This document shows positions 1 through 64,000 of a DNA stretch of 64,000 nt, in pieces. A model generated the notes under the pieces. The model had not been told where the DNA came from. It worked only from the letters and a program-made list of their open reading frames with translations, and ran no database searches. The stretch is from contig PQAO01000021.1 of the NCBI GenBank assembly GCA_003104995.1, positions 248,001-312,000 of the forward strand, written 5' to 3'. Source of the stretch: Dehalococcoidia bacterium (GTDB taxonomy: Bacteria; Chloroflexota; Dehalococcoidia; Tepidiformales; Tepidiformaceae). How positions within the stretch are numbered: position 1 is the first letter of the stretch; the number at the start of each line of letters is the position of its first letter. The position numbers and the translations under genes are program-made.

Positions 1-464
1 GTCAGGTCCGAAAGGTGGAAGAGCAGATAGAAGGCGATGATGATGCCGCTCCAGCGCATCGTCCGGGCGGCATAGTTGGCGGCGAGGTAGTCGCGTCCGC
101 CCTTGTACCCGACTGGCCGCGATTGCCGGTTCATCAGTGTCAGAGTCACAGCTGAGTGGATGTGCAGGACAAGGGCCAGGATCAAACCCGTCCGGAGGGC
201 CCACAGCGCGCCCGAATGCGGCAGGATGGGCGACCCGATCGTCCGCAGGTACTCCCCGTAGTGGTTCATCTTCTCGGAGCCTTCGTAGAGGTGAAGGTTC
301 CCGAGCATGTGCGCGAGCACGAAGCCGAGCAGCAAGATGCCCGTGACGGCCATCACTGCTTTCTTCCCTACAGCCGACCCATAGAAGTCGAGGAGCCAGA
401 ATCGCGGCCGCACCCGCCGCTGCCGCAGCGGCTTTGGGCCGCGCGCTGCCGAACCTGTGTGCAT
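1..464 (-). CDS. sdhC: Succinate dehydrogenase cytochrome b558-family subunit (partial)
   Basis: Membrane anchor of succinate dehydrogenase/fumarate reductase, which binds heme b and quinone and passes electrons from the iron-sulfur subunit. The minus strand encodes 154 residues before running off the left edge, so the C-terminus is missing. After a basic N-terminus it shows FYGSAVGKKAVMAVTG, then a membrane helix with HMLGNLHLY (candidate heme histidine), then NHYGEYLRTIG and a second helix with LHIHSA, as in the b558 family. The start at 464 has AAGGAGG seven bases upstream. The flavoprotein and iron-sulfur genes should lie to the left, outside the window. Confidence 0.88.
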   Translation of the reverse strand, partial: MHTGSAARGPKPLRQRRVRPRFWLLDFYGSAVGKKAVMAVTGILLLGFVLAHMLGNLHLYEGSEKMNHYGEYLRTIGSPILPHSGALWALRTGLILALVLHIHSAVTLTLMNRQSRPVGYKGGRDYLAANYAARTMRWSGIIIAFYLLFHLSDL

Positions 465-664
465 GCCCACCCTCCTTGGACGAACGCAGAACGGACGGAC
501 GGAGGCGTGCGCCGGCGGAATTCCCCTGGCGAACGGAGCTGCGGGCCCGATCCCGTGACAGGCGGACGGCCGTGCCATGCCGCTGTCCCATGCCGAATCC
601 TACGACCGCTCCGGGGGGCCAGCAATGCAGCCCCATGCATTAGTGCTATAGAACCTGGTCGTAC

Positions 665-1216
665 CTATCGATTAGTTGATTCAACTGTCCGAATCCAACG
701 CAACACCCCGACCACCGACTTCGCATCGCAGATCTCCCCCGACTCGATAGCCGCCACCGCCTCACCCGGCGTCCGCACCTCAACCTCGATGTCCTCGTCC
801 TCGTCGCCATCGAGGCTCGACGCTTCGAGCTCACCGCAGACATAAAGAGAGATGTACTCGTTCGTGTACCCCGGGGCGACGAAGAACCCACCGAGCGGCT
901 CGATCCGTCCCGGCCGCTTTCCGACTTCCTCCTGCAACTCCCGCGCGGCTGCCGCCAGGGGCTCTTCGCCGGGCTCGAGCGTGCCTGCCGGTAACTCCAG
1001 CAGCCGCCGCCCCGCGGCGTGCCGGTACTGGGTCACGAAGAGCAGGTTGCCCTCTGCCGTCACCGGGACCATGCACACCGCCCCGGGGTGGCGGATCGTC
1101 TCGCGCAGGGCGATCACGCCACCGTCCATTTCGATGCGGTCGAGCGACACGTTGAACAGGCGGCCGGCATAAACCGTTTCGGTAGAGAGCAGGCGTGGAT
1201 CGGGCATGAACCGCAT
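665..1216 (-). CDS. Nudix hydrolase, ADP-ribose pyrophosphatase-like
   Basis: 183 residues, the usual length for the ADP-ribose pyrophosphatase branch of Nudix enzymes, which split nucleoside diphosphate sugars to nucleotide monophosphate and sugar phosphate. A full Nudix box lies at about residues 78-99: Gly78, Glu84, then REL, EE and Gly99. The GGFFVAPGYTNEYISLY stretch after the box is typical of the ADPR group. No clear ribosome-binding site is seen; the Met at 1207 is an alternative start. Substrate is inferred from family resemblance only. Confidence 0.85.
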   Translation of the reverse strand: MRFMPDPRLLSTETVYAGRLFNVSLDRIEMDGGVIALRETIRHPGAVCMVPVTAEGNLLFVTQYRHAAGRRLLELPAGTLEPGEEPLAAAARELQEEVGKRPGRIEPLGGFFVAPGYTNEYISLYVCGELEASSLDGDEDEDIEVEVRTPGEAVAAIESGEICDAKSVVGVLRWIRTVESTNR

Positions 1217-1288
1217 TGTCGCGGGCCGCCCCGCCGCGTGTCGATCAGGCCTGCTCGCGGGACCGGGCCAGGTCCGCTTCCGTGCGCC

Positions 1289-1780
1289 TTACCCGTCCTG
1301 TTCGGCCGCCTTGTCCTTCTGCTTCTGGAGCGCCTTCCAGAGCGCCCGTCCCTGGTCGGGGGTCGGGTCCTTCACGAGCCCGTAGATCTCCCGGCCTTCA
1401 TGGTCCTCGGGCAGGTACTCCGTGATCGGTAGCCCCTCCTCCGTGACGAACAGCAGGCAGTGGCAGTACTTGAACATCTGCATCTCGTCGCAGGCGCAGA
1501 TCCAGTCGCGCCGCTTCACTTCCTCTTCCCGGGGGAGGTAGAGGCCCTCGGGCCAGTTCCCGTTCTCGTCCTTCACCGGATAGAAGTTGCACGGGCAGAG
1601 CGGCCGCCCGTAGTTGTCGATGTTCGACGCCAGCCCAAGGACGACGCCTTCGGTGATGAACCGGTCCGGGTGCAGGTGCGTGCCCGACTTTGCCGCGTAC
1701 TTCTCCGCATAGTTCCACATCTTGTCGATCGATTCCTGCCTGGGCTCTTCCACTGCGTACCTCCGGTGATGAGATTCCAT
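1289..1780 (-). CDS. Ferredoxin-thioredoxin reductase catalytic subunit-like protein
   Basis: 163 residues. Six cysteines lie in three CxC pairs at about 62/64 (CPC), 95/97 (CAC) and 106/108 (CHC), the signature of the catalytic subunit of ferredoxin:thioredoxin reductase, which uses a [4Fe-4S] cluster beside a redox disulfide to reduce thioredoxin. The last spacing (x8) matches the classical motif, but the first is about 30 residues instead of 16, and the middle pair is CAC rather than CPC. No variable-chain gene is adjacent. The family is well supported; whether ferredoxin is the real donor is not known. Confidence 0.82.
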   Translation of the reverse strand: MESHHRRYAVEEPRQESIDKMWNYAEKYAAKSGTHLHPDRFITEGVVLGLASNIDNYGRPLCPCNFYPVKDENGNWPEGLYLPREEEVKRRDWICACDEMQMFKYCHCLLFVTEEGLPITEYLPEDHEGREIYGLVKDPTPDQGRALWKALQKQKDKAAEQDG

Positions 1781-1818
1781 TATGACCGAACCAGCGTCCC
1801 GGGTGGGCCGGCGCTACC

Positions 1819-2598
1819 ATGACAAGGATGACCGCCCCCACTCCCGAACAGCTCCACGCCAACTACGTCCACGCCCTCCATCGCATCGCCCGGCTCGGTC
1901 CCGAAGGCGAAGCCGAGCGCGTCGGGCCCCTGCTCTGCATCAACGCGGGGATTGGCGTATCGAAGTTCAATATCGCGGTAGTCGTCGATCGCGTCACCGA
2001 CCCGCGCCGCGCCCTCCGCGATGCCATGGACTGGTATGCGATCCGCGGGCTCAATCCGCGCCTCGACCTGCGCGGCAAGGCCGATGGCCCCCTGCTCGCA
2101 GCGTCCATGCTCGAAAACTTCCAGTTCTGGTGGCGCGAGCCCGTCATGGTCCTCCACCCGCTGCCCGCGTCGTTCAGCGGATCACAGGAACTGGAAATCC
2201 GCGAAGCGCGAACGCCCGGCGACCTCGACCTCTACTGCCGCGCCGACCTTGAGGAATACGGCGACCAGGAGTTCCAGCTCGCCATGGTCTCGATGGCAGC
2301 CGGGATGTCCGGCGTTTCGATGCACCTGGGGCTGCGGGACGGCCAACCGGTCGCCCGCTCCATGGGCGTCGTCCACGCCGGGCTCGTCGGCGTCCACAAC
2401 GTCTATGTCCCTCCATCCTCCCGGCGCCGCGGCTACGGTGCAGCGCTTACCGCGGCAGCGATCGATTCCGGCCGTGCGATGGGGGCTACTGCAGCCTGCC
2501 TCCAGGCCACCGAACTCGGTTTCCCCGTCTACCAGAAGATGGGCTTCCGGCGCGTCGACGACTATGTGGTGGTTGGCCGCGACGAGCCACCAACCTAG
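1819..2598 (+). CDS. GNAT-family N-acetyltransferase
   Basis: 259 residues. The C-terminal half is a GNAT fold: VYVPPSSRRRGYGAAL is the acetyl-CoA-binding motif A, followed by a helix with TAACLQATELGFPVYQKMGF typical of motif B. The N-terminal ~100 residues are an extra region without a recognised family. A second Met at 1828 is a possible start. The stop codon overlaps by four bases the stop of the convergent DinB-like gene. The acceptor substrate is unknown. Confidence 0.78.
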   Translation: MTRMTAPTPEQLHANYVHALHRIARLGPEGEAERVGPLLCINAGIGVSKFNIAVVVDRVTDPRRALRDAMDWYAIRGLNPRLDLRGKADGPLLAASMLENFQFWWREPVMVLHPLPASFSGSQELEIREARTPGDLDLYCRADLEEYGDQEFQLAMVSMAAGMSGVSMHLGLRDGQPVARSMGVVHAGLVGVHNVYVPPSSRRRGYGAALTAAAIDSGRAMGATAACLQATELGFPVYQKMGFRRVDDYVVVGRDEPPT

Positions 2599-3122
2599 AT
2601 CGTCAGCCCGCCCAGGCCCTGCACGCCCCGCACGTATTCAATCTCGCCTACGTGGCGATAGCCGTGGCTCAGGCACACGCCATAGATCCCGTCCCAGAGC
2701 GACATCGGCCCCAGCGGCTTGATCGTCACTTGACGCGCGTCGAACTCTTCCGGCGACATCGCCGCCAGGTACGTGTCGGTCGCCGCCCACACCTTCTGCT
2801 GGTACTCCTGCCACTTCGCCACGTCGCGCAACTGCACCGCGTTCGCTTCCTCGGTTGTCATGCCGGTCCCCTGGCTGTTCCGGGGCAACCCGAACACCTG
2901 GTCGTAGCCGCCATCGAGCCACACCGTCGGCTTCTGCTGCGCCACCCAGTTGATGATGTTGTCTTCGGTGCGGACGTAGTGCCACAGGCTGAAGAACGCG
3001 CTCACGCCTCCCTCCTGCGGCCGGAAGTTGAACTGCTCAGCTGTCATCCCCTCGACGGCTTTGTCGAGCAGGGCGTGCATGGAGCGCATCGAGCTCCGAA
3101 GGATTGCGTGGGGTGTGGACAT
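2595..3122 (-). CDS. DinB-family protein
   Basis: 175 residues with the DinB/YfiT four-helix pattern: an N-terminal helix (LDKAVEGMTAEQFNFRP), a histidine in FFSLWHYVRTEDNIINW, and a C-terminal SHGYRHVGEIEYVRG. These histidines are the candidate metal ligands of the family, whose members include thiol-dependent metalloenzymes of mostly unknown function. The start at 3122 follows an AGGAG-like site; a longer reading frame continues upstream through the neighbouring gene but has no support. Ends tail to tail with the GNAT gene. Confidence 0.78.
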   Translation of the reverse strand: MSTPHAILRSSMRSMHALLDKAVEGMTAEQFNFRPQEGGVSAFFSLWHYVRTEDNIINWVAQQKPTVWLDGGYDQVFGLPRNSQGTGMTTEEANAVQLRDVAKWQEYQQKVWAATDTYLAAMSPEEFDARQVTIKPLGPMSLWDGIYGVCLSHGYRHVGEIEYVRGVQGLGGLTI

Positions 3123-3178
3123 TTCGGCTCCTCGCGGAAAGGTGAGGTGCCGATTCTGGCCGTCACCGGCCCGCCCGT

Positions 3179-3949
3179 CTACCCGGCGCGCGCTGCGGAA
3201 CGCTTCGGTTCTTCGAGCGAGTACCCCGAACCCCAGCGGTTCACGATGTACCGCGGGTTGCTCGGCTCGTCCTCCAGCTTCTGGCGCAGGTAACGGACGT
3301 ACAGCCGCAAGTAGTGCGTCTCCCCGGCGTACTGGTTGCCCCACACCCGCGCGATCAGCGCCCGCGAGGGGATGACCTCGCCCGGGTGCTCTGCCAGTGT
3401 GGCCAGCAGCCGGAACTCCGTCGGCGATAGTGGCACTTCGTTGCCGCGCTTTCGCACCGTTTGCGAAGCCACGTCGACCTCGATGTCGCCGACCCGGATG
3501 CACCCTCGCTCGTTGTTCACCTTGCTCATGGGCGAATCCATCTCCATCCGCCGGAAGATGGCCCTCAGGCGGAGGTCGATTTCCTCAGTCGTGCAACGCG
3601 GCCGGCAGTAGTCGTCCGCCCCCGCTTCGAAGCATCGGAGCATCTCCGCCGATGTCCCGGCGCAACCCACCACCACGATCGGCACCGCCGTGACCTGCCG
3701 CAACCGCGCGACGACATCCCCCGGGAAACCGAGCTCCCGTCCGATGTCCACCACGATGGCGTCCGGGCCCGACTCCTCGGCACACTCGGTCGCCATCGCC
3801 GGGTCGCCACATGCCGCGGCACGGTATCCCGACTCCTCGAGACCGCGAGCCCGGTCGTGGGCACGCTCGAGCCCCTGCGACACGATCGCCACCTGCGTAC
3901 CGACAAGCGGTGGTAGCCCGGGAACGTTGACGCCGCTGGCTGCCTGCAT
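3179..3949 (-). CDS. OmpR/PhoB-type response regulator with degenerate receiver
   Basis: About 256 residues: an N-terminal receiver-like domain (about 20-140) and a C-terminal winged helix (about 155-250) with the OmpR/PhoB pattern LSPTEFRLLATLAEHPG and YVRYLRQKLE. The candidate phospho-acceptor Asp is present in DAIVVDIG, but the acidic pair after strand 1 is missing (VAIVSQGL) and the conserved Lys of the K-P motif is Arg (DDYCRP). It is therefore probably a pseudo-receiver not controlled by ordinary phosphorylation. No histidine kinase is adjacent. Start 3949 is chosen because GGGGAGG lies nine bases upstream; TTG at 3967 is an alternative. Confidence 0.82.
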   Translation of the reverse strand: MQAASGVNVPGLPPLVGTQVAIVSQGLERAHDRARGLEESGYRAAACGDPAMATECAEESGPDAIVVDIGRELGFPGDVVARLRQVTAVPIVVVGCAGTSAEMLRCFEAGADDYCRPRCTTEEIDLRLRAIFRRMEMDSPMSKVNNERGCIRVGDIEVDVASQTVRKRGNEVPLSPTEFRLLATLAEHPGEVIPSRALIARVWGNQYAGETHYLRLYVRYLRQKLEDEPSNPRYIVNRWGSGYSLEEPKRSAARAG

Positions 3950-4018
3950 AGCGAATTGCCTCCCCAATCGGTGCGCGCCCCAATGTTTCGGCGGCCCCTG
4001 CCTGCCGACCTATCTGGT

Positions 4019-4795
4019 ATGCGACACCCGCGGCCCTTCGCCCTCTTCCTCGCCGTTGGCGCCATCTGCTCGGCCGCCGGAATGGCAGCCACGCGCATGA
4101 GCGCCGAAGCGGTTGAAGTCGAACAGCCCGCACCACGTATTTCGGCACTCCACGCGGAATCCGCCGGGCTTTCAAACGCCGCTCCAACGGTTGTCACCGA
4201 AGCGTCACCCACCGCCGCCCCCACCCTGGCCATCCCGGAACCCACCGCTGAAGCCACGCCCCCGCCTGCCACCCCCATGGCTACCCCGGCATCCGCGCCC
4301 GAAAACCCGCCGGCTCCCGCACCGTCCGTCACCGCTCCCGTGCCCGTTTCCACGGTCCAGACGCTCCCATCGAGCGTGGAACAGCCTGTGGATATCATCG
4401 TGGTTTCCGAAAAGGCGGTTGGGCTCCTCGATGCGATGAACGCGGCCCGCATCGCCGAAGGCCTGCCCGCCCTCGAATGGGACACAACCCTCGAGGATGT
4501 CGCCTATGCGCGGGCCCGCAACCTTGTGGTGAATGGCTACTTCGACCACTACGCGCCCGACGGGGAGAGCGCGTTCTCGGAGTTGGCTGCACGCGGCGTT
4601 TCGTACGGCCTGGCCGGCGAGAACCTGGCCCGCAACAACTACCCCGAGCCCCGGACCGTGGCGGCCGCCTTCGATGGCCTGATGGCCAGCCCCGGCCATC
4701 GCGCAAACATCCTCGAAGAACGCTTCTCCCGCGTCGCCGTCGCCGCTGTCAGGGACGGCCGCATGTGGCTCTACGTCACCGTCTTCATGGACTGA
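4019..4795 (+). CDS. Secreted CAP/SCP-domain protein with Pro/Thr/Ala-rich linker
   Basis: 258 residues. A signal peptide (about 1-25) is followed by a long Pro/Ala/Thr-rich stretch (about 45-115) and a C-terminal CAP (SCP/PR-1) domain of about 120 residues: LLDAMNAARIAEGLPAL, then YFDHYAPDG, GENLARN and SPGHRANILEERF, the standard order of CAP motifs. These domains are exported and their role in bacteria is mostly unknown. A second CAP-like protein with a similar linker is at 26154-27125. The start at 4019 places the signal peptide at the very N-terminus; an upstream ATG at 3956 is less likely. Confidence 0.82.
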   Translation: MRHPRPFALFLAVGAICSAAGMAATRMSAEAVEVEQPAPRISALHAESAGLSNAAPTVVTEASPTAAPTLAIPEPTAEATPPPATPMATPASAPENPPAPAPSVTAPVPVSTVQTLPSSVEQPVDIIVVSEKAVGLLDAMNAARIAEGLPALEWDTTLEDVAYARARNLVVNGYFDHYAPDGESAFSELAARGVSYGLAGENLARNNYPEPRTVAAAFDGLMASPGHRANILEERFSRVAVAAVRDGRMWLYVTVFMD

Positions 4796-4804
4796 GCCAG
4801 TGCC

Positions 4805-4933
4805 CACCCTTCCACCGAAGGATCACCGGCTGGGACTCGAACAGCATCCAGTATGCGTATGATGATGCGAACCGGATGACCGGTCGAAGGTATGAGGTAT
4901 GAGGAGCGAGGCATGAGTGCGGTATGCGAGCGG
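4805..4933 (+). repeat. ~125-bp dispersed repeat, copy 1 (RHS remnant plus start-codon module)
   Basis: Nearly repeated at 5874-5998. The left part translates as an RHS/YD fragment (YAYDDANRMTG). The right part is a run of imperfect 7-mers (GTATGAG, GTATGAG, GAGCGAG, GCATGAG) ending in GAGGAGCGAGGC followed by ATG. This gives a ribosome-binding site and a start codon at 4913, fused here to the first RHS tip. The unit begins with an imperfect inverted repeat CCTTCC-acc-GAAGG. Confidence 0.8.
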
Positions 4934-5668
4934 GGTCGTGAGCCAACGGTCACGGGCAGCCTGGCGAACGAGTTCGACTTCGCCGGCCAGCAGACGGACG
5001 GGAGCACCGGCCTGCAGTACCTGCGGGCCAGGTACTACGACCCGGCGACGGGGACGTTCCTGAGCAGGGACCCGCTCGCCGCGCTGCCTTCGTGGCTCGG
5101 AAGCCCCTTCGGGTACGCATACGCTGACCCAATCGGGCTAAGTGATCCAACTGGACTGGATAGCCCATGGGATGGCGTGAGGAAGCGCGCGAATCCTTGC
5201 AACTGGGGAAGTTTGACAGGTGGAGCGTGTGGTAAGGCCGGTGAGGTCGTCGACGATATCCGCGGTGTCGGTGGCCCAGTGGCCGGCCCGGTCGTCCGGC
5301 CCTTGGTTATCGTAGGTGAATACCTCCGGGTGGTGGGAACCGGAGTATCAGACTGGATGCGGGACCATCCTGAGGAAATCAATCTGCTCATCGGCGTGGC
5401 ATTTGGTGTGGGGATCGCTGCATGCTGGGCTAGTGCGGCCGCATCGGTCGGAGGAGCGAGCCCCGCGTGCGTCGCCCTCATGTCGGCCTGGGGGGCTTGG
5501 AACGCGGCAATCGCCGCCGACCACTGGCGGAACAGTGGCGGTGATAGAACGGAGCGCTCGCTGCGGACGGCTATCGACGTGATCAATGCGCTTCCGATAA
5601 AGGGCATCAGGTGGCTTATGTTTCAGATACTCAGCGGGATGCTCGCCAACCCTTCCCCTGCGAGGTAG
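4913..5668 (+). CDS. Orphan RHS core fragment with variable C-terminal domain (tip 1)
   Basis: 251 residues. Residues ~8-90 are the RHS repeat-associated core: FDFAGQQTDGSTGLQYLRAR, YYDPATGTFLSRDPL and YAYADPIGLSDPTGLD. The rest is a non-conserved C-terminal region with hydrophobic stretches (INLLIGVAFGVGIAACWASA) of the kind that acts as an exchangeable toxin tip in polymorphic RHS toxins. The thousand-residue RHS shell is absent, so this is a displaced tip, either silent donor DNA or a remnant. The start is supplied by the repeat module (GAGGAG, then ATG at 4913). A small membrane protein follows at once. Toxin activity is inference; no catalytic motif is recognised. Confidence 0.6.
   Translation: MSAVCERGREPTVTGSLANEFDFAGQQTDGSTGLQYLRARYYDPATGTFLSRDPLAALPSWLGSPFGYAYADPIGLSDPTGLDSPWDGVRKRANPCNWGSLTGGACGKAGEVVDDIRGVGGPVAGPVVRPLVIVGEYLRVVGTGVSDWMRDHPEEINLLIGVAFGVGIAACWASAAASVGGASPACVALMSAWGAWNAAIAADHWRNSGGDRTERSLRTAIDVINALPIKGIRWLMFQILSGMLANPSPAR
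4940..5078 (+). repeat. RHS core direct repeat, copy 1
   Basis: The DNA encoding the RHS core motif (REPTVTGSLANEFDF to the LSRDPL segment) is nearly identical, at roughly 90 percent by eye, to 6772-6910. Sequence on both sides differs. This is the conserved block through which RHS tips recombine. Confidence 0.8.
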
Positions 5669-5673
5669 CCGAA

Positions 5674-5865
5674 ATGTCGAAGAAAGGGCCGGTGCTCATC
5701 ATTGTGCTTCTTGTTGGCGGGCTCGTTAACTTCGCACTTCTTGGCGAGTGGCAAATGTTGGCCGGGGCGGGAGCGGGGTTCCTCGTGGCTGCTCCGCTGG
5801 CGTACTCCTACTTTCGGCGCAGGAACTCGCGGCAGTCGGACCCAAAACCGCCGGCACCGGATTGA
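5674..5865 (+). CDS. Small two-helix membrane protein, candidate RHS immunity protein
   Basis: 63 residues starting five bases after the stop of RHS tip 1. Two hydrophobic segments (VLIIVLLVGGLVNFALL and MLAGAGAGFLVAAPLAY) are followed by a basic, polar tail (FRRRNSRQSD). The second half resembles the protein at 6437-6634 (W-x-MLAGAGAGFL against W-x-MVAGLGTGLA, then aromatic-Arg-Arg). Position directly behind a tip and membrane nature fit an immunity protein; this is inference from context. Confidence 0.5.
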   Translation: MSKKGPVLIIVLLVGGLVNFALLGEWQMLAGAGAGFLVAAPLAYSYFRRRNSRQSDPKPPAPD

Positions 5866-5873
5866 CCTCGTCT

Positions 5874-5998
5874 CACCCTTCCACCGAAGGATCACCGGCT
5901 GGGACTCGAACGTCATCCAGTATGGGTATGATGCGACCGGATGACCGGTCGAAGGTAAGAGGTATGAGGAGCGAGGCATGAGTGCGGTATGCGAGCGG
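5874..5998 (+). repeat. ~125-bp dispersed repeat, copy 2
   Basis: Second copy of the unit at 4805-4933, with the same CCTTCC-acc-GAAGG inverted repeat, an RHS fragment (IQYGYDATG, then stop), and the 7-mer run ending in GAGGAGCGAGGC plus ATG at 5978. Downstream sequence is unrelated to that after copy 1, so the unit has been joined to two different reading frames. Confidence 0.8.
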
Positions 5999-6232
5999 CA
6001 GCGGATTGCAACGACCGGCGCCTGCGCTACGGATATAGCCTGTTCCTTGGCAGTTGGTGGGGCCCTCCAGTTGCTCGCTGTTGTGGCTGCACTCACCACG
6101 GGCCCAGTTGGGTGGGGAGTTTTTCAGTCGCTGGGGGCGCTCTGGACGGGATATTCGGTTAAAGCTCAACAAGATCGGCCGTATGGTAGTCAAGCCGTAC
6201 CGGACTCGTGCCGGGTTGGGGGTGCGTGTTGA
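5978..6232 (+). CDS. Small membrane protein started within the repeat module
   Basis: 84 residues. The first residues (MSAVCER) come from the repeat and are identical to those of RHS tip 1; the rest has a hydrophobic stretch (LAVGGALQLLAVVAALTTGPVGWGVF) likely to form one or two helices. The segment VAALTT recurs in the protein at 6437. Translation would start at the repeat's GAGGAG plus ATG. The next frame begins inside its last codons (GTG at 6226). It may be a broken gene whose original N-terminus was replaced. No function is recognised. Confidence 0.4.
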   Translation: MSAVCERQRIATTGACATDIACSLAVGGALQLLAVVAALTTGPVGWGVFQSLGALWTGYSVKAQQDRPYGSQAVPDSCRVGGAC

Positions 6233-6429
6233 CCATTCGCTCAGTGCTGATGGCCATCGTCGTCACCGGTTCGGCTCTGGTAGCCGGCTATGCAACCTGG
6301 GCGCAGTGGTCCGGCAGCTTGTCGAACCCATGGTTGGTTGGCAGCGCGTGGTACGGCGCGATCCAGAGCTCGGTGTTTTGGCTCGTTTGGGCAGGGCGGC
6401 GGAAGCGCAAAGCGAAGTCCACGATATGA
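6226..6429 (+). CDS. Small membrane protein of the RHS patch
   Basis: 67 residues from GTG at 6226 (GTG at 6208 is an in-frame alternative). Two hydrophobic segments (VLMAIVVTGSALVAGYATW and WYGAIQSSVFWLVWAG) end in a basic tail (RRKRKAK). It overlaps the end of the previous frame and is followed eight bases later by the next, so the three frames look like one transcript. Candidate immunity-type membrane protein by context only. Confidence 0.42.
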   Translation: MLTIRSVLMAIVVTGSALVAGYATWAQWSGSLSNPWLVGSAWYGAIQSSVFWLVWAGRRKRKAKSTI

Positions 6430-6436
6430 GGGCCGA

Positions 6437-6634
6437 ATGAGAGACCGACAACGACCGTCAACATTGCCGGCGGTATCAGGTTCGGTGCTCGCATTTGCGT
6501 TGGTGGCGGCACTGACCACCCAAAGCTGGCCCATGGTGGCCGGCCTTGGCACCGGTCTTGCAGCAGCTGTGAGCGTGGTCGTTTGGCGAAGGCTAAGGAG
6601 CCGCTCCAGAGACACCCATGGGCTCAAGCGCTGA
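6437..6634 (+). CDS. Small two-helix membrane protein, paralogue of the 5674 protein
   Basis: 65 residues: a polar N-terminus, two hydrophobic segments (GSVLAFALVAALTTQSWP and VAGLGTGLAAAVSVVVW) and a basic tail (RRLRSRSRD). The second half resembles the protein at 5674. Its stop overlaps the start of RHS tip 2 as TGATG, so the two are probably translationally coupled. Immunity or membrane-anchoring roles are guesses. Confidence 0.45.
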   Translation: MRDRQRPSTLPAVSGSVLAFALVAALTTQSWPMVAGLGTGLAAAVSVVVWRRLRSRSRDTHGLKR

Positions 6635-7494
6635 TGCACGACGGGCGCTGGCACTACTACCTGGCCGACGGGCTTGGTTCAACGATGGTCCTTCCGGCGG
6701 CCGGAAGGATGGATGCTGCCGGTGATGTCGAGAACGGCTACACCTACGATCCTTCCCGGGAAGGATACGGCGAGCCAACGGTCACCGGGAGCCTCGCGAA
6801 CGAGTTCGACTTCGCGGGCCAGCAGACCGACGGGAGCACCGGCCTGCAGTACCTGCGCGCCAGGTACTACGATCCGGCGACGGGGGTGTTCTTGTCGAGG
6901 GAGCCCCTGGCTGTAGAACCAGCGTGGCTCGGGGGCGCCCACAGCTACTCGAACGCCAATTCGTGCAACCTGTACGACCCATCCGGTTTGGCGCCGGTCG
7001 ATTCTGACCCTGGACACGGCGGCGGCGGTCGCTCAGATTGTGGCGGCCTCTGGAGCAGAATCAAGAATCACGTATTCTCAATGATCCGAGCAGCGACAAA
7101 TTGGAGGACGGGTAATTACGGGAATTGGCATGTTCCGGAAAACAGGCCCTGCACTCCAAAAGAACGCGTGACGCACTACGCCGAGTGGAACCGCCACCAG
7201 CAAGGGCTGAAGAGAGCGCTCGAACGCTGGGGCGGATCGGGAAGACAGAAGCCGTGTGGTCCACCGCCAGGGGGATTTTTCGGGACGCTCACGATGCTGG
7301 TGGCGGAGTATCTGCAACACAAGACATTGGATGAGACGGCCGGATTGGTGAACGTGGAGACCGACGGCCGGACGAAGTTCCTCGGTAGGTACTGGAGCTG
7401 GACACCGCACTGGCCCGATCTTCCGGAAGTATCAGACCAAGATTGGCCGATTGGCGTGCCTCCAGCACCGCCAGTACCCATTCCGGTCCCGTAG
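6634..7494 (+). CDS. Orphan RHS core fragment with variable C-terminal domain (tip 2)
   Basis: 286 residues. Residues ~1-115 are RHS: YYLADGLGSTMVL, YTYD, FDFAGQQTDGSTGLQYLRAR, YYDPATGVFLSREPL and CNLYDPSGLA. The following ~170 residues are a variable tip with Gly-, Trp- and Pro-rich parts (WRTGNYGNWHVPENRPC) ending in PPAPPVPIPVP. No known nuclease or deaminase motif is recognised. An 18-bp palindrome is inserted in frame between YTYD and GEPTVTGS, adding PSREGY. The RHS shell is missing. A soluble 189-residue protein follows and is the candidate cognate immunity protein. Confidence 0.6.
   Translation: MHDGRWHYYLADGLGSTMVLPAAGRMDAAGDVENGYTYDPSREGYGEPTVTGSLANEFDFAGQQTDGSTGLQYLRARYYDPATGVFLSREPLAVEPAWLGGAHSYSNANSCNLYDPSGLAPVDSDPGHGGGGRSDCGGLWSRIKNHVFSMIRAATNWRTGNYGNWHVPENRPCTPKERVTHYAEWNRHQQGLKRALERWGGSGRQKPCGPPPGGFFGTLTMLVAEYLQHKTLDETAGLVNVETDGRTKFLGRYWSWTPHWPDLPEVSDQDWPIGVPPAPPVPIPVP
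6749..6766. repeat. Perfect 18-bp palindrome, copy 1
   Basis: ATCCTTCCCGGGAAGGAT, identical on both strands, inside the RHS tip 2 reading frame. The same palindrome recurs at 8140-8157, and weaker relatives (CCTTCC-acc-GAAGG) start both ~125-bp repeats. It looks like a short dispersed palindromic element. Confidence 0.75.
6772..6910 (+). repeat. RHS core direct repeat, copy 2
   Basis: Partner of 4940-5078. Similarity starts at the GEPTVTGS codons and stops shortly after the LSREPL codons, where the two tips diverge. Confidence 0.8.
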
Positions 7495-7504
7495 GGGTGG
7501 TGGC

Positions 7505-8074
7505 ATGATCTCGGATACTCTTAGGGCTTGGGTCCTTACGGTCGCGTCTGCGGAGCCCTTCACGATCGAATCGGAGGGGCACCGTGGTATTGAACTCCTC
7601 AAGCACCTTTTGGCAGTTACCGAGGAGCCCAATGAAGTAGTGCGGCTGCTCGGAGGTTCCATCGGCGGCTTTCTCTGGGAGGTGCAGCACGCTGCTGCGG
7701 AGGCTTGTTGGGACGACGCTCAAGACCTGTCTCTGAGGCAGGATGTGCTGGGCGGCATACCTGGCCTCCTTCAGGCCGCCTGTGCGATACACGCGGGATC
7801 GGATGCCGTGTTCCAGTTCTGGGACTCCTTCCTCGCCCCTTGGGAACGTGAGCACCACGGAAATCACGAACATCCCCTGGTTGCCAGTGTCGCAAGTGCC
7901 CTTCTGGAACAGCTGGATGGGGCACGCGATGAGTGTCTGCAGATGAGTGCTCTCCACGGGATCAATCACTTGAGGGATTTGAGCACCGCCAACGCCGCCA
8001 AGGAGCTACTTCGCTATCCTTCTCCTGAGGTCCAGGAGTACGCAGGCCGTGCGCTGGCATTTCGGGCGCCCTAA
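7505..8074 (+). CDS. Candidate immunity protein for RHS tip 2 (HEAT-like helical protein)
   Basis: 189 residues, acidic, no signal peptide or membrane helix. The pattern of amphipathic helices (EVVRLLGGSIGGFLWEV, then AAKELLRYPSPEVQEYAGRALAF at the end) suggests HEAT-like repeats. It begins ten bases after the stop of RHS tip 2; GGGGTGGTGGC precedes the ATG. Tip-immunity gene order suggests it neutralises the upstream tip; no family is recognised, so this is inference. Confidence 0.55.
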   Translation: MISDTLRAWVLTVASAEPFTIESEGHRGIELLKHLLAVTEEPNEVVRLLGGSIGGFLWEVQHAAAEACWDDAQDLSLRQDVLGGIPGLLQAACAIHAGSDAVFQFWDSFLAPWEREHHGNHEHPLVASVASALLEQLDGARDECLQMSALHGINHLRDLSTANAAKELLRYPSPEVQEYAGRALAFRAP

Positions 8075-8139
8075 CGGGGAGGGTCGCAAATCCTTGCGGG
8101 GTGCATGGCTCGGCAGCCGTCGCCGAAACAAGGACGACG

Positions 8140-8157
8140 ATCCTTCCCGGGAAGGAT
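8140..8157. repeat. Perfect 18-bp palindrome, copy 2
   Basis: Same palindrome as at 6749-6766, here in the non-coding gap between the candidate immunity gene and tRNA-Val. It is followed by a short RHS-like remnant (ACCTGTACGGCGCGGGACTG). With the tRNA it marks the right end of the RHS patch. Confidence 0.75.
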
Positions 8158-8205
8158 ACCTGTACGGCGCGGGACTGTCCGCGATGAAGCAGTCCGGGAG
8201 CTGGT

Positions 8206-8278
8206 GGGCGATGAGGGGCTCGAACCCCCGGCCTTCTCGGTGTAAACGAGACGCTCTAACCAACTGAGCTAATCGCCC
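8206..8278 (-). tRNA. tRNA-Val (anticodon TAC)
   Basis: Full cloverleaf on the minus strand: acceptor GGGCGAT/ATCGCCC, D arm GCTC...GAGC, anticodon stem TCTCG/CGAGA with loop TTTACAC (anticodon TAC), T arm with TTCGAGC. CCA is not encoded. It lies at the right border of the RHS patch. Confidence 0.95.
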
Positions 8279-8308
8279 GCAGCTCTCCGAGTGTACCGCG
8301 AACCGCCC

Positions 8309-9325
8309 TTACCTTGCCTCCGCGATCGCCGTCAGCGCCGCCACCGATGTCTCCAGGTCCAGCCCCGAAATGCGCTCCGCTTTCACCCGCGCCCGGAAGT
8401 CCAGCTCGTTCCACCGCCCTTCCCGCGCGTAGGGCGCCAGGTCGGGGTAGTTCCGCGCCGCCAGCCGCAGGTCCATCAGCTGGCGGTTCCGCTCGACCGT
8501 CTGCCGCGCTTCGCCCGAGGCGATCGCCGCCTCGATCCGGGCGTTTCGTCGCCCCAGCGCCTCAGCGGCGAGCGACGGGTCATCGAGGTACGCATCCAGC
8601 GGGGCCGCGGCCAGTAGCCGTGCCGCCGAGAGCGTGCCCACACCCGGGATGCCCGGCAGGTTGTCGCTCGCGTCGCCGCTCGCGGCCCGGTAGTCCAGGT
8701 ACCGCTCCCGCGGGAATACCACCGGCGCCGCGGACGAATCGCGCGGACAGGCCGCCTCGGCGAAGTTGGTAACATCGATGACCAGCCGCTTCACGGTGGC
8801 GTAGATCGACACGCGCTCATCGACCAGTTGCAGGAAGTCCTTGTCGGTCGAGGCAATCCGCACGTCGCTTTCCGGTGCCTGGTGCACCGCCGCCGAGATC
8901 AGGTCGTCCGCCTCGGTGTTCGTGCCGCGCAAGACGGTCAGGGGCAGGTCCGCGCTCAACTCGGTGAACTGCGCGATGGCCGCGACGACGTACTGCTCGT
9001 TCTCCATGAACGAGGGGTCGCTTTCCCGGCCAGTCTGGTATGGCGGGTAAATCCCCCGCCGGCGCAGGGGCCGGCCCTCGTCGAACGCGACCACCAGCCG
9101 CGTCAACCGCCGCGGTGCCTCGCCGAACATCGATGCCTGGCCGGCGCGACGGCCCCTGCTGTCGTCCGGCGGCTCGCCCGCCCGCACTGCCAGCCCGATC
9201 ACGCTCTGGGTCAGGCCCAGCAGCGCCGCCCGTTCCTTCTTCTCGGGCGTGTCGGCGCCCATCGGCCGCCGGAGCGCGTGAAAGCCCGCCCAGGCCACGT
9301 TGTTGCCATCGATGATGAGGAGCAC
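8309..9325 (-). CDS. 5'-3' exonuclease (PolI N-terminal/flap endonuclease family)
   Basis: 338 residues. It matches the 5'-nuclease domain of DNA polymerase I as a stand-alone protein: LLIIDGNNVAW at the N-terminus, TEADDLISA and ASTDKDFLQLV for the metal-binding acidic cluster, and ASGDASDNLPGIPGVG for the helix-hairpin-helix that grips DNA. Expected role: removal of RNA primers or 5' flaps. An insertion around residues 45-75 (Arg/Gly-rich) is unusual. GTG is the start; no strong ribosome-binding site is visible. Confidence 0.87.
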   Translation of the reverse strand: MLLIIDGNNVAWAGFHALRRPMGADTPEKKERAALLGLTQSVIGLAVRAGEPPDDSRGRRAGQASMFGEAPRRLTRLVVAFDEGRPLRRRGIYPPYQTGRESDPSFMENEQYVVAAIAQFTELSADLPLTVLRGTNTEADDLISAAVHQAPESDVRIASTDKDFLQLVDERVSIYATVKRLVIDVTNFAEAACPRDSSAAPVVFPRERYLDYRAASGDASDNLPGIPGVGTLSAARLLAAAPLDAYLDDPSLAAEALGRRNARIEAAIASGEARQTVERNRQLMDLRLAARNYPDLAPYAREGRWNELDFRARVKAERISGLDLETSVAALTAIAEAR

Positions 9326-9374
9326 CTATCCAGTATCGGGCGTCCGCCCCCCGGCGGTCGAAAGCGCGTGCGCC

Positions 9375-10391
9375 TTACCGCGCCCAGGCGACCCGTTCGT
9401 CCACACGGCGCTCCATCGTGTGCTCGACAGGCACGAACCCGTGCCCGAGCCAGAACGGCGCGCCCGAGGGATTCCCCGGGGCGAAGTGCAGCGTGCAGGA
9501 TTCGTAGCCCGCGTTCCGTGCCCAGTCCATCGAATGCCGCAACAGTGCCGAGCCCACGCCTCCGCCTCGCGCACCGTCGGAGACTACGCCTTCGAAGAGG
9601 TAGACATCGCCATCGCGGGCGACCACGGGCGGCGTGAACCCCGGACGCAGGAAGGTCTGCATCCCTGTCGGCGTGCCGTCCTGGTACCCGACAAAAAACG
9701 GCAAATCGCCGCTGCGAAGCTGGCCCAGGTTGAACTCTCGCGTTGCCGCGTCGGTGGCGTGCAACACCGGCCAGAACATCGGCGCCTGCCAGTGCCAGCG
9801 GCCCAGGCATTCCGCCAGCTCCGCCACCACGTCGATGTCCTCTGGCGAGGCGCGCTGGACCTCGATGGCCGCCACGTTCTGGCGTTCGACCGGCGATGTT
9901 GGCCGCGTCGCGGCGGTGAGGTACCGCCCGAACCCGAGGCTGACCCACGCCTCCTGCACCTGGTCGTCACCCGGCGGGATCGCGCAGCGATGGATGAAGA
10001 AGCCGTTTGCGACCCACCGGCTCGCGAGAAAACCGTACAACGCCCGGTAAACGTCCGTTGCATCCTGCCGCTCCGCCACGGCGTGGCCTTCAATCGGCAT
10101 CGAAATCGAGTGCGGTGGGATGAAGAGCGATGCCATGTCCGACGGCGCGAACAGCATCTCCTCGCCGAACAGGAAGCCGGCGACGGACCCGCCCGACTCG
10201 GCGACGGCGCCGTGCGCCCTCGGGTTTTCGAACAGCGGCCGGATAAGCTCGCGGGCGGCGGCCGGCTCTTCGAGCCGCGGCTCCAGGTGCGGAATCCGCG
10301 TCCGGTCGTGCCGGTGCCGGGCGGCGAACAACGATGCCGCGGCATCGAGGTCGCCGGCTCTCGCGGGCCGCACGGTGAGGGATGCGACCAT
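9375..10391 (-). CDS. Tandem GNAT-domain acetyltransferase
   Basis: 338 residues with two GNAT-like halves. The C-terminal half is the clearer one (GVVSDGARGGGVGSALLRHSMDWARNAGYESCTLHF, then FWLGHGFVPVEH). The N-terminal half has GSVAGFLFGEE and FIHRCAIPPGDDQVQEAWVSLGFG. Start 10391 is fixed by GGAGGT eight bases upstream. The acceptor substrate is unknown. It is transcribed divergently from the small tandem-repeat gene. Confidence 0.75.
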   Translation of the reverse strand: MVASLTVRPARAGDLDAAASLFAARHRHDRTRIPHLEPRLEEPAAARELIRPLFENPRAHGAVAESGGSVAGFLFGEEMLFAPSDMASLFIPPHSISMPIEGHAVAERQDATDVYRALYGFLASRWVANGFFIHRCAIPPGDDQVQEAWVSLGFGRYLTAATRPTSPVERQNVAAIEVQRASPEDIDVVAELAECLGRWHWQAPMFWPVLHATDAATREFNLGQLRSGDLPFFVGYQDGTPTGMQTFLRPGFTPPVVARDGDVYLFEGVVSDGARGGGVGSALLRHSMDWARNAGYESCTLHFAPGNPSGAPFWLGHGFVPVEHTMERRVDERVAWAR

Positions 10392-10443
10392 TTTGGGGAC
10401 CTCCGGGCCCGGAAACATACCCGAAAAGGCCGAGAAAAAGCTG

Positions 10444-10472
10444 TTACTTCCATGTTTCACGCGTGTTACAAT
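10444..10472 (+). promoter_or_regulatory. Putative housekeeping promoter for the 102-residue gene
   Basis: TTACTT at 10444-10449 and TACAAT at 10467-10472 are separated by 17 bp, a good match to -35/-10 spacing, and the -10 ends 26 bp before the start at 10499. The region is AT-richer than its surroundings. Prediction by eye only. Confidence 0.45.
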
Positions 10473-10498
10473 CAGATTAATTCTCACAGGAGAGGGAC

Positions 10499-10807
10499 AT
10501 GAGCACAGAAACGATTAGCCCCGCGGAAGAAGCCGTGAAGCGCGCCAGCGCCCATCTGTACGAGGCAATGACGCGCCACTTCGGCCCACTCGACCTGGCG
10601 GCCCACCAGCCGCTGGTCAAGGCCATCTCGGAGTACGGCCAGCGCTCTCGGGACCTTGACGACGAGGGAATCAAGCGCGCCAGCACCCACGTCTACGAAG
10701 CACTCACCCACCACTTCGGCCCGCGTGACCTCGGCGCCACCGACCCGGTCGTGCGCGCCCTCGCCGAGTACGGCCAGGCCTGCCGCGCGGCAGGCAAGAA
10801 GCAGTAA
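10499..10807 (+). CDS. Small protein made of two tandem ~36-residue repeats
   Basis: 102 residues with an internal duplication: about residues 13-49 (VKRASAHLYEAMTRHFGPLD...EYGQ) and 57-94 (IKRASTHVYEALTHHFGPRD...EYGQ). Each repeat has a His/Tyr-rich helix followed by HFGP-x-DL and ALAEYGQ. There is no signal peptide or membrane segment and no recognised family. It has its own promoter-like sequence, an AGGAGAGGGAC ribosome-binding site and a strong terminator, so it is probably expressed alone and well. Confidence 0.75.
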   Translation: MSTETISPAEEAVKRASAHLYEAMTRHFGPLDLAAHQPLVKAISEYGQRSRDLDDEGIKRASTHVYEALTHHFGPRDLGATDPVVRALAEYGQACRAAGKKQ

Positions 10808-10829
10808 CAGCACAGCGCAACTTGGGACA

Positions 10830-10866
10830 GGAAAGAGGGGCTGGCGATGTGCCAGCCCCTCTTTCC
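10830..10866 (+). terminator. Rho-independent terminator of the tandem-repeat gene
   Basis: A 16-bp perfect stem, GGAAAGAGGGGCTGGC (10830-10845), a 5-base loop and the complementary arm (10851-10866), starting 22 bases after the stop. The arm ends CTCTTTCC rather than in a pure T run. Confidence 0.8.
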
Positions 10867-10893
10867 GCTGCGGGAGGAGTACCGCATCCGCGG

Positions 10894-11022
10894 ATGGCGA
10901 AGCCCCACCTGATGGTGGAGTACTATGACCTGGTGAAGCGGCGCGAGCTGTGGCGGAGACTTGCCGAACGGCCGCGCGGCAGGCTTGGCCGTGCTCGGCT
11001 ACACCAGGGGGCCCGGCGATGA
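10894..11022 (+). CDS. Possible 42-residue basic peptide upstream of HicB
   Basis: ATG at 10894 to TGA at 11022: an aromatic/hydrophobic start (MVEYYDLVKRRELW) then a very Arg-rich tail. Its stop overlaps the hicB-like start as ATGA, which suggests coupling, but GGGAGGAG lies some 16 bases upstream of the ATG, far for a ribosome-binding site. It does not look like HicA (no double-stranded-RNA-binding fold with the catalytic His). It could be a degraded partner or a chance frame. Confidence 0.25.
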   Translation: MAKPHLMVEYYDLVKRRELWRRLAERPRGRLGRARLHQGARR

Positions 11023-11270
11023 ATGATGCAGAGCGCGAGGCTGAAGTCCAGCGGCGGTTAAGGCTTCCCTATCACCGGGTCATCCACGGTGACCCGGAGG
11101 AGCGCTACCTTGGCGAGGTCCCCGAGCTACCGGGTTGCATGACTGCGGGGGATACTCCCGCAGAGGCGCTGGAGAATCTTGAAGAGGCGATGGCCGCGTG
11201 GATTGAGTCGTGCCTCATCAGCGGTGACCCCATCCCGGATCCGGCTCGAGCATTGGCTCCGGTGGCCTGA
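11019..11270 (+). CDS. HicB-like antitoxin domain protein
   Basis: 83 residues. It matches the partial RNase H-like HicB fold: YHRVIHGDPEERYLGEVPELPGCMTAGDTPAEALENLEEAM, then a helix ending near PIPDP. Most HicB antitoxins add a C-terminal DNA-binding domain and sit beside a HicA ribonuclease; here the protein is the short form and no HicA is visible on either side. Orphan short HicB proteins are common, so it may not be part of an active toxin pair. Confidence 0.72.
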   Translation: MNDAEREAEVQRRLRLPYHRVIHGDPEERYLGEVPELPGCMTAGDTPAEALENLEEAMAAWIESCLISGDPIPDPARALAPVA

Positions 11271-11280
11271 GCCGCCCTTC

Positions 11281-12666
11281 CTACCCTCCCAGCCGCTCCC
11301 GCAACGCCTCCACGAGCCCGCCGATTGGCACCCGCACCTGAGCCTGCGAGTCCCGCTCGCGGATTGTCACGGCGTCGTCGCCGGGTTCGCCCTTCTCCCC
11401 CACCGTCTGGAAGTCGACCGTCACGCACAGGGGCGTGCCGATTTCATCCTGGCGGCGGTAGCGGCGGCCAATCGACTGCGTCTCGTCGTACTGGGTCATC
11501 CACAGTGGCCGGACCAGGTCGTGCACCCGCCGGGCGGTGGGCCGCAGCGCTTCGTTCTTCGAAAGCGGCAGGATGGCCACCTTGATCGGTGCGATGTTCG
11601 GCCTGAACTTCAGCACCACCCGGTTCTCGCCCTTCTCGTCGGGCTCCTCGGTGTAGGCCTCCAGCAGCGCCACGGCCAGCGTGCGGCTCAACCCGGCCGC
11701 TGGCTCGATCACCCACGGCACCACGTGCTCGTTCGTCTCCTCGTCGAAGTACGAAAGCGGTTTGCCGCTTAGCGCCGCATGCGATGAGAGGTCGAAGTCC
11801 GTCCGCGCCGCGATGCCCTCGAGTTCGCCCCAGCCCCACGGGAACAGGTACTCGATGTCGGTCGTCCCCGCGCTGTAGTGCGAAAGCTCTTCCTTGTCGT
11901 GGTCGCGCAGGCGCAGACGTTCCGCCGAAATACCGACCACGTTGATGTACCAGTTCAACCGCTCGTTGATCCAGTGGCGGTGGAGTTCGAGGTACTCGGC
12001 CGGGTTGTTGCGGTCTTTCGGCGGGCGGCAGAAGTACTCCATCTCCATCTGCTCGAACTCGAGCGTGCGAAAGATGAACCGCCCCGGCGTGATCTCGTTG
12101 CGGAAGCTCACCCGCGTCTGGGCGATGCCGAATGGCAGCTTCTTCCGCATCGACTGAGCTACGTTGTCGAAGTTGACGAAGATGCCCTGCGCCGTCTCCG
12201 GCGGCAGGTACGCAACGGCCGATTCGTCCGCCACCGGCCCGACCTGGGTCTTGAACATCATGTTGAATTGGCGCGGCTCCGTCAGTTCGCCGCCGTCGTT
12301 CGGGCAGACGATGTTCCCGTTCGCGTCCCGGACGATTTCGCCATAGGCGCCCTCTTCCAGGTGGTCAGCCCGGAAGCGCCGCTGGCACTTCTTGCAGTCG
12401 ACCAGCGGGTCCGTGAAGTTCGCCACGTGGCCGCTGCCGACCCACACCTGCGGGTTCGTGATGAGCGCTGCATCGAGGCCGACCACGTCGTCGCGCTCCC
12501 GCACCATCGAACGCCACCAGGCCTCGCGGATGTTGCGCTTCAGTTCGATGCCGAGTGGTCCGTAGTCGTAGGCGTTCGCGAAGCCGCCGTAGATCTCGGC
12601 GGAAGGGAACACGAAGCCGCGGCGCTTCGCGAGCGAGACGATCGTCTCGAGGTCTGGTGCAGGCAC
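11281..12666 (-). CDS. glyS: Glycyl-tRNA synthetase (dimeric type)
   Basis: About 461 residues, the length of the single-chain alpha2 GlyRS. Near the N-terminus SLAKRRGFVFPSAEIYGG and AYDYGPLG match class II motif 1; FRNEITPGRFIFRTLEFEQMEMEYF is motif 2, and GLSRTLAVALLEAY is motif 3. A Zn-binding-like insert has CKKC and CPNDGG. The C-terminal anticodon-binding domain starts near FRPNIAPIKVAILPL. GTG at 12666 has AAGGA seven bases upstream and gives a standard N-terminus; GTG at 12696 is an alternative. Confidence 0.95.
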   Translation of the reverse strand: MPAPDLETIVSLAKRRGFVFPSAEIYGGFANAYDYGPLGIELKRNIREAWWRSMVRERDDVVGLDAALITNPQVWVGSGHVANFTDPLVDCKKCQRRFRADHLEEGAYGEIVRDANGNIVCPNDGGELTEPRQFNMMFKTQVGPVADESAVAYLPPETAQGIFVNFDNVAQSMRKKLPFGIAQTRVSFRNEITPGRFIFRTLEFEQMEMEYFCRPPKDRNNPAEYLELHRHWINERLNWYINVVGISAERLRLRDHDKEELSHYSAGTTDIEYLFPWGWGELEGIAARTDFDLSSHAALSGKPLSYFDEETNEHVVPWVIEPAAGLSRTLAVALLEAYTEEPDEKGENRVVLKFRPNIAPIKVAILPLSKNEALRPTARRVHDLVRPLWMTQYDETQSIGRRYRRQDEIGTPLCVTVDFQTVGEKGEPGDDAVTIRERDSQAQVRVPIGGLVEALRERLGG

Positions 12667-12742
12667 GAGGGAATCCTTGGGGAGCGAAGTCGGCACGCCT
12701 GGCGAGCGCGCCGCAGTCGTTCGAGCTTACCATCGGGCGCAC

Positions 12743-13015
12743 TTAGCGATTCCGATGCGCGTCTACCCGGGTCCGCGCCTCGGCCAACTCGACGGGGATC
12801 TCGAACACCTTCTGCCGCGCCGTCGCACCCGAGACCAGCACGATGTCCCGTCCCGGGAGGTCGAGCGTTCGAGCCAGGAGTTTCGTCACGGCGGCGTTGG
12901 CAGCACCGTCCGCTGGCGCGGCCGTCACCCGCACGCGCAGCGTGCCGTCCGCGTCAAAACCCTCGACCGAGTCGCGGCTGGCCCGTGGGGTGACCCTGAC
13001 GGAAAGGCGCGCCAT
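12743..13015 (-). CDS. DUF167/YggU-family protein
   Basis: 90 residues. Recognised by VRVTPRASRDSVEGFDADG, RVTAAPADGAANAAVTKLLA and DIVLVSGATARQKVFEI, the full family pattern. The family is widespread and of unknown function. It lies between glyS and recA and is transcribed away from recA. Confidence 0.88.
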   Translation of the reverse strand: MARLSVRVTPRASRDSVEGFDADGTLRVRVTAAPADGAANAAVTKLLARTLDLPGRDIVLVSGATARQKVFEIPVELAEARTRVDAHRNR

Positions 13016-13063
13016 GCCAACAGCCTATTGGAGATCGCGCTGGAGATCTGGCATGCGGGGACT

Positions 13064-13091
13064 AGAACATTTGTTTGCCACGCGGTAGGAT
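13064..13091 (+). promoter_or_regulatory. Putative LexA (SOS) box and promoter of recA
   Basis: AGAACATTTGTTTG at 13064-13077 resembles the Gram-positive-type LexA operator (GAAC-N4-GTTY core). It overlaps the -35 position of a possible promoter whose -10 is TAGGAT at 13086-13091. It lies 65-92 bases upstream of the recA start, where an SOS operator is expected. Confidence 0.5.
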
Positions 13092-13155
13092 GCGCTCGGC
13101 GGCCAGCCGTGGTGGTATCATCCGGCACCGTACGACATCCGAGTGCGGGTGATGC

Positions 13156-14217
13156 ATGGCAGACAACGACCGGGCACGGGCGCTCGAACTGGCCCTATCG
13201 CAAATCGAAAAGCAGTTTGGGCGCGGGGCCGTGATTAAGCTCGGAGAGGCTAGTGCCGCTCCCATCGAGGTGATCTCATCGGGCTCGCTGGCGCTCGATA
13301 TCGCCCTTGGCGTCGGCGGCATCCCCCGCGGCCGCGTGACCGAGATTTTCGGCCCCGAATCCGCCGGCAAGAGCACCCTCGCCCAGCACATCATGGCTGA
13401 GGCCCAGAAGGCAGGGGGCACCGCCGCCTACATCGACGTCGAACACGCGATGGACCCCGCCTACGCGCGCGACCTCGGCATCCGCCTCGAAGACCTCCTG
13501 GTTAGCCAGCCCGATACCGGCGAACAGGCACTGGAGATCTGCGAAGCGCTCGTCCGCTCGAACGCGGTCGACATCATTGTGGTCGACTCCGTCGCCGCCC
13601 TCGTGCCCCGCGCGGAGATCGAAGGGGAAATGGGCGACGCCCATGTTGGCCTGCAGGCGCGCCTCATGTCGCAGGCCCTTCGCAAGCTCACCGCGACCAT
13701 TTCGCGGACCAGCACTTCGGTCATCTTCATCAACCAGCTGCGCGAGAAAGTCGGCATCGTGTTCGGCAACCCCGAGGTGACCCCCGGCGGCCGCGCGCTG
13801 AAGTTCTACTGTTCCGTCCGGATCGATATCCGCCCGGTGGAGTCGATCAAGCGTGGCACCGACGTCGTCGGCCGGCGTGTCCGGGCGAAGATCGTCAAGA
13901 ATAAAGTGGCGGCGCCGTTCCGCCAGGCCGAATTCGACATCATGTTCGATACGCCTCGCGGAATCAGCCGCTCGGGCGACATCATCGACCTCGGTGTCGA
14001 GCACGGGGTGCTCACGAAGAGCGGATCGTTCTACAGTTACGGCGATATGCGCATCGGACAGGGCCGCGAAAACGCGAAGCAGTTTCTCGACGACAACGCT
14101 GAGCTCGCGATGGAGATCGAGACAGAAATTCGCAGGGAAGCTGGCCTCGCGGCGCCCGCGAAGAAAGAATCGGCGCCCACGAAGAAAGAAGCAGGAGAAG
14201 CGCTGGCCGCTCGCTAG
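13156..14217 (+). CDS. recA: Recombinase RecA
   Basis: 353 residues, standard length. RecA forms filaments on single-stranded DNA, drives strand exchange and triggers LexA self-cleavage. Walker [10 protein letters not shown] is at about 66-74; [19 protein letters not shown] carries Walker B and the L1 region, and INQLREKVG the L2 region. The C-terminus ends in a Lys/Glu/Ala-rich tail. A LexA-like box lies upstream, and recX follows after eight bases, so the two are probably co-transcribed and SOS-induced. Confidence 0.97.
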
Positions 14218-14225
14218 GCCTCTGT

Positions 14226-14909
14226 ATGGACGAACCTCCCAGTCCCGCGCTGATCACCGGGATCCGCAGTGTCTCGCATGGGCGCCAGCGGCTCATCGAA
14301 TTGAGCGATGGCCGCGAGTACCTCTTCAGCGATGAGGCGTGTACCCGTGTGGGTGTTACCGAAGGGGACGAAGCAACGGAGGATCTGCTCGGGCGCCTCG
14401 AGTCCTCTGAACTCCGCGTCAACGCCCACGAGGCCGCCCTCCGCCTCCTTTCCCACCGCCCTCGCAGCGAGTCCGAGATGCGCACGCGCCTCGCCATGCG
14501 CGGCTTCGATCCAGCCGCCGTCGATGACGAGGTCGAACGGTTGCGCAATGCCGGGCTGCTCGACGACGAGAAGTTTGCTCGCGCCTGGGTCGAAGACCGC
14601 AAGCGCCTCGCTCCCCGTGGCCGCCGGATGCTGAAATACGAACTGCTCGGCCGCGGCATCGACCCTGAATCCGCTGACCACGCCACTCGCGACATCGACG
14701 ACCGCGAGGTTGCGATGGGGCTCGCCCGGGCCCAGGCCCGGAAGGCCCCTCGAACCACATACGAGGCGTTCGTCGCGAAAGTCGGTGGCTTCCTCAGGCG
14801 TCGCGGCTTTGACTTCGACGTCACAGCCGCTGCAACGCGCCAGGCCTGGGCTGAGGCACAAGCAGCCGCGGCCGCCGACGTTGCCGCGACCGATCCCGGC
14901 GAAAACTGA
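14226..14909 (+). CDS. recX: RecA regulator RecX
   Basis: 227 residues. Recognised by ALRLLSHRPRSESEMRTRLAMRGF, VERLRNAGLLDDEKFARAWVE and KYELLGRGID, the three-helix repeats of RecX, which binds in the RecA filament groove and limits its activity. An N-terminal ~60-residue extension (RSVSHGRQRLIELSDGREY) resembles that of Gram-positive RecX. Immediately downstream of recA. Confidence 0.9.
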   Translation: MDEPPSPALITGIRSVSHGRQRLIELSDGREYLFSDEACTRVGVTEGDEATEDLLGRLESSELRVNAHEAALRLLSHRPRSESEMRTRLAMRGFDPAAVDDEVERLRNAGLLDDEKFARAWVEDRKRLAPRGRRMLKYELLGRGIDPESADHATRDIDDREVAMGLARAQARKAPRTTYEAFVAKVGGFLRRRGFDFDVTAAATRQAWAEAQAAAAADVAATDPGEN

Positions 14910-15000
14910 ACCGTCGTTTTCCACCGTCCCCGGAGTCTGGCAGAATCAGTAGGCATAGTTGGCGGCGAACCTCCGGAGAGGCGCCGATCAGGAGGTTTCC

Positions 15001-16170
15001 ATGGAACTGCGTTTCAGCGAAAAAGAAGAAAAGCTCCGGCAGGAAGTACGCTCATTCCTGCAGCAAAACGGCCGCAGCGAAGGCGGCCAGCTCGGCAGCC
15101 GCACTGACGCGGAATTCGAGTTCGCGAAAGAGTTCAACCGCAAGCTTGCGGAACGCGGCTGGATCGCCCCCGCATGGCCGAAGGAGTACGGCGGGCTCGG
15201 CGCCAGCATCTACGAGCAGATGGTCTTCAACGAGGAGTTCGGCTACTTCGGCGCTCCCGATACCGGCACCCGTGGCTTTGGCGTTGGCATGATCGGCCCG
15301 ACGCTCATCATTCACGGCAACGAAGAGCAGAAGAAGCGCTACTTGCCGCGCATCACCAGCGGCGAGGACATCTGGTGCCAGGGTTATAGCGAGCCCGGCG
15401 CGGGTTCCGACCTCGCCGCCCTCCAGACCCGCGCCGTCCGCGATGGCGATGACTACGTTATCAACGGTCAGAAGATCTGGACCTCGGGCGGGCACCGGGC
15501 GAATCAAATGTTCTGCCTGGTCCGGACTGACCCGGAGGCCCCCAAGCACCGCGGCATCAGCTTCATGCTGATCGACGACATCATGAACACCCCGGGACTC
15601 ACGATCCGGCCGCTCATCAACATGGCGAACCGCCACCACTTCAACGAGGTGTTCTTCGAGGATGTCCGCGTCCCCGCCAAGAACATGGTCGGCGAGGAAA
15701 ACCGCGGCTGGTACGTGGGCATGACCCTGCTCGATTTCGAACGGTCGGGCATCGGGACCACTGCCTCGCAGAAGCACACGCTCGAGAAGCTGGTCACGAA
15801 CCTCAAGGAAGGCGACAAGGCGCGCCGCGAGCGCTACCGGACCCGCCTGGCCGACCTCGTCGTCGCCAATAACGTGGGCCGTTTCCTCGGCTACCGGATT
15901 GGGTACATCCAGGCCAGTGGCATGGTCCCGAACTACGAGGCCTCCGTGGTCAAGATCTATCAGTCCGAACTCGGTCAAAAAATCTACAACTTCGGCGTCA
16001 ATCAGCTCGGCCTTTCCGGCCAGTTTGTTCCCGAAGAGCCCCGCGCCCCCTTCGGCGGCGACATGCCCGAGTCCTACATCCAGGCGGTCCCGTCGAGCAT
16101 CTACAGCGGAAGCAATGAGATTCAGCGGAATGTCATCGCGACCCGCGGCCTCGGCCTCCCGCGCGGATAG
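15001..16170 (+). CDS. Acyl-CoA dehydrogenase family protein
   Basis: 389 residues, usual length. It oxidises acyl-CoA to 2-enoyl-CoA with FAD, passing electrons to electron-transfer flavoprotein. Visible features: an N-terminal helical domain (FSEKEEKLRQEVRSFL), WCQGYSEPGAGSDLAALQTRA for flavin/substrate contacts, NGQKIWTSGGHRANQMFCLVRT in the beta domain, and a C-terminal IYSGSNEIQRNVIATRGLGLPRG. The start at 15001 has AGGAGG seven bases upstream. It is a single-gene unit closed by a terminator; the chain-length preference cannot be read. Confidence 0.9.
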   Translation: MELRFSEKEEKLRQEVRSFLQQNGRSEGGQLGSRTDAEFEFAKEFNRKLAERGWIAPAWPKEYGGLGASIYEQMVFNEEFGYFGAPDTGTRGFGVGMIGPTLIIHGNEEQKKRYLPRITSGEDIWCQGYSEPGAGSDLAALQTRAVRDGDDYVINGQKIWTSGGHRANQMFCLVRTDPEAPKHRGISFMLIDDIMNTPGLTIRPLINMANRHHFNEVFFEDVRVPAKNMVGEENRGWYVGMTLLDFERSGIGTTASQKHTLEKLVTNLKEGDKARRERYRTRLADLVVANNVGRFLGYRIGYIQASGMVPNYEASVVKIYQSELGQKIYNFGVNQLGLSGQFVPEEPRAPFGGDMPESYIQAVPSSIYSGSNEIQRNVIATRGLGLPRG

Positions 16171-16196
16171 GCCCCCGCCCCCTCACCACTTCCCAG

Positions 16197-16222
16197 GAGG
16201 GGCGCCCACACGGGCGCCCCTC
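16197..16222 (+). terminator. Rho-independent terminator after the acyl-CoA dehydrogenase gene
   Basis: An 11-bp stem GAGGGGCGCCC / GGGCGCCCCTC with loop ACAC, followed by TTGGCGTTT, about 26 bases after the stop. It separates this gene from the PBP cluster. Confidence 0.75.
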
Positions 16223-16250
16223 TTGGCGTTTCGCTTCGTAGAATGGCCCT

Positions 16251-17651
16251 GTGCTCAGCCCCGGGGCGTTTGAACGCCGCCTTGCGTCTGTCGGCAGCTT
16301 TTCGCTGCTCGTGTTCTTCGTCTTTTTCGCGGCGCTTGCCTACTGGCAGGTGTTCCGGACGGACCTGGCCGGCGACGATCGCAACCCCCGCGTGCTCTCC
16401 GCGTTCTACGACCCCGCCCGGGGCCGAATCCTTGACCGCGATGGAAACGTCCTCGCCGAGTCTCTTGGCGACGGGACGCGCTACTACACCGACGCCTCGG
16501 TCGCCCACGCGGTTGGCTACCTCGACCCCCGCTACGGCTCCCAGGGCGTCGAATTGGCGTTCAACCAGGAGCTCACCGGGCAGCGTCCTTCCGGCTGGGC
16601 GGGCGCCCTGCAGGCCGAGTTCGACCGTGGCCGCCTCGAGGGGAACGACATCCGCCTGACCCTCGACCCGGCCGTGCAGGCAGCTGCCGCGGCCGCCCTC
16701 GGCAGTCGCAAAGGCGCCGTCATCGCGTTGGACCCCCGTAGCGGCGAGGTCCTCGCCATGGTGAGCGTCCCGACCTACGACCCCGGCGGCCTCACCACTG
16801 CCGGCGATGCACTGTTCAGTGACCCCGATGCCCCACTCCTCAACCGTGCCATCCAGGGACTCTATCCCCCTGGCTCGACTTTCAAGACGGTGACCGCCGC
16901 CGCGGCGCTCGGTGGAGGCGTGATCACGCCCGAAACCATCGTGGAGTGCCCCGGCGAGATCGTCATCGATGGCTTTCCGGTCTCCTGCCGCAACGTGCCC
17001 CAGGGCGTTGGTACCTATCCGTTTCGCGACGCGTTCACCTTCTCCGTGAATGCCATCTTCGCCGATGTCGGCGTCAAGACCGGCTGGGAGAAGCTGCTGC
17101 GCACGGCGCGGGCGTTCGGGTTCGAACGGCAGATCGCCTTCACGCTTGAGACCGCCGCCAGCCAGGTCTACGCCCCCGGTTCGGCGCTTTCACGGGTGCT
17201 GCTTGCGAGCACCGCCTTCGGACAGGGCGAATTGCTCGCCACCCCCCTCCAGATGGCAGTTGTGGCAGCGGTCATCGCCAATGACGGCGAATTGGCTCGC
17301 CCTCACCTGACCATTGGCGCATACCGCGACGGCGCCCTCGTCCGTGAACTTGAACACCCCGAGACCACCAGGGTCATCGACACGTCCCTCGCGCGTACAC
17401 TGCGCGACTTCATGGTCGCCGTTGTCGACAACGGGCAGGCGAGCGGCGTCTCAATTCCGGGTGTCAGCGTCGGCGGGAAGACCGGGACCGCGGAAGCCGG
17501 GGACGGCACCTCGCACGCCTGGTTTGTCGCGTTCGCACCCGCTGAAAACCCGCGGGTCGCAGTTGTGGTCGTAGTGGAAAACGGCGGCCAGGGGGGCGTG
17601 GTCGCCTCGCCAATCGCCGGCGCCGTCATCAGGGCGGTGCTGGCCCAATGA
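16251..17651 (+). CDS. Class B penicillin-binding protein (PbpA/FtsI-type transpeptidase)
   Basis: 466 residues. One N-terminal membrane helix (FSLLVFFVFFAALAYWQVF), a short dimerisation region starting RGRILDRDGNVLAES, and a transpeptidase domain with the three active-site motifs: STFK (PPGSTFKTVTAAAAL, nucleophile Ser), SVN (FTFSVNAIFA) and KTGT (VGGKTGTAEAG). It cross-links peptidoglycan outside the membrane. It starts with GTG and its stop overlaps the next start, so it forms an operon with the two FHA genes, like the actinobacterial pbpA/fha/pkn cluster. Confidence 0.92.
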   Translation: MLSPGAFERRLASVGSFSLLVFFVFFAALAYWQVFRTDLAGDDRNPRVLSAFYDPARGRILDRDGNVLAESLGDGTRYYTDASVAHAVGYLDPRYGSQGVELAFNQELTGQRPSGWAGALQAEFDRGRLEGNDIRLTLDPAVQAAAAAALGSRKGAVIALDPRSGEVLAMVSVPTYDPGGLTTAGDALFSDPDAPLLNRAIQGLYPPGSTFKTVTAAAALGGGVITPETIVECPGEIVIDGFPVSCRNVPQGVGTYPFRDAFTFSVNAIFADVGVKTGWEKLLRTARAFGFERQIAFTLETAASQVYAPGSALSRVLLASTAFGQGELLATPLQMAVVAAVIANDGELARPHLTIGAYRDGALVRELEHPETTRVIDTSLARTLRDFMVAVVDNGQASGVSIPGVSVGGKTGTAEAGDGTSHAWFVAFAPAENPRVAVVVVVENGGQGGVVASPIAGAVIRAVLAQ

Positions 17652-18334
17652 CTGACCAGCCTCGCATCGAACGCTTCCTCGAACAGGCGGCCCGCATGGC
17701 GAGCGGCGCCGGCATCCACCCGGTCGAGGTCCTCCAGCGCATCCAGGCCGCCGCCGAGGCTTCGATCCGGGACGGCGCGATCGCCAACGCCTATCGCGTC
17801 CAGTACGCCCCCGCCGATGTCGATCGCATCGCACGTCTGCGCGACCAGCTTGCGCGCGGAGCCGGCCGGATGCTCGATGAGCTCGCGAACGGCCGCGGTC
17901 TCCGCCAGCTCGGGCCCTGGCAATTCGAGTTCGTCGAAGGGGCCGGTCTCGCGGCCGGCACCGTCCGCGTCTCGGCCACCTACCGAGAGCCCGCTCACCG
18001 CCCTGAGACCGCTGCCACCGGAGCAACCCGCGTCATCACCCGCCAGCGCGGAAAGCGGCTCGTCCTCGACGACGGGACACGTGTGCCGCTCACCCACACC
18101 CCCTTCGTCATCGGGCGCGGTGTCGGTTGCGACCTCGTCGTCCCGGACCTGAGCATCTCGCGCCGCCATGCCGAGATCTGTTCGGGCGCGGGTGGGTCAC
18201 TCACGATCCGGGACCTCGAGAGCCGCAACGGCGTGCTTCTCGATGGCGTCCGAATTGCGGGCGAGACTGAATTGCCCCCGGGTGCCATGTTTGCGCTCGG
18301 AGATGCCCGCTTCTGGCTGGAGACCGACGCGTGA
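17648..18334 (+). CDS. FhaA-like protein: DUF3662 domain plus FHA domain
   Basis: 228 residues. The N-terminal ~110 residues (IERFLEQAARMASGAGIHPVEVLQRIQ) match the DUF3662 region of actinobacterial FhaA. A C-terminal FHA domain (about 135-225) has FVIGRGVGCDLVVPDLSISRRHAEI and LESRNGVLLDGVRI, which bind phosphothreonine. It overlaps the PBP gene by four bases and the next FHA gene by four bases. It probably recruits targets of the nearby Ser/Thr kinase to the cell-wall machinery. Confidence 0.87.
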   Translation: MTDQPRIERFLEQAARMASGAGIHPVEVLQRIQAAAEASIRDGAIANAYRVQYAPADVDRIARLRDQLARGAGRMLDELANGRGLRQLGPWQFEFVEGAGLAAGTVRVSATYREPAHRPETAATGATRVITRQRGKRLVLDDGTRVPLTHTPFVIGRGVGCDLVVPDLSISRRHAEICSGAGGSLTIRDLESRNGVLLDGVRIAGETELPPGAMFALGDARFWLETDA

Positions 18335-18774
18335 ACGAATTGCTCGTCCTGCGGCTCGCCCTCATCGTGGTCATTTTCGCGTTTGTGGCCGCTGTTGCGG
18401 TCGCGCTGCGAAGCGGGCTCGCGCCCGTCCGCGCCGCCGTGCCATCACCCGCGGCTCCCCGCCCGCAGCGTGGTTGGCGCCTCGTCGTTGTTGGCCCCGG
18501 AGACACCGGTCTGGCGCCCGGCGTCGAGTTCGCGGTTGCCGGCCACATGACCATCGGCCGCGACATGAGCGCCGGGATCGTGCTTGGCGATCCCTCGGTC
18601 TCCGGTCACCACGCGGCAATCGAACGCGTCCAGGGCGGCTGGCGCCTGACCGACCTCGGCAGCACCAACGGCACCAGCGTCGGTGGCCGCCCGATCGGCC
18701 CGGGAGGCGCCGTCCTCAAAGGTGGCGAGAAGATAAGCCTGGGTGCGGTCGTCCTCAGGCTCGCCGGTCCGTGA
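18331..18774 (+). CDS. Membrane-anchored FHA-domain protein (FhaB-like)
   Basis: 147 residues: an N-terminal membrane helix (LLVLRLALIVVIFAFVAAVAVAL), a Pro/Ala linker and a C-terminal FHA domain with MTIGRDMSAGIVLGDPSVSGHHAAIE and LTDLGSTNGTSVGG, including the Arg, Ser, His and Asn that contact phosphothreonine. Order and topology match FhaB of the actinobacterial cell-wall signalling cluster. Its 3' end overlaps the convergent rodA/ftsW-like gene by 20 bases. Confidence 0.87.
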   Translation: MNELLVLRLALIVVIFAFVAAVAVALRSGLAPVRAAVPSPAAPRPQRGWRLVVVGPGDTGLAPGVEFAVAGHMTIGRDMSAGIVLGDPSVSGHHAAIERVQGGWRLTDLGSTNGTSVGGRPIGPGGAVLKGGEKISLGAVVLRLAGP

Positions 18775-20053
18775 GCCCCTTCCGCGATGCGTGCGAGATC
18801 CCGGCCAACAGCCCCGCGAGCCCGAAGTTCACGACCAGGCTCGACCCGCCATAGCTGACGAACGGCAGCGTGATGCCGGTGGTCGGGATGACGCGCAGGT
18901 TCCCGGCGATGATCACCGCCGCCTGGATCGCCATCAGCAGGGCGATGCTCGCCGCTAGCAGCCGTCCGTACGTGTCGCCCGCCTCGGCGGCCACGCGCAG
19001 CCCGCCGTACAGAAAGGCGACATAGAGGAGGGCCACGCCGGCAGCCCCCGCCAGCCCGAGCTCTTCCGCGATGGCGGTAAAGACATAATCGGTAGGGGCT
19101 GCCGGGACCACATCCGGTCGGCCGAGGCCAGGCCCGGCGCCGGTGATGCCGCCTGCCTGGATCGCGTAGGTCGCCTGCATGGTCTGGTATCCGGCGCCGC
19201 CCGGGTCGGCGCCCGGGTCGAGCCAGGTGTCGATCCGGACCTGGGCATGGTCGAAAGCGAGGTAGCCGACCAGCCCGGTCGTGGCCAGCAGCGCCAGCCC
19301 GCCCGCCACGAACCGGGCGCGGCCGGTCGCCACATACAGCCCGCCGATGGCGAGGAGCAAAAGGATTGCGATCGACCCCAGGTCCCGGAGAAGCGCGAGC
19401 GCGCCCACGGCTCCGATGACCACCGCTGCCAGGGGCACCAGGTAGGCGGCGCCCGAGTATGTCCGGTCGCCCAGCCGCAGCGTCGGCGACGCGAGTACGC
19501 TCGCGGAATCGGCCAGGTAGCCCGCAAGGAAGATGATGAGGAACACCTTGATGAGTTCGGTCGTCTGGACCGACTGGCCGGCCACCTCCACCCAGAGCCG
19601 CGCCCCGTTGATCGTGGTCCCAAACAGGCCCGTTGCCAGCAACACCCCCAGCCCGGCCACCCCGGCGGTGTAGGTGTAACGCTTCAGCCTGGCGTAACGC
19701 GTCCCGGCCCAGAGTCCAGCCCCGAAGGCGACAACGCCCACGCTCACCCAGTTCGCCTGGTCTCTGGCAACGTCCGGCGCGAGGCGGATGACGAAGACGA
19801 GCCCGACAGCCGCCAGGAACGCCGAAACCGCCAGGATCTCCGGCCGCGCGCGAGGCGCCAGCACCCGGACCGCCACGTGAGCAATCACGCCGGAAGCGGC
19901 AAACTGGGTTAGGATGCGCCCAGTGTTGGCTGGAAGCGCGAATTCGGCGGCGCGGAGCGCGTACCAGCCCAGCACGGCAAATGCCGCCGCGCCGGTCAGC
20001 AGGAGCACTTCGATGTTGCGCTCGCGCGAGCCCGTGGCCTGCCGGAGACTCAT
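18755..20053 (-). CDS. FtsW/RodA/SpoVE-family cell-cycle/shape protein
   Basis: 432 residues with about ten to twelve membrane helices. The glycan-polymerase signature is present in TIINGARLWVEVAGQSVQTTELIKVFLIIFLAGY and in VIPTTGITLPFVSYGGSSLVVNFGLAGLL. With a class B PBP it polymerises and cross-links peptidoglycan. It lies within the PBP-FHA-kinase cluster but on the opposite strand. Its start at 20053 is only six bases from the kinase start at 20060. The frame extends further upstream, but that part overlaps the kinase gene and is not membrane-like. Confidence 0.9.
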   Translation of the reverse strand: MSLRQATGSRERNIEVLLLTGAAAFAVLGWYALRAAEFALPANTGRILTQFAASGVIAHVAVRVLAPRARPEILAVSAFLAAVGLVFVIRLAPDVARDQANWVSVGVVAFGAGLWAGTRYARLKRYTYTAGVAGLGVLLATGLFGTTINGARLWVEVAGQSVQTTELIKVFLIIFLAGYLADSASVLASPTLRLGDRTYSGAAYLVPLAAVVIGAVGALALLRDLGSIAILLLLAIGGLYVATGRARFVAGGLALLATTGLVGYLAFDHAQVRIDTWLDPGADPGGAGYQTMQATYAIQAGGITGAGPGLGRPDVVPAAPTDYVFTAIAEELGLAGAAGVALLYVAFLYGGLRVAAEAGDTYGRLLAASIALLMAIQAAVIIAGNLRVIPTTGITLPFVSYGGSSLVVNFGLAGLLAGISHASRKGLTDRRA

Positions 20054-20059
20054 GCCCTG

Positions 20060-21352
20060 GTGAACGCCACAGACGTCATAGACGGACGATACCGCCTCGA
20101 ACGCTTGCTCGGTACCGGCGGCATGGCCGAGGTCTGGCTGGCCGAGGACCAGCGCCTCGGGCGCTGGGTCGCCGTCAAGTTCCTCCGCGAAGCCTTCACG
20201 GCCGCCTCCGACGCCGATGCCGTGGCCGCGTTCGAACGCGAGGCGCGCGTGATTGCCCGCCTGCAGCACGCCAACATCGTCGGCGTGTTCGATGCCGGCA
20301 TCCACGAGGACCGGCGGTTCATCGTCATGGAGTACGTGCATGGCTACACCCTGCGCGAACTCCTGGAAACCCAGGGCCGCATGACCGAGCCCGAGGCAAT
20401 CCGTTACGGCTCCCAGGTGGCATCCGCGTTGCAGTACGCCCACGAACAGGGCGTCGTGCACTGCGACATCAAGCCCGAAAACATCATCATCAATGAAACC
20501 GGCGTGGCAAAGGTCGCGGACTTCGGCGTCGCCGAGACCATCAACCGGACGCTCGCGCCCGGACAGGCGCAGGACTTGCTCGGAACCATCGCCTACCTCG
20601 CCCCGGAAGTCATCCAGGGCGCCCAGCCCGACCCCCGCTCCGATGTCTACGCGCTCGGCCTTACCGTCTACGAAATGGTCGCGGGGAGGCTACCGTTCTC
20701 GGGGACGAGCGCCGCTGCGATTGCGGGCCAGCGGTTGGCGGCTCCGGCGCCGCTTCTGCGGACCCATGCTCGGGGCGCCTCGCCCGAGCTGGAAGCCGTC
20801 CTCGCGCGTGCCCTCGCGCTCTCTCCCGAAGATCGCTTCGCCACTGCCGCCGCCTTCGGGACTGCGCTCCGCCGGGTGCCGCTCACCCCGGCCCAGCCTG
20901 CGCACGTCGTCGCGCCACCCGGCCGCCCTCCCCAGCTCCGTCGCCGTCAGCCAACAGCTCGGGTGCGGCGCGGGGCGGTCAGGCAGGACTCGGGCGGTGT
21001 GAGCGGAGCGACCATGCTCGTGGTCATCGGCATCATCCTCATCGCCATCGGCGTTGGGGCGGCGGCCGCCATCTTCCTGGCCAACTACGACAGCGGCGGC
21101 ACGCCCGGACCCACCCCAACCCCAACCACCGAGCCCGCGACCGCGACTCCAACACCCGAGCCCGAGGCAACCGCCACGCCCACCCGCCAGCCTTCCCCCT
21201 CGCCGAGTCCCAGTCCGAGCCCGTCGCCCTCGCCAACCCCCACCGCGACGGAGCCGCCACCCATCGAATCGCCGACACAGACGACCCCGGGCCCAACTTC
21301 ACCCCCGACCATCGACCCGACCTCAACGCCGACGCCGTCCGCGACGCCCTGA
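20060..21352 (+). CDS. Membrane Ser/Thr protein kinase (PknB-like, no PASTA repeats)
   Basis: 430 residues. Kinase domain about 10-275: LLGTGGMAEVWLAED (Gly loop), VAVKFL (Lys40), HCDIKPENI (catalytic Asp136), ADFGVAE (DFG) and YLAPEV. The HRD arginine is Cys, making this a non-RD kinase. A basic juxtamembrane segment, one membrane helix (about 318-342) and a ~90-residue Thr/Pro/Ser stalk outside follow, instead of PASTA domains. The GTG start places the kinase fold at the N-terminus. It probably phosphorylates cell-wall proteins read by the two FHA proteins. Confidence 0.92.
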   Translation: MNATDVIDGRYRLERLLGTGGMAEVWLAEDQRLGRWVAVKFLREAFTAASDADAVAAFEREARVIARLQHANIVGVFDAGIHEDRRFIVMEYVHGYTLRELLETQGRMTEPEAIRYGSQVASALQYAHEQGVVHCDIKPENIIINETGVAKVADFGVAETINRTLAPGQAQDLLGTIAYLAPEVIQGAQPDPRSDVYALGLTVYEMVAGRLPFSGTSAAAIAGQRLAAPAPLLRTHARGASPELEAVLARALALSPEDRFATAAAFGTALRRVPLTPAQPAHVVAPPGRPPQLRRRQPTARVRRGAVRQDSGGVSGATMLVVIGIILIAIGVGAAAAIFLANYDSGGTPGPTPTPTTEPATATPTPEPEATATPTRQPSPSPSPSPSPSPSPTPTATEPPPIESPTQTTPGPTSPPTIDPTSTPTPSATP

Positions 21353-21371
21353 GGCGCCGTGGGAAAAGGAA

Positions 21372-21399
21372 AAGGGGGCTGCCAGTCGGCAGCCCCCTT
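21372..21399. terminator. Bidirectional terminator between kinase and oppF
   Basis: AAGGGGGCTGCC / GGCAGCCCCCTT, a 12-bp stem with loop AGTC, lying between convergent genes with A-rich sequence on one side (GGGAAAAGGAAA), which reads as TTTCCTTTTCCC on the minus strand. It can serve both genes. Confidence 0.78.
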
Positions 21400-21421
21400 G
21401 ATCGTGCTTTGTGTCTCGCCG

Positions 21422-22450
21422 CTAGACTCGGTGGCACCAGACCCAGTGCTCCTTGTCGGCCGTGCCGACATTCCGCCATTCGGGCTGCCGCGAGCGGCAT
21501 TCATCGATGGCGATCGGGCAGCGCGTGTGGAATACACAGCCGCTCGGCGGGCGCAACGGGCTCGGCACGTCGCCCAAGAGAATGATGCGCTCGCGCTGAC
21601 GTTCCACCTCGGGGTCCGGGATGGGCACAGCCGACAGGAGAGCCTTCGTGTACGGGTGCAGCGGGTTCTCGAAGATCGAGTCCCGGTCCGTCAGCTCCAT
21701 CATGTGGCCGAGGTACATCACGCCCACGCGGTCGCTGATGTGGCGGACGACCGAGAGGTCGTGCGCGATGAACAGGTACGTCAGGTTGAACTGGTCCTGC
21801 AGGTCCTGGAGCAGGTTGATGATCTGCGCCTGGATGGACACGTCCAGCGCCGAGACCGGCTCATCGCAGACGATGAAGTCGGGCTCGACCGCCAGCGCCC
21901 GGGCGATGCCGATGCGCTGCCGCTGGCCGCCCGAGAACTCGTGCGGAAAGCGGTTGGCGAAGTACGGGTTCAGGCCCACCGTCTGGAGCAGGTTCTGGAC
22001 GCGCTCCTTCTTCTCCTTGCCGCCGGCCAGCTTGTGGATGGTCAGGGGCTCGCTGATGATGCTGCCGACCGACATACGCGGGTTCAGGCTCGCGTAGGGG
22101 TCCTGGAAGATCATCTGCATTTTCCGGCGGAAGCGGCGAAGCTCACCGCCCTTCACCTTCGTCAGGTCGGTGCCTTCGAAATTGACCTTCCCGGCAGTCG
22201 GGCGGGTCAACTGGAGGATTGCCTTCCCGGTCGTGCTCTTGCCGCACCCCGATTCGCCCACGAGCCCGAGGGTCTCACCGCGGCGGACCTCGAAGCTCAG
22301 GCCATCGACGGCACGGACATCAGCGACCTTGCGCTGGAAGATCACGCCCGCGGTGACGGGGAAGAAGACCTTGAGGTCTTCGACCTCGACAAGGGTTTCG
22401 CCGACGGTGCCGGTCCGCTGGCGGGCACTCGAGCTAGTTTGCTGCGCCAA
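21422..22450 (-). CDS. oppF: Oligopeptide/dipeptide ABC transporter ATP-binding protein (OppF-like)
   Basis: 342 residues: Walker [14 protein letters not shown]-loop [14 protein letters not shown], signature [16 protein letters not shown], Walker [15 protein letters not shown] and the H-loop His of [16 protein letters not shown]. The C-terminal oligopeptide-transporter extension ([16 protein letters not shown], then RCPIAIDEC) is typical of OppF and may bind an Fe-S cluster through its cysteines. TTG at 22450 is taken as start because GGGAGGT lies just upstream; it overlaps oppD by 17 bases. No permease or binding protein is adjacent in the window. Confidence 0.9.
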
Positions 22451-23435
22451 CTGGCACCTCCCGATGAACGCGTTCCGCTTCCCAGCACGCTGCATAGTGC
22501 TTCTCGGCGACCAGGTTGAAGGGCGGGTATTCCTCTGTGCAGCGGTCGACTCGCCACCCGCAGCGGGGGTAGAAGGGACACCCGGGCGGCAGGTGGGCGA
22601 GGTCCGGTGGTAGGCCCTCGATCGGGACCAGCTTCTCTTTCCGCGTTTCGTCCAGGCGCGGGACCGAGTTCAGCAGCCCAACCGTGTAAGGGTGCTTCGG
22701 GTTGCCGTAAAGCTCCGTCGCCGAGGCTGTCTCGATCACCTTGCCCGCATACATCACGTTCACGCGGTCGGCGTACCGGGCTACCACGCCCAGGTTGTGC
22801 GTGATGATGATCACGGCCGTCCCGAACTCCCGGCTCAGGCGGCTCATGACTTCCAGGATCTGTGCCTGGATGGTCACGTCCAGGGCGGTCGTCGGCTCGT
22901 CCGCCAGCAGCAGCTTCGGGTTGCAGCTCATCGCCATCGCGATCATCACGCGTTGGCGCATACCGCCCGAAAACTGGTGCGGGTAGTCGTCGAGGCGATT
23001 GCGCGCCTCGGGGATGCCTACCATCTCCAGCAGCTCGGCGGCGCGGTCGCGTGCGGCCTTGCCGTGAAGGTCCATGTGGAGCTCCAGGGCTTCGGTCATC
23101 TGCCGGCCGATCGTCAGCACCGGGTTCAACGAGGTCATTGGCTCCTGGAACACCATGGCAATCTCGTTGCCGCGGATCTTCCGGATCTCGTCCTCGTCAA
23201 GCTTCAGGATGTCGCGCCCCTGGAAGATGATCTCACCGGAGACGATCTTTCCCGGGGGTTGCGGGATGAGGCGAAGGATCGACAGGGCGGAGACACTCTT
23301 GCCGCATCCCGATTCCCCCACCAGTCCGAGCGTTTCGCCTTCTTCCACGACATAAGAAGTCCCGTCAACAGCTTTGACGATCCCTTCCTGCGTGTAGAAG
23401 TACGTCCGCAGGTCTTTGACCTCGAGTAGCGCCAT
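22434..23435 (-). CDS. oppD: Oligopeptide/dipeptide ABC transporter ATP-binding protein (OppD-like)
   Basis: 333 residues: Walker [14 protein letters not shown]-loop [14 protein letters not shown], signature [16 protein letters not shown], Walker [15 protein letters not shown] and H-loop [13 protein letters not shown], with the C-terminal [16 protein letters not shown] extension and a cysteine set ([14 protein letters not shown]). AAAGGAGAAGGG precedes the ATG. It pairs with OppF to energise peptide import; the membrane subunits must be encoded elsewhere. Confidence 0.92.
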
Positions 23436-23508
23436 CCCTTCTCCTTTCGCCTGCCCAACCCACCGGGCAGAGCGGCCAAGCGCCGCGGCATTCCGATTTT
23501 CGAGTATA

Positions 23509-23590
23509 TGGGGAAGAGGAGACTCGAACTCCTACGCCTTGCGGCACATGATCCTAAGTCATGCTCGTCTGCCAATTCCGACACTTCCCC
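23509..23590 (-). tRNA. tRNA-Leu (anticodon TAG)
   Basis: Class II tRNA on the minus strand: acceptor GGGGAAG/CTTCCCC, anticodon stem CATGA/TCATG with loop CTTAGGA (anticodon TAG), a long variable arm (TGCCGCAAGGCGTA) and T arm GGAGTTCGAGTCTCC. Acceptor plus variable arm identify leucine. Confidence 0.93.
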
Positions 23591-23642
23591 ACAAGTGGCC
23601 AGGCCCGCCGGAGCAGGCCCGCAGTCGGAAACAGGGAGCTGG

Positions 23643-23715
23643 TGAGCCGCGGAGGACTCGAACCTCCAACCGGCTGATTAAGAGTCAGCTGCTCTGCCAG
23701 TTGAGCTAGCGGCCC
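23643..23715 (-). tRNA. tRNA-Lys (anticodon CTT)
   Basis: Cloverleaf on the minus strand: acceptor GGGCCGC/GCGGCTC, D arm GCTC...GAGC, anticodon stem GCTGA/TCAGC with loop CTCTTAA (anticodon CTT), T arm GGAGG-TTCGAGT-CCTCC. It lies 52 bases from tRNA-Leu, and the two may be co-transcribed. Confidence 0.95.
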
Positions 23716-23843
23716 CCTCAGGACGCGCGGGAGTATATCACGCGCCATTTGCTACGCGGCAACTCCCGCGTACTTAACGATAATACCGTGGTTTACCGTA
23801 TGCGGCACGGGACATGGATCGCACCCTTCCCTTGGCGCTCGCT

Positions 23844-24851
23844 TCACCACGGCCGGACGGCCGAAACCACGCTGTTCTGGGGCAGGAGTTCCGACACCCA
23901 TGGGCGTGTGAAACCGGCATGGCCGAGCATCTCCGCGATCCGCGTCCGCGTGCGGTTCTCCCCGCCGAGTAGCACCATCGTCAGTCCGCTCGCCGCGGGG
24001 TGGTCCGGTCCCGTCGCCTCCTCTGCCAGCATCGGCTCGGCCACCACGATCGTCCCCCCTGGCTCGATTCCGCGGTAACAGCGCCCCAGGATGGCCATGC
24101 AGTCGTCGTCATCCCAGTCGTGCAGGATGCTCGAAAGCAGCACGACATCATGGCCCCGCGGTAACTCGCTCTCGAAGAACGACCCCACGGCGAAGTTGAT
24201 GCGGTCCGTGAGGCCCGCCGCTGCAACGCGTTCCATGGCAAGCTCCCGCACGGGCTCGAGGTCGAAGATCGTCGCCCGGAGCCGGGGGTTCGCCCGCGCG
24301 AGCGCGATGGCGTATCCGCCAGAGTTCCCGCCAACATCGAGCAAACGCTGAAATTGTGAGAAATCCACAACTTCCGCCAGGCTCCGGCCGCCGTGCACGG
24401 CATTGGCGTACATCCCCTCCGCAAACCAGCGCTGCTGCTCCGGGCTGAACCCGGAAAACATGTCGTGTTGGCCCTCCGGGGTCCACGGCCGCCCGCTCGC
24501 CAGGCTCTCGGGCAGGTGCGCTATCGCCTCGTAGAATCCCTGGAAGAGCAATCCACGCCCCCCGGCATACCGGGCGCTGCTTCGTACCAGGAAGGCTGAC
24601 GAAGCTGGCGTGTTGGCGAATCGCCCATCTGCGGTCCGTTCGATGAGCCCGTTGCTGGCCAGGAACGACAGGAGAGCCGGCAGCACCCTCGGTGCCAGTC
24701 CAAACGCCTCGCCTATCGCCTCACGAGACAGCGCCTCCCGCTCCAGCCGATCGAACAGGCCGATGGTCAGCGCGAAGGCCAGGGCTTGCGCCCGCACTGC
24801 GCCGTCCTGCAACGCATAGATCCGGAACCGGGCGGCTGTCAGGTCATCCAT
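23844..24851 (-). CDS. SAM-dependent O-methyltransferase (acetylserotonin/small-molecule type)
   Basis: 335 residues. An N-terminal winged-helix dimerisation domain (about 20-90; ALTIGLFDRLEREALSREAIGEAFGL, then LLSFLASNGLIER) is followed by a Rossmann domain with LLDVGGNSGGYAIALARANP (SAM motif I), ATIFDLEPV, and DVVLLSSILHDWDDDDCM with the His-Asp pair used in catalysis by this class. The substrate is not predictable. Start 24851 is chosen because GGAGG lies nine bases upstream; ATG at 24860 abuts that site. Confidence 0.85.
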   Translation of the reverse strand: MDDLTAARFRIYALQDGAVRAQALAFALTIGLFDRLEREALSREAIGEAFGLAPRVLPALLSFLASNGLIERTADGRFANTPASSAFLVRSSARYAGGRGLLFQGFYEAIAHLPESLASGRPWTPEGQHDMFSGFSPEQQRWFAEGMYANAVHGGRSLAEVVDFSQFQRLLDVGGNSGGYAIALARANPRLRATIFDLEPVRELAMERVAAAGLTDRINFAVGSFFESELPRGHDVVLLSSILHDWDDDDCMAILGRCYRGIEPGGTIVVAEPMLAEEATGPDHPAASGLTMVLLGGENRTRTRIAEMLGHAGFTRPWVSELLPQNSVVSAVRPW

Positions 24852-24931
24852 CCAGCTCATCCTCCATGGATAGGCCTGGCAGTGGCAACGCCCGCTGTGC
24901 GTTATCGCAGCCGGCCCTACACTCCCGGGCT

Positions 24932-25846
24932 GTGGACGCCGACGATGGCACACGGTTCGCACCCGTCATTTCCGGCCGCCGCCGGCTGTTCAGCTGCCAC
25001 CGCGCCACGCTCTCGGGCCGCCATATCCCGAACTCGCTCCAGGCCGTCGACGAATGCGTCGCCGCCCGGGTTCCCCGCCTCGAAATCGATGTCCGCTTTC
25101 TTGCCGACGATGCGATGCTCGTGTTCCACGATGGGCGCCTCGACCACGAAACCACCGGGACGGGCAAGGTCGACGCCCTCGATCGCCCGGCCGCCGCGGC
25201 GCTGCGCTGCCGCCAGGACGAACGCGTGCGCCTGTGCTTCCTCGAAGACGTGGTTGATCGCATGCGTGGCAGCAACACCGTGCTGCAGGTCGATCTGAAG
25301 CTGATGCGTCCAATTACCCGGGCGCGTGTGCGCACGCTACAAGCGGCCCTGGAACCAGTGAGGAGCCACGTGCTCGTTGGCTCGCAGGCACACTGGAACC
25401 TCCGCCACCTGCCCGGACTACCCCTGGCCCTCGACCCGACCCTCCAGTGGCACAGCAATCGGGGCCGCCACGACAACCTCCTCCCCAGGACGCTCGGGTT
25501 GCACGGGCTGTGGGATGACTCACCCCTCGCGACAAATCCCCGCGCCTCATCTACGGAGTACATCGAAAGCCGGGTTGAGGACATCAACGGGCTGCTCCCG
25601 GCTGCGGTCGAATGGATGGTCGACATCGCCACCATCGAGCACATCGCGGCCCTTGGTGTCGAGCTGGGCGAGCTGCTTGGCCGTCGTGGCGTAAGTCTCG
25701 CGGCCTGGACCCTCCGCGGTGCCGAGCCAGACCCGGCCGGGCTGCTCGCGCGCCTCTATTGCAGCGGCGTGCACACCGTGATCACCGATGTCCCGCTGGC
25801 TGCCGCCGATGCCGCGACGGCCCTGGCCAGCTCCAGCCGGCTGTAA
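24932..25846 (+). CDS. Glycerophosphodiester phosphodiesterase-like protein
   Basis: About 304 residues. GDPD TIM-barrel motifs: CHRATLSGRHIPNSLQAVDE (catalytic His-Arg), RLEIDVRFLADDAMLVFHDGRLDHETTGTGKV (Glu, Asp and second catalytic His), then LQVDLK, and near the end SLAAWTLRG and GVHTVITDVP. It would split glycerophosphodiesters to glycerol 3-phosphate and an alcohol. The first motif has HRAT in place of the common HRG. The start is uncertain: GTG at 24932 keeps the domain intact; ATG at 24866 is an alternative. Confidence 0.8.
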   Translation: MDADDGTRFAPVISGRRRLFSCHRATLSGRHIPNSLQAVDECVAARVPRLEIDVRFLADDAMLVFHDGRLDHETTGTGKVDALDRPAAAALRCRQDERVRLCFLEDVVDRMRGSNTVLQVDLKLMRPITRARVRTLQAALEPVRSHVLVGSQAHWNLRHLPGLPLALDPTLQWHSNRGRHDNLLPRTLGLHGLWDDSPLATNPRASSTEYIESRVEDINGLLPAAVEWMVDIATIEHIAALGVELGELLGRRGVSLAAWTLRGAEPDPAGLLARLYCSGVHTVITDVPLAAADAATALASSSRL

Positions 25847-25964
25847 ACGCACTGTAAATTCGTCACCTGCGCGACACGGAATGGCACCCGGCAAGGCAGG
25901 TTTCCCGGCGCCACGCTGCCGAATGTTGGATCAGGGAGAGACCTCGCAGGGGAGCATCGACACT

Positions 25965-26150
25965 ATGAAGCGAAAGCTTGCTGCACTCGGGACATTGCGG
26001 AAGCGTACGGGCGGCGAGGCCGGCCAGGGCCTCGCCGAATACGCGCTCATCCTCGTGTTCGTCGCGCTGGTGTGCGTCGTGGCGCTCCGGCAACTCGGGA
26101 TCGCGGTCGCGACTTCACCCGGGTTCACTCAGCTCCCGAACGTGCTCTGA
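25965..26150 (+). CDS. Flp/Fap-type pilin-like small protein
   Basis: 61 residues: a short basic leader (MKRKLAALGTLRKRTGGEAG), then QGLAEYALILVFVALVCVVALRQLG, the Gly/Ala-Glu-Tyr plus hydrophobic helix typical of Flp pilins, cut by a prepilin peptidase (TadV/CpaA) and assembled by the Tad system. No other tad genes are nearby, so it is a solitary pilin here. AGGGGAG lies about 13 bases upstream of the ATG. Confidence 0.75.
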   Translation: MKRKLAALGTLRKRTGGEAGQGLAEYALILVFVALVCVVALRQLGIAVATSPGFTQLPNVL

Positions 26151-26153
26151 GCC

Positions 26154-27125
26154 TCAGAGGGCCACGAGTCCACAGTTTGCGGCGGTACCTTCGATCCAGA
26201 GGGTGCCGCCGTTGAGCGTCTGGAGGTTGTTGGCATACGGCGGCGCCCCCGGGACATACCGCAGCCAGCGGTCGCCATTCCATTGATAGATTGCCCGGTA
26301 GCAGCCACTCGCCCGTGCCAGCACCTGGCCGACGGGACCTGGCGGCAGCATCGTCAGGTTCCACCCGGAACCAAGGAACACCGTCGCCCCATCTGCACGG
26401 GGGGTCGGCGTTGGCGACGGTGTAGGTGATGGCGTTGGCGTTGGCGACGGCGTGGGGGACAGCGTCGGCGTAATGGTTGGCGTGGCCGTCACGGTCGGAG
26501 TGGCAGCGGGCCCACCGCCAGAGCCACCACCCGGGCACGGAAGCCCTGCAGGGTACTGCGCGACGACCACCACCCAGGCGACCGCCGTCCCCGCGGCATT
26601 TCGTGCGACGCCCACACCGACGCACTTGAACGGAAGCCCTGTCGAGGGTGTCCACGCATACACGCCGCTGCCCGGGTACGTGATCCCGATCATCGCCTGG
26701 CTCGGACCCACCGAGACCCCGCCAGACGCGGCAACGGCGTAGGTGCCCTCGCCACTGCCCGACGCGTAAGGTTGCCCGCCTGAGGTCGTCCCTGCGTAGC
26801 CGCAGTCGATCGCCCGCTGGACCCAGTTGCGGCCGTAGCCGTCGTTGTGGCCCCCCGGCGCGCCGTTGGCCACCTGCCATTCGGCGTACCACGCGGCGGC
26901 TGCGCTGAGCGCGCCCGACGGTTCGAGATTTGAGGAGACCGGGAGGTTGTTGTTCCGCCAGGACTGCAACAGCCCGAGGAATTCCTGCTCCTCACTGCTG
27001 AGTGAGTCGTGGGAGGTCCCGCACGGCCCCGCCGCCGCCCGCGCGGGCGCCGTTCCCCGGAGCGACATCGCCACCGCCAGTACACCGGCCACCAGGCCGA
27101 ACACCACGAGTATCCGAATTGTCAC
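26154..27125 (-). CDS. Secreted CAP-like protein with Thr/Pro linker and C-terminal domain
   Basis: 323 residues. A signal peptide (about 1-30), a CAP-like domain (about 40-195; EEQEFLGLLQSWRNNNLPVSSNLEP, HNDGYGRNW, then VGVGVARNAAGTAVAWVVVVAQYP), a Thr/Pro/Ser linker (about 205-245) and a C-terminal ~75-residue Trp-rich region (WNLTMLPPG, YQWNGDRWLRYVPG) resembling repeats found in other Chloroflexota surface proteins. The CAP histidines are only partly kept. Divergent from the large regulator gene. Confidence 0.75.
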   Translation of the reverse strand: MTIRILVVFGLVAGVLAVAMSLRGTAPARAAAGPCGTSHDSLSSEEQEFLGLLQSWRNNNLPVSSNLEPSGALSAAAAWYAEWQVANGAPGGHNDGYGRNWVQRAIDCGYAGTTSGGQPYASGSGEGTYAVAASGGVSVGPSQAMIGITYPGSGVYAWTPSTGLPFKCVGVGVARNAAGTAVAWVVVVAQYPAGLPCPGGGSGGGPAATPTVTATPTITPTLSPTPSPTPTPSPTPSPTPTPRADGATVFLGSGWNLTMLPPGPVGQVLARASGCYRAIYQWNGDRWLRYVPGAPPYANNLQTLNGGTLWIEGTAANCGLVAL

Positions 27126-27275
27126 GTTTCACCAACCGCGGGGACGCTGGTTCAGCCACCATAACACCGCGTTTCCGTTAAACGTCAAGGAAAAGACCGT
27201 GGCAACCCGCGCCATCAGGGCGTAGTATTGCGGCGACGAATGCGCACAACCCATGCCAACCGCGGAGCGGCCCTC

Positions 27276-30200
27276 ATGACTGCGACTGGAAGAATCACCG
27301 TCCCCCGCCTGCCGAGGCGCCTTGTGCCCCGCCCTCGCCTCCTCCAGCGCCTCCACGCCTCAATTGGTAACGGCCTTACCGTCCTCCAGGCCCCGGCCGG
27401 CTACGGCAAGACCACGCTCATCTCAAGCTTCGCGGCCGAGGTGGAATTCCGGCCTGCCTGGCTCACCCTCGATGCCTCCGCCGGCGCCCCCGAAGTCTTC
27501 GCACAGCAGTTGGCCGCGGCACTCGCCGGTGACCGCGAGATCGAGCCCCCCGCTGTCTCCACCAAGTTCACCGACCTCCAGGCCTACATTCACGCCGCCG
27601 CCCACCAGGCAGCCGATGCGTCCGGCCTTCCGCTCCTCGTTGTCATCGACAACGTCGAAGAGCTCTCCGACGGTCGCGAATCCAGTGCGCTCCTCGTCTG
27701 GCTCATGGAAGTCCTCCCCGAAGGAAGCGAAGTCATCCTCTCCGGGCGCGAGTTGCCGTTCATCCCCTCTATCAACGCCCTCATCGCCACCGGTGAAGTC
27801 ACCGTGCTTGATGGCGCCGACCTTGCCTTCGATGGAGATGAACTCGCTGCCGCCATCGGCCTTTCGGACGGGAAAGACAACCCTTCGGAGCTCGCCAGGC
27901 TCACCGGCGGGTGGCCCGTCGCCGTCATGGCGTCCCTTGCTGGCAGTGCCGGCAGCTGTGATCGGCTGAGCACTGCCGCCTTCGATCGCTACCTTCGTTC
28001 CGAGGTCTGGGAGCGTGTTCCGCTGGAGCTGCAGGAAGTCCTGCGCAGCGTAGCCCTCAGTCCCACCATCGAACGGGCTGCTGTCGAACTGGACTTTGGC
28101 CCTGCCGCCTGGCGGCAACTCACCGCCTGGGCCTCAACCCACGACTTCCTCTGCGAGCACCTCTCGCCGGCTGAATTCCGCCTCAGCCCCATGCTCCGCC
28201 AGTTCATCGTGGCCGACTTCCAGGGCTCGGACCCCGAGAGATACGACTCGGCGGTCGAACACGTGCTCGAGTCGATGATCGCGGCCGGCGACCTGACCGA
28301 GGCCGTCGAGTTCGCCCGGGCGGCTGCGAGCGAGCGGCACCTCGCCGAACTACTCGAATCCCACAGCGCCCAGCTGATCATCCAGGGCGCCTTCACGTTG
28401 CTCTGGCGTGCTTTTGAATCCATCAGTACCACGACGCTTGGCCGCAGGCCGCTCCTCCGCGCCTTGCTCGCCCGGCTCACCGCCCACCACGGCGACCCGG
28501 AGGATGCGCTCCGCCGGGCGGGACTCGTCCTCCGCGATCCATCGAACTCCGGGGCCGCTCGAATCCACGCCCTGCTGGCAAGCCTCCGCGCCCAGCGCCT
28601 GCTCGGGCGCCTCGAAGAGGCAACCACCACGGCCCACCGGCTTCGCGCCCTCGAGTGCTGCGACGATCCAGTTCTCCAAACTGAAGTCGCCTACCAGAGC
28701 GCCGAGTTCGAACTCTCCATCACCCGCAATTTCTCCCGCGCGGAGCAGCTGCTCAACGACGCCATCTGCATGAGCGAACGCGATCACGTAGAGCCGCTCG
28801 GTCTTCTCGCACGGTCCACGCTCGGCCAGGCCCTGGCGATGCACGGCAACGCGCCGGCAGCGGTCACGGTCCTCACTCGGGCAGCCCAGGGCTGGCGCAG
28901 CCTCGGCCGCTCTTCCAACCTCGGGTGGGTGCTCAACAACCTCGGCATGTCCCACCTCCAGGCCGGCGACTTCGCCAGCGCCGTGTCCGTCCTCATTGAA
29001 GCCGTCCAGGAAGGCCTCGATTGCGGAAACCAGCGCAACGTTGCCTATGCGACTGCCTCGCTCGGCGACGCCGAACTCGCCCTGGGCCATTTCCAGAACG
29101 CCCGCGAACACTACGAAGAGGCTATTCGCATCTGCGCGACCGACGCGCTGGACGAAACCCTGGCCGCCCTCTCGATCGCTGGACTTTCCTCCGCGTTCCT
29201 CGGCCTTGGCGACCTCCAGCAGGCCGACTTCTTCTCCCGCCGGGCATTGCTCGTCGCACTCGCTTCGGCGAACGACTACGAAGTCGCCCACTGCAAGTTG
29301 CAGCAGGCGGCCTGCGAGTTCGCCGCAGGCAACTACGTGTCGGCCGTCTCCGAGGCTGCACAGGCCGCCGAGCGTTTCGAGGCGATGGATGTCCCGACCT
29401 CACTCGCGATCGCCCATTACCGCATGGCGATGGCCTACTTCCGGACCAGCCGCCGCCCCGAAGCGCAGGAAGAGATCGGAAAGAGCGCCGCCGTCCTGAA
29501 GGAACCCTGGATGGCCAGCGCGCTCGTCCCGCTGATGCGCGAGAACCCGATGTTCGCACAATGGGCGGCCTCCCGTGCCGGCGTTGGCCGTGTCTTCCGC
29601 GACCTCCTCGAGCGCCAATCGATTGGAGTCCTCGCCCCTGCCGAGGAGCAGCCCGCGGCCGAATCCCGGGGGCGCTTGCCCCGCGTGGTTGCGCGCAGCC
29701 TCGGGGCCCTTTCCGTGTCCGTCGGCGGGCGTGACGTCTCCGATGAGCAGTGGGCCAGCGCCCGGGCGAAAGAGATGTTCTTCCTCTTGCTCTCGCATCG
29801 CGGCGGCCTTCGCAAAGAGGAGGCTGTTGAACACCTCTACCCGGATCTGCCGCGTGAAAAGTGCAACAGCGCATTCCATTCCAATCTCTATCGCATCCGC
29901 AAAGCACTCTACCAGGATAGTGTCGTTAAGCGTGATGGCGCGTACATCCTGAACCCCGAGGGCCACTTCGACTGGGACGTCGAGGAGTTCGAAGCCGCCA
30001 TCGAGCGTGGCCGTCAGGCCCCTCCTGGGTCGAAGGAGCGCGCCGTCGCCTTCCAGGAAGCTGTCGAGAAATACGGTGGCCCCTTCGCCGAGGTGTTCCA
30101 GTCCGAATGGGCGGCGGCCACCCGCGCGCGGCTCGATGGCGAGGCATACGAGTCGCTGGCGACGCTCGCGGCCTACTTCGCCAGCCGCGACGATTACGAG

Positions 30201-30419
30201 TCGGCTGCGATGTGCATGGAACGTGTCCTTCGTGCCAACCAGTACAACGAAGAAGCTGCCTACCAGTTGGCCCGCTACCGCGGAAAGGCCGGGCAGACCG
30301 TCCAGGCGCTCAGCTTCATCGATGACTACGGGTCAACCTACGCCTCGGAGTTCGGCGAAGACCTCCCCTCCCGGTTCTGGCAGTTGCGGGCCGATATCGC
30401 CGCCGGCGTTGCGGTCTAG
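27276..30419 (+). CDS. STAND-type transcriptional regulator: MalT-like ATPase, TPR array, C-terminal SARP/BTAD domain
   Basis: About 1047 residues. Residues ~10-340 form a MalT-like NTPase (LQAPAGYGKTTLISSFA Walker A; LPLLVVIDNVEEL Walker B). Residues ~345-790 are helical TPR repeats (YATASLGDAELALGHFQNAREHYEEAIRI). Residues ~810-1045 hold an OmpR-like winged helix (AKEMFFLLLSHRGGLRKEEAVEHLYPDL, FHSNLYRIRKAL) and a bacterial transcriptional activation (BTAD) repeat domain. Such STAND regulators oligomerise on ligand binding and activate transcription. Start 27276 is chosen to begin just before the conserved VPRLPRRLVPRPRLLQRL. A 28-codon peptide gene follows. Confidence 0.85.
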   Translation: MTATGRITVPRLPRRLVPRPRLLQRLHASIGNGLTVLQAPAGYGKTTLISSFAAEVEFRPAWLTLDASAGAPEVFAQQLAAALAGDREIEPPAVSTKFTDLQAYIHAAAHQAADASGLPLLVVIDNVEELSDGRESSALLVWLMEVLPEGSEVILSGRELPFIPSINALIATGEVTVLDGADLAFDGDELAAAIGLSDGKDNPSELARLTGGWPVAVMASLAGSAGSCDRLSTAAFDRYLRSEVWERVPLELQEVLRSVALSPTIERAAVELDFGPAAWRQLTAWASTHDFLCEHLSPAEFRLSPMLRQFIVADFQGSDPERYDSAVEHVLESMIAAGDLTEAVEFARAAASERHLAELLESHSAQLIIQGAFTLLWRAFESISTTTLGRRPLLRALLARLTAHHGDPEDALRRAGLVLRDPSNSGAARIHALLASLRAQRLLGRLEEATTTAHRLRALECCDDPVLQTEVAYQSAEFELSITRNFSRAEQLLNDAICMSERDHVEPLGLLARSTLGQALAMHGNAPAAVTVLTRAAQGWRSLGRSSNLGWVLNNLGMSHLQAGDFASAVSVLIEAVQEGLDCGNQRNVAYATASLGDAELALGHFQNAREHYEEAIRICATDALDETLAALSIAGLSSAFLGLGDLQQADFFSRRALLVALASANDYEVAHCKLQQAACEFAAGNYVSAVSEAAQAAERFEAMDVPTSLAIAHYRMAMAYFRTSRRPEAQEEIGKSAAVLKEPWMASALVPLMRENPMFAQWAASRAGVGRVFRDLLERQSIGVLAPAEEQPAAESRGRLPRVVARSLGALSVSVGGRDVSDEQWASARAKEMFFLLLSHRGGLRKEEAVEHLYPDLPREKCNSAFHSNLYRIRKALYQDSVVKRDGAYILNPEGHFDWDVEEFEAAIERGRQAPPGSKERAVAFQEAVEKYGGPFAEVFQSEWAAATRARLDGEAYESLATLAAYFASRDDYESAAMCMERVLRANQYNEEAAYQLARYRGKAGQTVQALSFIDDYGSTYASEFGEDLPSRFWQLRADIAAGVAV

Positions 30420-30444
30420 GGCTCACCCCGGTGCTCATGCCACG

Positions 30445-30473
30445 GTGTTCTCGCGAGAACTTCGCGAGAACAC
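30445..30473 (+). terminator. Hairpin between the regulator and the peptide gene
   Basis: GTGTTCTCGCGA / TCGCGAGAACAC, a 12-bp perfect stem with loop GAACT, starting 25 bases after the stop. No T run follows (CCGGCTT), so it may be a terminator, an attenuator or an operator (it contains the palindrome TCTCGCGAGA). Confidence 0.5.
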
Positions 30474-30520
30474 CCGGCTTAACCTCCACAGGACATCAAA
30501 ACGTCCTGGAGGGACACGGA

Positions 30521-30607
30521 ATGACTCGGCTTATCTCGACTCTGGTTGCTGTTTCGTCGCTGGCCATCATCGCGCTCGCCGGCGCTGCGCCCTTCCAGTC
30601 CTGGTAG
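30521..30607 (+). CDS. 28-residue secreted-peptide precursor candidate
   Basis: ATG at 30521 with GGAGGG eight bases upstream, stop at 30607. The product is a near-perfect miniature signal peptide: MTRL, a hydrophobic core (ISTLVAVSSLAIIALAG), then an AGA-A cleavage-like site and a short tail APFQSW. A short hairpin (AGGAC...GTCCT) sits just before the ribosome-binding site. The layout resembles exported peptide pheromone precursors beside TPR regulators; signalling function is inference. It could also be a small membrane protein or a leader of the next gene. Confidence 0.55.
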   Translation: MTRLISTLVAVSSLAIIALAGAAPFQSW

Positions 30608-30650
30608 TCCCAACCGCGCCCGGGGCGTGTCCCTGCGACAGGTCCCCCGA

Positions 30651-31193
30651 ATGATCGCCCGTACGGTTCGCCGAGCGGGCGATTTGTGGTTTCTGGCGGC
30701 GGCTGCCGGCATCTTCCTCGCCCAGCAACTCGCTATCTCCTTCATGTCGACAGAAGGCGCGGAAGGCGCACTGCGCCGCACCCTCTTCTTCGTCACCACG
30801 GTTGCACTGGTGTTGCTCGCGCTGCGTTTCCGCAGGTACTGGGGCGCCTGGCTCGTCGCCGCCGGCATTGTCCTCAACCTCATCCCCATGGCCGCCCACT
30901 CCGGCGCCATGCCCATCGACTACGACATCCTCGAGTCCTCAGGCGCTTTCCCCGAAGTGACCAGGGACGACATCGGTAAGCAGACCAACCACGGCAAGGA
31001 TGTCGTACTCGAACGCGAGGACATTCACTTCTTCGTGCTCTCCGACCGCTACGTCGTTGACCTGCCCGGCTATGGCACCAACGTCTATTCGCTCGGGGAT
31101 TTCGTACTGTTTGCTGGTGTCGCCCTTCTCCTCATACAGGCCCCTCTCGTTCTCCTCCGCAGTCCCCGGCACGAATCTCCCCAGGCTGCCTGA
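30651..31193 (+). CDS. DUF5317-family membrane protein
   Basis: 180 residues with about four membrane helices (LWFLAAAAGIFLAQQLAISF, RRTLFFVTTVALVLLAL, WGAWLVAAGIVLNLIPM, LGDFVLFAGVALLLIQAPLVLL). NLIPMAAHSGAMPIDYDIL and the extracellular loop ending LPGYGTNVYSLGDFVLF match the DUF5317 pattern. Function unknown. ATG at 30651 is used; GTG at 30627 is an in-frame alternative. Confidence 0.8.
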   Translation: MIARTVRRAGDLWFLAAAAGIFLAQQLAISFMSTEGAEGALRRTLFFVTTVALVLLALRFRRYWGAWLVAAGIVLNLIPMAAHSGAMPIDYDILESSGAFPEVTRDDIGKQTNHGKDVVLEREDIHFFVLSDRYVVDLPGYGTNVYSLGDFVLFAGVALLLIQAPLVLLRSPRHESPQAA

Positions 31194-31264
31194 GCGCGTC
31201 CGGGTGTCCCGTAGCCGCCGGCGGCCTGCTAGTCTTCGCCCCGAGCCAACCAGGGAGAGAGCCC

Positions 31265-32248
31265 ATGCGCTTCATCATCTACGGAGCCGGCGCGATCGGT
31301 GGCACGATTGGCGGCCGCCTTCACCAGTCCGGGCACGACGCCGTCCTCATCTGCCGGGGAGCACACCTGGAGGCCATCCAGCGCAACGGCCTGCTGCTCC
31401 AGACCCCCGAAGGCGAGGCTTGCTTGCCGGTGCCCGCCGTGGGACACCCGCGTGACATCGAGTGGCGCCCTGGCGATGTCGTCATCCTCACGATGAAGAC
31501 GCAGGACACCGAGCGGGCGCTTCGCGACCTCGAAGCCGCCGCCGGGACCGGTGTGCCGGTCATCTGTGCCCAGAACGGTGTCGAGAACGAACGGCTCGCC
31601 GCCCGCCGGTTCGAGCATGTCTACGCGATGCTGGTGGCTCTCCCGGCCACATTTCTCGAACCGGGCGAGGTCATCGCCTCGGCCGCGCCGCTCAGCGGCT
31701 GCCTTCACGCCGGCGTCTTCCCGGCCGGCGCCGACGCCACCATCGCCGGGGTTTGCGCGGCCCTTGCCGCCTCAAAATTCCACTCCGAGCCCTCGGCCGA
31801 CGCGATGGCGTTGAAGTACCGCAAGCTCCTGGCCAACCTCGGCAACGGCCTGGATGTCATCACCGGGCGTATGGCCTGGGGCGCCGGCGGCGAACTCGGC
31901 GAACTCACGGCCCGGCTGCGCGAGGAAGCACTCGGCTGCTACGCCGCCGCCGGCATCACCGCCGTCTCCCAGGAGGAGTACACCGACCGCGTCCAGCGTC
32001 ACTACCGGGCCATGGAGGTCGGTGGCCAACGGCGCTCTGGCAGTTCCACACTCCAGAGCGTTCTCCGCGGCCACGCAACCATCGAGGTCGACTACCTCAA
32101 CGGTGAGATCGAACTCCTCGGGAAGCTCCACGGCGTGCCTACGCCCTACAACTCAACGGTCCGGCGTGTCGCGACGGACCTCGCCGCGCGAGGCGTCCAG
32201 CCCGGCTCGATGACCGTCGAAGAGCTCGTTGCCCAGGCCAGGCGTTAA
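31265..32248 (+). CDS. 2-dehydropantoate 2-reductase (ketopantoate reductase family)
   Basis: 327 residues. N-terminal NADPH-binding motif MRFIIYGAGAIGGTIGGRL, then VVILTMKTQDTERAL and CAQNGVENERLAARRF, and a C-terminal helical domain with KYRKLLANLGNGLD (catalytic Lys) and STLQSVLRGHATIEVDYLNGEI, as in PanE. PanE makes D-pantoate for coenzyme A. Several bacteria carry paralogues of unclear substrate, and no other pantothenate gene is near, so the gene symbol is withheld. Its stop is one base from that of the convergent methyltransferase. Confidence 0.85.
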   Translation: MRFIIYGAGAIGGTIGGRLHQSGHDAVLICRGAHLEAIQRNGLLLQTPEGEACLPVPAVGHPRDIEWRPGDVVILTMKTQDTERALRDLEAAAGTGVPVICAQNGVENERLAARRFEHVYAMLVALPATFLEPGEVIASAAPLSGCLHAGVFPAGADATIAGVCAALAASKFHSEPSADAMALKYRKLLANLGNGLDVITGRMAWGAGGELGELTARLREEALGCYAAAGITAVSQEEYTDRVQRHYRAMEVGGQRRSGSSTLQSVLRGHATIEVDYLNGEIELLGKLHGVPTPYNSTVRRVATDLAARGVQPGSMTVEELVAQARR

Positions 32249-32249
32249 C

Positions 32250-33830
32250 TCAGGCCTCCAGGATCCCGTAGCTCGCCAGCCCATCGAGCAGGCGCTCCAC
32301 GATCGCGGCGATGTCGGGGTCCTCCAGGTCGGAGCCGCTGACTGGTCCGCTCGCCGTCTGGAGCACCATGCCCGGGCGCGCAAGCAGGCCGCGCACGACC
32401 ACCCCGAGGGCCGCCCGGTCCCGCGTCCCATCGACATACGGCACGAACGCATCCGTGAAGCCCTCGAACGACACCGCGTAGTGCATCAGGTTCGGGAGCG
32501 ACTGGCCCCGCGGGGCCATTGCGCGTGCCACTGAGCTTGCCCGCGGATAGGTGCCCGCGCCCGTCACCATCGTGGGCCGGTGCGATCGGATGTCGATCGC
32601 GTCGTGGGCCAGGAGCGTGTAGAGCACTCCCCCGAAGTACTCGTCACTTCCGCCATCGAGGCCCTCCGGCTTGCCCGCTGCATCCCGTAGCTCGTCATAA
32701 CTGAGACCGGCCGGGAACGCTTCCCGCAACACGCCGATGATCGCCTTCGCTGCCGGCGCAGCCAGCGTGAGCGAGCCGCCGCCGGGGAGCGGCGCTGCGT
32801 CGTCGGGCCATGGCCCCGGCCCGGGCGGCGCGCTGAGCCGAAAGTACATCTCCGTGAGCGTCGCAACGTCCAGCCGCCGCTCCAGCCGGACATCCTCGCG
32901 GCAGATGAGCGACTGCCGGAACAGCCGGTTTGTGATGAAGTCGCGGTACTGCTCCAGCGCGAGGTTGTCGGGAGCGATGGTCTCGAGCGTCTGACGCACC
33001 TCCGCGGGGAGGTTCGTCGACAGCATGCTCGAGAAGCTCGAGTCTGCCAGGTACTGCAGACCGTGGTTCGATACCATGGCGGCGAACTCGTGAAGATAGA
33101 ACGCCCGGTTCTCGCCCTCCAGGAACTCATGGATGACGTAGTAGTCCGGCCGCGACTCCAGGAGCTTGCGCTCGAACGACATGTGCTCGTGGAACGCGCT
33201 CGTGGTCCCCGAGCTCTCCGCGATTTGCCCCGATGCCTCGTCGACAAACTGGACGATCGCCCGCGCCTGCTCCGCGCGCTCCTCCGGGCTGTCGAAGTGC
33301 CGGGCGTGATACATCATCATGTCGCGGACCATCCCCCGCATACGCCACCCTGGCAGGGCGTTGTAGCTCACGAAGGCGACACCCTGGGGACCCAGCAGGT
33401 CCCGGCAACCCGCCAGCATGGCTTCTCGCACGTCGCCGGGCACCCACGAGAACACCCCGTGGCAGATGATGTAGTCGAAAGGCCCGCCAAGCGAGGCCAT
33501 GTCCCGGATGTCCATCGCCATGAACCGCACGTTGGTCAACCCGAGTTGCCGCGCCAGGTCCGTTGCGGTCTCCACCTGCCGCACCGATGAATCGATGCCG
33601 GTGAATTCGCTGCCCGGCAGGCCGTACGCCATCGGCACCAGGTTGGCGCCGTCGCCACACCCCAGTTCGAGCACGCGGCAACGCTCCGCCGCCGCCGGCC
33701 GCATCCCGAACAGCCGCGCCATGGCGCCCACCTGCGCCGGGTGCGTCGTCGTTACGGCCGCCCCGGGGTAAGGCACCTCGTTGTAGCCCATGGTGGTCGC
33801 GGTGGCTTCACTCACGCCGGGCATTCTCAT
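32250..33830 (-). CDS. Class I methyltransferase with methyltransferase regulatory domain
   Basis: 526 residues. An N-terminal MGYNEVPYPGAAVTTTHPAQVGAMARLFGM and a SAM-binding Rossmann fold (VLELGCGDGANLVPMAYGLPGSEFTGIDSS, FDYIICHGVFSWV) are followed by a regulatory domain (about 225-310, FLEGENRAFYLHEFAAMVSNHGLQYLADS) and a C-terminal domain. This architecture is that of the bacterial protein-lysine methyltransferase-like family seen with rickettsial PKMTs. The target is unknown. Confidence 0.85.
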   Translation of the reverse strand: MRMPGVSEATATTMGYNEVPYPGAAVTTTHPAQVGAMARLFGMRPAAAERCRVLELGCGDGANLVPMAYGLPGSEFTGIDSSVRQVETATDLARQLGLTNVRFMAMDIRDMASLGGPFDYIICHGVFSWVPGDVREAMLAGCRDLLGPQGVAFVSYNALPGWRMRGMVRDMMMYHARHFDSPEERAEQARAIVQFVDEASGQIAESSGTTSAFHEHMSFERKLLESRPDYYVIHEFLEGENRAFYLHEFAAMVSNHGLQYLADSSFSSMLSTNLPAEVRQTLETIAPDNLALEQYRDFITNRLFRQSLICREDVRLERRLDVATLTEMYFRLSAPPGPGPWPDDAAPLPGGGSLTLAAPAAKAIIGVLREAFPAGLSYDELRDAAGKPEGLDGGSDEYFGGVLYTLLAHDAIDIRSHRPTMVTGAGTYPRASSVARAMAPRGQSLPNLMHYAVSFEGFTDAFVPYVDGTRDRAALGVVVRGLLARPGMVLQTASGPVSGSDLEDPDIAAIVERLLDGLASYGILEA

Positions 33831-33943
33831 GCTTTACCACCGGGGCCCACAAATCGACCCCGCTTGGGCTATTTCGGTGCCAGCGCAACTGCCACAATGA
33901 CGGCGCCACGGCGACGCCGTCCCGAGGCGAAGGAGGAACTCCA

Positions 33944-34348
33944 TTGGCCAAGATCATTGAAATCGAAGGCATCGGCGAAGTGTTTGCCGCGAAGCTCGAA
34001 GGTGCAGGTGTGGCTACGGTCGAAGCATTGCTCCAGCAGGGCGGCACCCCCGGCGGGCGTAAGGCGCTTGCCGAAAAGACCGAACTTTCCACCGACCGCA
34101 TCCTCGAATGGGTCAACCGGGCGGACCTCATGCGCATCAAGGGCGTCGGCTCCGAGTACTCGGACCTGCTCGAGGCTTCCGGCGTCGACACCGTCAAAGA
34201 GCTTGCCATGCGCCGCCCCGACAACCTCCAGGCCAAAATGGCTGAGGTCAACGAGGCGAAGAAGCTCGTCCGTCGCGTCCCCACGTTGAATGAAGTCGAC
34301 GCGTGGGTCGCTGAGGCGAAGACACTGCCCCCGATGGTGTCCTACTAG
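33944..34348 (+). CDS. DUF4332 helix-hairpin-helix protein
   Basis: 134 residues with two helix-hairpin-helix-like repeats: IEIEGIGEVFAAKLEGAGVATVEALLQQG and LMRIKGVGSEYSDLLEASGVDTVKELAMR. This matches DUF4332, a small DNA-binding-like fold of unknown role. The start is TTG at 33944, supported by AAGGAGG nine bases upstream; no suitable ATG exists at the fold's start. Confidence 0.85.
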   Translation: MAKIIEIEGIGEVFAAKLEGAGVATVEALLQQGGTPGGRKALAEKTELSTDRILEWVNRADLMRIKGVGSEYSDLLEASGVDTVKELAMRRPDNLQAKMAEVNEAKKLVRRVPTLNEVDAWVAEAKTLPPMVSY

Positions 34349-34372
34349 GCCGCCGCCGTCAGAGCTGGCGCG

Positions 34373-35125
34373 CTACCATTCCTTGCCGATGCCGCCCCGG
34401 CCCCCGAAGAAGGCCGAGGGCCAGTTCCGGCCGGTGATCATCGCCTTGTCGATGTCCTCTTTCGAGGCGATGCCCTGTTCGGCGATGGCGCGGGCTTCGC
34501 GCGCGGCTGCGCCGAAGATGCGGTTCAGCAGGAACCCGTACGTGCCCGGCGTGTCCTTCACCATCGAAACCGCCTTGCCCGCAGCCTCCCCGAGCTGCCG
34601 GACGGTCTGCACGTTTTCCTCGGTGGACTCCGGCGTGTAGATGACCTCGCACATCCTCATCGTTGGGACCGGGTTCGAGAAGTGCATGCCCACGAACTTC
34701 GTCTTGCGGTCGGCCGAGACATCCTTCGCGATGTCCTGGATGCAGAACCCCGACGTGTTCGAGGCGAAGATCGCCTCCGGCTTCACGATACCGTCGAGTT
34801 CCTGGAACACCTGCTGCTTCAGTTCCAGCTTCTCGGGGATCGCCTCGATGATGATGTCGCAGTTCGCCAGGTCTTCCACCTTTGTTGTGTAGCTTACCCG
34901 GGCCATGGCCGCGACCGCGTCATCGAAGTTGACCTTGCCGCGCTCCACGGCCCGCTTCACGCCCCACTTGCCGTCGCAAAGAGCGTGGCGGGATGCCTCG
35001 ATCGCGTCTTCGTTGATGTCGCGGATGACCACGTTGTAGCCCGCCAGTGCGAACACCTGGGCGATGCCGCCTCCCATCACCCCTCCGCCCAGCGCGCCGA
35101 TGGTCTTCACGTCTTCGAATTTCAT
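34373..35125 (-). CDS. 3-hydroxyacyl-CoA (3-hydroxybutyryl-CoA) dehydrogenase
   Basis: 250 residues. NAD-binding GALGGGVMGGGIAQVFALAGYNVVIRD, then CDIIIEAIPEKLELKQQVF, ASNTSGFCIQDIA and VGMHFSNPVPTMRMCEVI (catalytic His). The C-terminal domain starts YGFLLNRIFGAAAREARAI but stops soon after WPSAFFGGRGGIGKEW, about 30 residues short of typical HBDH proteins (around 280), lacking the usual D-x-GLD tail. It probably oxidises 3-hydroxyacyl-CoA. Confidence 0.87.
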   Translation of the reverse strand: MKFEDVKTIGALGGGVMGGGIAQVFALAGYNVVIRDINEDAIEASRHALCDGKWGVKRAVERGKVNFDDAVAAMARVSYTTKVEDLANCDIIIEAIPEKLELKQQVFQELDGIVKPEAIFASNTSGFCIQDIAKDVSADRKTKFVGMHFSNPVPTMRMCEVIYTPESTEENVQTVRQLGEAAGKAVSMVKDTPGTYGFLLNRIFGAAAREARAIAEQGIASKEDIDKAMITGRNWPSAFFGGRGGIGKEW

Positions 35126-35255
35126 ACCTGGAACCTCGCATCGGATATGAGCGAATACTACCCGCCCCGCACCGCCCAGCCCACCGGCGCCAGCGCGTGA
35201 CGAAGTTCCGCCTAGCAGCTAGGGTTGCCGCATCTCAATTCGGTTGGTGTGACAC

Positions 35256-35651
35256 ATGTTCAAGGGTGTGGACCACGTGGTCATCGCGGTGAAAGACCTG
35301 GACGCGGCGGTCGGCCGCTACGAGGCCATCTACAGCACGAAGGTCAGCGAACGCAGCGAGGCCCCCGCCGCGGGCATGGCCATGGCATTCTTCCGCTTCG
35401 GCGATTCCTACATCGAACTCGTTTCCAACACCGGCGACCAGGGTCCTATCGCCAAGCGCCTCGCCGAGATGGGTGAAGGCGTCCACCTCGTGGCAATGAA
35501 GGTCGACAACATCGAAGCCACCCTCGCCGACCTCCGCGAAAAGGGCATTCGTCTTGTCGGCGACCCCGGCCCGGGCAACCCGGTCAAAGGCCAGGTGTTC
35601 ATCCACCCCTCCGTCACGGGCGGGGTGCTGACCCAGCTCGTGGAACGCTAA
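35256..35651 (+). CDS. VOC-family protein, methylmalonyl-CoA epimerase-like
   Basis: 131 residues, two vicinal-oxygen-chelate modules. Metal-ligand candidates are His7 in GVDHVVIAV, Glu in GDSYIELVS, His in GEGVHLVAMKV and the terminal Glu in VLTQLVE, the arrangement of methylmalonyl-CoA epimerase. It may epimerise methylmalonyl-CoA in propionate metabolism, but other VOC activities are possible. Its stop overlaps the stop of the convergent glutaredoxin gene by four bases. Confidence 0.8.
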   Translation: MFKGVDHVVIAVKDLDAAVGRYEAIYSTKVSERSEAPAAGMAMAFFRFGDSYIELVSNTGDQGPIAKRLAEMGEGVHLVAMKVDNIEATLADLREKGIRLVGDPGPGNPVKGQVFIHPSVTGGVLTQLVER

Positions 35652-35881
35652 CCCATCCCGAGGGCGCGTTCGATTTCAGCCGGCCGGAAGCCGTGGACGT
35701 GCGTGTCGCCGATGACCAGCAGCGGCGGCACACGCCCGCCAAGGGCCAGGAACTCGCGCGCTGCATCCTCATCGCGCACGACGTTCCGGAATTCGTATTC
35801 CACGGACCGCTCGTCAAGAAACTTCTTGACCACCCGGCAGGCGCTTCAGCGGTCGTGTGAGTAGAGGACCACGCGTTCCAT
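35648..35881 (-). CDS. Glutaredoxin-like selenoprotein (UGA read as selenocysteine, UxxC active site)
   Basis: 77 codons from ATG 35881 to TAG 35648 with one in-frame TGA at codon 12 (35846-35848). Read as Sec (U), the product is a complete glutaredoxin/NrdH-type fold: VVLYSHDR-U-SAC-RVVKKFLDERSVEYEF, a middle helix EDAAREFLAL, the cis-proline strand RVPPLLVIGD and a C-terminal helix PAEIERAL. U12 falls exactly on the catalytic cysteine of CxxC and Cys15 is kept. Starting after the TGA (GTG 35833) would remove strand 1 and the active site. A hairpin lies 15 bases after the UGA. The start lacks a clear ribosome-binding site. Alternatives: a nonsense mutation (TGC/TGT to TGA) or sequencing error. 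Confidence 0.72.
35813..35830 (-). promoter_or_regulatory. Candidate bacterial SECIS hairpin of the glutaredoxin gene
   Basis: On the minus strand GTCAAGA-AGTT-TCTTGAC forms a perfect 7-bp stem with a 4-base loop having G in its second position followed by U. The loop begins 22 bases after the in-frame UGA, within the range known for bacterial SECIS elements read by SelB. Outer bases GCCG and CGGTC could extend it below a small internal loop. It lies inside the coding sequence, as in other bacterial selenoprotein genes. Confidence 0.6.
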
Positions 35882-35918
35882 CTATCAAGTGTGGCCCGTG
35901 GACTGAGCCAACAGCAAA

Positions 35919-35938
35919 GCGGCACCCATGGGTGCCGC
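35919..35938 (-). terminator. Hairpin downstream of rpoD
   Basis: A perfect 20-bp palindrome (GCGGCACCCATGGGTGCCGC), followed on the minus strand by TTTGCTGTT, 37 bases after the rpoD stop. It probably terminates the rpoD transcript before the glutaredoxin gene on the same strand. Confidence 0.6.
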
Positions 35939-35974
35939 CTTGCGTCCGTTGCGTTTGCGCTCCCGTGGCGCTAT

Positions 35975-37570
35975 CTAGTCCAGGTAGTCCTTGAGCTTCT
36001 TGCTGCGGCTCGGGTGGCGGAGCTTCCGCAGCGCCTTCGCCTCTATCTGGCGGATGCGCTCGCGGGTGACGCCGAACTCGCGGCCCACTTCCTCAAGCGT
36101 CCGGCTGCGGCCATCTTCGAGGCCGAACCTCAGCTGGAGCACGCGCCTTTCGCGGCTGGTGAGGCTCGCCAGCACGTCTTCCACCTGTTCGCGCAGAAGC
36201 TGCTGGCTCGCGGCTTCGGCAGGAGCCAGCGCCGTCGGGTCTTCGAGGAAGTCGCCCAGGTGGCTGTCCTCCTCTTCGCCGATCGGCGTCTCGAGCGAGA
36301 CCGGCTCCTGCGAGACCTTCTGGATCTCGCGGATGCGTTCCGGAGTGTAGGCGGCGGACGCGTCGGGCTTCCCGCTCTCGGTCATCCCGCGCGCGATCTC
36401 CTCGCTCGTCGGCTCGCGGCCGTACTCCTGCACCAGCCGCCGGCTGACGCGGACGAGCTTGTTGATCGTCTCCACCATGTGTACCGGGATTCGGATCGTG
36501 CGCGCCTGGTCGGCGATCGCCCGGGTGATGGCCTGCCGGATCCACCAGGTCGCGTAGGTCGAGAACTTGAAGCCCTTGCGGTAGTCGAACTTCTCCACCG
36601 CGCGGATGAGGCCGATGTTCCCTTCCTGGATCAGGTCCAGGAGCGACATGCCGCGCCCGATGTACTTCTTTGCGACCGACACCACCAGGCGCAGGTTGGC
36701 CTCGGTCAGCCGGCGGGTGGCCTTCTGCCCGTTCCGCTTCACCGTGTCGAAGTGGTAGCGCAGCTTCTCTTCCAGCGGCGCGATCTTCTCGATGAGCCCG
36801 TCGACCGGCGGCACCAGGTCGTCCTCGGTCCCCGCCTCCTCGCCCATCTGGGCGACCAAATCGGAGGTGAGGATGTGCGTCACGATCGAAAGGGTGATGA
36901 TCCGCTGGTGGGCGTCGTCCTCTTCGATCTTCAGCTTGTTCAACACGTGGATCTTGAAGTCCGCGTCGGTCTCGCCGTCGATCAGCCCCCGGAACTGCGG
37001 GTCGGCGATGGTCTCGCTGAACGAGAGGTTCTTGAGCTTCTGGCCTTCAGGGTTCCGCCACTTACGGACCACCGTGACGTCATCCGGGCCGGGCGGCTTC
37101 ACCAGCTTGTCGAAGTCGTCGATGAAGCGCTTCGCCTCTTTGTAGACGGGCAGGAGCGCCCCCCACTGTTCGAGCAGGCCCACAGCGACGCGCGCAGCCG
37201 AGGGCGGATGGCCATAGTTGGTCACGTACTCTTGCTCGATCGCCTCGATGTGGAGGCCTTCCTCCATCTGCCGCGCGAGGTGCTTTTCGTCGTCGGCGGT
37301 CAGCAGGTAGACCTTGCCGATTTCGCGGAGGTACATCCGGACCGGGTCGTCGATCCCCTCGGCCTCCTCGGTGAGGAGGGCGATGTTCGCCTCCTCCTCC
37401 TCTTCTTCCTCTTCTTCGGCGGGGGTCTCTTCCTCTTCGTCCGCGGCGATATCGGAAAGCTCGTCTTCGCCGGCGTCCTCATCGCCAAAGCTCGACAGGC
37501 GCGAAAGCACACCGTCGATCACGGTTCCATCGCTCGCGGGGGATGCGTCGGTCAGGGCATCGTCAGTCAT
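35975..37570 (-). CDS. rpoD: RNA polymerase primary sigma factor RpoD
   Basis: 531 residues. A strongly acidic N-terminus (a run of Glu around residues 45-62), region 1.2 ([26 protein letters not shown]), a long non-conserved linker (~120-280), region 2 with [54 protein letters not shown], region 3, and region 4 ([46 protein letters not shown]). It directs RNA polymerase to -10/-35 promoters. GTC-free, all key residues are standard. Confidence 0.96.
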
Positions 37571-37886
37571 GCTCGGAAATCAAACCTCTTCAGTACAGGG
37601 GGGACGACAAGACGCGCAGGGCACACTGCGCCTTTTCCAGAGTAGCAAGTTTTTTGCGAGGTTTCAAGGGCCGGGAGTGGGCCAGTTTGAGTAACTGACT
37701 CACTCCCCAGGAGGCAGATTCGCACGCCAATGCGCCGAAACCCTCCCGTGGCTACATGGCAGCGCGCGCCTTCGGCCCCCAACCACCGAAGGAATCGGCG
37801 TCGTACGTCACGGATGGAAATGCCATGCGCATTACTACCACCCCCCCGATTCGCCCCCTAACGCCCCGAAACCCTACCCTGACTAC
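37571..37886. other. Intergenic region between divergent rpoD and rlmD, with a short duplication
   Basis: 316 bases without a supported gene. It must hold the rpoD promoter (AT-richer part around 37625-37670 with TTTTTTGC) and the rlmD promoter. A ~30-bp segment ending at the rlmD start (37862-37890, CGAAACCCTACCCTGACTAC then ATGG) is imperfectly repeated at 37733-37759 (CGAAACCCTCCCGTGGCTAC then ATGG). The first copy opens a frame of low-complexity sequence that does not resemble a protein family. Confidence 0.6.
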
Positions 37887-39163
37887 ATGGGAAGACGCGC
37901 CAAGAAGTACACGACCCCCCAGGAACCGCAAACCCTCACCCTCCGGGTCGAATCGCTCGTCTTCGGCGGCGCGGGACTTGCCCATGCGCCCGATGGCCGC
38001 GTTGTCTTCGTCGCCTTCGCCGCCCCGGGCGAGCTCGTCGAGGCGCTCGTCGAACGTGAATACCAGGACTACATCGAGGCGGTCACCACCCGCGTCATCG
38101 AACCATCGCCCGACCGCATCGAGCCGCGCTGCGCGCTCTTTGGCGAATGCGGCGGCTGCCAGCTCCAGCACATGGCCTATCCCGCCCAGCTCGCCGCCAA
38201 GGAAGCCGTTGTCCGCGAACAGCTTCGCCGTATCGGCAAGCTCGACGACTCGGTCGTCCGCCCCATCGTCGGCGCCGAAAACCCCTGGGCCTACCGCAAC
38301 CACCTGCGCTTCTCTACCGGTGACAAGTGGGGCGATGTCGGCTACATCAGCCGTCGCGGGCGCGGCCTCCTGAAGGTCGAATCCTGCCCCATCGCCGACC
38401 CCTGGGTGAATGACCTGCTGCCGAAGCTCCAGGGCCACGGCGCCGGTCTCCACCAGGTCCAGGTGCGCCGCTCGCCCGCCACCGGCAGCTACCTGGTGAA
38501 CCCGGCGATTCCGGGCCTGCCCGTCGAAACAGGCCAGAAGTCCTACACGGAAGAGCTCGGCGGCCATCGCTTCCTCGTCAGCGCGAGTGCCTTCTTCCAG
38601 GTCAACAGCGCCCAGGCCGAGCAGATGGTCCGTCTCGTCGGCGAGGCCTTGCCCGAAAGAGGCAGCCTCATGGTCGATGGCTTCGCCGGCGTCGGTACCT
38701 TCGCCGTCATCTTCGCCAGCCGGTTCGAACGCGTGCTCGCTATCGAAGAGTCGAACAGCGCTGCCCGCGACTCCGAGGCGAACCTGCTCCAGGCGCCAAA
38801 TGTCGAGATGCTTGTCGGCAAGGTCGAAGACATCCTCCCTGAGCTCGAAGAACAACCCGACGCCATCGTCCTCGACCCTCCCCGCCCCGGCTGTGCTCCC
38901 ATCGTCCTCAGCGCCATCAAGGAGTTCCAGCCCAAAACGGTGGTCTATGTCTCCTGCAACCCTGCCACCCTCGCGCGCGACCTGCGTGTCCTCGTCGATG
39001 GCGGCTACCGGCTGGAGTGGGTCACGCCGCTCGACATGTTCCCCCAGACCGGCCACATCGAGTGCGTCAGCCGCCTCGTCTTCGAGGGCCTGCCGGAGCC
39101 CGAGCTCGAGCAGGCCGGTGAACTCGAACCCGGCATTGCCGTCTCGCCGGAGCCCGACAGCGA

Positions 39164-39167
<4 letters not shown>
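37887..39167 (+). CDS. rlmD: 23S rRNA (uracil-5)-methyltransferase, RlmD/RumA type
   Basis: 426 residues. An N-terminal TRAM domain (LRVESLVFGGAGLAHAPDGRVVFV), a [4Fe-4S] cysteine set (CALFGECGGC plus Cys in VESCPIA), a central domain, and a SAM-dependent methyltransferase domain with LMVDGFAGVGTFAVIFA, IVLDPPRPGC and YVSCNPATLARDL (catalytic Cys). It methylates a uracil in 23S rRNA; the exact position (1939 or 747) cannot be read, and RlmCD-like dual specificity is possible. It overlaps maf by four bases. Confidence 0.87.
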
Positions 39168-39775
<608 letters not shown>

Positions 39776-39892
39776 CTGTACGGAATCACGCGCATCTCGC
39801 ATCTCGCAACTCTCCGCTACACTGCACCCCACGGACCCGCCGGGCCAGTACAGCGAAATGGGGCGCTGGCCGGCAAAAAGCGGAGGCGAAGC

Positions 39893-40639
39893 GTGAATAT
39901 GAACCGGTCGCAGGGGAATGGAAACAATCTCCCGATCCGGGTGCTGGTCGTCGATGACCATGCGGTCATCCGCCAGGGCTTGCGGATGCTCCTGGAGAGC
40001 CGTCCCGAAATCGAGGTCATCGGTGACTGCGAGAACGGCCGCGAAGCGCTCCTCATGGTCGAACGCAACAAACCCGATGTGGTCCTGATGGACGTCGTGA
40101 TGCCCGGGCTCAACGGCATTGAAGCCACCCGCCAGATCCGAAAGGCCTCACCCGCCACTCGCGTTGTCATCCTCAGCGGGTTCGTCGACGAAGACCAGAT
40201 CACCGGCTCAATCCGGGCCGGCGCGTCCGGGTACCTGGTCAAGAATTCCGACGTTACCGAACTCGTCCTTGCCATCCAGACCGTGAATCGCGGCAACCAG
40301 TACTACTCGGCCGCGCTCAGCGACGGCTTCGATATCGCCGAGCTGCAACTCCAGGCCCGCCGGCCCGAGCAGAAGACCGGGGTCGATACCCTCACCCCGC
40401 GCGAACGCGAGGTCCTGCAACTCATCGCCGAAGGCCACACCAACCAGCAGATCGCCGACGAACTCGTAGTCAGTGTCAAGACCGTCGAGGCCCACAAGGC
40501 CCACATCATGGACAAGCTGAAGGCAAAGTCCCGCACCGACCTCATCCGCTACGCGCTCCGGCGCGGCATCGTGAAGCTCGAAAGCGTGGACGAGGCCGAG
40601 CGGAGTCTCGCGAACCTGGCTGGCGGGAGCGAGGAATAG
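39893..40639 (+). CDS. NarL/FixJ-family response regulator
   Basis: 248 residues. A typical receiver (about 12-130) with VLVVDDHAVIR, phospho-acceptor Asp in PDVVLMDVVMPG, a Thr/Ser position in VVILSGF and Lys in GYLVKNSD; then a LuxR-type helix-turn-helix (LTPREREVLQLIAEGHTNQQIADELVVSVKTVEAHKAHIMDKL). Unlike the regulator at 3179 all receiver residues are intact. GTG at 39893 has GGAGG six bases upstream. No sensor kinase is adjacent. Confidence 0.93.
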   Translation: MNMNRSQGNGNNLPIRVLVVDDHAVIRQGLRMLLESRPEIEVIGDCENGREALLMVERNKPDVVLMDVVMPGLNGIEATRQIRKASPATRVVILSGFVDEDQITGSIRAGASGYLVKNSDVTELVLAIQTVNRGNQYYSAALSDGFDIAELQLQARRPEQKTGVDTLTPREREVLQLIAEGHTNQQIADELVVSVKTVEAHKAHIMDKLKAKSRTDLIRYALRRGIVKLESVDEAERSLANLAGGSEE

Positions 40640-40668
40640 CCCCGCCCCCAACTGCTTCCCGCCCCCTC

Positions 40669-41622
40669 CTATCCCAAGGCCTGGTCGATCCGCTGAATGA
40701 CCTCGGGTGACAGCGCCCCCGCTGCTTCAGCAGCAAGGCATTCCCGCAACTCCTCGCGGTTCTTCACGCCCAGCACCACCGTCGAAATCCCATCCATCGA
40801 AAGCGCGTACTGGTGCGCCAGGAATGCCGGCGAAACACCGAGTTCCGCCGCAATCGCCCGGAATGGCGCCGCCCGCTCGAAGTCGATGACCTCCGGCGCA
40901 CCCGGCGGCAACTCGCGGTCGATGGCGCTGGTGAGCGAACCGGCCGCCACGGCGCGGATACCCATTACGGCGACGCCGTTTCGCACAGCAGCTGCGATGA
41001 TCTCACGCGGCCGCGCCGCTTCGTCAAAGCGCTTCATTCCACCCGGCGAATCAAGCACGTTCGCGATGCATTGCACAACCGCGGGCCGGGGGCCGTGCTC
41101 CAGCACGTCCAGGATCGCCGACGGGAAACCCACGCCGGTGATGCCCCAGGCGCCGATGCGCCCTTCGGACGTCAGCCGTTCGAAAGCCGGGACCACGGCC
41201 TCCCGGAATAGCCCGGAGTTCGTCCGCGTGGTCGCGCCCTCCTCCGCGGCGGCGTCGATCATGCCGTGCAGGATGAACAGGTCGACGCGGTTGAGCCGCA
41301 TCCGCGCGAGCGACCCATCGAGGCTGTCGCTCAACCGCTGGTAGACCTCGCCCGCCGGCGGCGATCCGAGTACGTGCTTGGTCGTGACGCGCACTCCCCT
41401 GGGGAGCCGGCCCGCGAACGCTTCGCCGATCACGCGCTCCGCTTCGCCGTCCCGGCCGTAGCTGGGCGCCATGTCGAGCAGCGTGATGCCGCCCGCGATG
41501 GCCTCATGGACGGTCGCCACTGCCTCACCACGCGTGGTCGCGCCCCAGACCTGTCCGAGCCCGCCTCCACCCAGCGTCAGCGCGGAGACCGGTTCGAGCG
41601 GGCCAAACGGGCGCGTCTGCAT
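40669..41622 (-). CDS. Aldo/keto reductase
   Basis: 317 residues, TIM-barrel NAD(P)H oxidoreductase. LTLGGGGLGQVWG at the N-terminus, GITLLDMAPSYGRDGEAERVIGEAF (catalytic Asp and Tyr), VRVTTKHVLG (Lys), VDLFILHGMID (His) and IGAWGITG; all four catalytic residues appear present. Start 41622 has GGGAGG five bases upstream. The stop of the CoA-ligase alpha gene lies 13 bases upstream, so the two probably share a transcript. Confidence 0.87.
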   Translation of the reverse strand: MQTRPFGPLEPVSALTLGGGGLGQVWGATTRGEAVATVHEAIAGGITLLDMAPSYGRDGEAERVIGEAFAGRLPRGVRVTTKHVLGSPPAGEVYQRLSDSLDGSLARMRLNRVDLFILHGMIDAAAEEGATTRTNSGLFREAVVPAFERLTSEGRIGAWGITGVGFPSAILDVLEHGPRPAVVQCIANVLDSPGGMKRFDEAARPREIIAAAVRNGVAVMGIRAVAAGSLTSAIDRELPPGAPEVIDFERAAPFRAIAAELGVSPAFLAHQYALSMDGISTVVLGVKNREELRECLAAEAAGALSPEVIQRIDQALG

Positions 41623-41635
41623 GGGAGCCTCCCGG

Positions 41636-43054
41636 CTACCGGTTTTCGAACGCCAGTACCCGTTGCATCGCCGCAGCCGCTCGCTCGAAGCTCGGGAAGA
41701 GCGGGATGCCCTTGGCGTGGAACTTCGGCGCAATGCTCGCCACGTACTCCGCCTCGTGCGCCGGGTGCAGGATCACCAGGAACGGCTTCGGCGAGCGCGC
41801 CTGGTGCGCCGCCAGCGTGTCGATCGTCTTGTCGAGCGAATCGGGCGCTTTCTTCCATTGGCGCGCAGCAAACATCGCCGAAAGTTCCATCGCCATCGCG
41901 TCGACGTTCGGGTCCGCGTCCAGGATGCGCAGGATCCGGTCCAGCGTATCCATCGACCCCTGGATCGTCCCGGCCATATCAAGCGGGTTCTGATAACTGC
42001 CGCCGACGATGTTGAAGAACTCGCCCAGCTCGGCATACGTCGCGTCGCTGAACCGGGGTACGCGCAGCCCGGACTTCGCGAACGCATCCGTGATGGAGAC
42101 GGACTGGCCGCCGGTCTGGGCCATCAGTGCCATCCCGTTGCCCTTCGGCCGCTTGCTGTTGAGCAGCAGCTTCATGGTGTCGATCGTCTCGTCCAGGTTG
42201 TTGGTCGTGATAGCGCCGCACTGCCGCATCATCCCGTCCCAGACCGCCTGTGGAGCCGCCAGCGAACCCGTGTGGGACATCGTGGCGCGCGCCCCGGCCT
42301 CGGTCTGGCCGCCCTTCCAGACGACCACCGGCTTGCGCTTGCAAGCTTCGCGCAGCACCTCGAAAAAGCGCCTCCCGTCCTTCACGCCCTCGACGTACAT
42401 CCCGATGATCTCGGTCTCGCCGTCGAGCATCAGGTACTCGAGGTAGTCGGCGACATCGAGCACCACAGCGTTGCCGAACGACGCGCAGCGGCTAACGTAC
42501 AGGCCGTTCGCCGCCGAGACGAGACTGAACATAATCCCGTGCGTACCCGACTGCGAAAGAAAGCCGATCTTCCCCTCGTCCGTCACCGGCGCGTCGGCGT
42601 TGAAGCGCACGCCCGACCGGGGCAGGTAGAGGCCCATGCAGTTCGGGCCGACGAGGTTGAAGTTCGCTTCGCGCGCCATCGCGGTCAGCTGGTCTTGCAG
42701 CTTGATGCCGAGTTCCTCGCCGGTCTCGGCGAACCCGGACGTGAAGAAGGCCGCGCCGTGCGCGCCGTTCGCGATCAGGTCCTTCAGCACATAGGGCGAA
42801 ACCTGCCGCGGCACGGCCACGATTGCATAGTCGATCGGCTCCGGGATGTCTGCCATCGAGCGGAAGTTCTGGATGCCGAGCGCCTCGATCCCCGGGATCT
42901 CCTTCTCGTCGAGCTGCACCGAGTAGAGCCGCCCGCCCTTCTCTTTGAAGGGCATGTTGTTCTGAAGCCACATGTACATGGGACCCTTGTCGCCCACTAC
43001 GGCGACCACTTCGGGGTTGAACATGCGGTCTAGACGGTGACCGGGGACTGCCAT
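41636..43054 (-). CDS. ADP-forming acyl-CoA synthetase alpha (CoA-binding) subunit
   Basis: 472 residues. An N-terminal CoA-binding Rossmann domain (VVAVVGDKG, YAIVAVPRQVSPYVLKDL), two succinyl-CoA-ligase-like domains with NLVGPNCMGLYLPRSGVRF and ATMSHTGSLA (His expected to be phosphorylated), and a long C-terminal domain. With the ATP-grasp partner encoded just upstream it would convert acyl-CoA plus ADP plus phosphate to acid plus ATP, or the reverse. It may serve aromatic or organic acids; the substrate is unknown. Confidence 0.85.
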   Translation of the reverse strand: MAVPGHRLDRMFNPEVVAVVGDKGPMYMWLQNNMPFKEKGGRLYSVQLDEKEIPGIEALGIQNFRSMADIPEPIDYAIVAVPRQVSPYVLKDLIANGAHGAAFFTSGFAETGEELGIKLQDQLTAMAREANFNLVGPNCMGLYLPRSGVRFNADAPVTDEGKIGFLSQSGTHGIMFSLVSAANGLYVSRCASFGNAVVLDVADYLEYLMLDGETEIIGMYVEGVKDGRRFFEVLREACKRKPVVVWKGGQTEAGARATMSHTGSLAAPQAVWDGMMRQCGAITTNNLDETIDTMKLLLNSKRPKGNGMALMAQTGGQSVSITDAFAKSGLRVPRFSDATYAELGEFFNIVGGSYQNPLDMAGTIQGSMDTLDRILRILDADPNVDAMAMELSAMFAARQWKKAPDSLDKTIDTLAAHQARSPKPFLVILHPAHEAEYVASIAPKFHAKGIPLFPSFERAAAAMQRVLAFENR

Positions 43055-43117
43055 GGGTGCTCATCCTTCCAGGGTGGGCCGCTTACATCAGCATGCGGCC
43101 GCGATGGCCAGCGGCGC

Positions 43118-43816
43118 TCAGGACTCGGAGATGACGATCCGTGCGTCGACCGCGAGTGCTCCGTCCGGGTAGGCGAACACCGGGTTGAGGTCGAGTTCCC
43201 GCACTTCCGGATGTTTCTCCACGAATTCCGACACCTTCAGGATGGTCTGCTTCAGCGCGGCAATATCCGACGGCGGCTGGCCACGCACGCCCGCGAGCAC
43301 CGGGCGGCCCTTGATCTCGTTGATCATCTGGTCTGCGTCCTTGTCCGCCAGCGGCACCAGCCGGAACGAGACGTCCTTCAGCACCTCAACCATGATGCCG
43401 CCAAGCCCGAACATCATGACCGGCCCGAACTGCGGGTCTGTAGTCATACCCACGATGACCTCGGTGCCCTGGGGCGCCATATGCTGGACCGCCACGCCGA
43501 GGATGTTGGCCCCGGGGACAGCCTTCTTCGAACTCGCCAGGATCTCGTCGAACGCCGCACCGACCGCGGCCGTGTCGCGCAGGTTGAGCTTCACGCCGCC
43601 GACATCGCTCTTGTGGGCGATGTCCGGCGAGACGACCTTGAGGACCACCGGGTAGCCAGCCGCCTCGGCTTGTGCCTGGGCTTCGTCGCGGCTCTTGGCC
43701 AGGGTGGTGTTGGCGACGGAGACGCCGGCTTCCTTCAGGAGTAATTTGGCCTCGACTTCATTGAGCAGGGTCCGGCCTTCGGCGCGCGCCTGCGCCAGGA
43801 CTGTATCGAACGACAT
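43118..43816 (-). CDS. ADP-forming acyl-CoA synthetase beta subunit (ATP-grasp)
   Basis: 232 residues: LNEVEAKLLLKEAGVSVANTTLAKS, YPVVLKVVSPDIAHKSDVGGVKLNL (ATP-binding Lys), VQHMAPQGTEVIVGMTTDPQFGPVMMFGLGGIMVEVLKD and LDLNPVFAYPDGALAVDARI. These are the ATP-grasp motifs of the beta chain, as in archaeal-type ADP-forming acetyl-CoA synthetase. It lies 63 bases upstream of the alpha gene on the same strand; the two chains form one enzyme. Confidence 0.88.
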   Translation of the reverse strand: MSFDTVLAQARAEGRTLLNEVEAKLLLKEAGVSVANTTLAKSRDEAQAQAEAAGYPVVLKVVSPDIAHKSDVGGVKLNLRDTAAVGAAFDEILASSKKAVPGANILGVAVQHMAPQGTEVIVGMTTDPQFGPVMMFGLGGIMVEVLKDVSFRLVPLADKDADQMINEIKGRPVLAGVRGQPPSDIAALKQTILKVSEFVEKHPEVRELDLNPVFAYPDGALAVDARIVISES

Positions 43817-43889
43817 GTGGAGCCTCGATTGGGGGCGGAGATAGTAGCGCGATTGTACGTGAGGCGACCGAGTAGTGTCGTTAGACGTG

Positions 43890-44489
43890 CTAGATCTGCC
43901 CGCGCTGGCGGCGCTCGAGGGCGTCGTCCAGCCAGGCGCGCTGACTGTCTGAGAGCAGCGGCAGCGTGCGCTCGTAATCCAGCACGTCCTTCGATCGTTC
44001 GCGAGCCGCCTTGAAGAACAGGACGATCTCCGGGCGCAGGTACCGGATCCCCCGGCTGTCGATCCAGGTCACCTCGTCCAGCTCGGCGATGTGTTCGCGG
44101 TCGCGCTTCGACTGCCATTTGCCCGCGACAGAAGGTGTGAGGATGCAGTCGACGACCCACGGTGCGCCGGCGTGTTCCCGCACCCAGATCTGGCTCAGGG
44201 GATGGATCGGTTCGGGGTGATCGGCGTCGAAGAACCGAAAGGTACCGCCCCAGTTGTTCCAGAGGTGGAACCTGGGTTCGAGGTGTGCCCGGAAGGCCGG
44301 CACGTCGTCCACGAAGATCGACATATCAGTGTCTTCATGGTCCCGCTCGAGGCCCGTGAACGCGTCGAGCGCCCACCCGCCAACGATCCACCACGGGCGC
44401 TCGAAGCCTTGCATCAGAGCCTGCAGCTCCGGTGGCGTGGTTTCGGCGAACGGGCCGTAGATCCGGGCGAAGTCGACGTCAGGGGGCAT
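43890..44489 (-). CDS. Nucleotidyltransferase-fold protein (aminoglycoside/lincosamide NTase-like)
   Basis: 199 residues. WWIVGGWALDAFTG followed by HEDTDMSIFVDD gives the G-G-W and D-x-D type metal-binding pattern of the Pol-beta-like nucleotidyltransferases that adenylylate small molecules. Later LRPEIVLFFKA and DVLDYERTLPLL match the C-terminal helices of that group. It may modify an antibiotic or be an orphan; the substrate is not predictable. No obvious partner gene. Confidence 0.75.
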   Translation of the reverse strand: MPPDVDFARIYGPFAETTPPELQALMQGFERPWWIVGGWALDAFTGLERDHEDTDMSIFVDDVPAFRAHLEPRFHLWNNWGGTFRFFDADHPEPIHPLSQIWVREHAGAPWVVDCILTPSVAGKWQSKRDREHIAELDEVTWIDSRGIRYLRPEIVLFFKAARERSKDVLDYERTLPLLSDSQRAWLDDALERRQRGQI

Positions 44490-44610
44490 GGCGCCAGAGT
44501 GTGCGCGGCTGAGTCCGCCCCGTCCAGAGCCGATGTGCTACCTCAATTCGTGTGCGCGTGGCGGCGAACGCCAGTGCCACGTAGATTCTCCTCGCATGTG
44601 GAGGGACAAA

Positions 44611-46149
44611 GTGGACGAACAATTCGATGTGATCGTGGTCGGTGCCGGTTCGGCAGGCGCGGTCGTTGCTGCCCGGGCGAGCGAGGAACCCGGCCGCTCG
44701 GTACTCCTGGTCGAGGCCGGCCCCGACTACGCCGACGCCTCCCGGACGCCGTACGACCTGGTAAACAGCCATAACAACTCGTACACCGACCACGACTGGG
44801 GCTTCGACTACCAGCCCACCGCCCGCGGCGGTTCTCGTCCCTTTCCCCGCGGCCGTGTGACCGGCGGCTCGAGCGCGGTGAACACGACCATCGCCCTCCG
44901 CGGCATGCCGGAGGACTACGACGGCTGGGCGGCCGCCGGGAACCCCGAGTGGGCCTGGGAAAAGGTCCTGCCTGCCTTCAAGCGACTTGAGCGCGACCTC
45001 GACTTCGGTGACCGCGACTACCATGGCGATGCAGGCCCGATCACCATCCGCCGCTACCGCCACGACGAACTGACCCGGGTCCACCAGGCGTGGCTCGCTG
45101 CGGCCGACGAACTCGGCTACCCCTACTGCGAGGACGCGAATGATCCCGCTGGCTGGGGCGCCGGCCCCCACCCGATGAACAAGATTGGCCGCCTTCGCAT
45201 CTCGACCGCGATCGGCTATCTCTCCGCGGCCCGCGCCCGTCCGAACCTGGCTATCCGCGCGAACACGCTCACCCGCCGCGTCATCGTCGAGAACGGCCGC
45301 GCCGTGGCTGTCGAAGTCGAGACCGATGGCGTTATCGAAACGGTCCGGGGCAGGCTCATCGTCCTCTCCGCCGGGTCGCTGCAAACGCCCTGCATCCTCA
45401 TGCGCTCGGGGATCGGGCCCCACGAGGAGCTTGCGCAGCATGGCATCAACGTTCTCCGTGACGTCCCCGGCGTTGGCGCGAACCTGAGCGACCACCCGGC
45501 ACTCGCTATCGTCTGTCGCGCGAAGGACCCGTCACTGCTCGATGCGGACCAGCCAATCGTGCAGACCATCCTTCGCTACACCGCCCCCGGCAGCGAACAC
45601 CGTAACGACCTCCAGATCGAAGCGTTTTCGTTCTCCCCGCGCGGCGGGCCACTCAACAGCTTCGCCATCGCGACGGTCCTGGAGCAGGCCTACGGCACCG
45701 GCATGGTCCGCCTCTCCTCGGCCGACCCGCACGCCGCGCCAATCACCGAACAGCACTTCGGCGAGGATGAGCGCGACCTGAAACGGCTGGTCGCTGGCTT
45801 CCGTGACACGATCGCCTTCACGAAGTCGGCTGCCATGAAGGAGGTCATCGCGGAGGTCACCTTCCCCGACCCCCGCCGCGACCTGTCCGATGAGGGCATT
45901 GCGGATTTCGTTCGGAGGCTCGCGGCCAGCGGCTTCCACCCTTGTGCCACTGCGCGTATGGGCCCCGCCGGTGACCCCACGGCGGTGGTCGACCAGTATG
46001 GCCGCTGCCACGCGGTCGAGGGTCTCGTCGTCGCGGACGCCTCCATCATGCCGACGGTCCCCCGGGCGAATACCAACCTCACCTCGATCATGATCGGTGA
46101 GATGATCGGCGAGTGGGTACGGACCCGCCCGAGCGCATACGGGCTATAG
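44611..46149 (+). CDS. GMC-family FAD oxidoreductase
   Basis: 512 residues. N-terminal FAD-binding FDVIVVGAGSAGAVVAARASE, GMC signature 1 around PRGRVTGGSSAVNTTIALRG, signature 2 around SAGSLQTPCILMRSGIGP, and a C-terminal GFHPCATARMGP (catalytic His) with ANTNLTSIMIGEMI. It is related to choline/alcohol dehydrogenases and oxidises an alcohol group; the substrate is unknown. GTG at 44611 is preferred because GGAGGG is six bases upstream; ATG at 44596 is an alternative. Confidence 0.9.
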   Translation: MDEQFDVIVVGAGSAGAVVAARASEEPGRSVLLVEAGPDYADASRTPYDLVNSHNNSYTDHDWGFDYQPTARGGSRPFPRGRVTGGSSAVNTTIALRGMPEDYDGWAAAGNPEWAWEKVLPAFKRLERDLDFGDRDYHGDAGPITIRRYRHDELTRVHQAWLAAADELGYPYCEDANDPAGWGAGPHPMNKIGRLRISTAIGYLSAARARPNLAIRANTLTRRVIVENGRAVAVEVETDGVIETVRGRLIVLSAGSLQTPCILMRSGIGPHEELAQHGINVLRDVPGVGANLSDHPALAIVCRAKDPSLLDADQPIVQTILRYTAPGSEHRNDLQIEAFSFSPRGGPLNSFAIATVLEQAYGTGMVRLSSADPHAAPITEQHFGEDERDLKRLVAGFRDTIAFTKSAAMKEVIAEVTFPDPRRDLSDEGIADFVRRLAASGFHPCATARMGPAGDPTAVVDQYGRCHAVEGLVVADASIMPTVPRANTNLTSIMIGEMIGEWVRTRPSAYGL

Positions 46150-46181
46150 GGGGAGCCGAGTCCCGGTGGTAAGATGGTGGT

Positions 46182-46454
46182 ATGAAAGTCAAGACATCGG
46201 TCTCGCTCTCCGAAGAACTGCTCGCTGCCATCGACGAAATCGCCGGTCCCGGCCGCAGTCGCTCAGCGGTTCTGGAAGAAGCCGCTGGCGAGTGGGTCAG
46301 GCGCCGCCGCCGCCAGGAGGCGTTCGAAGAGGAGGTAACCCGCTTGAACGCCATAGTCGAAGGGCCTGAGCCGCCCGACGTCCTGGACTACTCGATCGAC
46401 CCCATGGAACTGGGTGATCCATTCGAGGAGGTGGCAGCGGTTGGAGCGGGGTGA
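46182..46454 (+). CDS. Ribbon-helix-helix antitoxin-like protein
   Basis: 90 residues. An N-terminal ribbon-helix-helix (MKVKTSVSLSEELLAAIDEIA, then RSAVLEEAAGEWVRRRRRQ) for operator binding and an acidic C-terminal tail (EGPEPPDVLDYSIDPMELGDP) likely to wrap the toxin. It overlaps the downstream MazF-like gene by 14 bases, as in type II toxin-antitoxin operons. It probably represses its own promoter. Confidence 0.85.
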   Translation: MKVKTSVSLSEELLAAIDEIAGPGRSRSAVLEEAAGEWVRRRRRQEAFEEEVTRLNAIVEGPEPPDVLDYSIDPMELGDPFEEVAAVGAG

Positions 46455-46782
46455 GATCTACCTGACAGCCCCGAACCTTCCGGACCCCCGCCGAAGACGC
46501 GCTTTCGTCGTGGTGTCGCGGCCCGAACTCATCGCGTCACGCTATTCGTCGGTACTCTGTGTACCGTTGTACACGTCCTATGTTGGCACCCCCACGGAGG
46601 TTGCGTTGGATGAGCACTCCGGATTGAAGCGCCTCTCTTACGCTCGATGTGATGAACTGACGAGCGTCCCCAGGACGCGGCTCACCCAATTTGTCGGCAG
46701 TGTCCCGGCGGTGAAACTGCGCGAACTTGGTCGAGCGATGGCCGTCGCGCTCGACATTCAGGCGTCGGACCTCTCGGATTAA
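46441..46782 (+). CDS. MazF/PemK-type toxin (endoribonuclease)
   Basis: 113 residues: LERGEIYLTAPNLPDPRRRRAFVVVSRPEL, VLCVPLYTSYVGTPTEVALDE, LKRLSYARCDELTSVPRTRLTQFVGSV and LGRAMAVALDI follow the MazF/PemK fold order (R-G-E/D-I, then the C-D-x-L segment). Such toxins cut mRNA at short motifs. TTG start at 46441 with GAGGAGG about nine bases upstream. Paired with the ribbon-helix-helix antitoxin. Confidence 0.85.
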   Translation: MERGEIYLTAPNLPDPRRRRAFVVVSRPELIASRYSSVLCVPLYTSYVGTPTEVALDEHSGLKRLSYARCDELTSVPRTRLTQFVGSVPAVKLRELGRAMAVALDIQASDLSD

Positions 46783-46813
46783 CGCCTGGCCGGCGCGCGG
46801 CGTTACAACACAA

Positions 46814-47359
46814 GTGCGCCTCTTCCACTTCTCCGAGGATCCGGATATCCGCCTGTTCGTCCCCCGGACCCTGAACCATCGGCCCGACGTGCCACCGATG
46901 GTCTGGACCGTCGACGAAGCTCGTGCGTGGACCTACCTCTTCCCGCGCGACTGTCCCAGGGTGCTCCTCTGGCCCACCCCCGAAACCACGGCCGCCGACC
47001 TGGATCGCTGGTTCGGGGGCCGCGCTGACGCGCGCATCGCCTGCGTCGAATGGGCGTGGCTCGAACGGATGCGCGGCACGCCCCTCTTTCGCTACGAGAT
47101 GGACCCGGCCGGCTTCCGGCCGCTCGAAGCCGACCCCTGGATGTGGGTCAGCACCATCACCGCCTCGCCTCGCTCCGTCGAGCCGCTCGGCGACCTCGTC
47201 TCGGCGCTTGGCGCCGAGGACGTGGAACTGCGACTCATGCCATCGCTCGCCCCGCTTTACGGAGCGTGGGAGCACAGCTTCCACTTTTCCGGCATCCGTC
47301 TCCGCAACGCGAGGGATTGGCCGCAGGTTGTGCCGCCGCCCCCTCCTACGCCGGCCTGA
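46814..47359 (+). CDS. DUF6886-family protein
   Basis: 181 residues. RLFHFSEDPDIRLFVPRTL at the N-terminus, VWTVDEARAWTYLFPRDCPRVLLW and FRYEMDPAGFRPLE match the DUF6886 family of unknown function. The GTG start at 46814 removes an unrelated upstream extension; no ribosome-binding site is obvious. It ends in a Pro run (PPPPPTPA), and its 3' end overlaps the convergent DUF35 gene by 14 bases. Confidence 0.72.
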   Translation: MRLFHFSEDPDIRLFVPRTLNHRPDVPPMVWTVDEARAWTYLFPRDCPRVLLWPTPETTAADLDRWFGGRADARIACVEWAWLERMRGTPLFRYEMDPAGFRPLEADPWMWVSTITASPRSVEPLGDLVSALGAEDVELRLMPSLAPLYGAWEHSFHFSGIRLRNARDWPQVVPPPPPTPA

Positions 47360-47759
47360 AGTACGGCAGCGCGATCGCCTCGCTCACGTCATCGAATACC
47401 ACCTGGACCGGCGTCCCGATCTTCACCGCATCAGGGTCCATTTCGACCACCAGGCTGGTCATCCGCGGGCCCTCCGCGAGCTCGATGACGCCAATGACGT
47501 ACGGCACGTCCTGCTCGAACTCGGGTGACGTGGGCCGCCGCGCCACCGTGTAACTGTAGATCGTGCCCTTGCCCGATGCGTCAAACCAGGTCAGCTCGTT
47601 TGAGAGGCACTTCGGGCAGTGCGAGCGCGCGTAGTAAAACATGTGCCCGTTCGCGCAACGCTGCAACGTCAGGCGGTGCTGCTTGGCCGCATCCCAGAAT
47701 GGCTGGCTGATCGGTGTCGGGACCGGCACCGGCTCGGTGCCCTTGCGATACTTCGGCAT
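47346..47759 (-). CDS. DUF35 Zn-ribbon/OB-fold protein
   Basis: 137 residues. A rubredoxin-like Zn ribbon (LQRCANGHMFYYARSHCPKCLS; one Cys of the first pair is replaced, Cys-Ala-Asn-Gly-His) and an OB fold (GTIYSYTVARRPTSPEFEQDVPYVIGVIEL). DUF35 proteins partner thiolase-superfamily enzymes, bind acyl-CoA and in some cases are required for a lyase/retro-aldolase activity. The adjacent gene encodes such a thiolase-like protein, nine bases away. Confidence 0.87.
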   Translation of the reverse strand: MPKYRKGTEPVPVPTPISQPFWDAAKQHRLTLQRCANGHMFYYARSHCPKCLSNELTWFDASGKGTIYSYTVARRPTSPEFEQDVPYVIGVIELAEGPRMTSLVVEMDPDAVKIGTPVQVVFDDVSEAIALPYFRPA

Positions 47760-47768
47760 CTCTTTCTC

Positions 47769-48947
47769 CTACTCGCCGCGCAGGATGAGCGAGACCTGTT
47801 CGCTCATCAGCCCACCGTTGCCGTGCACGAAAACCGTGTCGCAGCGCTTTAGCTGCCGGTCACCCGCCCGGCCCGTCATCTGCAGGTACGCCTCGGTGAT
47901 GTGCGAGATCCCGCCCGCGATGCCGGCCTGCCCGAAGCTCAGTTGGCCGCCGTGCGTGTTCATCGGAAAGTCGCCCTTATAGGTCATGTCGTGCGCTTCG
48001 ACGAATTTCCCCGCCTCGCCCTTGCCGCAGAACCCGGTGTCCTCCAGCGTCAACAAGACGGTGATCGTGTAGCAGTCATACAACGAAGCAAGGTCGATAT
48101 CCTTCGGCTTGACGCCCGCCATCGCCCAGGCCCGGTCGGCCGCTGCCTTGATGGGTGTGTGCGTCATGTCCGGGTCGTAGGTCACCGAGAGGTGCGTCGT
48201 GTTCTCGCCCCCGCCGATGATGTAGGCCGGCCGGTTCTTCGCTTTCTTCGCCCTTTCCTTCGACGTCACCACCACCGCCCCGCCCCCGAAGCAGGGCATA
48301 ACAATCTCCAGCATGCGCAGCGGGTCGACGATCATCGGCGAATTCAGCACGTCGTCGATATCGATCGGCGTGCGAAACACCGCCTTCGGGTTCACCGTGG
48401 CGTTCGTCCGCTGGTCGACCGCCACCTTTGCGCGCTGCTCGTCGGTCAGCCCGTACTCGTGGGCGTAGCGGTTCGTGATGATTGCGTAGGCGTAGTTCTG
48501 GCCAATGGCGCCATAGGGGTAGTCGAACTCGGTCATCGGCGACCCCCAGTTCCGGCCCCAGCGCTGGTTGCCGCCCATGGGGTTCTGGGGACGGGGGAGC
48601 GTGTGGAAAATGCAAAGAGCCGTCTCGCACATCCCTGCTTCGATGGCGACTGCGGCGCGAAGCACAGCTCCGGCGCTCGCCGCCCCGCCGAGGTCGACGA
48701 TCTCTGAGAAGTGCGACTCGATGCCAAGGTACTCGGCCAGGTGGCCGGGCATGAACATCGGTCCCGCTTCCGCGACGTGCCCCGTCATCATCGCGTCGAC
48801 GTCGCTGAGCTTAAGCCCCGCGTCATCGAGGGCCAGGCGCGCAAGCTCGGCGTATCCCTCAAGGCCCATCCAGAGCCGGTCCGGTTTCCGCACCGGCGCG
48901 AATTCGGCGATGCCGACGATTGCGGCGTCGCCCCGGAGTCCACCCAT
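47769..48947 (-). CDS. Thiolase-superfamily protein without the thiolase catalytic residues (Ltp2-like)
   Basis: 392 residues with the thiolase fold: VGIAEFAPVRKPDRLW, LALDDAGLKLSDVDAMM, then VDLGGAASAGAVLRAAVAI and NTHGGQLSFGQAGIAGGISHITEAYLQMTG. The nucleophile Cys of GGCASG is Ala, the His of the GHP motif is Gln, and the second Cys is replaced near FVHGNGG. It therefore cannot be a classical thiolase; it resembles SCP2/lipid-transfer-type proteins such as Ltp2 that act as acyl-CoA retro-aldolases together with a DUF35 partner, present here. Function inferred. Confidence 0.83.
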   Translation of the reverse strand: MGGLRGDAAIVGIAEFAPVRKPDRLWMGLEGYAELARLALDDAGLKLSDVDAMMTGHVAEAGPMFMPGHLAEYLGIESHFSEIVDLGGAASAGAVLRAAVAIEAGMCETALCIFHTLPRPQNPMGGNQRWGRNWGSPMTEFDYPYGAIGQNYAYAIITNRYAHEYGLTDEQRAKVAVDQRTNATVNPKAVFRTPIDIDDVLNSPMIVDPLRMLEIVMPCFGGGAVVVTSKERAKKAKNRPAYIIGGGENTTHLSVTYDPDMTHTPIKAAADRAWAMAGVKPKDIDLASLYDCYTITVLLTLEDTGFCGKGEAGKFVEAHDMTYKGDFPMNTHGGQLSFGQAGIAGGISHITEAYLQMTGRAGDRQLKRCDTVFVHGNGGLMSEQVSLILRGE

Positions 48948-49136
48948 GTTGGTGCCCCTGTCGAAAGTGATGGCCGCATGCTACCGGGACGGCGGTGCCC
49001 GCGCGAGGGTAGCCCGTCGTCACGAGTGGTCCGCTTCCACTGTCGCAGCGATATTGACACCCGGTGCTATAGTCCATCCGCTTTGCTGGCCCGCCGAGCC
49101 GGGACACCGAGCAGACAACCCTGGAGACATGCCGCC

Positions 49137-49691
49137 GTGATTTCCCTTCGCCAATCGCTGCTGGTCCTCATCCCGGCCCTGGCCCTCCTCGGCGCATGCG
49201 GCGGCGGCGGTGACGACGACGATTCAGGCGGTGACTCGGACGATTCCAGTGGCCAGGCGTCGTCGCCAACTGCCACCAGCGGCGACTCCCGCTCCTCGAA
49301 CGGCGACGCGGATATCCCGTCGATCAAGGACGGCGCATTCGCAGACGGCGAGGTTCATGTCGAAGTCTCCGGCGATAAAGACTTCAAGGTCGACCTGAAA
49401 GGCAACGGGATCGCCACCGGTGGGTATACGCTCCTGACCTTCGTGAGTGACGAAGCCTCAGTGATCCTGGCGTTTCAGGCCGGTTCCAAGGACGAAGCCG
49501 GCGGCCTCTCAATTACTCACACGAAACTCACCACGGCAGGGGCCTGGGGAACCGACTGCACGGTGACCATCGATGAGGGCGCAAACGAGGTGAAAGGCGA
49601 GTTTAGTTGCAAGGACATCGAGGGCATCGAGCCGGGATCGGTCAAGACCTACAAGGTCCGCGTCTCAGGTGATTTCTCGGTTTCGCGGTGA
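49137..49691 (+). CDS. Secreted lipoprotein of unknown function
   Basis: 184 residues. A signal peptide with lipobox LLGAC (Cys about residue 22), then an Asp/Ser/Gly-rich linker (DDDDSGGDSDDSSG) and a ~120-residue beta-rich domain (EVHVEVSGDKDFKVDLKGNG, TDCTVTIDEGANEVKGEFSCKD) with two cysteines that may pair. GTG start with GGAG upstream. No family recognised. Confidence 0.75.
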   Translation: MISLRQSLLVLIPALALLGACGGGGDDDDSGGDSDDSSGQASSPTATSGDSRSSNGDADIPSIKDGAFADGEVHVEVSGDKDFKVDLKGNGIATGGYTLLTFVSDEASVILAFQAGSKDEAGGLSITHTKLTTAGAWGTDCTVTIDEGANEVKGEFSCKDIEGIEPGSVKTYKVRVSGDFSVSR

Positions 49692-49737
49692 ATGGCCGGC
49701 AGTAGAGCTCCGAACTTTGCCTCGCCCGGGCACCAAA

Positions 49738-49762
49738 CGGCCCCGACATTGCTGCGGGGCCG
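49738..49762 (+). terminator. Terminator after the lipoprotein gene
   Basis: CGGCCCCG / CGGGGCCG, an 8-bp stem with a 9-base loop (ACATTGCTG), 46 bases after the stop, followed by GTCTTCGTGG. A related but degenerate version (CCCCCGTCATTGCTGG) follows the gene ending at 51277. Confidence 0.55.
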
Positions 49763-49795
49763 GTCTTCGTGGCGAAAAGGCCGCCACGATTGCTC

Positions 49796-49825
49796 TGTGT
49801 GTTGGAGGCGCCAGCCGGTTTCGAA
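49796..49825. repeat. Att-like direct repeat, left copy (partial tRNA-Cys 3' end)
   Basis: 30 bases (TGTGTGTTGGAGGCGCCAGC and on to TTTCGAA) matching 51375-51404 at 29 of 30 positions. In the right copy this is the 3' end of tRNA-Cys including CCA and part of the T arm. The left copy has no complete tRNA attached, so it is the displaced half of an attachment-site duplication. Confidence 0.75.
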
Positions 49826-49858
49826 GGTACCGTCGTTTTCGGTCGTGAAGGGGTCAAC

Positions 49859-50440
49859 TCAGGAGTCAGGTCTGGGCATCGTGAACATTCCTTCGGCGCG
49901 GTCCTCGAACGCGGAACGTAGCGGCGGCAGTTTGTTCGTCACCAGATCATGCACAGTTTGCCAACTCTCGGGTTGCCCGAGGTTGTCATGGCTGGGGAAG
50001 GCGAATTGCGCCCAGATATCATGCAGGCAATTGCGCAAAGCGTCCGCGTCACTTGCGAGATCCTTCCCGAGCCACAGCCGATTCTTTTGGACCGTGGTCC
50101 GAAATAGGTTGTACGCGTCCACCGCCTCACGTCGGTCATCGTCGAAGGAGGAACTCCCGGAGAGTCTCATGATCCTTGCCATGCGCTCCACTGCGTCGAT
50201 TGCGTCCGCACCCGCGCCATAGACTTCCGAAACCGCCTGGAAACGCCGCTCGTCAAACCGCCCGGAGCGTTCGCCGGCAATCTTCATTTCCGCCCGGAGC
50301 CGCTCTAGTGATGAGTCGTTGAACGCCTGCAATTGGCTCTTGTGAGATTCCAGCGCCGCCGCTCCCCACCACTTAAACACTGCCAGAACCACGCCGAGGG
50401 TAAGGGCATTGCCGAGCAGAGCCGTGATGACGCCTTCCAT
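49859..50440 (-). CDS. Unknown protein with N-terminal membrane helix and coiled region
   Basis: 193 residues: a membrane helix (VITALLGNALTLGVVLAVFKWWG), then a charged helical region (ESHKSQLQAFNDSSLERLRAEMKIAGERSGRFDERRFQAVSEVY) and a further helical part. Not recognised, but similar layouts are common among accessory/island proteins. It lies between two att-like repeats and has lower GC than neighbouring genes. Its ATG at 50440 is preceded by an AGGATCCGCCGCC stretch with only a weak ribosome-binding site. Confidence 0.6.
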   Translation of the reverse strand: MEGVITALLGNALTLGVVLAVFKWWGAAALESHKSQLQAFNDSSLERLRAEMKIAGERSGRFDERRFQAVSEVYGAGADAIDAVERMARIMRLSGSSSFDDDRREAVDAYNLFRTTVQKNRLWLGKDLASDADALRNCLHDIWAQFAFPSHDNLGQPESWQTVHDLVTNKLPPLRSAFEDRAEGMFTMPRPDS

Positions 50441-50671
50441 GGCGGCGGATCCTAGCAGAAAGTGCGAGGTCTACTGTTGCTCGGTCGCACCATGTATCCA
50501 GTGTGCTGCGCGAGCGCGAGGATGGGCCGCCTACCGGCTGCGCCCACACCATCCCGGGCACGAGCAACTCGCCGCCGATGCGATGGACCGGATGCTTCGG
50601 CCAACTGGGGCGCGCGGTCGGCAACTACGATAGCCTTTGGTCCACCGCCTCCTTGAACTACCGGGGGAACA

Positions 50672-51277
50672 ATGCCGCAGACATGTCGAAAAATGGTGCT
50701 GTTGGCTCTCGGACTCCTCGGCATGGTGTTGGTTGCTTGTTCCGACGAGGCCCCTTCGGCACAGCAACCATCACCGTCGATTGATAGCGCGACCCGGACT
50801 CCGGAGAGCACCGCAATGCCGCGTGACTTTGGGGTAGTTCGGGCCTACGCCTCTGCGATGCGTCCACTACTGGAGAGCATGGAGCCAGGGGCGACACCGC
50901 CAGATTGGGTCTCCCTTAACGACTTGCGTGACCTTCCCACGCCGGCGGAACTTGAGGGCGCTCATGTGCTCCTCCTCCGGGCGGCGCAGAGTGCGATCCT
51001 GGCAGACCGTCACGCCGACTTGCTAAGTGAAATTGAGGAGTACCGGTTGGCGGCTGCGGGAGGGGGTTATGTCCCTCCGACTTGTGTTAATCGATTCGTT
51101 GCCGACACCTGGACGTGGCCAGCCGAGTTGCTGGAGGCATGTGACCTCCGGTCCCTTACCCTTGCCACTTGGATAGAGGCGAGGTCGGAATGGTCTGGTC
51201 GATTGAGCCTCGCTTGCGGTTTCAGGGAGTCGGAATCGACGTGGTGGCTCGCCGTCGAGCGGTGCGTCGAACACTGA
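50672..51277 (+). CDS. Unknown lipoprotein within the att-bounded insert
   Basis: 201 residues. Signal peptide with lipobox LVAC (Cys about 23), a Ser/Pro/Thr linker, and a ~150-residue domain containing four further cysteines (PPTCVNRF, EACDLRS, LACGFRES, VERCVEH) that could form two disulfides. No family recognised. It is flanked by the att-like repeats and lower in GC than the surrounding genome. GGGGGAACA precedes the start. Confidence 0.6.
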   Translation: MPQTCRKMVLLALGLLGMVLVACSDEAPSAQQPSPSIDSATRTPESTAMPRDFGVVRAYASAMRPLLESMEPGATPPDWVSLNDLRDLPTPAELEGAHVLLLRAAQSAILADRHADLLSEIEEYRLAAAGGGYVPPTCVNRFVADTWTWPAELLEACDLRSLTLATWIEARSEWSGRLSLACGFRESESTWWLAVERCVEH

Positions 51278-51381
51278 AGGGGTCAGTTTAGCGGTCAGGA
51301 GTCCCGGATACGATACGCCCCCGTCATTGCTGGCGAGGGCGTTTCTGTGTCCCGTAGATTCGGAGACATTCGCTTGTGTGT

Positions 51382-51455
<74 letters not shown>

Positions 51456-51469
51456 GACCGAACCAGTGA

Positions 51470-51555
51470 TGGTGCCCAGGGTGAGACTTGAACTCACACG
51501 CCTATACAGGCACTGCCCCCTCAAGACAGCGTGTCTGCCATTCCACCACCTGGGC
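51470..51555 (-). tRNA. tRNA-Leu (anticodon GAG)
   Basis: Class II tRNA on the minus strand: acceptor GCCCAGG/CCTGGGC, anticodon stem CTGTC/GGCAG with loop TTGAGGG (anticodon GAG), long variable arm GCCTGTATAGGCGT, T arm GTGAGTTCAAGTCTCAC and encoded CCA. It lies 14 bases from tRNA-Cys. Confidence 0.93.
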
Positions 51556-51623
51556 AATAAGGCGATGTTACGTACCCGATGGGCCCAGCGGCAAGCCGCG
51601 TGAGGGTTTCAGCCCAGGGGTTC

Positions 51624-51699
51624 TGGCAGGGGTGGCAGGATTCGAACCCGCGACACTCGGATTTGGAGGCCGATGCTCTACCAACTGAGCTACACCCCT
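51624..51699 (-). tRNA. tRNA-Trp (anticodon CCA)
   Basis: Minus strand: acceptor AGGGGTG/CACCCCT, D arm GCTC...GAGC, anticodon stem TCGGC/TCCGA with a C-T mismatch next to the loop CTCCAAA (anticodon CCA), T arm GCGGG-TTCGAAT-CCTGC, encoded CCA. Part of a Trp-Leu-Cys tRNA run in one direction. Confidence 0.92.
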
Positions 51700-51750
51700 A
51701 CGCAGGCATCTATCGTACCAAATCAGGACCTACAGAAAACGCGGACCGCC

Positions 51751-51933
51751 CTACGCCGCGTGCGGCTGCGCCCCAAACGAACCACAAGAAGGGCACCGCG
51801 GCACCCGCGTCGCCCGCGGCGCCTGGCCAAAGTTGAACTGGGCCCCGCAGCGCGTGCAGTCCATCCGCTCGAACATCTTGCCCTCCGCGAATTTTCGCGC
51901 CCATGCCGGCCTGAGGATGCGCTGCTCGTCCAC
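51751..51933 (-). CDS. Small zinc-ribbon protein
   Basis: 60 residues from GTG at 51933, which has AGGAGG five bases upstream. Two CxxC knuckles (MDCTRCGAQFNFG and PRCPSCGSFG) form a single zinc ribbon, preceded by a helical VDEQRILRPAWARKF. Small ribbons like this bind nucleic acid or proteins. ATG at 51978 is a less supported start. Function unknown. Confidence 0.72.
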   Translation of the reverse strand: MDEQRILRPAWARKFAEGKMFERMDCTRCGAQFNFGQAPRATRVPRCPSCGSFGAQPHAA

Positions 51934-52045
51934 GGGTGCCTCCTGCCACCTATTTCGGCAGATCGCCAGCACCTCCACATAGGAGTCATCTCACACTTCC
52001 AGGCTGCCGCCGGACATAAGCAAGCCGGTTTCCTATACTCGGGCG

Positions 52046-52981
52046 ATGCACACGAACGTACGGCATCTCCTCTCCTCGGCTGATATTTCGGCCGCGGAAA
52101 CCGCCCACCTGCTCGACATCGCGGGTAACTTGAAGAAGCGTCCCCAGAAGCTCCTCGAAGGCAAGGAACTCGCGCTCCTCTTCGAAAAGCCGTCTCTCCG
52201 TACGCGTGTGAGTTTCCAGGTCGCCATGCGCCATCTCGGTGGCGAGACCATCTACCTCGCACCCCAGGAGGTCGGCCTCGGCGAGCGTGAGGCCATCAAG
52301 GATGTCGCTCGCGTCCTCGACCGCTACGTCCACATCGTCGCGGTCCGCACCTTTGGCCAGGTCATCGTCGAGGAATACGCGCACTACTCCGGCATTCCGG
52401 TCATCAACGCGCTGACGAACGAGGAGCACCCCTGCCAGGCGCTCGCCGACCTGCTGACCCTCAAGGAAAAGGTCGGCGACCTCCGCGGCGTCTCGATTGC
52501 CTTCATCGGCGATGGCAACAACGTCGCAGCCAGCCTCGTCCTCACCGCGACGGCACTGGGCATGGATGTGCGCATGGCCGCGCCCCGGCGCTACACGCTC
52601 CCCGAATACGTCGTCTCCGAGTCCAGTGCCCGCGCCGATGCGAGCGGCGGCAAACTGACCCTGGTCCACGACCCGGTTGAGGCCGTAGAGGGCGCCCAGG
52701 CCGTGTACACCGATGTCTGGACATCCATGGGCCAGGAGCGCGAATCCGAACGCCGCCGGATCGATTTCGCCGGCTACCAGCTCAACCGCGAGCTGATGAG
52801 CCACGCCGCCGCCAACGCCTTCGTGATGCACGACCTCCCGGCGCATCGCGGCGACGAAATCACGGACGAAATGATGGAGGCGCCCGGCTCGATCATTTTC
52901 GACCAGGCCGAAAACCGTGTCTGGGCCCAGGCTGCCGTCGTGGCCTTCTTGCTCGGCGTCGATGGCCGCGTGGAAGGCTAA
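52046..52981 (+). CDS. argF: Ornithine carbamoyltransferase
   Basis: 311 residues, standard length. Carbamoyl-phosphate loop EKPSLRTRVSFQVAMRHLGG, HPCQALADLLTL, SIAFIGDGNNVAASLVLTATALGMD and YTDVWTSMGQERE of the ornithine-binding SMG loop. The usual HCLPAHRG is here HDLPAHRG (about residues 262-269), so the Cys that closes on ornithine is Asp. It makes citrulline in arginine synthesis. That substitution leaves a small chance of a different amine substrate. No other arg genes are adjacent. Confidence 0.88.
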   Translation: MHTNVRHLLSSADISAAETAHLLDIAGNLKKRPQKLLEGKELALLFEKPSLRTRVSFQVAMRHLGGETIYLAPQEVGLGEREAIKDVARVLDRYVHIVAVRTFGQVIVEEYAHYSGIPVINALTNEEHPCQALADLLTLKEKVGDLRGVSIAFIGDGNNVAASLVLTATALGMDVRMAAPRRYTLPEYVVSESSARADASGGKLTLVHDPVEAVEGAQAVYTDVWTSMGQERESERRRIDFAGYQLNRELMSHAAANAFVMHDLPAHRGDEITDEMMEAPGSIIFDQAENRVWAQAAVVAFLLGVDGRVEG

Positions 52982-53043
52982 CCCGGCATTCCTCCTTTAC
53001 GGCGTATCATGGGCCTGACCACCAGGGGCTGGCCGCGCCACTC

Positions 53044-53853
53044 ATGCTCGATTCCGAACATTTCCGGGACGTTCTCGCACAGTTCGATGTCTGGAGCGCG
53101 ATCGATATCTTCTTGATCGCGCTCGTCATCTTCGCGGCCCTGCGCGTCCTCAGCGGTACCCGGGGTCTGACGCAGTTGCGCGGCGCGCTGGCGCTCTTTC
53201 TCGTCTTCGTGGTGTTCGGCCGCCTGTTCGACCTGACGGTCGTGAATTTCCTGGTGGCGAACTCGGTCACCGCGCTCGTGGTCGGCGCGGTCATCATCCT
53301 CCAGCCGGAGATCCGGCGGGCCCTCGATCGCCTGGGCCGGACGGGGCTCCAGGGCTGGCTCACCGAGGGCAAGTACAACGAACTCATCGAATCTGTTGTC
53401 CGCGCGGCTGGCCGGATGTCGGCCGAACGCCATGGCGGTATCTTCGTCCTCGAACGCGAGACCGGGCTCCAGGATGTGATAGAAACCGGCGTCCCGATCG
53501 ACGCGAAGGTCTCCCCGGAACTCCTGGGCGGCATCTTCTATCCCAATTCACCCCTGCACGACATGGCAGTCGTGCTCCGCGATGGCCGCGTCGTCGCCGC
53601 GAGCTGCGTGCTGCCCCTCGCGAACGATCCCGAAGACCGGCAGCTGGGCACGCGCCACCGGGCCGCCATCGGCATCACCGAACAGACTGATGCCCTGACC
53701 GTCGTCGTCTCGGAGGAGACGGGCGATATCAGTGTCGCACTCAACGGCCGGCTCACCCGGGTGCCCGACGAACGGCGCCTGCGCGCCGTGCTGGAATGGG
53801 TGCTCGAACCCGGCGCCGCGGGCCGCAACGGGCGCGGGGCGGTGCCGGCATGA
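53044..53853 (+). CDS. cdaA: Diadenylate cyclase CdaA
   Basis: 269 residues. Three N-terminal membrane helices (IDIFLIALVIFAALRVL, LRGALALFLVFVVFGRL, ANSVTALVVGAVIILQPEIRRAL) then a DAC domain with SPLHDMAVVLRDGRVVAASC and LGTRHRAAIGITEQTDALTVVVSEETG. The RHR motif is intact, but the DGA motif is DMA. CdaA makes c-di-AMP from two ATP. It overlaps cdaR by four bases, as in the conserved cdaA-cdaR operon. Confidence 0.92.
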   Translation: MLDSEHFRDVLAQFDVWSAIDIFLIALVIFAALRVLSGTRGLTQLRGALALFLVFVVFGRLFDLTVVNFLVANSVTALVVGAVIILQPEIRRALDRLGRTGLQGWLTEGKYNELIESVVRAAGRMSAERHGGIFVLERETGLQDVIETGVPIDAKVSPELLGGIFYPNSPLHDMAVVLRDGRVVAASCVLPLANDPEDRQLGTRHRAAIGITEQTDALTVVVSEETGDISVALNGRLTRVPDERRLRAVLEWVLEPGAAGRNGRGAVPA

Positions 53854-55160
53854 CGATGCCCGAATCGCCCCGCCTTTTGTGGCCGCGACTGCTGGTCGCC
53901 CTCGCCCGTTCGTCCATTGGGAGCATCTACCGGAACTGGGCGCTCGCAAGCTTCAGCCTGGTTGCTGCCTTCGCAATCTGGTTCGTCATCGAAGACGTCG
54001 AGAACCCGCGTGTCACCGTCCGGTTCCCGGCCGAGGGACTGCCCGCGGCCGTCCCCGTCGAGGCTCGCAATGCCGGGAACCTCATCATGAAAGACAGCTT
54101 CGCCGTGGCCGTGGTTCTTGAAGGCCGCGATAAGGACCTCGAGAACCTGGTCCCCGGCGACTTCCGCGCCTACATCGATGTCCAGGGCATGCAGGCCGAC
54201 ATCGAGGACGTGCGCGAGGTGAAGGTCGAGTCGCGCCGTAGCAGCGTCAGGGTTGTCGAAGTCATCCCCTCTGCCGTCCGTGTTACGGTGGTCGAGCCCG
54301 TGGAGCGCGAGCTCCCGATCACCATCCGCCGTACCGGACAGGTCGCAGCCGGGTACCAGGAAGCGGAGACCGCCTCCACCGTCGAACCCGCGGCGGTGGT
54401 CATCAGTGGCCTCCCAGAACGCGTCGCCAGCGTGCGCTCAGTCGATCTGGATGTAAACCTGAGTGGTGTGAGAGATAACACAACAGTCGAAGGTGACCTT
54501 GTCGCCCGTTCCCAGAGCGGCGCCCAGGTGGTGGTCACCATTACGCCGGCACGGGCCAAAGCGACCCTCCAGATCGAGCAGACTTTCGTGCAGCGGACCC
54601 TCCCCGTTGAGGTGCTTACGACCGGCGACGTGGCCTCCGGCTACATGATCACCAACGTGAAAGTCGAACCCGCGACCGTTGCCGTCACCGGGCCCCAGGC
54701 CGTTGTCAGTGGACTGAACAAGCTGACCACGCCCGCGCTCGACGTTTCCGGTGCCCGGACTGACCAGACCCTCATCCGCACCATTGACGAGCCCCAGAAC
54801 ACGTCGCTGGGTCGGCCTTCTGTGACCGTCACAGTCGAGATCCGCCCGATCGAATGCTCGAGTGGGCCGGCCGGGGCCCCGTGTGGCGGCACGACCTTCG
54901 TGGTCGGCCCAACGTTCGAAAACACCCCTGCTGGCCTCACCCATTCCGGTCTCTACTCTGTCGAAGTCAAGATCACCGGACCGCTCACCCAGCTGCGAGA
55001 CCTGAAGCCGGGCGACATCAAAGCCACGGTTTCGCTCGCTGGCGGAGCCCTGGGGACACGCGGCTATCCGGTGACAGTCACCGTCCCCGGGGGCCTGAAA
55101 GCCGAGCCCGTCGCGAATGTCCAGGTGACTCTGGTCGCCTCATCGGGAGGTGGCCAGTGA
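53850..55160 (+). CDS. cdaR: CdaR: YbbR-domain regulator of CdaA
   Basis: 436 residues. One N-terminal membrane helix (IYRNWALASFSLVAAFAIWFVIED) then a series of about four extracytoplasmic YbbR domains (repeats of a beta-rich pattern containing VEPATVAVTGP, GDVASGYMITNVKVEP and LRDLKPGDIKATVSL). CdaR binds CdaA and modulates c-di-AMP synthesis from outside the membrane. Start at 53850 overlaps cdaA as ATGA; the stop overlaps der as GTGA. Confidence 0.9.
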   Translation: MTMPESPRLLWPRLLVALARSSIGSIYRNWALASFSLVAAFAIWFVIEDVENPRVTVRFPAEGLPAAVPVEARNAGNLIMKDSFAVAVVLEGRDKDLENLVPGDFRAYIDVQGMQADIEDVREVKVESRRSSVRVVEVIPSAVRVTVVEPVERELPITIRRTGQVAAGYQEAETASTVEPAAVVISGLPERVASVRSVDLDVNLSGVRDNTTVEGDLVARSQSGAQVVVTITPARAKATLQIEQTFVQRTLPVEVLTTGDVASGYMITNVKVEPATVAVTGPQAVVSGLNKLTTPALDVSGARTDQTLIRTIDEPQNTSLGRPSVTVTVEIRPIECSSGPAGAPCGGTTFVVGPTFENTPAGLTHSGLYSVEVKITGPLTQLRDLKPGDIKATVSLAGGALGTRGYPVTVTVPGGLKAEPVANVQVTLVASSGGGQ

Positions 55161-56503
55161 TCGCAGCGTCTGATGTCCTCCCTCGCGTCGTCATCGTTGG
55201 CCGCCCCAACGTTGGCAAGTCCTCGCTGTTCAATCGCGTGCTCGGCGAACGGCGCGCCATCGTCGAGGACGAACCCGGCACCACTCGGGACCGGGTCGAA
55301 GCCGATGTCGAATGGCGCGACCGCCGCTTCCGCCTGATAGATACCGGTGGGTATGAAACCAATGAGGAGAACGTCTACGCGTCCCTCATCATCGACCAGG
55401 TGAAGGCGGCCATGGAAGGTGCGGCCGTCGTGCTCTTCTGCGTCGACGCCCGCGACGGTCTCACCGCGAGCGACTACGACATGGCCGATGTTGTCCGGCG
55501 TGCCGAGCGGCCCACGCTCGTGGTGGTCAACAAGGCGGACAACGAGCGGCGTGAAATCGAGGGCGTCGCCGAGGCATCCGCCCTCGGGCTCGGTGATCCC
55601 ATCCCGGTGAGCGCGCTCCACTTCATCAACGTCAGCACCATGCTGGATGCAGTCCTGGCCCTGCTGCCCGAATCCGAGCCCCTCGTCGAGACCGACCGTA
55701 CCCGGATTGCCATCATCGGCCGCCCCAACGTCGGCAAGTCGGCGCTTGTGAATGCCGTCCTTGGTCAGCAGCGTGTCATCGTGAGCGATGTCGCGGGCAC
55801 CACCCGCGACGCCATCGATACCGAAGTCGACACTCCCGAAGGCTCCTTCCTCTTGATCGACACGGCCGGCATCCGCCGTCCCGGCAAGCTTGGCAAGGGA
55901 GTCGAGCTCCACTCCGTCATGCGCGCCACCGCCGCGGTCGAACGCTGCGATGTCGCGGTCCTCGTCATCGACGGTGTGGACGGGGTGACCGCCCAGGACA
56001 CCCACATCGCCGGCATCGCTATCGACCACTACAAGGGTCTCGTCATCGCCGTCAACAAGACCGACCTCTGGGAAGACCCGGAGGCTGGCCGCGACTGGGC
56101 CGAACGGCAGATGCGCGGACGGGTGAAGTTCGTCCCCTGGGCGATGGTGACCTTCATCTCGGCCCTCGAGGGTCGCGGGCTCACCCAGGTGCTCAAGCTC
56201 GCCCAGGAAGCCCGGGAGGCCCGCCGCCGGCGGCTCACGACGGGCGATCTCAATGCTCTCCTGGCGAGGGCCATGCGCGAGCACGTTCCGCCGCTGGTCC
56301 GAAACAAGCGCTTCAAGCTCTTCTACGCCACCCAGGCGGGGATCGACCCGCCCACGTTCATCCTCTTCGTCAATGACCCCGAGCTGGTGCACTTCAGCTA
56401 CCGCCGTTACCTGGAGCGCTCCATCCGCGAAGCGCACGACTTCGAAGGGACGGCCATCAAGCTGGTGTTCAGGGCCCGCACGGAGGATGATTCGCGGTCG
56501 TGA
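55157..56503 (+). CDS. der: Ribosome-assembly GTPase Der (EngA)
   Basis: 448 residues, standard length. Two tandem GTPase domains: VVIVGRPNVGKSSLFNRVLGERRAIVEDEPGTTRD with DTGGYE and VVNKADN, then IAIIGRPNVGKSALVNAVLGQQRVIVSDVAGTTRDAID with DTAGIRR and AVNKTDLWED; then a KH-like C-terminal domain (FKLFYATQAGIDPPTFILFVNDP). It assists 50S subunit maturation. GTG start with GGGAGG seven bases upstream, overlapping cdaR. Confidence 0.96.
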   Translation: MIAASDVLPRVVIVGRPNVGKSSLFNRVLGERRAIVEDEPGTTRDRVEADVEWRDRRFRLIDTGGYETNEENVYASLIIDQVKAAMEGAAVVLFCVDARDGLTASDYDMADVVRRAERPTLVVVNKADNERREIEGVAEASALGLGDPIPVSALHFINVSTMLDAVLALLPESEPLVETDRTRIAIIGRPNVGKSALVNAVLGQQRVIVSDVAGTTRDAIDTEVDTPEGSFLLIDTAGIRRPGKLGKGVELHSVMRATAAVERCDVAVLVIDGVDGVTAQDTHIAGIAIDHYKGLVIAVNKTDLWEDPEAGRDWAERQMRGRVKFVPWAMVTFISALEGRGLTQVLKLAQEAREARRRRLTTGDLNALLARAMREHVPPLVRNKRFKLFYATQAGIDPPTFILFVNDPELVHFSYRRYLERSIREAHDFEGTAIKLVFRARTEDDSRS

Positions 56504-57126
56504 TCGTCGAATACGCCGCCAATGCGGCACTCGGGTACCTGCTCGGCTCGCTCCCCTGGGGGCTCATCGTTGGCTACCTCTGGCTCGGGCGCGATATCCG
56601 CGACTCTGGCAGCGGCAAGACCGGGACGACCAACGTCCTCCGCACCGCGGGGAAAGGGCCGGCTGCACTCGTGATGCTGCTCGACATCGCCAAGGGCGCG
56701 GTCCCTGCGCTCGTAGGCCGATTCGTGTTCGATAGCAACGAAGTCGCCGCCGTCGGTGCCGGTGCGGCCGTTGTCGGGCATGTCTGGCCCGTCTTCGCTG
56801 GATTCCGCGGCGGGCGAGGCGTCGCAAGCACCTATGGCGGCGTGCTCGGCCTCGCCCCCGTGATCTCGATCGTCTTCCCGCTCATTGGCGCGGCCCTCAT
56901 CGGCGCCACCCGGTATGTCTCCGTCATGTCCGTGGTGGGCGTCCCGCTGTGCGCCGCTATCGTCGTCGCAGCCGCCGCTGGTGGCTGGCTCGACTGGTCC
57001 TACGCCTGGTACTGCATCTTTGCCACCGTCCTCGTCGAATACAAGCACCTTCCCAATATCCGGCGGCTGCTCTCTGGCACCGAGCCCAGGATCGGGCAGG
57101 GTGGCGACCGCCCGGCAACGGGCTGA
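56500..57126 (+). CDS. plsY: Acyl-phosphate:glycerol-3-phosphate acyltransferase PlsY
   Basis: 208 residues with about five membrane helices. The three PlsY motifs are visible: LGSLPWGLIVGYL, the DSGSGKTGTTNVLRTAGKGPAALVMLLDIAKGAVPAL segment (usually GSGNxGATN, here GSGKTGTTN) and GHVWPVFAGFRGGRGVASTYGG. It makes lysophosphatidate from acyl phosphate and glycerol 3-phosphate. It overlaps der, and gpsA, which supplies glycerol 3-phosphate, follows by one base. Confidence 0.92.
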   Translation: MIVEYAANAALGYLLGSLPWGLIVGYLWLGRDIRDSGSGKTGTTNVLRTAGKGPAALVMLLDIAKGAVPALVGRFVFDSNEVAAVGAGAAVVGHVWPVFAGFRGGRGVASTYGGVLGLAPVISIVFPLIGAALIGATRYVSVMSVVGVPLCAAIVVAAAAGGWLDWSYAWYCIFATVLVEYKHLPNIRRLLSGTEPRIGQGGDRPATG

Positions 57127-57127
57127 G

Positions 57128-58123
57128 ATGGCCCGCTACGGCGTCCTCGGAGCCACCTCCTGGGGCATCACGCTCGCCGGCCTCCTCGAACGCTCGGGCA
57201 ACGACGTGGTGGTCCTCACGCGAACCGCGGCCGAAGCAGCTGCCGTTGATAGGCTCCGCGGCCTCGAACGCCTGCCCGAACTGCGGCTCGGGCCGAAGGT
57301 GGCCATTGGTGTTGTCCCGGCCGGCGCGCCCCCTCTCGACGGCCTCGTGGTGGCCGTCCCCGCCCAGTATCTCCGTGCCAGCGTCCGTGGTGCCGGCCTG
57401 GCTCGCGACATCCCGGTCCTCTCCGCCGCCAAGGGCATCGAACTCGATACCGGTGCTCGCATGAGCCAGGTTCTCCAGGCCGAAGGCTGGCCTCCGGCGC
57501 TCATCGCCACCGTCTCCGGCCCCAATCTCGCACACGAGATTGCCCGGGGCCTGCCCGCGGCGGCCGTCGTTGGCAGCGTCTCGCCCGCAACTGCCCGCAC
57601 CTGGCAACATGCCCTCGCTGGCCCCGCCTTCCGGGTATATACCTGCCCGGATATCGTCGGCGTCGAACTCGGCGGCTCCCTCAAGAACGTTATCGCGATC
57701 GCCGCCGGCGCCGCCTGGGGGCTCCAGTTCGGCGCGAACACCGTCGCTACCATCATGACGCGCGGCCTGGCCGAGATGACCCGCCTGGGTGTCGCCTGCG
57801 GAGCCGAGCCGCTCACGTTCCAGGGGCTCGCGGGCATCGGTGATCTGGCCGCGACGTGTTTCTCCCCGCTCAGCCGCAACCGCCGCTTCGGCGAGTTCCT
57901 GGCTCAGGGGAGTTCCGTGAACGACGCCCTGGGCCTGATTGGCGAGACAGTGGAGGGTGCGGCGACTGCCGAAGTTGCGCTCTCCCTGGCCCGGCGCGTC
58001 GGCGTCGATCTCCCCATCACCGGGGAGGTCGCCCGGGTCGTCGGTGGCCACAAGACGATCGCGCAAGCGATGGGAGATCTGCTTTCCCGGCCCCTGAAGG
58101 GCGAGGCCGCTTGGGATGACTGA
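57128..58123 (+). CDS. gpsA: Glycerol-3-phosphate dehydrogenase [NAD(P)+] GpsA
   Basis: 331 residues. N-terminal nucleotide-binding loop YGVLGATSWGITLAGLL, where the second glycine of the usual GAGSWG is Thr; LSAAKGIELDTG (catalytic Lys), SGPNLAHEIARGLPAAAV, VELGGSLKNVIAIAAG (Lys), GLAGIGDLAATCFSPLSRNRRFG and ITGEVARVVGG. It makes sn-glycerol 3-phosphate for phospholipids, directly after plsY. ATG at 57128 overlaps the tail region of plsY without a gap. Confidence 0.93.
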   Translation: MARYGVLGATSWGITLAGLLERSGNDVVVLTRTAAEAAAVDRLRGLERLPELRLGPKVAIGVVPAGAPPLDGLVVAVPAQYLRASVRGAGLARDIPVLSAAKGIELDTGARMSQVLQAEGWPPALIATVSGPNLAHEIARGLPAAAVVGSVSPATARTWQHALAGPAFRVYTCPDIVGVELGGSLKNVIAIAAGAAWGLQFGANTVATIMTRGLAEMTRLGVACGAEPLTFQGLAGIGDLAATCFSPLSRNRRFGEFLAQGSSVNDALGLIGETVEGAATAEVALSLARRVGVDLPITGEVARVVGGHKTIAQAMGDLLSRPLKGEAAWDD

Positions 58124-58138
58124 TGCTACGATCGTCTC

Positions 58139-59083
58139 ATGGCTGCGACCGTCTCACGTGCCCTCGATCAACTCATCACGGACCTCGCTGCCGGCGGAAC
58201 TCCCACAGACGCGGACCTCGCGCTGCTTTCCGACCTGGATCGCCCGGCGGCCGGCTGGCTGCGCGAGCGCTGGCTCGAAATCCCCGTCGCGTGCCGGGCC
58301 GATCTTTTCGCTCGCGCGACGGAGCTTGCGGAGGACAACGTTGAGCTTAACTTCGTTGAACTCGGCAAGGTCGGGCTCGGAGACCCCGACCCCGAGGTCC
58401 GCGAAAACGCCGTCCTGAGCCTCTGGGAATCTGACGACCGTCTGGTGGGCGACCGCCTGGTGGAGCTGCTGACGGCCGATCCGGCGCCAGGCGTCCGCGC
58501 CGCGGCCGCTGTCAACCTGCGGCGCTTCGTCGAAGATGCGGAACTCAGCCGGCTGAACGGCGCGGAGGGCGAGCGGATGGTCTCTGCGCTCCGCCGCGCA
58601 TTCGAAGACCCCTCCCAGCCTGTCGAAGTCCGGGCCGCGGCTATCGAGGCGCTGGGTCCTTGCGGCCAGTCCTGGGTCGCCGGCCTCATCGCCGCTGCCT
58701 ATGAATCCGAAGACCGTGCCATGCGCATCTCCGCCGTCCGCGCCATGGGCAATTCCGCCTTGGAACGGTGGGCCGAATACCTCTCCGACCAGCTGAACTC
58801 CGGCGACGAGGAGTTCCGCCTCGAAGCGGCCGTCGCTGCCGGCGGCCTTGGCTCCGAAGACCTTGTCCCACCCCTTGGCGAGCTGCTCGCCGATGAGGAC
58901 TTCGACGTTGTCTTCGCAGCCATCGAGTCCCTCGGTGAGATCGGTGGCGAAGCGGCGAGCGAGCTCCTCCAGGACTACCGGCAGAACGCCCCGCCCGAGC
59001 TGACTGAGGTGGTCGACGTCGCCATTGAGCTTGCGGCCACCGGTGGCCTGTTCCGGCGCTTCGGGGAGCCAGGCCCCGGCTGA
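58139..59083 (+). CDS. HEAT-repeat protein
   Basis: 314 residues made of about seven HEAT-like helical repeats (for example GDPDPEVRENAVLSLWE, ADPAPGVRAAAAVNLRRF, PSQPVEVRAAAIEALGPCG, EDRAMRISAVRAMGNS, DEDFDVVFAAIESLGEIGGE). Acidic and soluble. It probably works as a binding scaffold. It lies in the plsY-gpsA operon and overlaps the next start as TGATG. No specific function known. Confidence 0.85.
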   Translation: MAATVSRALDQLITDLAAGGTPTDADLALLSDLDRPAAGWLRERWLEIPVACRADLFARATELAEDNVELNFVELGKVGLGDPDPEVRENAVLSLWESDDRLVGDRLVELLTADPAPGVRAAAAVNLRRFVEDAELSRLNGAEGERMVSALRRAFEDPSQPVEVRAAAIEALGPCGQSWVAGLIAAAYESEDRAMRISAVRAMGNSALERWAEYLSDQLNSGDEEFRLEAAVAAGGLGSEDLVPPLGELLADEDFDVVFAAIESLGEIGGEAASELLQDYRQNAPPELTEVVDVAIELAATGGLFRRFGEPGPG

Positions 59084-59523
59084 TGGCACGCAGGCTCCCC
59101 ATCCAGCAAGCAATCTCCGCCGGTGGCGTCGTCTGGCGCCGGAGCCCCGCCGGCAGGGTCGAGGTGGTCGTCTGCGGTCGCCGTTCCGACCATGTTTGGG
59201 GGCTGCCGAAGGGCACGCCAGACCCCGATGAGGCCATCGAGCAGACCGCACTCCGAGAGGTCCAGGAGGAGACCGGTCTCAAGGTGGCGCTCGGAGACGA
59301 ACTCGGCTCCATCGAATACTGGTTCACCGCCAACGGCATCCGCTACCACAAGCACGTCCACCACTGGCTGATGCAGCCCATCGGGGGCGACGTATCCCTC
59401 CACGACCACGAATTTGATTTCGTCTGCTGGCTCCCGGCCGACCAGGCGCTCGCCAGGCTCACGTACGATGGAGAACGCAAACTCGTGGCCGAAGCCGCGC
59501 GAAAGCTGGGAGAACCACTGTGA
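59083..59523 (+). CDS. Nudix hydrolase
   Basis: 146 residues. A Nudix box GTPDPDEAIEQTALREVQEETGL (Gly, Glu, REV, EE, Gly all present) follows ISAGGVVWRR and VWGLPKG, and later HKHVHHWLMQPIGG and HEFDFVCWLP. This layout resembles diadenosine-polyphosphate (Ap4A-type) Nudix enzymes. Overlaps both neighbours (TGATG before, GTGA after), so it is in the same operon. Confidence 0.88.
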   Translation: MARRLPIQQAISAGGVVWRRSPAGRVEVVVCGRRSDHVWGLPKGTPDPDEAIEQTALREVQEETGLKVALGDELGSIEYWFTANGIRYHKHVHHWLMQPIGGDVSLHDHEFDFVCWLPADQALARLTYDGERKLVAEAARKLGEPL

Positions 59524-60140
59524 CCATCGAGGTTCGGCAGAGCTCTCGCGACCACCTCGTCGTCGCCACTGGTCCGCGCCTCCGTGTCCGCCGCAAGACC
59601 CGTGACGACGCCATCGACGACTACGCCTGGCGCCGCGACCCGGAGAACGCCCGCCTCAACGGTATGCAGCCGTTCAGCGAGGGCTTCACCCGTTTCCTCC
59701 AGGTGTTCGAACACGACCTCGCTTTCGTTCAGCCGGACCGTGCTCAGTTCGCGATCGAGGCAAACGGCGGCGCGCATATCGGGAGCGTGATGTTCTACAA
59801 CGCCGACCACGGGCGCGAAGCCGCCGAATTCGGCATCTCCATCGGCGATGGGCGCTTCCGCGGCAACGGTCTCGGCCGGGAAGCCACCGTCCTCTTTCTC
59901 CGCTACGCCTGGCAGACCTACCCCTTCCGCAGCTTCTACCTCCACACCCTGGATTGGAACGAGCGCGCCCGGCGGTGCTTCCTCGCTGCGGGGTTCAACG
60001 ATGTGGCGATCGTTGAACGGGGCGGCGAACGCTTCATCCGCATGGAAGTCCGCCGCGAGTGGTGGCTGCTCTGGGACATGGAGGGCCGCTTCACCACTCC
60101 GGCGGAGCCCCGGCCGCCGTCCGCTCCGAAAGGCGGCTGA
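59520..60140 (+). CDS. GNAT acetyltransferase, RimJ/RimL-like
   Basis: 206 residues. RVRRKTRDDAIDDYAWRRDPENARLNG, then GSVMFYNADHGREAAEFGISIGDGRFRGNGLGREATVLFLRYAW (acetyl-CoA motif) and FYLHTLDWNERARRCFLAAGF give the RimJ/L pattern. GTG start overlapping the Nudix gene. It may acetylate a protein N-terminus or a small amine; the target is unknown. Last gene of the cdaA-to-GNAT run. Confidence 0.87.
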   Translation: MTIEVRQSSRDHLVVATGPRLRVRRKTRDDAIDDYAWRRDPENARLNGMQPFSEGFTRFLQVFEHDLAFVQPDRAQFAIEANGGAHIGSVMFYNADHGREAAEFGISIGDGRFRGNGLGREATVLFLRYAWQTYPFRSFYLHTLDWNERARRCFLAAGFNDVAIVERGGERFIRMEVRREWWLLWDMEGRFTTPAEPRPPSAPKGG

Positions 60141-60339
60141 GGACGGCTCGGTCCCCGTTTCCGAACCTGCGCCCACTATTCGGCCGCCCTCGCGTTCACC
60201 GGGTGGCCACCCGGCTGTCACCGCGAAGCCCGCGTGTGTGCACCGGTCTGATCTGGGCGGCGTCCGCCAACTGCCGACATTCAACCTAGAGCGTCGCACG
60301 AGATGGCCTATCGCAAGGGCCGCGGTGCGGGAAGGTGTT

Positions 60340-61716
60340 ATGGAGCAGGCATACCCCCCCACGTCTGGCAACCTCGCGATGCAGCCGGAGTATGCCGAAG
60401 AACGCCACGCGCCGCGGCCGGCCCCCAGCCAGCTTCGGGCCCTCCCGACGCTCCCCACCGCCCCGGACCACGTGCACGAACTTGGCCTTCCCGAGCGATT
60501 CATCGAAGACCTGGCACTCAAGACCCTCTACCGGATCACGGTCCCATCGCCCGTTGGCATTGCCAACGCGATGCGCGTGAGCCCGGGAGTGGCCCGCGAA
60601 GCGCTCGATGAGCTCCGCCGCCAGCGCCTCGTCGAAACAACGTCGGCCTCCGGACGCCTCGAAACCGAATGGCAGTACCGTCTCACCGAACTCGGCATGC
60701 ACGAAGCCGAAAACGCCTTCGAACGCAGCAAGTACGTCGGCCCCGTACCCGTCCCTATCCAGGACTACTTCCGCGTCCTCGAACGCGACACCGATGTTGG
60801 CGCGCCGGATCCGGTCCGCCTCGCCCGCGCCCTCCAGCAGCTCGTCCTCGCCCGCGATGTCGTGGCCAAGGTCTGCCTGGCACTCACTTCGGGCCGCCCG
60901 GCCATGCTCTGGGGCGCCCCCGGCAACGGCAAGACCACCATCCTCGAACTTACAAGTGAGGCGATCCAGGGCGTCACCCTCATGCCTGTCGCCGTCTACG
61001 TTAGCGGCCACATCATCCGCCTCTACGACGACCTCGTACACCAGCCGGTCGAAGGCGACGACACGGCCGACGCGTCATCGACATTCGACCGCCGCTGGCT
61101 GCGCATTCGCCGCCCCTTCGTGTTCGTTGGCGGCGAGCTGCGTCACGAGGACCTCGACCTCTCGTACGACCCCGCGCTCGGCTATCACCAGGCGCCGCCC
61201 CACGTGAAGGCCCACGGCGGTCTCCTTGCAATCGATGACTTCGGCCGCCAGCAGGTTTCGCCTCACGCGCTTCTCAACCGCTGGATCGCCGCACTCGAAC
61301 GCGGGGAAGACACGATGGCGCTCGTGACCGGCGAACGCATCACCTTCCCGTTCCGGTCGACCATCGTGTTCAGCACGAACCTCGAACCGAAGACCATGCT
61401 CGAAGAGGCGCACCTCCGGCGCCTGCCCTACAAGATCCGCATCCCCGAGCCAACGCCCGAGCAGATGGCGGAGATCTTCAGACGCTTTGCCGATGCGATG
61501 GGCGTCGACGCCTCTCCTCAGAATATCGAGATGGCCGTCGAACTCGTGCGACGCGCCAGCAACGGCAACTTCCGCAGCTGCCACCCGCGCGATGTCCTCC
61601 AGCTCATCATCGAGGAGTCCCGCTTCGTCAAGCGGCCCGCGGTCCTCGAACCCGGTGCCACCCGCCGCGCCTGCGAGGTCTACTTCGCCGTCGACCCGGG
61701 CCCCATCAACAGGTAG
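60340..61716 (+). CDS. AAA+ ATPase with N-terminal winged-helix region
   Basis: 458 residues. A Pro-rich N-terminus, a winged-helix-like part (about 65-125; KTLYRITVPSPVGIANAMRVSPGVAREALDELRRQRLVE) and an AAA+ domain: MLWGAPGNGKTTILELTSEA (Walker A), GGLLAIDDFGRQQ (Walker B), FRSTIVFSTNLEP (sensor 1) and HLRRLPYKIRIPEPTPEQ. An insert with QPVEGDDTADASSTFDRRWLRIRRPFVFVGGELRHEDLDLSYD sits between Walker A and B. Partner unknown. The start follows GGAAGG closely. Confidence 0.8.
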   Translation: MEQAYPPTSGNLAMQPEYAEERHAPRPAPSQLRALPTLPTAPDHVHELGLPERFIEDLALKTLYRITVPSPVGIANAMRVSPGVAREALDELRRQRLVETTSASGRLETEWQYRLTELGMHEAENAFERSKYVGPVPVPIQDYFRVLERDTDVGAPDPVRLARALQQLVLARDVVAKVCLALTSGRPAMLWGAPGNGKTTILELTSEAIQGVTLMPVAVYVSGHIIRLYDDLVHQPVEGDDTADASSTFDRRWLRIRRPFVFVGGELRHEDLDLSYDPALGYHQAPPHVKAHGGLLAIDDFGRQQVSPHALLNRWIAALERGEDTMALVTGERITFPFRSTIVFSTNLEPKTMLEEAHLRRLPYKIRIPEPTPEQMAEIFRRFADAMGVDASPQNIEMAVELVRRASNGNFRSCHPRDVLQLIIEESRFVKRPAVLEPGATRRACEVYFAVDPGPINR

Positions 61717-61840
61717 CGGGGCCTGCAGTGATCAGGTTCGTACCCTTCTGCGGGCGACCGGACGCGCGGACAATAGCGCGCCGAGCAGGACAGCTGGGCC
61801 GCGCGAGCGTCCACCCGCGGGGCCCAGCTTCGGTTCGACG

Positions 61841-61996
61841 TTACTTGTAGAGAGTGATGTCGTCGGAACCGATGCCAGTGCTGGTCGTGATCCAGTACGC
61901 ATCGTTGAATGTGTCACCTCCAGACGTGTTGTGGCCGTGGTGAAGGTGGGCGCCGGCTGTTGCGACGAGGAACGGGAGTACCAATCGACCAAACAT
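61841..61996 (-). CDS. 51-residue secreted peptide
   Basis: ATG at 61996 has GGAGG seven bases upstream, a very good site. The product has a signal peptide (MFGRLVLPFLVATAGA), a His-rich stretch (HLHHGHNTSGG) and a short Thr/Asp-rich end (FNDAYWITTSTGIGSDDITLYK). No known family. The His cluster could bind metal. Reality is supported mainly by the ribosome-binding site and signal peptide. Confidence 0.55.
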   Translation of the reverse strand: MFGRLVLPFLVATAGAHLHHGHNTSGGDTFNDAYWITTSTGIGSDDITLYK

Positions 61997-62187
61997 CACC
62001 TTGCCTCCTGCGCCACGCGGCCCGCGATGGCCAAGAAGTTAGCGTCGTCGGGAAAACCCTCACCGTGGACCCATACAACGTGGTTTGAGGTTGCGAATGG
62101 CTGACGAAACTCCGTGGAGGATCGAAAGGGGGGAGAAATCGGTCCAAACGGGCCAAATTCGTCCCGCCCGGTGATATCGTCACCGTC

Positions 62188-62721
62188 GTGATTCTCCTGG
62201 CAAGACTGGCAGTTCCAACCATCATGATGCTTTCATCCATGGCGACTGCGGCGGCCGGCGCTCCCTATCTCACAGCGGCTCCTGGGCGGACACCCGACTC
62301 CTGGATCGTTTCAGGGCGCGGGTTCGAGCCTTTCCAGGAGCTCTACGTGAACCAAATCCCGTGCGGGGAACTCCCCTGTGGCGCTGGACCGATGGTGGGG
62401 TTCAGGAAGGTCACCGCCGATGCGCACGGCGACTTTGTCGTCGAAATGCAGCTGCTTGTCGACTTCGAACCCTTCCGGGGGCATACCGACAGGTTGATCG
62501 CCGCATACGGCACGAACTGGACGGAGGATCAGATCATCGACGCGCCCCAGGTGCGTGTTCCACTCCACCACCCGGGGAATCCGCTGGCCCCCGCCGCCGG
62601 AATGTCGCGGCCGAAGTCTGGACGTGCCTGGGATCCTGAATGGACCACCACGGCAGGGGTGGGGTTGATCTTCCTCAGCGCGCTCGGCTTGGTGTATGGC
62701 CGCCGCGCACGACGCCAATGA
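62188..62721 (+). CDS. Secreted protein with C-terminal membrane anchor
   Basis: 177 residues from GTG. A signal peptide (LLARLAVPTIMMLSSMATAAAGA), an exported ~110-residue domain with two cysteines close together (NQIPCGELPCGAG), GRGFEPFQELYVNQ resembling an Ig-like/cell-wall domain, and a C-terminal membrane helix plus basic tail (TAGVGLIFLSALGLVYGRRARRQ). Topology fits a wall- or membrane-anchored surface protein. No family recognised. Confidence 0.65.
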   Translation: MILLARLAVPTIMMLSSMATAAAGAPYLTAAPGRTPDSWIVSGRGFEPFQELYVNQIPCGELPCGAGPMVGFRKVTADAHGDFVVEMQLLVDFEPFRGHTDRLIAAYGTNWTEDQIIDAPQVRVPLHHPGNPLAPAAGMSRPKSGRAWDPEWTTTAGVGLIFLSALGLVYGRRARRQ

Positions 62722-62735
62722 TGAGGCACCAGGGC

Positions 62736-62765
62736 GGCCCGCCCGCGCTTCTCGCGCGGCGGGCC
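62736..62765. terminator. Terminator between convergent genes
   Basis: GGCCCGCC-(C)-GCGC / GCGC-GGCGGGCC, a 12-bp stem with one bulged C and loop TTCTC, placed between the genes ending at 62721 and 62805. No long T run on either side. Confidence 0.55.
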
Positions 62766-62804
62766 AATCCTTGCCTGAACGGGCCCGCCCCTCGCGTCGA
62801 TGCC

Positions 62805-63125
62805 TCAGGCTCTTTCGATTTCGAACGAGTAGGTTTCGATGACCGGGTTTGCGAGGAGCCGCGCGCACATCTGGTCGACCTGCGTCGCCGCGTCCTTCCG
62901 GTCCGCCGCCTTCAGCGTGACCTGGAAGTAGCGCCCGGACCGGACGCCGAGCACCCCGCTGAACCCAAGCGACCCCAGCGCACCGCCGATGGTGATGCCT
63001 TCCGGGTCGTTCACGGTTGGCTTGAGCGAGACGTAGACGCGTGCCAGGTAGGTGCCGTCGCCACCCTTCCCGGTTGCGGCTTTTGTATTCTTCTTCTTGG
63101 CGTCCTTCGCCTTCGCCTTCGTCAT
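62805..63125 (-). CDS. purS: Phosphoribosylformylglycinamidine synthase subunit PurS
   Basis: 106 residues. After a Lys/Ala-rich N-terminal extension (~20 residues) it has YLARVYVSLKPTVNDPEGITIGGALGSLGF, VRSGRYFQVTLKA and LLANPVIETYSFEIE, the PurS pattern. PurS joins PurQ and PurL in the multi-subunit FGAM synthase of purine synthesis. It overlaps purC by four bases. purQ and purL would be expected nearby but are not downstream here. Confidence 0.9.
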   Translation of the reverse strand: MTKAKAKDAKKKNTKAATGKGGDGTYLARVYVSLKPTVNDPEGITIGGALGSLGFSGVLGVRSGRYFQVTLKAADRKDAATQVDQMCARLLANPVIETYSFEIERA

Positions 63126-64000
63126 GCGGGCAGCTCCTGTCCGGTCAGCATCTTGTAGACGGTGAGGTAGCGTTCGGTGGTGGCCGCCGCCACATCCGGC
63201 GGCAGAGGCGGCGCCGGGTCGCCATCCTTCCAGTTCGCCGCCAGCCAGTCTCGCACAGGCTGCTTGTCGAAGCTCGCCTGCGGCGCCCCGGGCCGGTACT
63301 GGTCCGCCGGCCAGAAGCGGCTGCTGTCCGGGGTCAGCACCTCATCGATGAGGGTGACTTCCTCATTCCAGACGCCGAATTCCAGCTTCGTATCGGCGAT
63401 GATCACGCCGCGTTCGAGCGCTACCGTGTGCGCGTAGTTGTACACCGCCAGCGTCCGGAGCTTCATCGCGTTCGCCGCTTCTTCGCCAACGATCGCTTCG
63501 AGCTGCTCGAACGAGATGTTCTCGTCGTGCCCGACATCTGCCTTCGTGCTCGGCGTGAAGATCGCCTCCGGCAGCCGGTCGGATTCTCTCAGGCCTGCCG
63601 GGAGCGGGATCCCGCAGACGGCGCCGGTTCGCTGGTAGTCCTTCCAGCCCGAACCCGAGAGGTAACCGCGCGCGATGCACTCTGCGTCCAGCCGCTTCGC
63701 CTTCTTCACCAGCATCGAGCGGCCGTAGTACTCAGGCCCGATGTCGAAGGGCAACAGGTTCGTGTTGTGGGCTTCGATGACCGCGATGAAGTGGTTCGGC
63801 ACAACTTCCTTGATGCGGTCGAACCACCACGCGGAAAGCCGCGTCAACACCTGGCCTTTCCGCGGGATCCCGGTCGGCAAGACCACGTCCATTGCTGAGA
63901 TCCGGTCGGTCGCGACGATCAGCAAATTCTCGCCAAGGTCGTAGGTGTCGCGCACCTTCCCGCGATAGAGGCGGTTCGGCAGGGTCGATTCGAGCAGGAC
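63122..64000 (-). CDS. purC: SAICAR synthetase PurC (5' end beyond the window)
   Basis: About 292 codons inside the window, open at the right edge: VLLESTLPNRLYRGKVRDTYDLG at the truncated N-terminus, LIVATDRISAMDVVLPTGIPRKGQVLTRLSAWWF, ECIARGYLSGSGWKDYQ, FTPSTKADVGHDENIS and VIIADTKLEFG, then FWPADQYRPG and DKQPVRDWL. It joins CAIR and aspartate using ATP in purine synthesis. Followed by purS with ATGA overlap. Confidence 0.95.
   Translation of the reverse strand, partial: VLLESTLPNRLYRGKVRDTYDLGENLLIVATDRISAMDVVLPTGIPRKGQVLTRLSAWWFDRIKEVVPNHFIAVIEAHNTNLLPFDIGPEYYGRSMLVKKAKRLDAECIARGYLSGSGWKDYQRTGAVCGIPLPAGLRESDRLPEAIFTPSTKADVGHDENISFEQLEAIVGEEAANAMKLRTLAVYNYAHTVALERGVIIADTKLEFGVWNEEVTLIDEVLTPDSSRFWPADQYRPGAPQASFDKQPVRDWLAANWKDGDPAPPLPPDVAAATTERYLTVYKMLTGQELPA

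Follow-up and report, generated by a model that had tools for sequence, protein, structure and literature searches.

A probably displaced RHS tip/immunity array beside tRNA-Val in a Dehalococcoidia genome

The interval 4805-8198 of the window, the 64-kb stretch of DNA analysed here (contig PQAO01000021.1, positions 248,001-312,000, forward strand, of the Dehalococcoidia bacterium assembly GCA_003104995.1), is a dissociated RHS tip/immunity array made up of four RHS pieces, three tips (two intact and one truncated) and small 3′ genes. With a probability of about 0.82, it is a segment of an RHS polymorphic-toxin array that has been displaced, with probably undelivered toxin remnants beside retained immunity genes. 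Three former RHS toxin genes would be represented by their 3′ ends, an immunity-type gene following each, and the segment would have been inserted between a CAP-domain gene and tRNA-Val. If transcribed, the immunity genes would guard against related cells that use RHS toxins; the tips could at most donate sequence to incoming RHS genes by recombination. The array is of a known kind, that of dissociated rhs tips and orphan CT/immunity modules, and its tip families are unnamed; with it, the pattern of dissociated rhs tips reaches a Dehalococcoidia lineage. Judged from literature listings, no paper was found that joins Dehalococcoidia, RHS and toxin, and none on RHS polymorphic toxins of Chloroflexota that matches these arrays.

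Anatomy of the array

The features of the array and its flanks are as follows:

3956..4795 (+): left flank, CAP-domain protein (PF00188, E 1.6e-18), kept beside tRNA-Val in relatives
4805..4880 (+): YD-repeat piece of RHS, reading ...ITGWDSNSIQYAYDDANRMTG; left end of the array, adjoining a short palindrome, in direct repeat with 5874-5998 and matching RHS genes of relatives
4871..4933 (+): 63-bp repeat with AGGAG and ATG (4913), the ATG in frame with the tip1 ORF; second copy at 5936-5998
4913..5668 (+): RHS core end (about 4940-5155) and tip1 (5156-5665); TIGR03696 match, hydrophobic peaks, homologous C-terminal fragment on contig C30
5674..5865 (+): candidate immunity gene for tip1, coding for 63 aa with two hydrophobic segments; counterpart after the tip1 homologue (tip1′) on C30
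5874..5998 (+): second YD piece and 63-bp repeat (direct repeat), joined to the truncated tip
5978..6232 (+): truncated tip2, 84-aa ORF, similar to tip2′ on C30
6250..6429 (+): candidate immunity gene to tip2, small predicted membrane protein; alternative ORF start 6208; similarity on C30
6440..6634 (+): small protein with two hydrophobic segments, a possible orphan immunity gene by its hydrophobicity
6634..7494 (+): RHS core end and tip3 (6988-7491); TIGR03696 match, tip helical in the model, Cys and Trp/Pro-rich tail
7505..8074 (+): candidate immunity gene to tip3, HEAT-like helical repeat in the AF2 model, 189 aa; relatives stand after related tips
8132..8198 (+): tipless RHS stub (DPSREGYLYGAGLSAMKQSGSW) running into tRNA-Val; DNA similarity to L047 and to a stub on C30
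8202..8278 (-): right flank, tRNA-Val (TAC), its 3′ end abutting the array

The GC content of the array is 0.62 against 0.67 in the flanks, and both array ends fall within RHS coding sequence. The RHS core model TIGR03696 is matched above its curated cut-off in 4892-5665 (E 1.3e-16) and 6634-7491 (E 7.5e-15), and a whole-genome search returns the two cores at E 6.6e-17 and 4.3e-15. The core end passes into a variable tip at a junction of DPxG type, a feature of dissociated RHS tip cassettes. The two cores are repeated at the DNA level (82% over 185 nt between 4940-5124 and 6772-6956) and differ chiefly by silent changes (dN 0.065, dS 0.380), and the tips behind them are unrelated to each other. 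An earlier note on this DNA described two RHS core fragments with different C-terminal domains, which is borne out for these two ORFs, but the array contains four RHS pieces rather than two and a truncated third tip.

A stretch of about 129 bp at 4805-4933, comprising a YD-repeat piece and the 63-bp repeat, recurs in a copy shorter by a few nucleotides at 5874-5998, with 60 nt at 95% and 63 nt at 98% identity. The 63-bp repeat, of which the genome holds no further copy at up to 3 mismatches, places AGGAG and an in-frame ATG ahead of tip1 and of the tip2 remnant (from about 5998 to 6232), which has lost the RHS core and the N-terminal half of the tip. The stub at 8132-8198 shares 88% identity over 68 nt with an RHS gene from the same genus (L047) and 86% over 66 nt with the stub on C30. 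Open frames are kept in tip1, tip3 and all four small genes; a scan of the array for promoter-like sites found none, so that the immunity genes are at most putatively expressed.

Candidate toxin/immunity pairs

A DNA search of the same genome with the array returns only the array itself, and the tip1 profile finds a second, core-less locus on contig C30, where relatives of tip1/5674 and tip2/6250 stand in the same order. Tip1′ is a C-terminal fragment, and the gene after it matches the 5674 product at 40% over 45 aa (E 3e-4), the weakest of the pair matches. The tip2 remnant matches the C-terminal part of the 179-aa tip2′ ORF (44% over 73 aa, E 3e-15), and the 6250 product matches the gene following it (48% over 52 aa, E 9e-16). 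Tip3 and 7505 reappear as an overlapping pair in an array of the same genus (G002), where the tip3 relative is 39% identical; a scan of genome contigs for this pair gives one locus, JADYYG010000013.1 (G002 contig C13). Because the first two pairs recur on C30 and the third in the same-genus array, the pairing of tip and immunity gene is supported by recurrence at the level of sequence similarity, and the position of 7505-like genes after two rather different tips in G002 counts against it. The small genes beside the cores had been called non-conserved; they are present as described, but 5674, 6250-6429 and 7505 have relatives. A match to 7505 on C30 was dropped, its frame overlapping other genes, and kinship of 7505 with the third immunity protein of G002 (L033:7972-8424) is unsupported (hhalign probability 0.7). 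Profile matches occur in 2 of 393 genomes of the class for tip1, in 3 of 393 genomes for 7505 and in 3 of 400 genomes of the phylum for tip3 (its own, G535 and, weakly, G502). The array offers three candidate toxin/immunity pairs, all from unnamed families, small and easily tested; toxicity of the tips and neutralisation by the paired products are inferred.

Two hydrophobic peaks occur in each of the products of 5674 (63 aa) and 6440 (64 aa), and one in the 6208-6429 ORF. None of the 140 other window ORFs of 60-90 aa has at least two, so the small hydrophobic ORFs exceed what chance would give; tip1 itself carries membrane-type hydrophobic segments. As the 5674 and 6440 products have two hydrophobic segments and the 6250 product one, tips 1 and 2 probably act on membranes and would be countered by 5674 and 6250, respectively. 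Hydrophobic tips are not significantly associated with membrane immunity genes, at p 0.11 over 32 pairs and 0.06 in a 26-pair subset. The 6440 product has no significant family match in Pfam or NCBIfam. A comparable arrangement is described for the CDI ionophore toxins, five-helix bundles paired with a two-helix membrane CdiI of 72-100 aa, and for the Rhs pore-former Tse5 (PMC11630599). A hydrophobic toxin end and a small hydrophobic immunity protein are found here as well, with no sequence relation detected.

Tip3 is probably helical, and the HEAT-like 7505 product would counter it. The tip3 model is of low confidence (pLDDT 59), and the AF2 model of 7505 (pLDDT 86.2) has nine helices and matches helical-repeat structures with a best Z of up to 11.2 (154 aligned, rmsd 3.8), a range where helical repeats match generically; Pfam HEAT_2 is matched at E 0.019, below the family cut-off. 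Sequence searches against solved structures gave no credible match. As modelled, 7505 is HEAT-like and of the already described Imm-HEAT immunity kind, in which an all-helical RHS tip with Ntox34 is followed by a HEAT-repeat immunity protein (PMC3482391); its fold is not new, and the proposal that it founds a new immunity family is not supported. Tip3 and 7505 share this layout, but Ntox34 was not found in tip3: a Pfam search of 6634-7491 that allowed E values up to 1 gave no family, and the Ntox34 motifs GNxxD and WxCxH are not seen in tip3 by eye.

Displacement, the absent shell and competing readings

The array occupies the gap from the CAP-domain gene to the 3′ end of tRNA-Val. In six relatives belonging to another genus this gap measures 17-52 nt, and in the closest relative it is taken up by an unrelated gene. 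Insertion at a site closed in relatives is thus supported, and this empty-site comparison provides a clean case for how RHS cassettes move. The assembly has only two RHS cores, and neither an RHS-repeat domain nor a shell homologue was detected in it; the same shell query recovers the G002 array RHS with its 539-aa frame. The tips are probably undelivered, because no shell gene was found and the tip ORFs start inside the array without an export signal. The earlier claims of a missing shell and of displaced polymorphic-toxin cassettes agree with these results and with the recurrent tip/immunity pairs. That note had set against its own proposal the joint absence of a full RHS gene and of similar pairs in relatives; no full gene is found, but similar pairs exist. 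Displaced arrays can persist in an assembly with no detected shell gene, which bears on their retention for immunity.

RHS cores occur in 18 of 61 genomes (13 of 37 in the same family), frequently as arrays. From these a set of 36 tips was taken, leaving out tips under 80 aa or cut by a contig end; alignment A5 uses 33 of the 36 (L022, L046 and L048 excluded as doubtful), and alignment A6 uses 29 of 32 downstream proteins and two from G020. Known toxin domains among 33 array tips amount to one ribonuclease (3.1e-9), and 31 downstream proteins include Barstar (4.5e-15), SMI1_KNR4 (4.1e-11) and DUF2283, one each. The tips of the window match nothing in Pfam, NCBIfam or PADLOC, which makes "unnamed tip families" a fair term, and in PADLOC, which covers anti-phage defence, none of five window proteins matches a family with an E value up to 0.1. 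As to the suggestion that tips with no recognised catalytic motif may be new domains, these searches speak for unnamed families rather than for catalytic novelty, and tip1 is better described by its membrane-type segments than by a missing catalytic motif.

The alternative that survives best, possible yet less probable, is a dead relic, a decaying insertion whose toxins and immunity genes are unexpressed. In unit 2 the core and half of the tip are gone, the final RHS piece is tipless, the C30 copy has no core left whole, and the array lacks promoter-like sites. The open frames speak against complete decay, as do the differences between C30 and window copies: most of them affect third codon positions, and dN/dS, where it could be computed, is about 0.3 to 0.5, values whose history includes the time before displacement. 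The array is most likely a set of undelivered toxin remnants with retained immunity genes that is now eroding.

A full RHS gene could also be present in the species and missing from the assembly, which spans 3.24 Mb in 39 contigs at 91% completeness, and the array would then be its relocated silent reservoir. RHS genes tend toward poor assembly, and in G004, of the same genus, a 763-aa RHS frame continues past the contig end. G021, at four contigs and 95% completeness, has an array and no core frame above 543 aa, so that arrays lacking a full gene exist in better assemblies, and this explanation appears unlikely. Somewhat more doubtful is the broader proposal that shell-less RHS tip/immunity arrays in this family persist, duplicate and move, being kept as free-standing immunity or intracellular toxin-antitoxin (TA) modules for which the 63-bp repeat supplies ribosome site and start codon; if true, RHS cassettes would be a self-sufficient genetic unit and not debris of delivery genes. 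The narrower version, in which orphan tips act as intracellular TA modules started at the ATG of the 63-bp repeat, finds a precedent in Salmonella orphan rhs-CT genes, which are described as expressed from internal promoters and functioning as type II TA modules (PMC7043789). Both tip1 and the tip2 remnant do have the AGGAG and in-frame ATG of the repeat ahead of them, but tip2 is truncated, tip3 lacks the repeat and no promoter-like site was found, making such use improbable. It is hardly credible that the short RHS ORFs are exported as full proteins needing no large shell: such ORFs recur across the family, but those of the window begin in the repeat or within RHS and lack a signal segment, and in G005 the long RHS, of 2144 aa, shows by eye a hydrophobic segment near its N-terminus.

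Relation to known arrays and a dispersed palindrome

Dissociated rhs tips of Enterobacteriaceae are described as GC-poor strings of variable-length core fragments and tips, some fragments being tipless (PMC2935791). The present array shares this make-up, including the tipless core, but the enterobacterial tips sit 3′ of an intact rhs gene, whereas here none is found in the genome and the array lies in the CAP/tRNA-Val gap. Dissociated tips typically, though not by their essence, lie 3′ of an intact rhs gene from the same clade. Orphan cdiA-CT/cdiI modules are described as arrays of detached toxin ends with intact 3′ immunity genes, most orphan CTs lacking initiation signals (PMC3150448). Detached toxin ends and intact immunity genes are likewise found here, but the carrier there is CDI rather than RHS, and two units of the present array bear the AGGAG/ATG repeat. 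Shell-less rhs-CT, immunity gene and internal start sites are shared with the Salmonella orphan rhs (PMC7043789), where, unlike here, a full-length rhs gene is adjacent.

The short palindrome of pattern TCCTTCNNNNGAAGGA lies within RHS remnants at three of its five places in the genome and was considered as a cassette-specific recombination site. This was rejected: the pattern also occurs outside RHS and in all five genomes of the genus, so that it looks like a dispersed short palindrome, and three copies lie inside 450 bp on contig C3 of G004 (G004:C3), in DNA with no RHS match.

Array anatomy and probable insertion site

Between a CAP-domain gene and a tRNA-Val gene, two open reading frames carry an RHS-associated core domain above the curated cut-off (4892-5665, E 1.3e-16; 6634-7491, E 7.5e-15). 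Their core DNAs are 82% identical across 185 nt and the frames are unrelated past the junction, in agreement with the earlier note, which described two RHS core frames with different ends. That note left out a repeated YD-repeat piece (4805-4933 and 5874-5998; identity of 95% over 60 nt and 98% over 63 nt) and an RHS stub at ~8132-8198, reading YLYGAGLSAMKQSGSW, which is 88% identical over 68 nt to an RHS gene of a genome of the same genus. These additional pieces place both ends of the array within RHS coding sequence. The GC content of the array is 0.62 vs 0.67 in the flanks. The window core copies differ mostly at silent sites (dN 0.065, dS 0.380), which shows constraint in the past, not use at present. 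Two kinds of short element lie within the RHS pieces:

4871-4933 and 5936-5998: 63-bp repeat that precedes two different tips (the variable ends after the core) and carries AGGAG and ATG
6749-6766, 8140-8157, 4808-4821 and 5877-5890, also near 8280-8340 of L106 (own genome) and near 1064 of L047 (G004): palindromes with CCTTC/GAAGG arms and a 4-nt loop

An own-genome search that tolerated as many as three mismatches found no further copies of the 63-bp repeat. The palindromes at 6749 and 8140 are in frame, reading PSREG, and each of the five genomes of the genus also has the pattern in DNA that is not RHS.

The array is most simply explained, on sequence comparison, as an insertion into the CAP/tRNA-Val gap in the lineage of the window, because the flanks match the closest relative (G004) and the gap is very short in six other genomes. 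The G004 match runs at 86.5% up to the CAP gene end (window 4795) and resumes, at 88%, where tRNA-Val has its 3' end (window 8201). In G016, G024, G028, G030, G032 and G034, which all belong to a single other genus of the family, 17 to 52 nt separate the tRNA from the last CAP codon matched; in G007 and G009 this spacing is 0.73 and 0.78 kb. The survey comprised 22 exonuclease loci plus seven longer stretches; in the rest, either the tRNA has no CAP gene next to it or the sequence is too short to judge. G004 itself holds 1.4 kb of other DNA in the gap, with an unrelated 443-aa ORF on the opposite strand (L083:8713-10044, G004:C17) that has a lipoprotein-like start; the gap may therefore be an insertion hotspot. 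The array ends at TGG, which doubles as the complement of the terminal CCA of the tRNA.

The same note's statement that no RHS shell accompanies the cores is borne out by searches of the own genome (3.24 Mb, 39 contigs, 91% complete, the window being C21:248001-312000) with RHS_repeat, which gave zero matches, and with a 1001-residue shell query from a same-family genome, which gave none at E 1e-10 and does detect the array RHS (539-aa frame) of same-genus G002 at E 4.6e-20. Core matches number exactly two, both within the array, and the full-length RHS gene that was to be sought elsewhere in the genome was thus not found by RHS_repeat, core or shell searches.

Candidate tip/immunity pairs and a second locus

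The closest relative of tip1 (5156-5665) is in G012 (33% over 52 aa), and a profile of the two has a second own-genome match at C30:11049-11210 (E 4.5e-8). The surrounding locus, C30:11022-12378 (L106:7023-8379), is a core-less copy of the array's first two units and an RHS stub, with an RHS repeat piece before the stub; its members are, in order:

tip1 relative: C-terminal 68 residues, 50% identity to tip1
59-aa hydrophobic protein: overlaps the tip1-relative stop, 40% over 45 aa to the 5674 product, E 3e-4
full tip2 relative with RHS junction: aligns with the window remnant at 44% over 73 aa, E 3e-15
58-aa hydrophobic protein: aligns with the 6250-6429 product at 48% over 52 aa, E 9e-16
RHS stub: 86% identity over 66 nt to the 8132-8198 stub

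Two tip/immunity pairs therefore recur, with their order kept, at two places in a single genome, and the match to the full tip2 relative indicates that 5998-6232 is a tip minus its core and front half. Third codon positions are the most frequent site of difference between the loci in all four genes (third/first positions: tip1 45/26, imm1 38/35, tip2 52/34, imm2 32/25), with dN/dS of ~0.3 to 0.5 where dS is computable.

For tip3 (6988-7491), a relative in the G002 array (39%, E 2.7e-22) has a stop that overlaps the start of a relative of 7505 (28% over 127 aa, E 2e-11). Another G002 relative of 7505 (26%) follows a divergent tip, and G020 holds two more, one within a toxin-free run of immunity-like genes. 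The 7505 model (pLDDT 86.2, nine helices) best matches helical repeats, both designed ones and HEAT/TOG proteins, with Z up to 11.2 over 154 residues at rmsd 3.8, a level at which helical repeats match generically. The tip3 model is poor (pLDDT 58.9); it shows four helices, and its Trp/Pro-rich tail is disordered. Combined in one profile, tip3 and three G002 tips also hit an RHS tip of the distant Chloroflexota genome G535 (E 4.7e-5). Tips with the tip3-type Cys...His...Gln...Cys pattern are common in other phyla. Searches of the array proteins against Pfam, NCBIfam and PADLOC gave nothing above cut-off except the RHS core.

Hydrophobic peaks number three in tip1, one in the tip2 remnant, two each in 5674 and 6440, and one in the 6208-6429 ORF; none of the 140 other ORFs of this size in the window has two. 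Ionophore toxins are described as countered by small hydrophobic immunity proteins (PMC11630599). Hydrophobic tips and membrane immunity genes are not significantly associated when all arrays are taken together (6/13 vs 3/19, p 0.11).

Known systems and a possible role

The window locus is a further case of the already known dissociated rhs tip and orphan toxin-immunity arrays, one account of which is by Jackson and colleagues. That account (PMC2935791) reports GC-poor strings of dissociated core fragments and tips, some tipless, 3' of intact rhs genes; the window locus differs in having no shell found in its own genome and in being inserted beside a tRNA. Orphan CT/immunity modules are reported to be able to function, with an orphan immunity protein produced (PMC3150448), and an orphan rhs of Salmonella to work as a TA module (PMC7043789). 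PMC3482391 treats such cassettes as toxin-immunity pairs, describes Imm-HEAT and polyimmunity loci, and places chloroflexi among the lineages rich in these systems.

As the tips have neither shell nor export signal, their delivery is unlikely. The 63-bp repeat supplies a ribosome-site-like AGGAG and ATG to two tips (4913; copy 5978), which would make their translation possible; a search of the array for a promoter-like site found none. The locus most likely serves as retained immunity; the tips would be remnants in decay, or else donors for recombination.

RHS arrays in related genomes

RHS cores occur in 18 of the 61 genomes examined and in 13 of 37 of the same family, own genome included, and in many core-bearing genomes the cores form arrays at spacings of 1 to 2 kb. 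The G002:C13 array comprises five cores, with five tip/immunity units, and its final RHS piece has no tip; comparable runs are found in G012, G021, G005, G025 and G051. G005 encodes a 2144-aa RHS protein on a contig other than that of its array; in G021 (four contigs, 95% complete) an array is present and the longest core-bearing RHS frame is at most 543 aa. Among 33 tips scanned, one matched ribonuclease (3.1e-9), two DUF6973, one pre-toxin TG and one DUF4258; among 31 downstream proteins, one each matched Barstar (4.5e-15), SMI1_KNR4 (4.1e-11) and DUF2283. By eye, the ribonuclease member adjoins the Barstar member in L049 and the DUF4258 member the DUF2283 member in L043. In L038:8256-11220 (G005:C2) and L047 (G004:C298), DUF6973-type tips, likewise placed by eye (Pfam matched 2 of 33 tips), precede small proteins whose start resembles that of a lipoprotein.

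Extended heterogeneous polyimmunity loci are reported only in four other lineages in PMC3482391. An immunity-like gene run without RHS cores in G020 (L096:3403-6421, G020:C2) resembles such a locus; its members include a 7505 relative (E 5.5e-12), two relatives of an L038 immunity protein (1e-4, 8e-6) and one of an L024 immunity protein (9e-9).

Follow-up and report, generated by a model that had tools for sequence, protein, structure and literature searches.

MalT, of enterobacteria, has an N-terminal STAND half and a helical-repeat sensor, then a C-terminal DNA-binding domain of the LuxR HTH type. In Firmicutes, quorum sensing by the RRNPPA systems (Rap-Phr, PlcR-PapR, NprR, Rgg/ComR and AimR-AimP) uses cytoplasmic TPR receptors. 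A tiny exported-type precursor is encoded by the receptor gene, the mature peptide is its C-terminus, and the receptor acts on transcription (PMC9765709). In Streptomyces, the SARP protein AfsR activates the small gene afsS via two 11-bp direct repeats, of which the 3′ repeat is 8 bp from the −10 element. The same rule is given for SARPs generally: the direct repeats have a spacing of 11 or 22 bp, and the distance from the 3′ repeat to the −10 element is 8 bp (PMC10936776).

The locus described here is in a window of 64,000 nucleotides, the whole stretch of DNA analysed. Its named relatives include Tepidiforma flava and Tepidiforma sp., which places it in the Tepidiforma family (Dehalococcoidia, Chloroflexota). 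Positions 27276–30419 of the plus strand encode a 1047-residue regulator, the presumed activator and presumed peptide receptor. The initial annotation gave it ATPase, TPR and BTAD regions, and Pfam bears this out with AAA_22, TPR_12 and BTAD (PF03704, 1.4e-8). TPR_MalT also matches, under the Pfam curated cut-off. The protein has the OmpR-type DNA-binding domain and BTAD region that mark a SARP, the former being read from the structural model and the AfsR match and having no Pfam match. The AlphaFold model (mean pLDDT 88) matches the STAND-TPR structure 6mfv, MalT (8bob) and TPR superhelices that bind peptides, LGN among them. The TPR region covers about residues 390–790.

The regulator shares features with each described system. 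Its N-terminal half is MalT-like by sequence and fold, and, as in MalT, a helical-repeat array is followed by a C-terminal DNA-binding domain. Unlike MalT, it carries an output of the SARP/BTAD kind, and a peptide gene is linked to it. The MalT NCBIfam equivalog scores 115 bits against a cut-off of 537 and covers only residues 6–510, so full-length membership does not apply. SARP, NTPase and TPR parts are common to AfsR and the regulator, and residues 846–1040 resemble the AfsR SARP structure 8hvr in sequence. However, the domain order is reversed, with STAND first and SARP last, and the presumed target is a signal-peptide-like mini-peptide. The overall AfsR match is weak; the NCBIfam equivalog scores 34.3 bits (cut-off 1430), again short of full-length membership. 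RRNPPA receptors combine an HTH or Rap-type N-terminus with TPRs and contain no NTPase. The regulator is an AAA/STAND-TPR-BTAD protein and is therefore not an RRNPPA receptor. Compared with those receptors it is three times larger, joins a STAND ATPase to a SARP-type output at the C-terminus and occurs in Chloroflexota; the module also has a SARP direct-repeat operator and a DUF5317 gene. Any likeness to Phr is thus in manner of working only, the regulator itself being MalT/AfsR-like. The module would work like the RRNPPA pheromone systems without belonging to them.

The mini-peptide gene and its module

A 28-codon open reading frame (30521–30607, plus strand) begins 101 nt after the regulator gene, on the same strand. 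The sequence GGAGG is found 8 nt before its ATG, as expected from the strong ribosome-binding site annotated initially. The product, MTRLISTLVAVSSLAIIALAGAAPFQSW, has the layout of a signal peptide with an appendage: a positively charged start, 15–20 hydrophobic residues, small residues and a short tail that often starts with AP. The tail has 5–8 residues in many clades and more in some. In the family, the G, A and P residues that immediately precede the tail vary little or not at all. Export is likely, and cleavage is predicted before AP, between AGA and APFQSW in this genome. The gene therefore resembles that of an RRNPPA propeptide, being small, beside the presumed receptor, and specifying a secretion signal (recognised by composition) and a candidate C-terminal mature peptide.

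With just 28 codons, the frame could be a chance occurrence or a non-functional leader. Codon-level change argues strongly against this. Between close pairs, synonymous change is 0.25–0.68 per site versus 0.00–0.05 for nonsynonymous change, the former typically ~10 times the latter. For a more divergent pair of the same genus (L002 and L010), the values are 0.61 and 0.13. This pattern marks the frame as a real gene under purifying selection. Furthermore, the frame co-occurs one-to-one with the regulator. A fixed small-ORF filter, applied to 400 nt 3′ of distant regulator homologues, found a match in 10 of 15 cases, compared with 4 of 224 control gene ends and 0–3 per 100 shuffles. A chance frame is extremely improbable and, in our view, already refuted by co-occurrence and purifying selection.

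Full-length regulator orthologues were found in 23 genomes of the 38-genome family, the 38th genome (G061) lying outside that search. Each of these 23 genomes also has exactly one strong match (E<1e-9) to a profile of the peptide, and the remaining 15 family genomes have none. The DUF5317 gene is present in exactly these 23 of 38. Nine of the 15 genomes without the module are from one genus; hence, the 38 genomes are not 38 independent observations. The other six span five further genera and lack all three genes. The C-terminus of the peptide is constant within most genera and differs between them. The family tails are APFQSW, APYQSW (as in T. flava, locus L094), APIQSW, APVQWW, APVQPW, APFQNW, APFQHW, APFQSI, APFESW, APIAPW, APIMHY and APWMHY. 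The initial annotation had proposed looking for exactly such a small frame beside regulator orthologues, and its absence there would have counted as refutation. The frame proves to be conserved and its C-terminus differs by genus, which supports a dedicated pair of regulator and peptide of the pheromone type.

Beyond what was annotated initially, the locus has an operator, a separate promoter and a downstream gene for a 180-residue DUF5317 membrane protein (30651–31193, plus strand; PF17248, 3e-16), presumed to be co-transcribed with the peptide gene. Relative to the regulator, the peptide gene and the DUF5317 gene are jointly inverted in one genome (G020). In another (G006), the peptide gene is on a different contig from the regulator. 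From this pattern of occurrence, regulator, mini-peptide and membrane protein are a conserved gene module in Chloroflexota.

DUF5317 is named in none of the open papers searched. A weak Foldseek match (prob 0.33) to 6ryp, which we take to be LspA, and two invariant Asp residues 18 residues apart brought an LspA-like protease into consideration. Profile comparison by hhalign with Peptidase_A8/LspA gave a probability of 1.2% (P=0.042, C-terminal segment only) and did not support the assignment. In other Chloroflexota (L111, L115, L123 and L125), a DUF5317 gene directly follows an HD-GYP-like gene and no mini-peptide is present. Thus, DUF5317 serves more than one context.

Genes similar to oppD and oppF are ~3.8 kb upstream, close to the 4 kb noted initially. 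Close opp homologues accompany the module only in the nearer subclade (L092–L097 and L102); elsewhere they are absent or there are only low-identity ABC genes. Hence, opp was rejected as a part of the module. Of the quorum-sensing-like circuit proposed in the initial annotation, the dedicated pheromone-type pair stands, given the conserved frame, but the argument from Opp linkage falls, because many genera keep the module but not the opp synteny. In RRNPPA systems, Opp takes the mature peptide back up, and the peptide then binds the TPR domain. The nearby opp genes neither favour nor disfavour peptide import because Opp need not be linked. PADLOC gave no match, and a defence-system reading was dropped. 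A search for a plasmid-borne origin also gave no match.

Operator and promoter of the peptide unit

Upstream of the peptide gene are two direct repeats, TCGCGAGAA, with an 11-bp period (TCGCGAGAACTTCGCGAGAAC; 30451–30471, plus strand). No other perfect site occurs in the genome; allowing two mismatches adds few sites, at a frequency near that of the controls. In a shuffle test of the repeat, p<1/300. The peptide promoter has two 11-bp-spaced direct repeats (CGCGAGAAC) and then, 9 nt later, TANNNT. The TANNNT hexamer starts exactly 9 nt past the second CGCGAGAA in 16 of 16 distinct lineages of the family, the background being 0.0095 per position. Here, the hexamer is TAACCT (30480–30485, plus strand), the presumed −10 element of the peptide-DUF5317 transcription unit, identified by its fixed spacing to the repeat. 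Tepidiforma relatives thus have the repeat period (11 or 22 bp) and the distance to the −10 element (~8 bp) of a SARP promoter, at which binding is predicted. In its arrangement, this is the architecture of a SARP activator site. Given such conserved anatomy, the neighbouring SARP-type protein very likely activates the peptide-DUF5317 unit.

Across the family, the operator pattern matches about once per genome, upstream of the peptide gene. The exceptions are an extra site in G005 and a weak site in G008, a genome without the module. The pattern misses the more diverged repeat of G009, which is nonetheless visible by eye. When ten genomes were searched at two mismatches, two extra sites were found in all, and an additional regulon was rejected, such sites being few and near the control level. 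Since essentially only the peptide unit has the operator, no wider response is visible and the loop between regulator and peptide seems private. The operator stays with the peptide gene in both the inverted and the relocated arrangement (G020 and G006). Hence, the peptide-DUF5317 pair is a separate transcription unit. Read-through from the regulator gene, or a leader role for the small frame, was rejected because the pair retains its own promoter after inversion or movement.

The extra site in G005 (CGCGAGAGTTTCGCGAGAGC, then TACCCT) is at ~1500–1525 of L059 (G005:C5:188648-188667, minus strand). It precedes an apparent response-regulator gene that adjoins a sensor-kinase-like gene, and may be a second target of the regulator in G005.

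The operator additionally reads as a perfect palindrome in this genus (GTGTTCTCGCGA...TCGCGAGAACAC; 30446–30474 of the window), forming a strong hairpin right after the regulator gene. This hairpin may double as a terminator. Further downstream, a predicted leader stem-loop (30483–30512, plus strand) may pair with the ribosome-binding site (GGAGG, 30508–30512). Folding of 30420–30560 gave z=−3.98, a value partly driven by the operator palindrome. Pairing between leader and ribosome-binding site recurs in several genera with quite different sequences, with weak statistics. The hairpin was not retained as a regulatory RNA; the signal was weak in the family (Wilcoxon p=0.04) and absent outside it. 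Rfam found only tRNAs in the 64-kb window.

A proposed peptide circuit and its alternatives

We consider it moderately probable that the module is a self-contained, private autoinducing peptide circuit built on a STAND-TPR-SARP activator. The C-terminal SARP domain would bind both 11-bp direct repeats, close upstream of the −10 element, and switch on the peptide-DUF5317 unit. The 28-residue product would be exported via its signal-peptide-like body. Cleavage before the conserved AP would leave the short tail, APFQSW in this genome. The tail would re-enter the cytoplasm and bind the TPR array of the same regulator, shifting the STAND ATPase between a resting and an active state. Peptide synthesis would thereby be self-reinforcing and clade-specific. 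DUF5317 would be a co-induced membrane partner and is a candidate for processing, transport or output. Release of the tail and its sensing by the TPR array, with feedback, we hold to be moderately probable.

Covariation of the tail with the regulator bears on this proposal. Among 15 family lineages, a small sample in which ancestry is controlled only in part, distances between tails correlate with distances between TPR domains after the STAND and DNA-binding parts are removed (partial r=0.45, p=0.0025). With DUF5317 also removed, r=0.32 (p=0.026, 12 lineages). The 20-residue signal part has no such link to the TPR domain in the same family lineages. Such covariation is what recognition of the tail by the TPR domain predicts, and weakly supports it.

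Distances between signal parts are instead linked to DUF5317 (partial r=0.32, p=0.007). This would suit a peptide that serves DUF5317 as an accessory or small subunit of one helix, as CydX serves cytochrome bd, with the regulator merely controlling a membrane complex. The peptide and DUF5317 genes also adjoin and move together, even away from the regulator. However, it is the TPR domain, not DUF5317, that the tail follows. Moreover, two genomes (G090 and G148) have regulator and peptide and no DUF5317 match, and many DUF5317 genes follow HD-GYP genes without such a peptide. We regard a subunit role as quite improbable.

The main rival to peptide sensing is that the peptide is an output. The regulator would sense another ligand, or stress, by its STAND and TPR parts and induce an exported or membrane-inserted effector peptide together with DUF5317. 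The MalT-like N-terminal half of the regulator fits this explanation; MalT senses a sugar, maltotriose. So do the restriction of the operator to the peptide unit and the precedent of AfsR, which acts on the afsS promoter and is the best studied of the large SARPs that contain NOD and TPR parts (PMC10936776). An output role would leave aside that the tail differs between clades and follows the TPR domain. In addition, a signal-peptide-like body with a variable end of 4–6 residues is little material for an effector. Hence, we judge an output role unlikely, and the circuit with peptide sensing is our preferred explanation.

Homologues elsewhere in Chloroflexota

The regulator profile was searched in 301 Chloroflexota genomes. 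Outside the family, 13 homologues had E<1e-100, and every genome concerned has a signal-like mini-peptide gene. The gene is 90–180 nt downstream of the regulator in 9 of the 13 cases and 505 nt downstream in L152. In G052 and G342 it is distant from the regulator and precedes a DUF5317 gene; no 11- or 12-bp repeat was found in front of these pairs. L026 and L027 provide two additional cases of regulator and mini-peptide. A search starting from DUF5317 likewise reached triads of regulator, peptide and DUF5317 (L112–L114, L116–L119, L121, L132 and L134). G090 and G148 belong to another family; since they have no DUF5317 match, the core of the module is the regulator-peptide pair.

Ends of the non-family peptides include VLASGAPGMWGD, AIASGAPVGGSGF, VPIAAWPVGTCP, SSGAAESYSP, AVAEYTSYP, ASGADAVWP, ASGAPNDWPGG/P and LVAAAPWYWG. 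Tails thus differ between clades, as with APFQSW, APIMHY, APNDWPGG and EYTSYP. Most of these peptide genes are preceded by a clade-specific direct repeat, for example TTTGGTAAG, TTGTAAGTG, GTTTGTTCA, TTCGTCACA or TTTTGAAGC. The period of these repeats is 11 bp, except in the f42/f71 group, where it is 12 bp. No direct repeat was found before the peptide gene in L140, L141 and L142, and the repeat is weak or doubtful in L152, L155, L161 and L172. G079, the remaining case of the 13, has two mini-peptide copies (L191, 7659–7763 and 11136–11240), of which one is divergent to the regulator and the other precedes DUF5317. The copies are near-identical, differing only in the last residue (NDWPGG and NDWPGP), and both are behind GTTTGTTCAGA repeats.

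These homologues raise the prospect of phylum-wide cell-cell communication by peptides, outside the RRNPPA systems of Firmicutes. STAND ATPases with SARP output would be short-pheromone receptors, each matched to a tail and a direct-repeat promoter of its own, and in many clades DUF5317 would serve them as a dedicated partner for processing or transport. We advance this tentatively, our doubts slightly outweighing our confidence. Among the open papers searched, a set without preprints and largely without subscription journals, none describes such a system for Chloroflexota. If correct, the widespread STAND-TPR-SARP architecture would gain a class of ligand, and the uncharacterised DUF5317 membrane family a context. 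Since the sequences of the candidate ligand, the operator and the receptor are known, what such STAND regulators sense becomes testable.

Weaker regulator matches (E ~1e-40 to 1e-58) are mostly confined to the N-terminal part. A mini-peptide was found in 2 of the 10 re-examined (G177 and G278); most of these matches were rejected as module regulators and look like other SARP paralogues. In G206, a 60-codon lipoprotein-like open reading frame with near-repeats (SPGDMLESPEASPGDMLASPEASPSP) is found near another SARP-type regulator (L187 1078–1260, minus strand).
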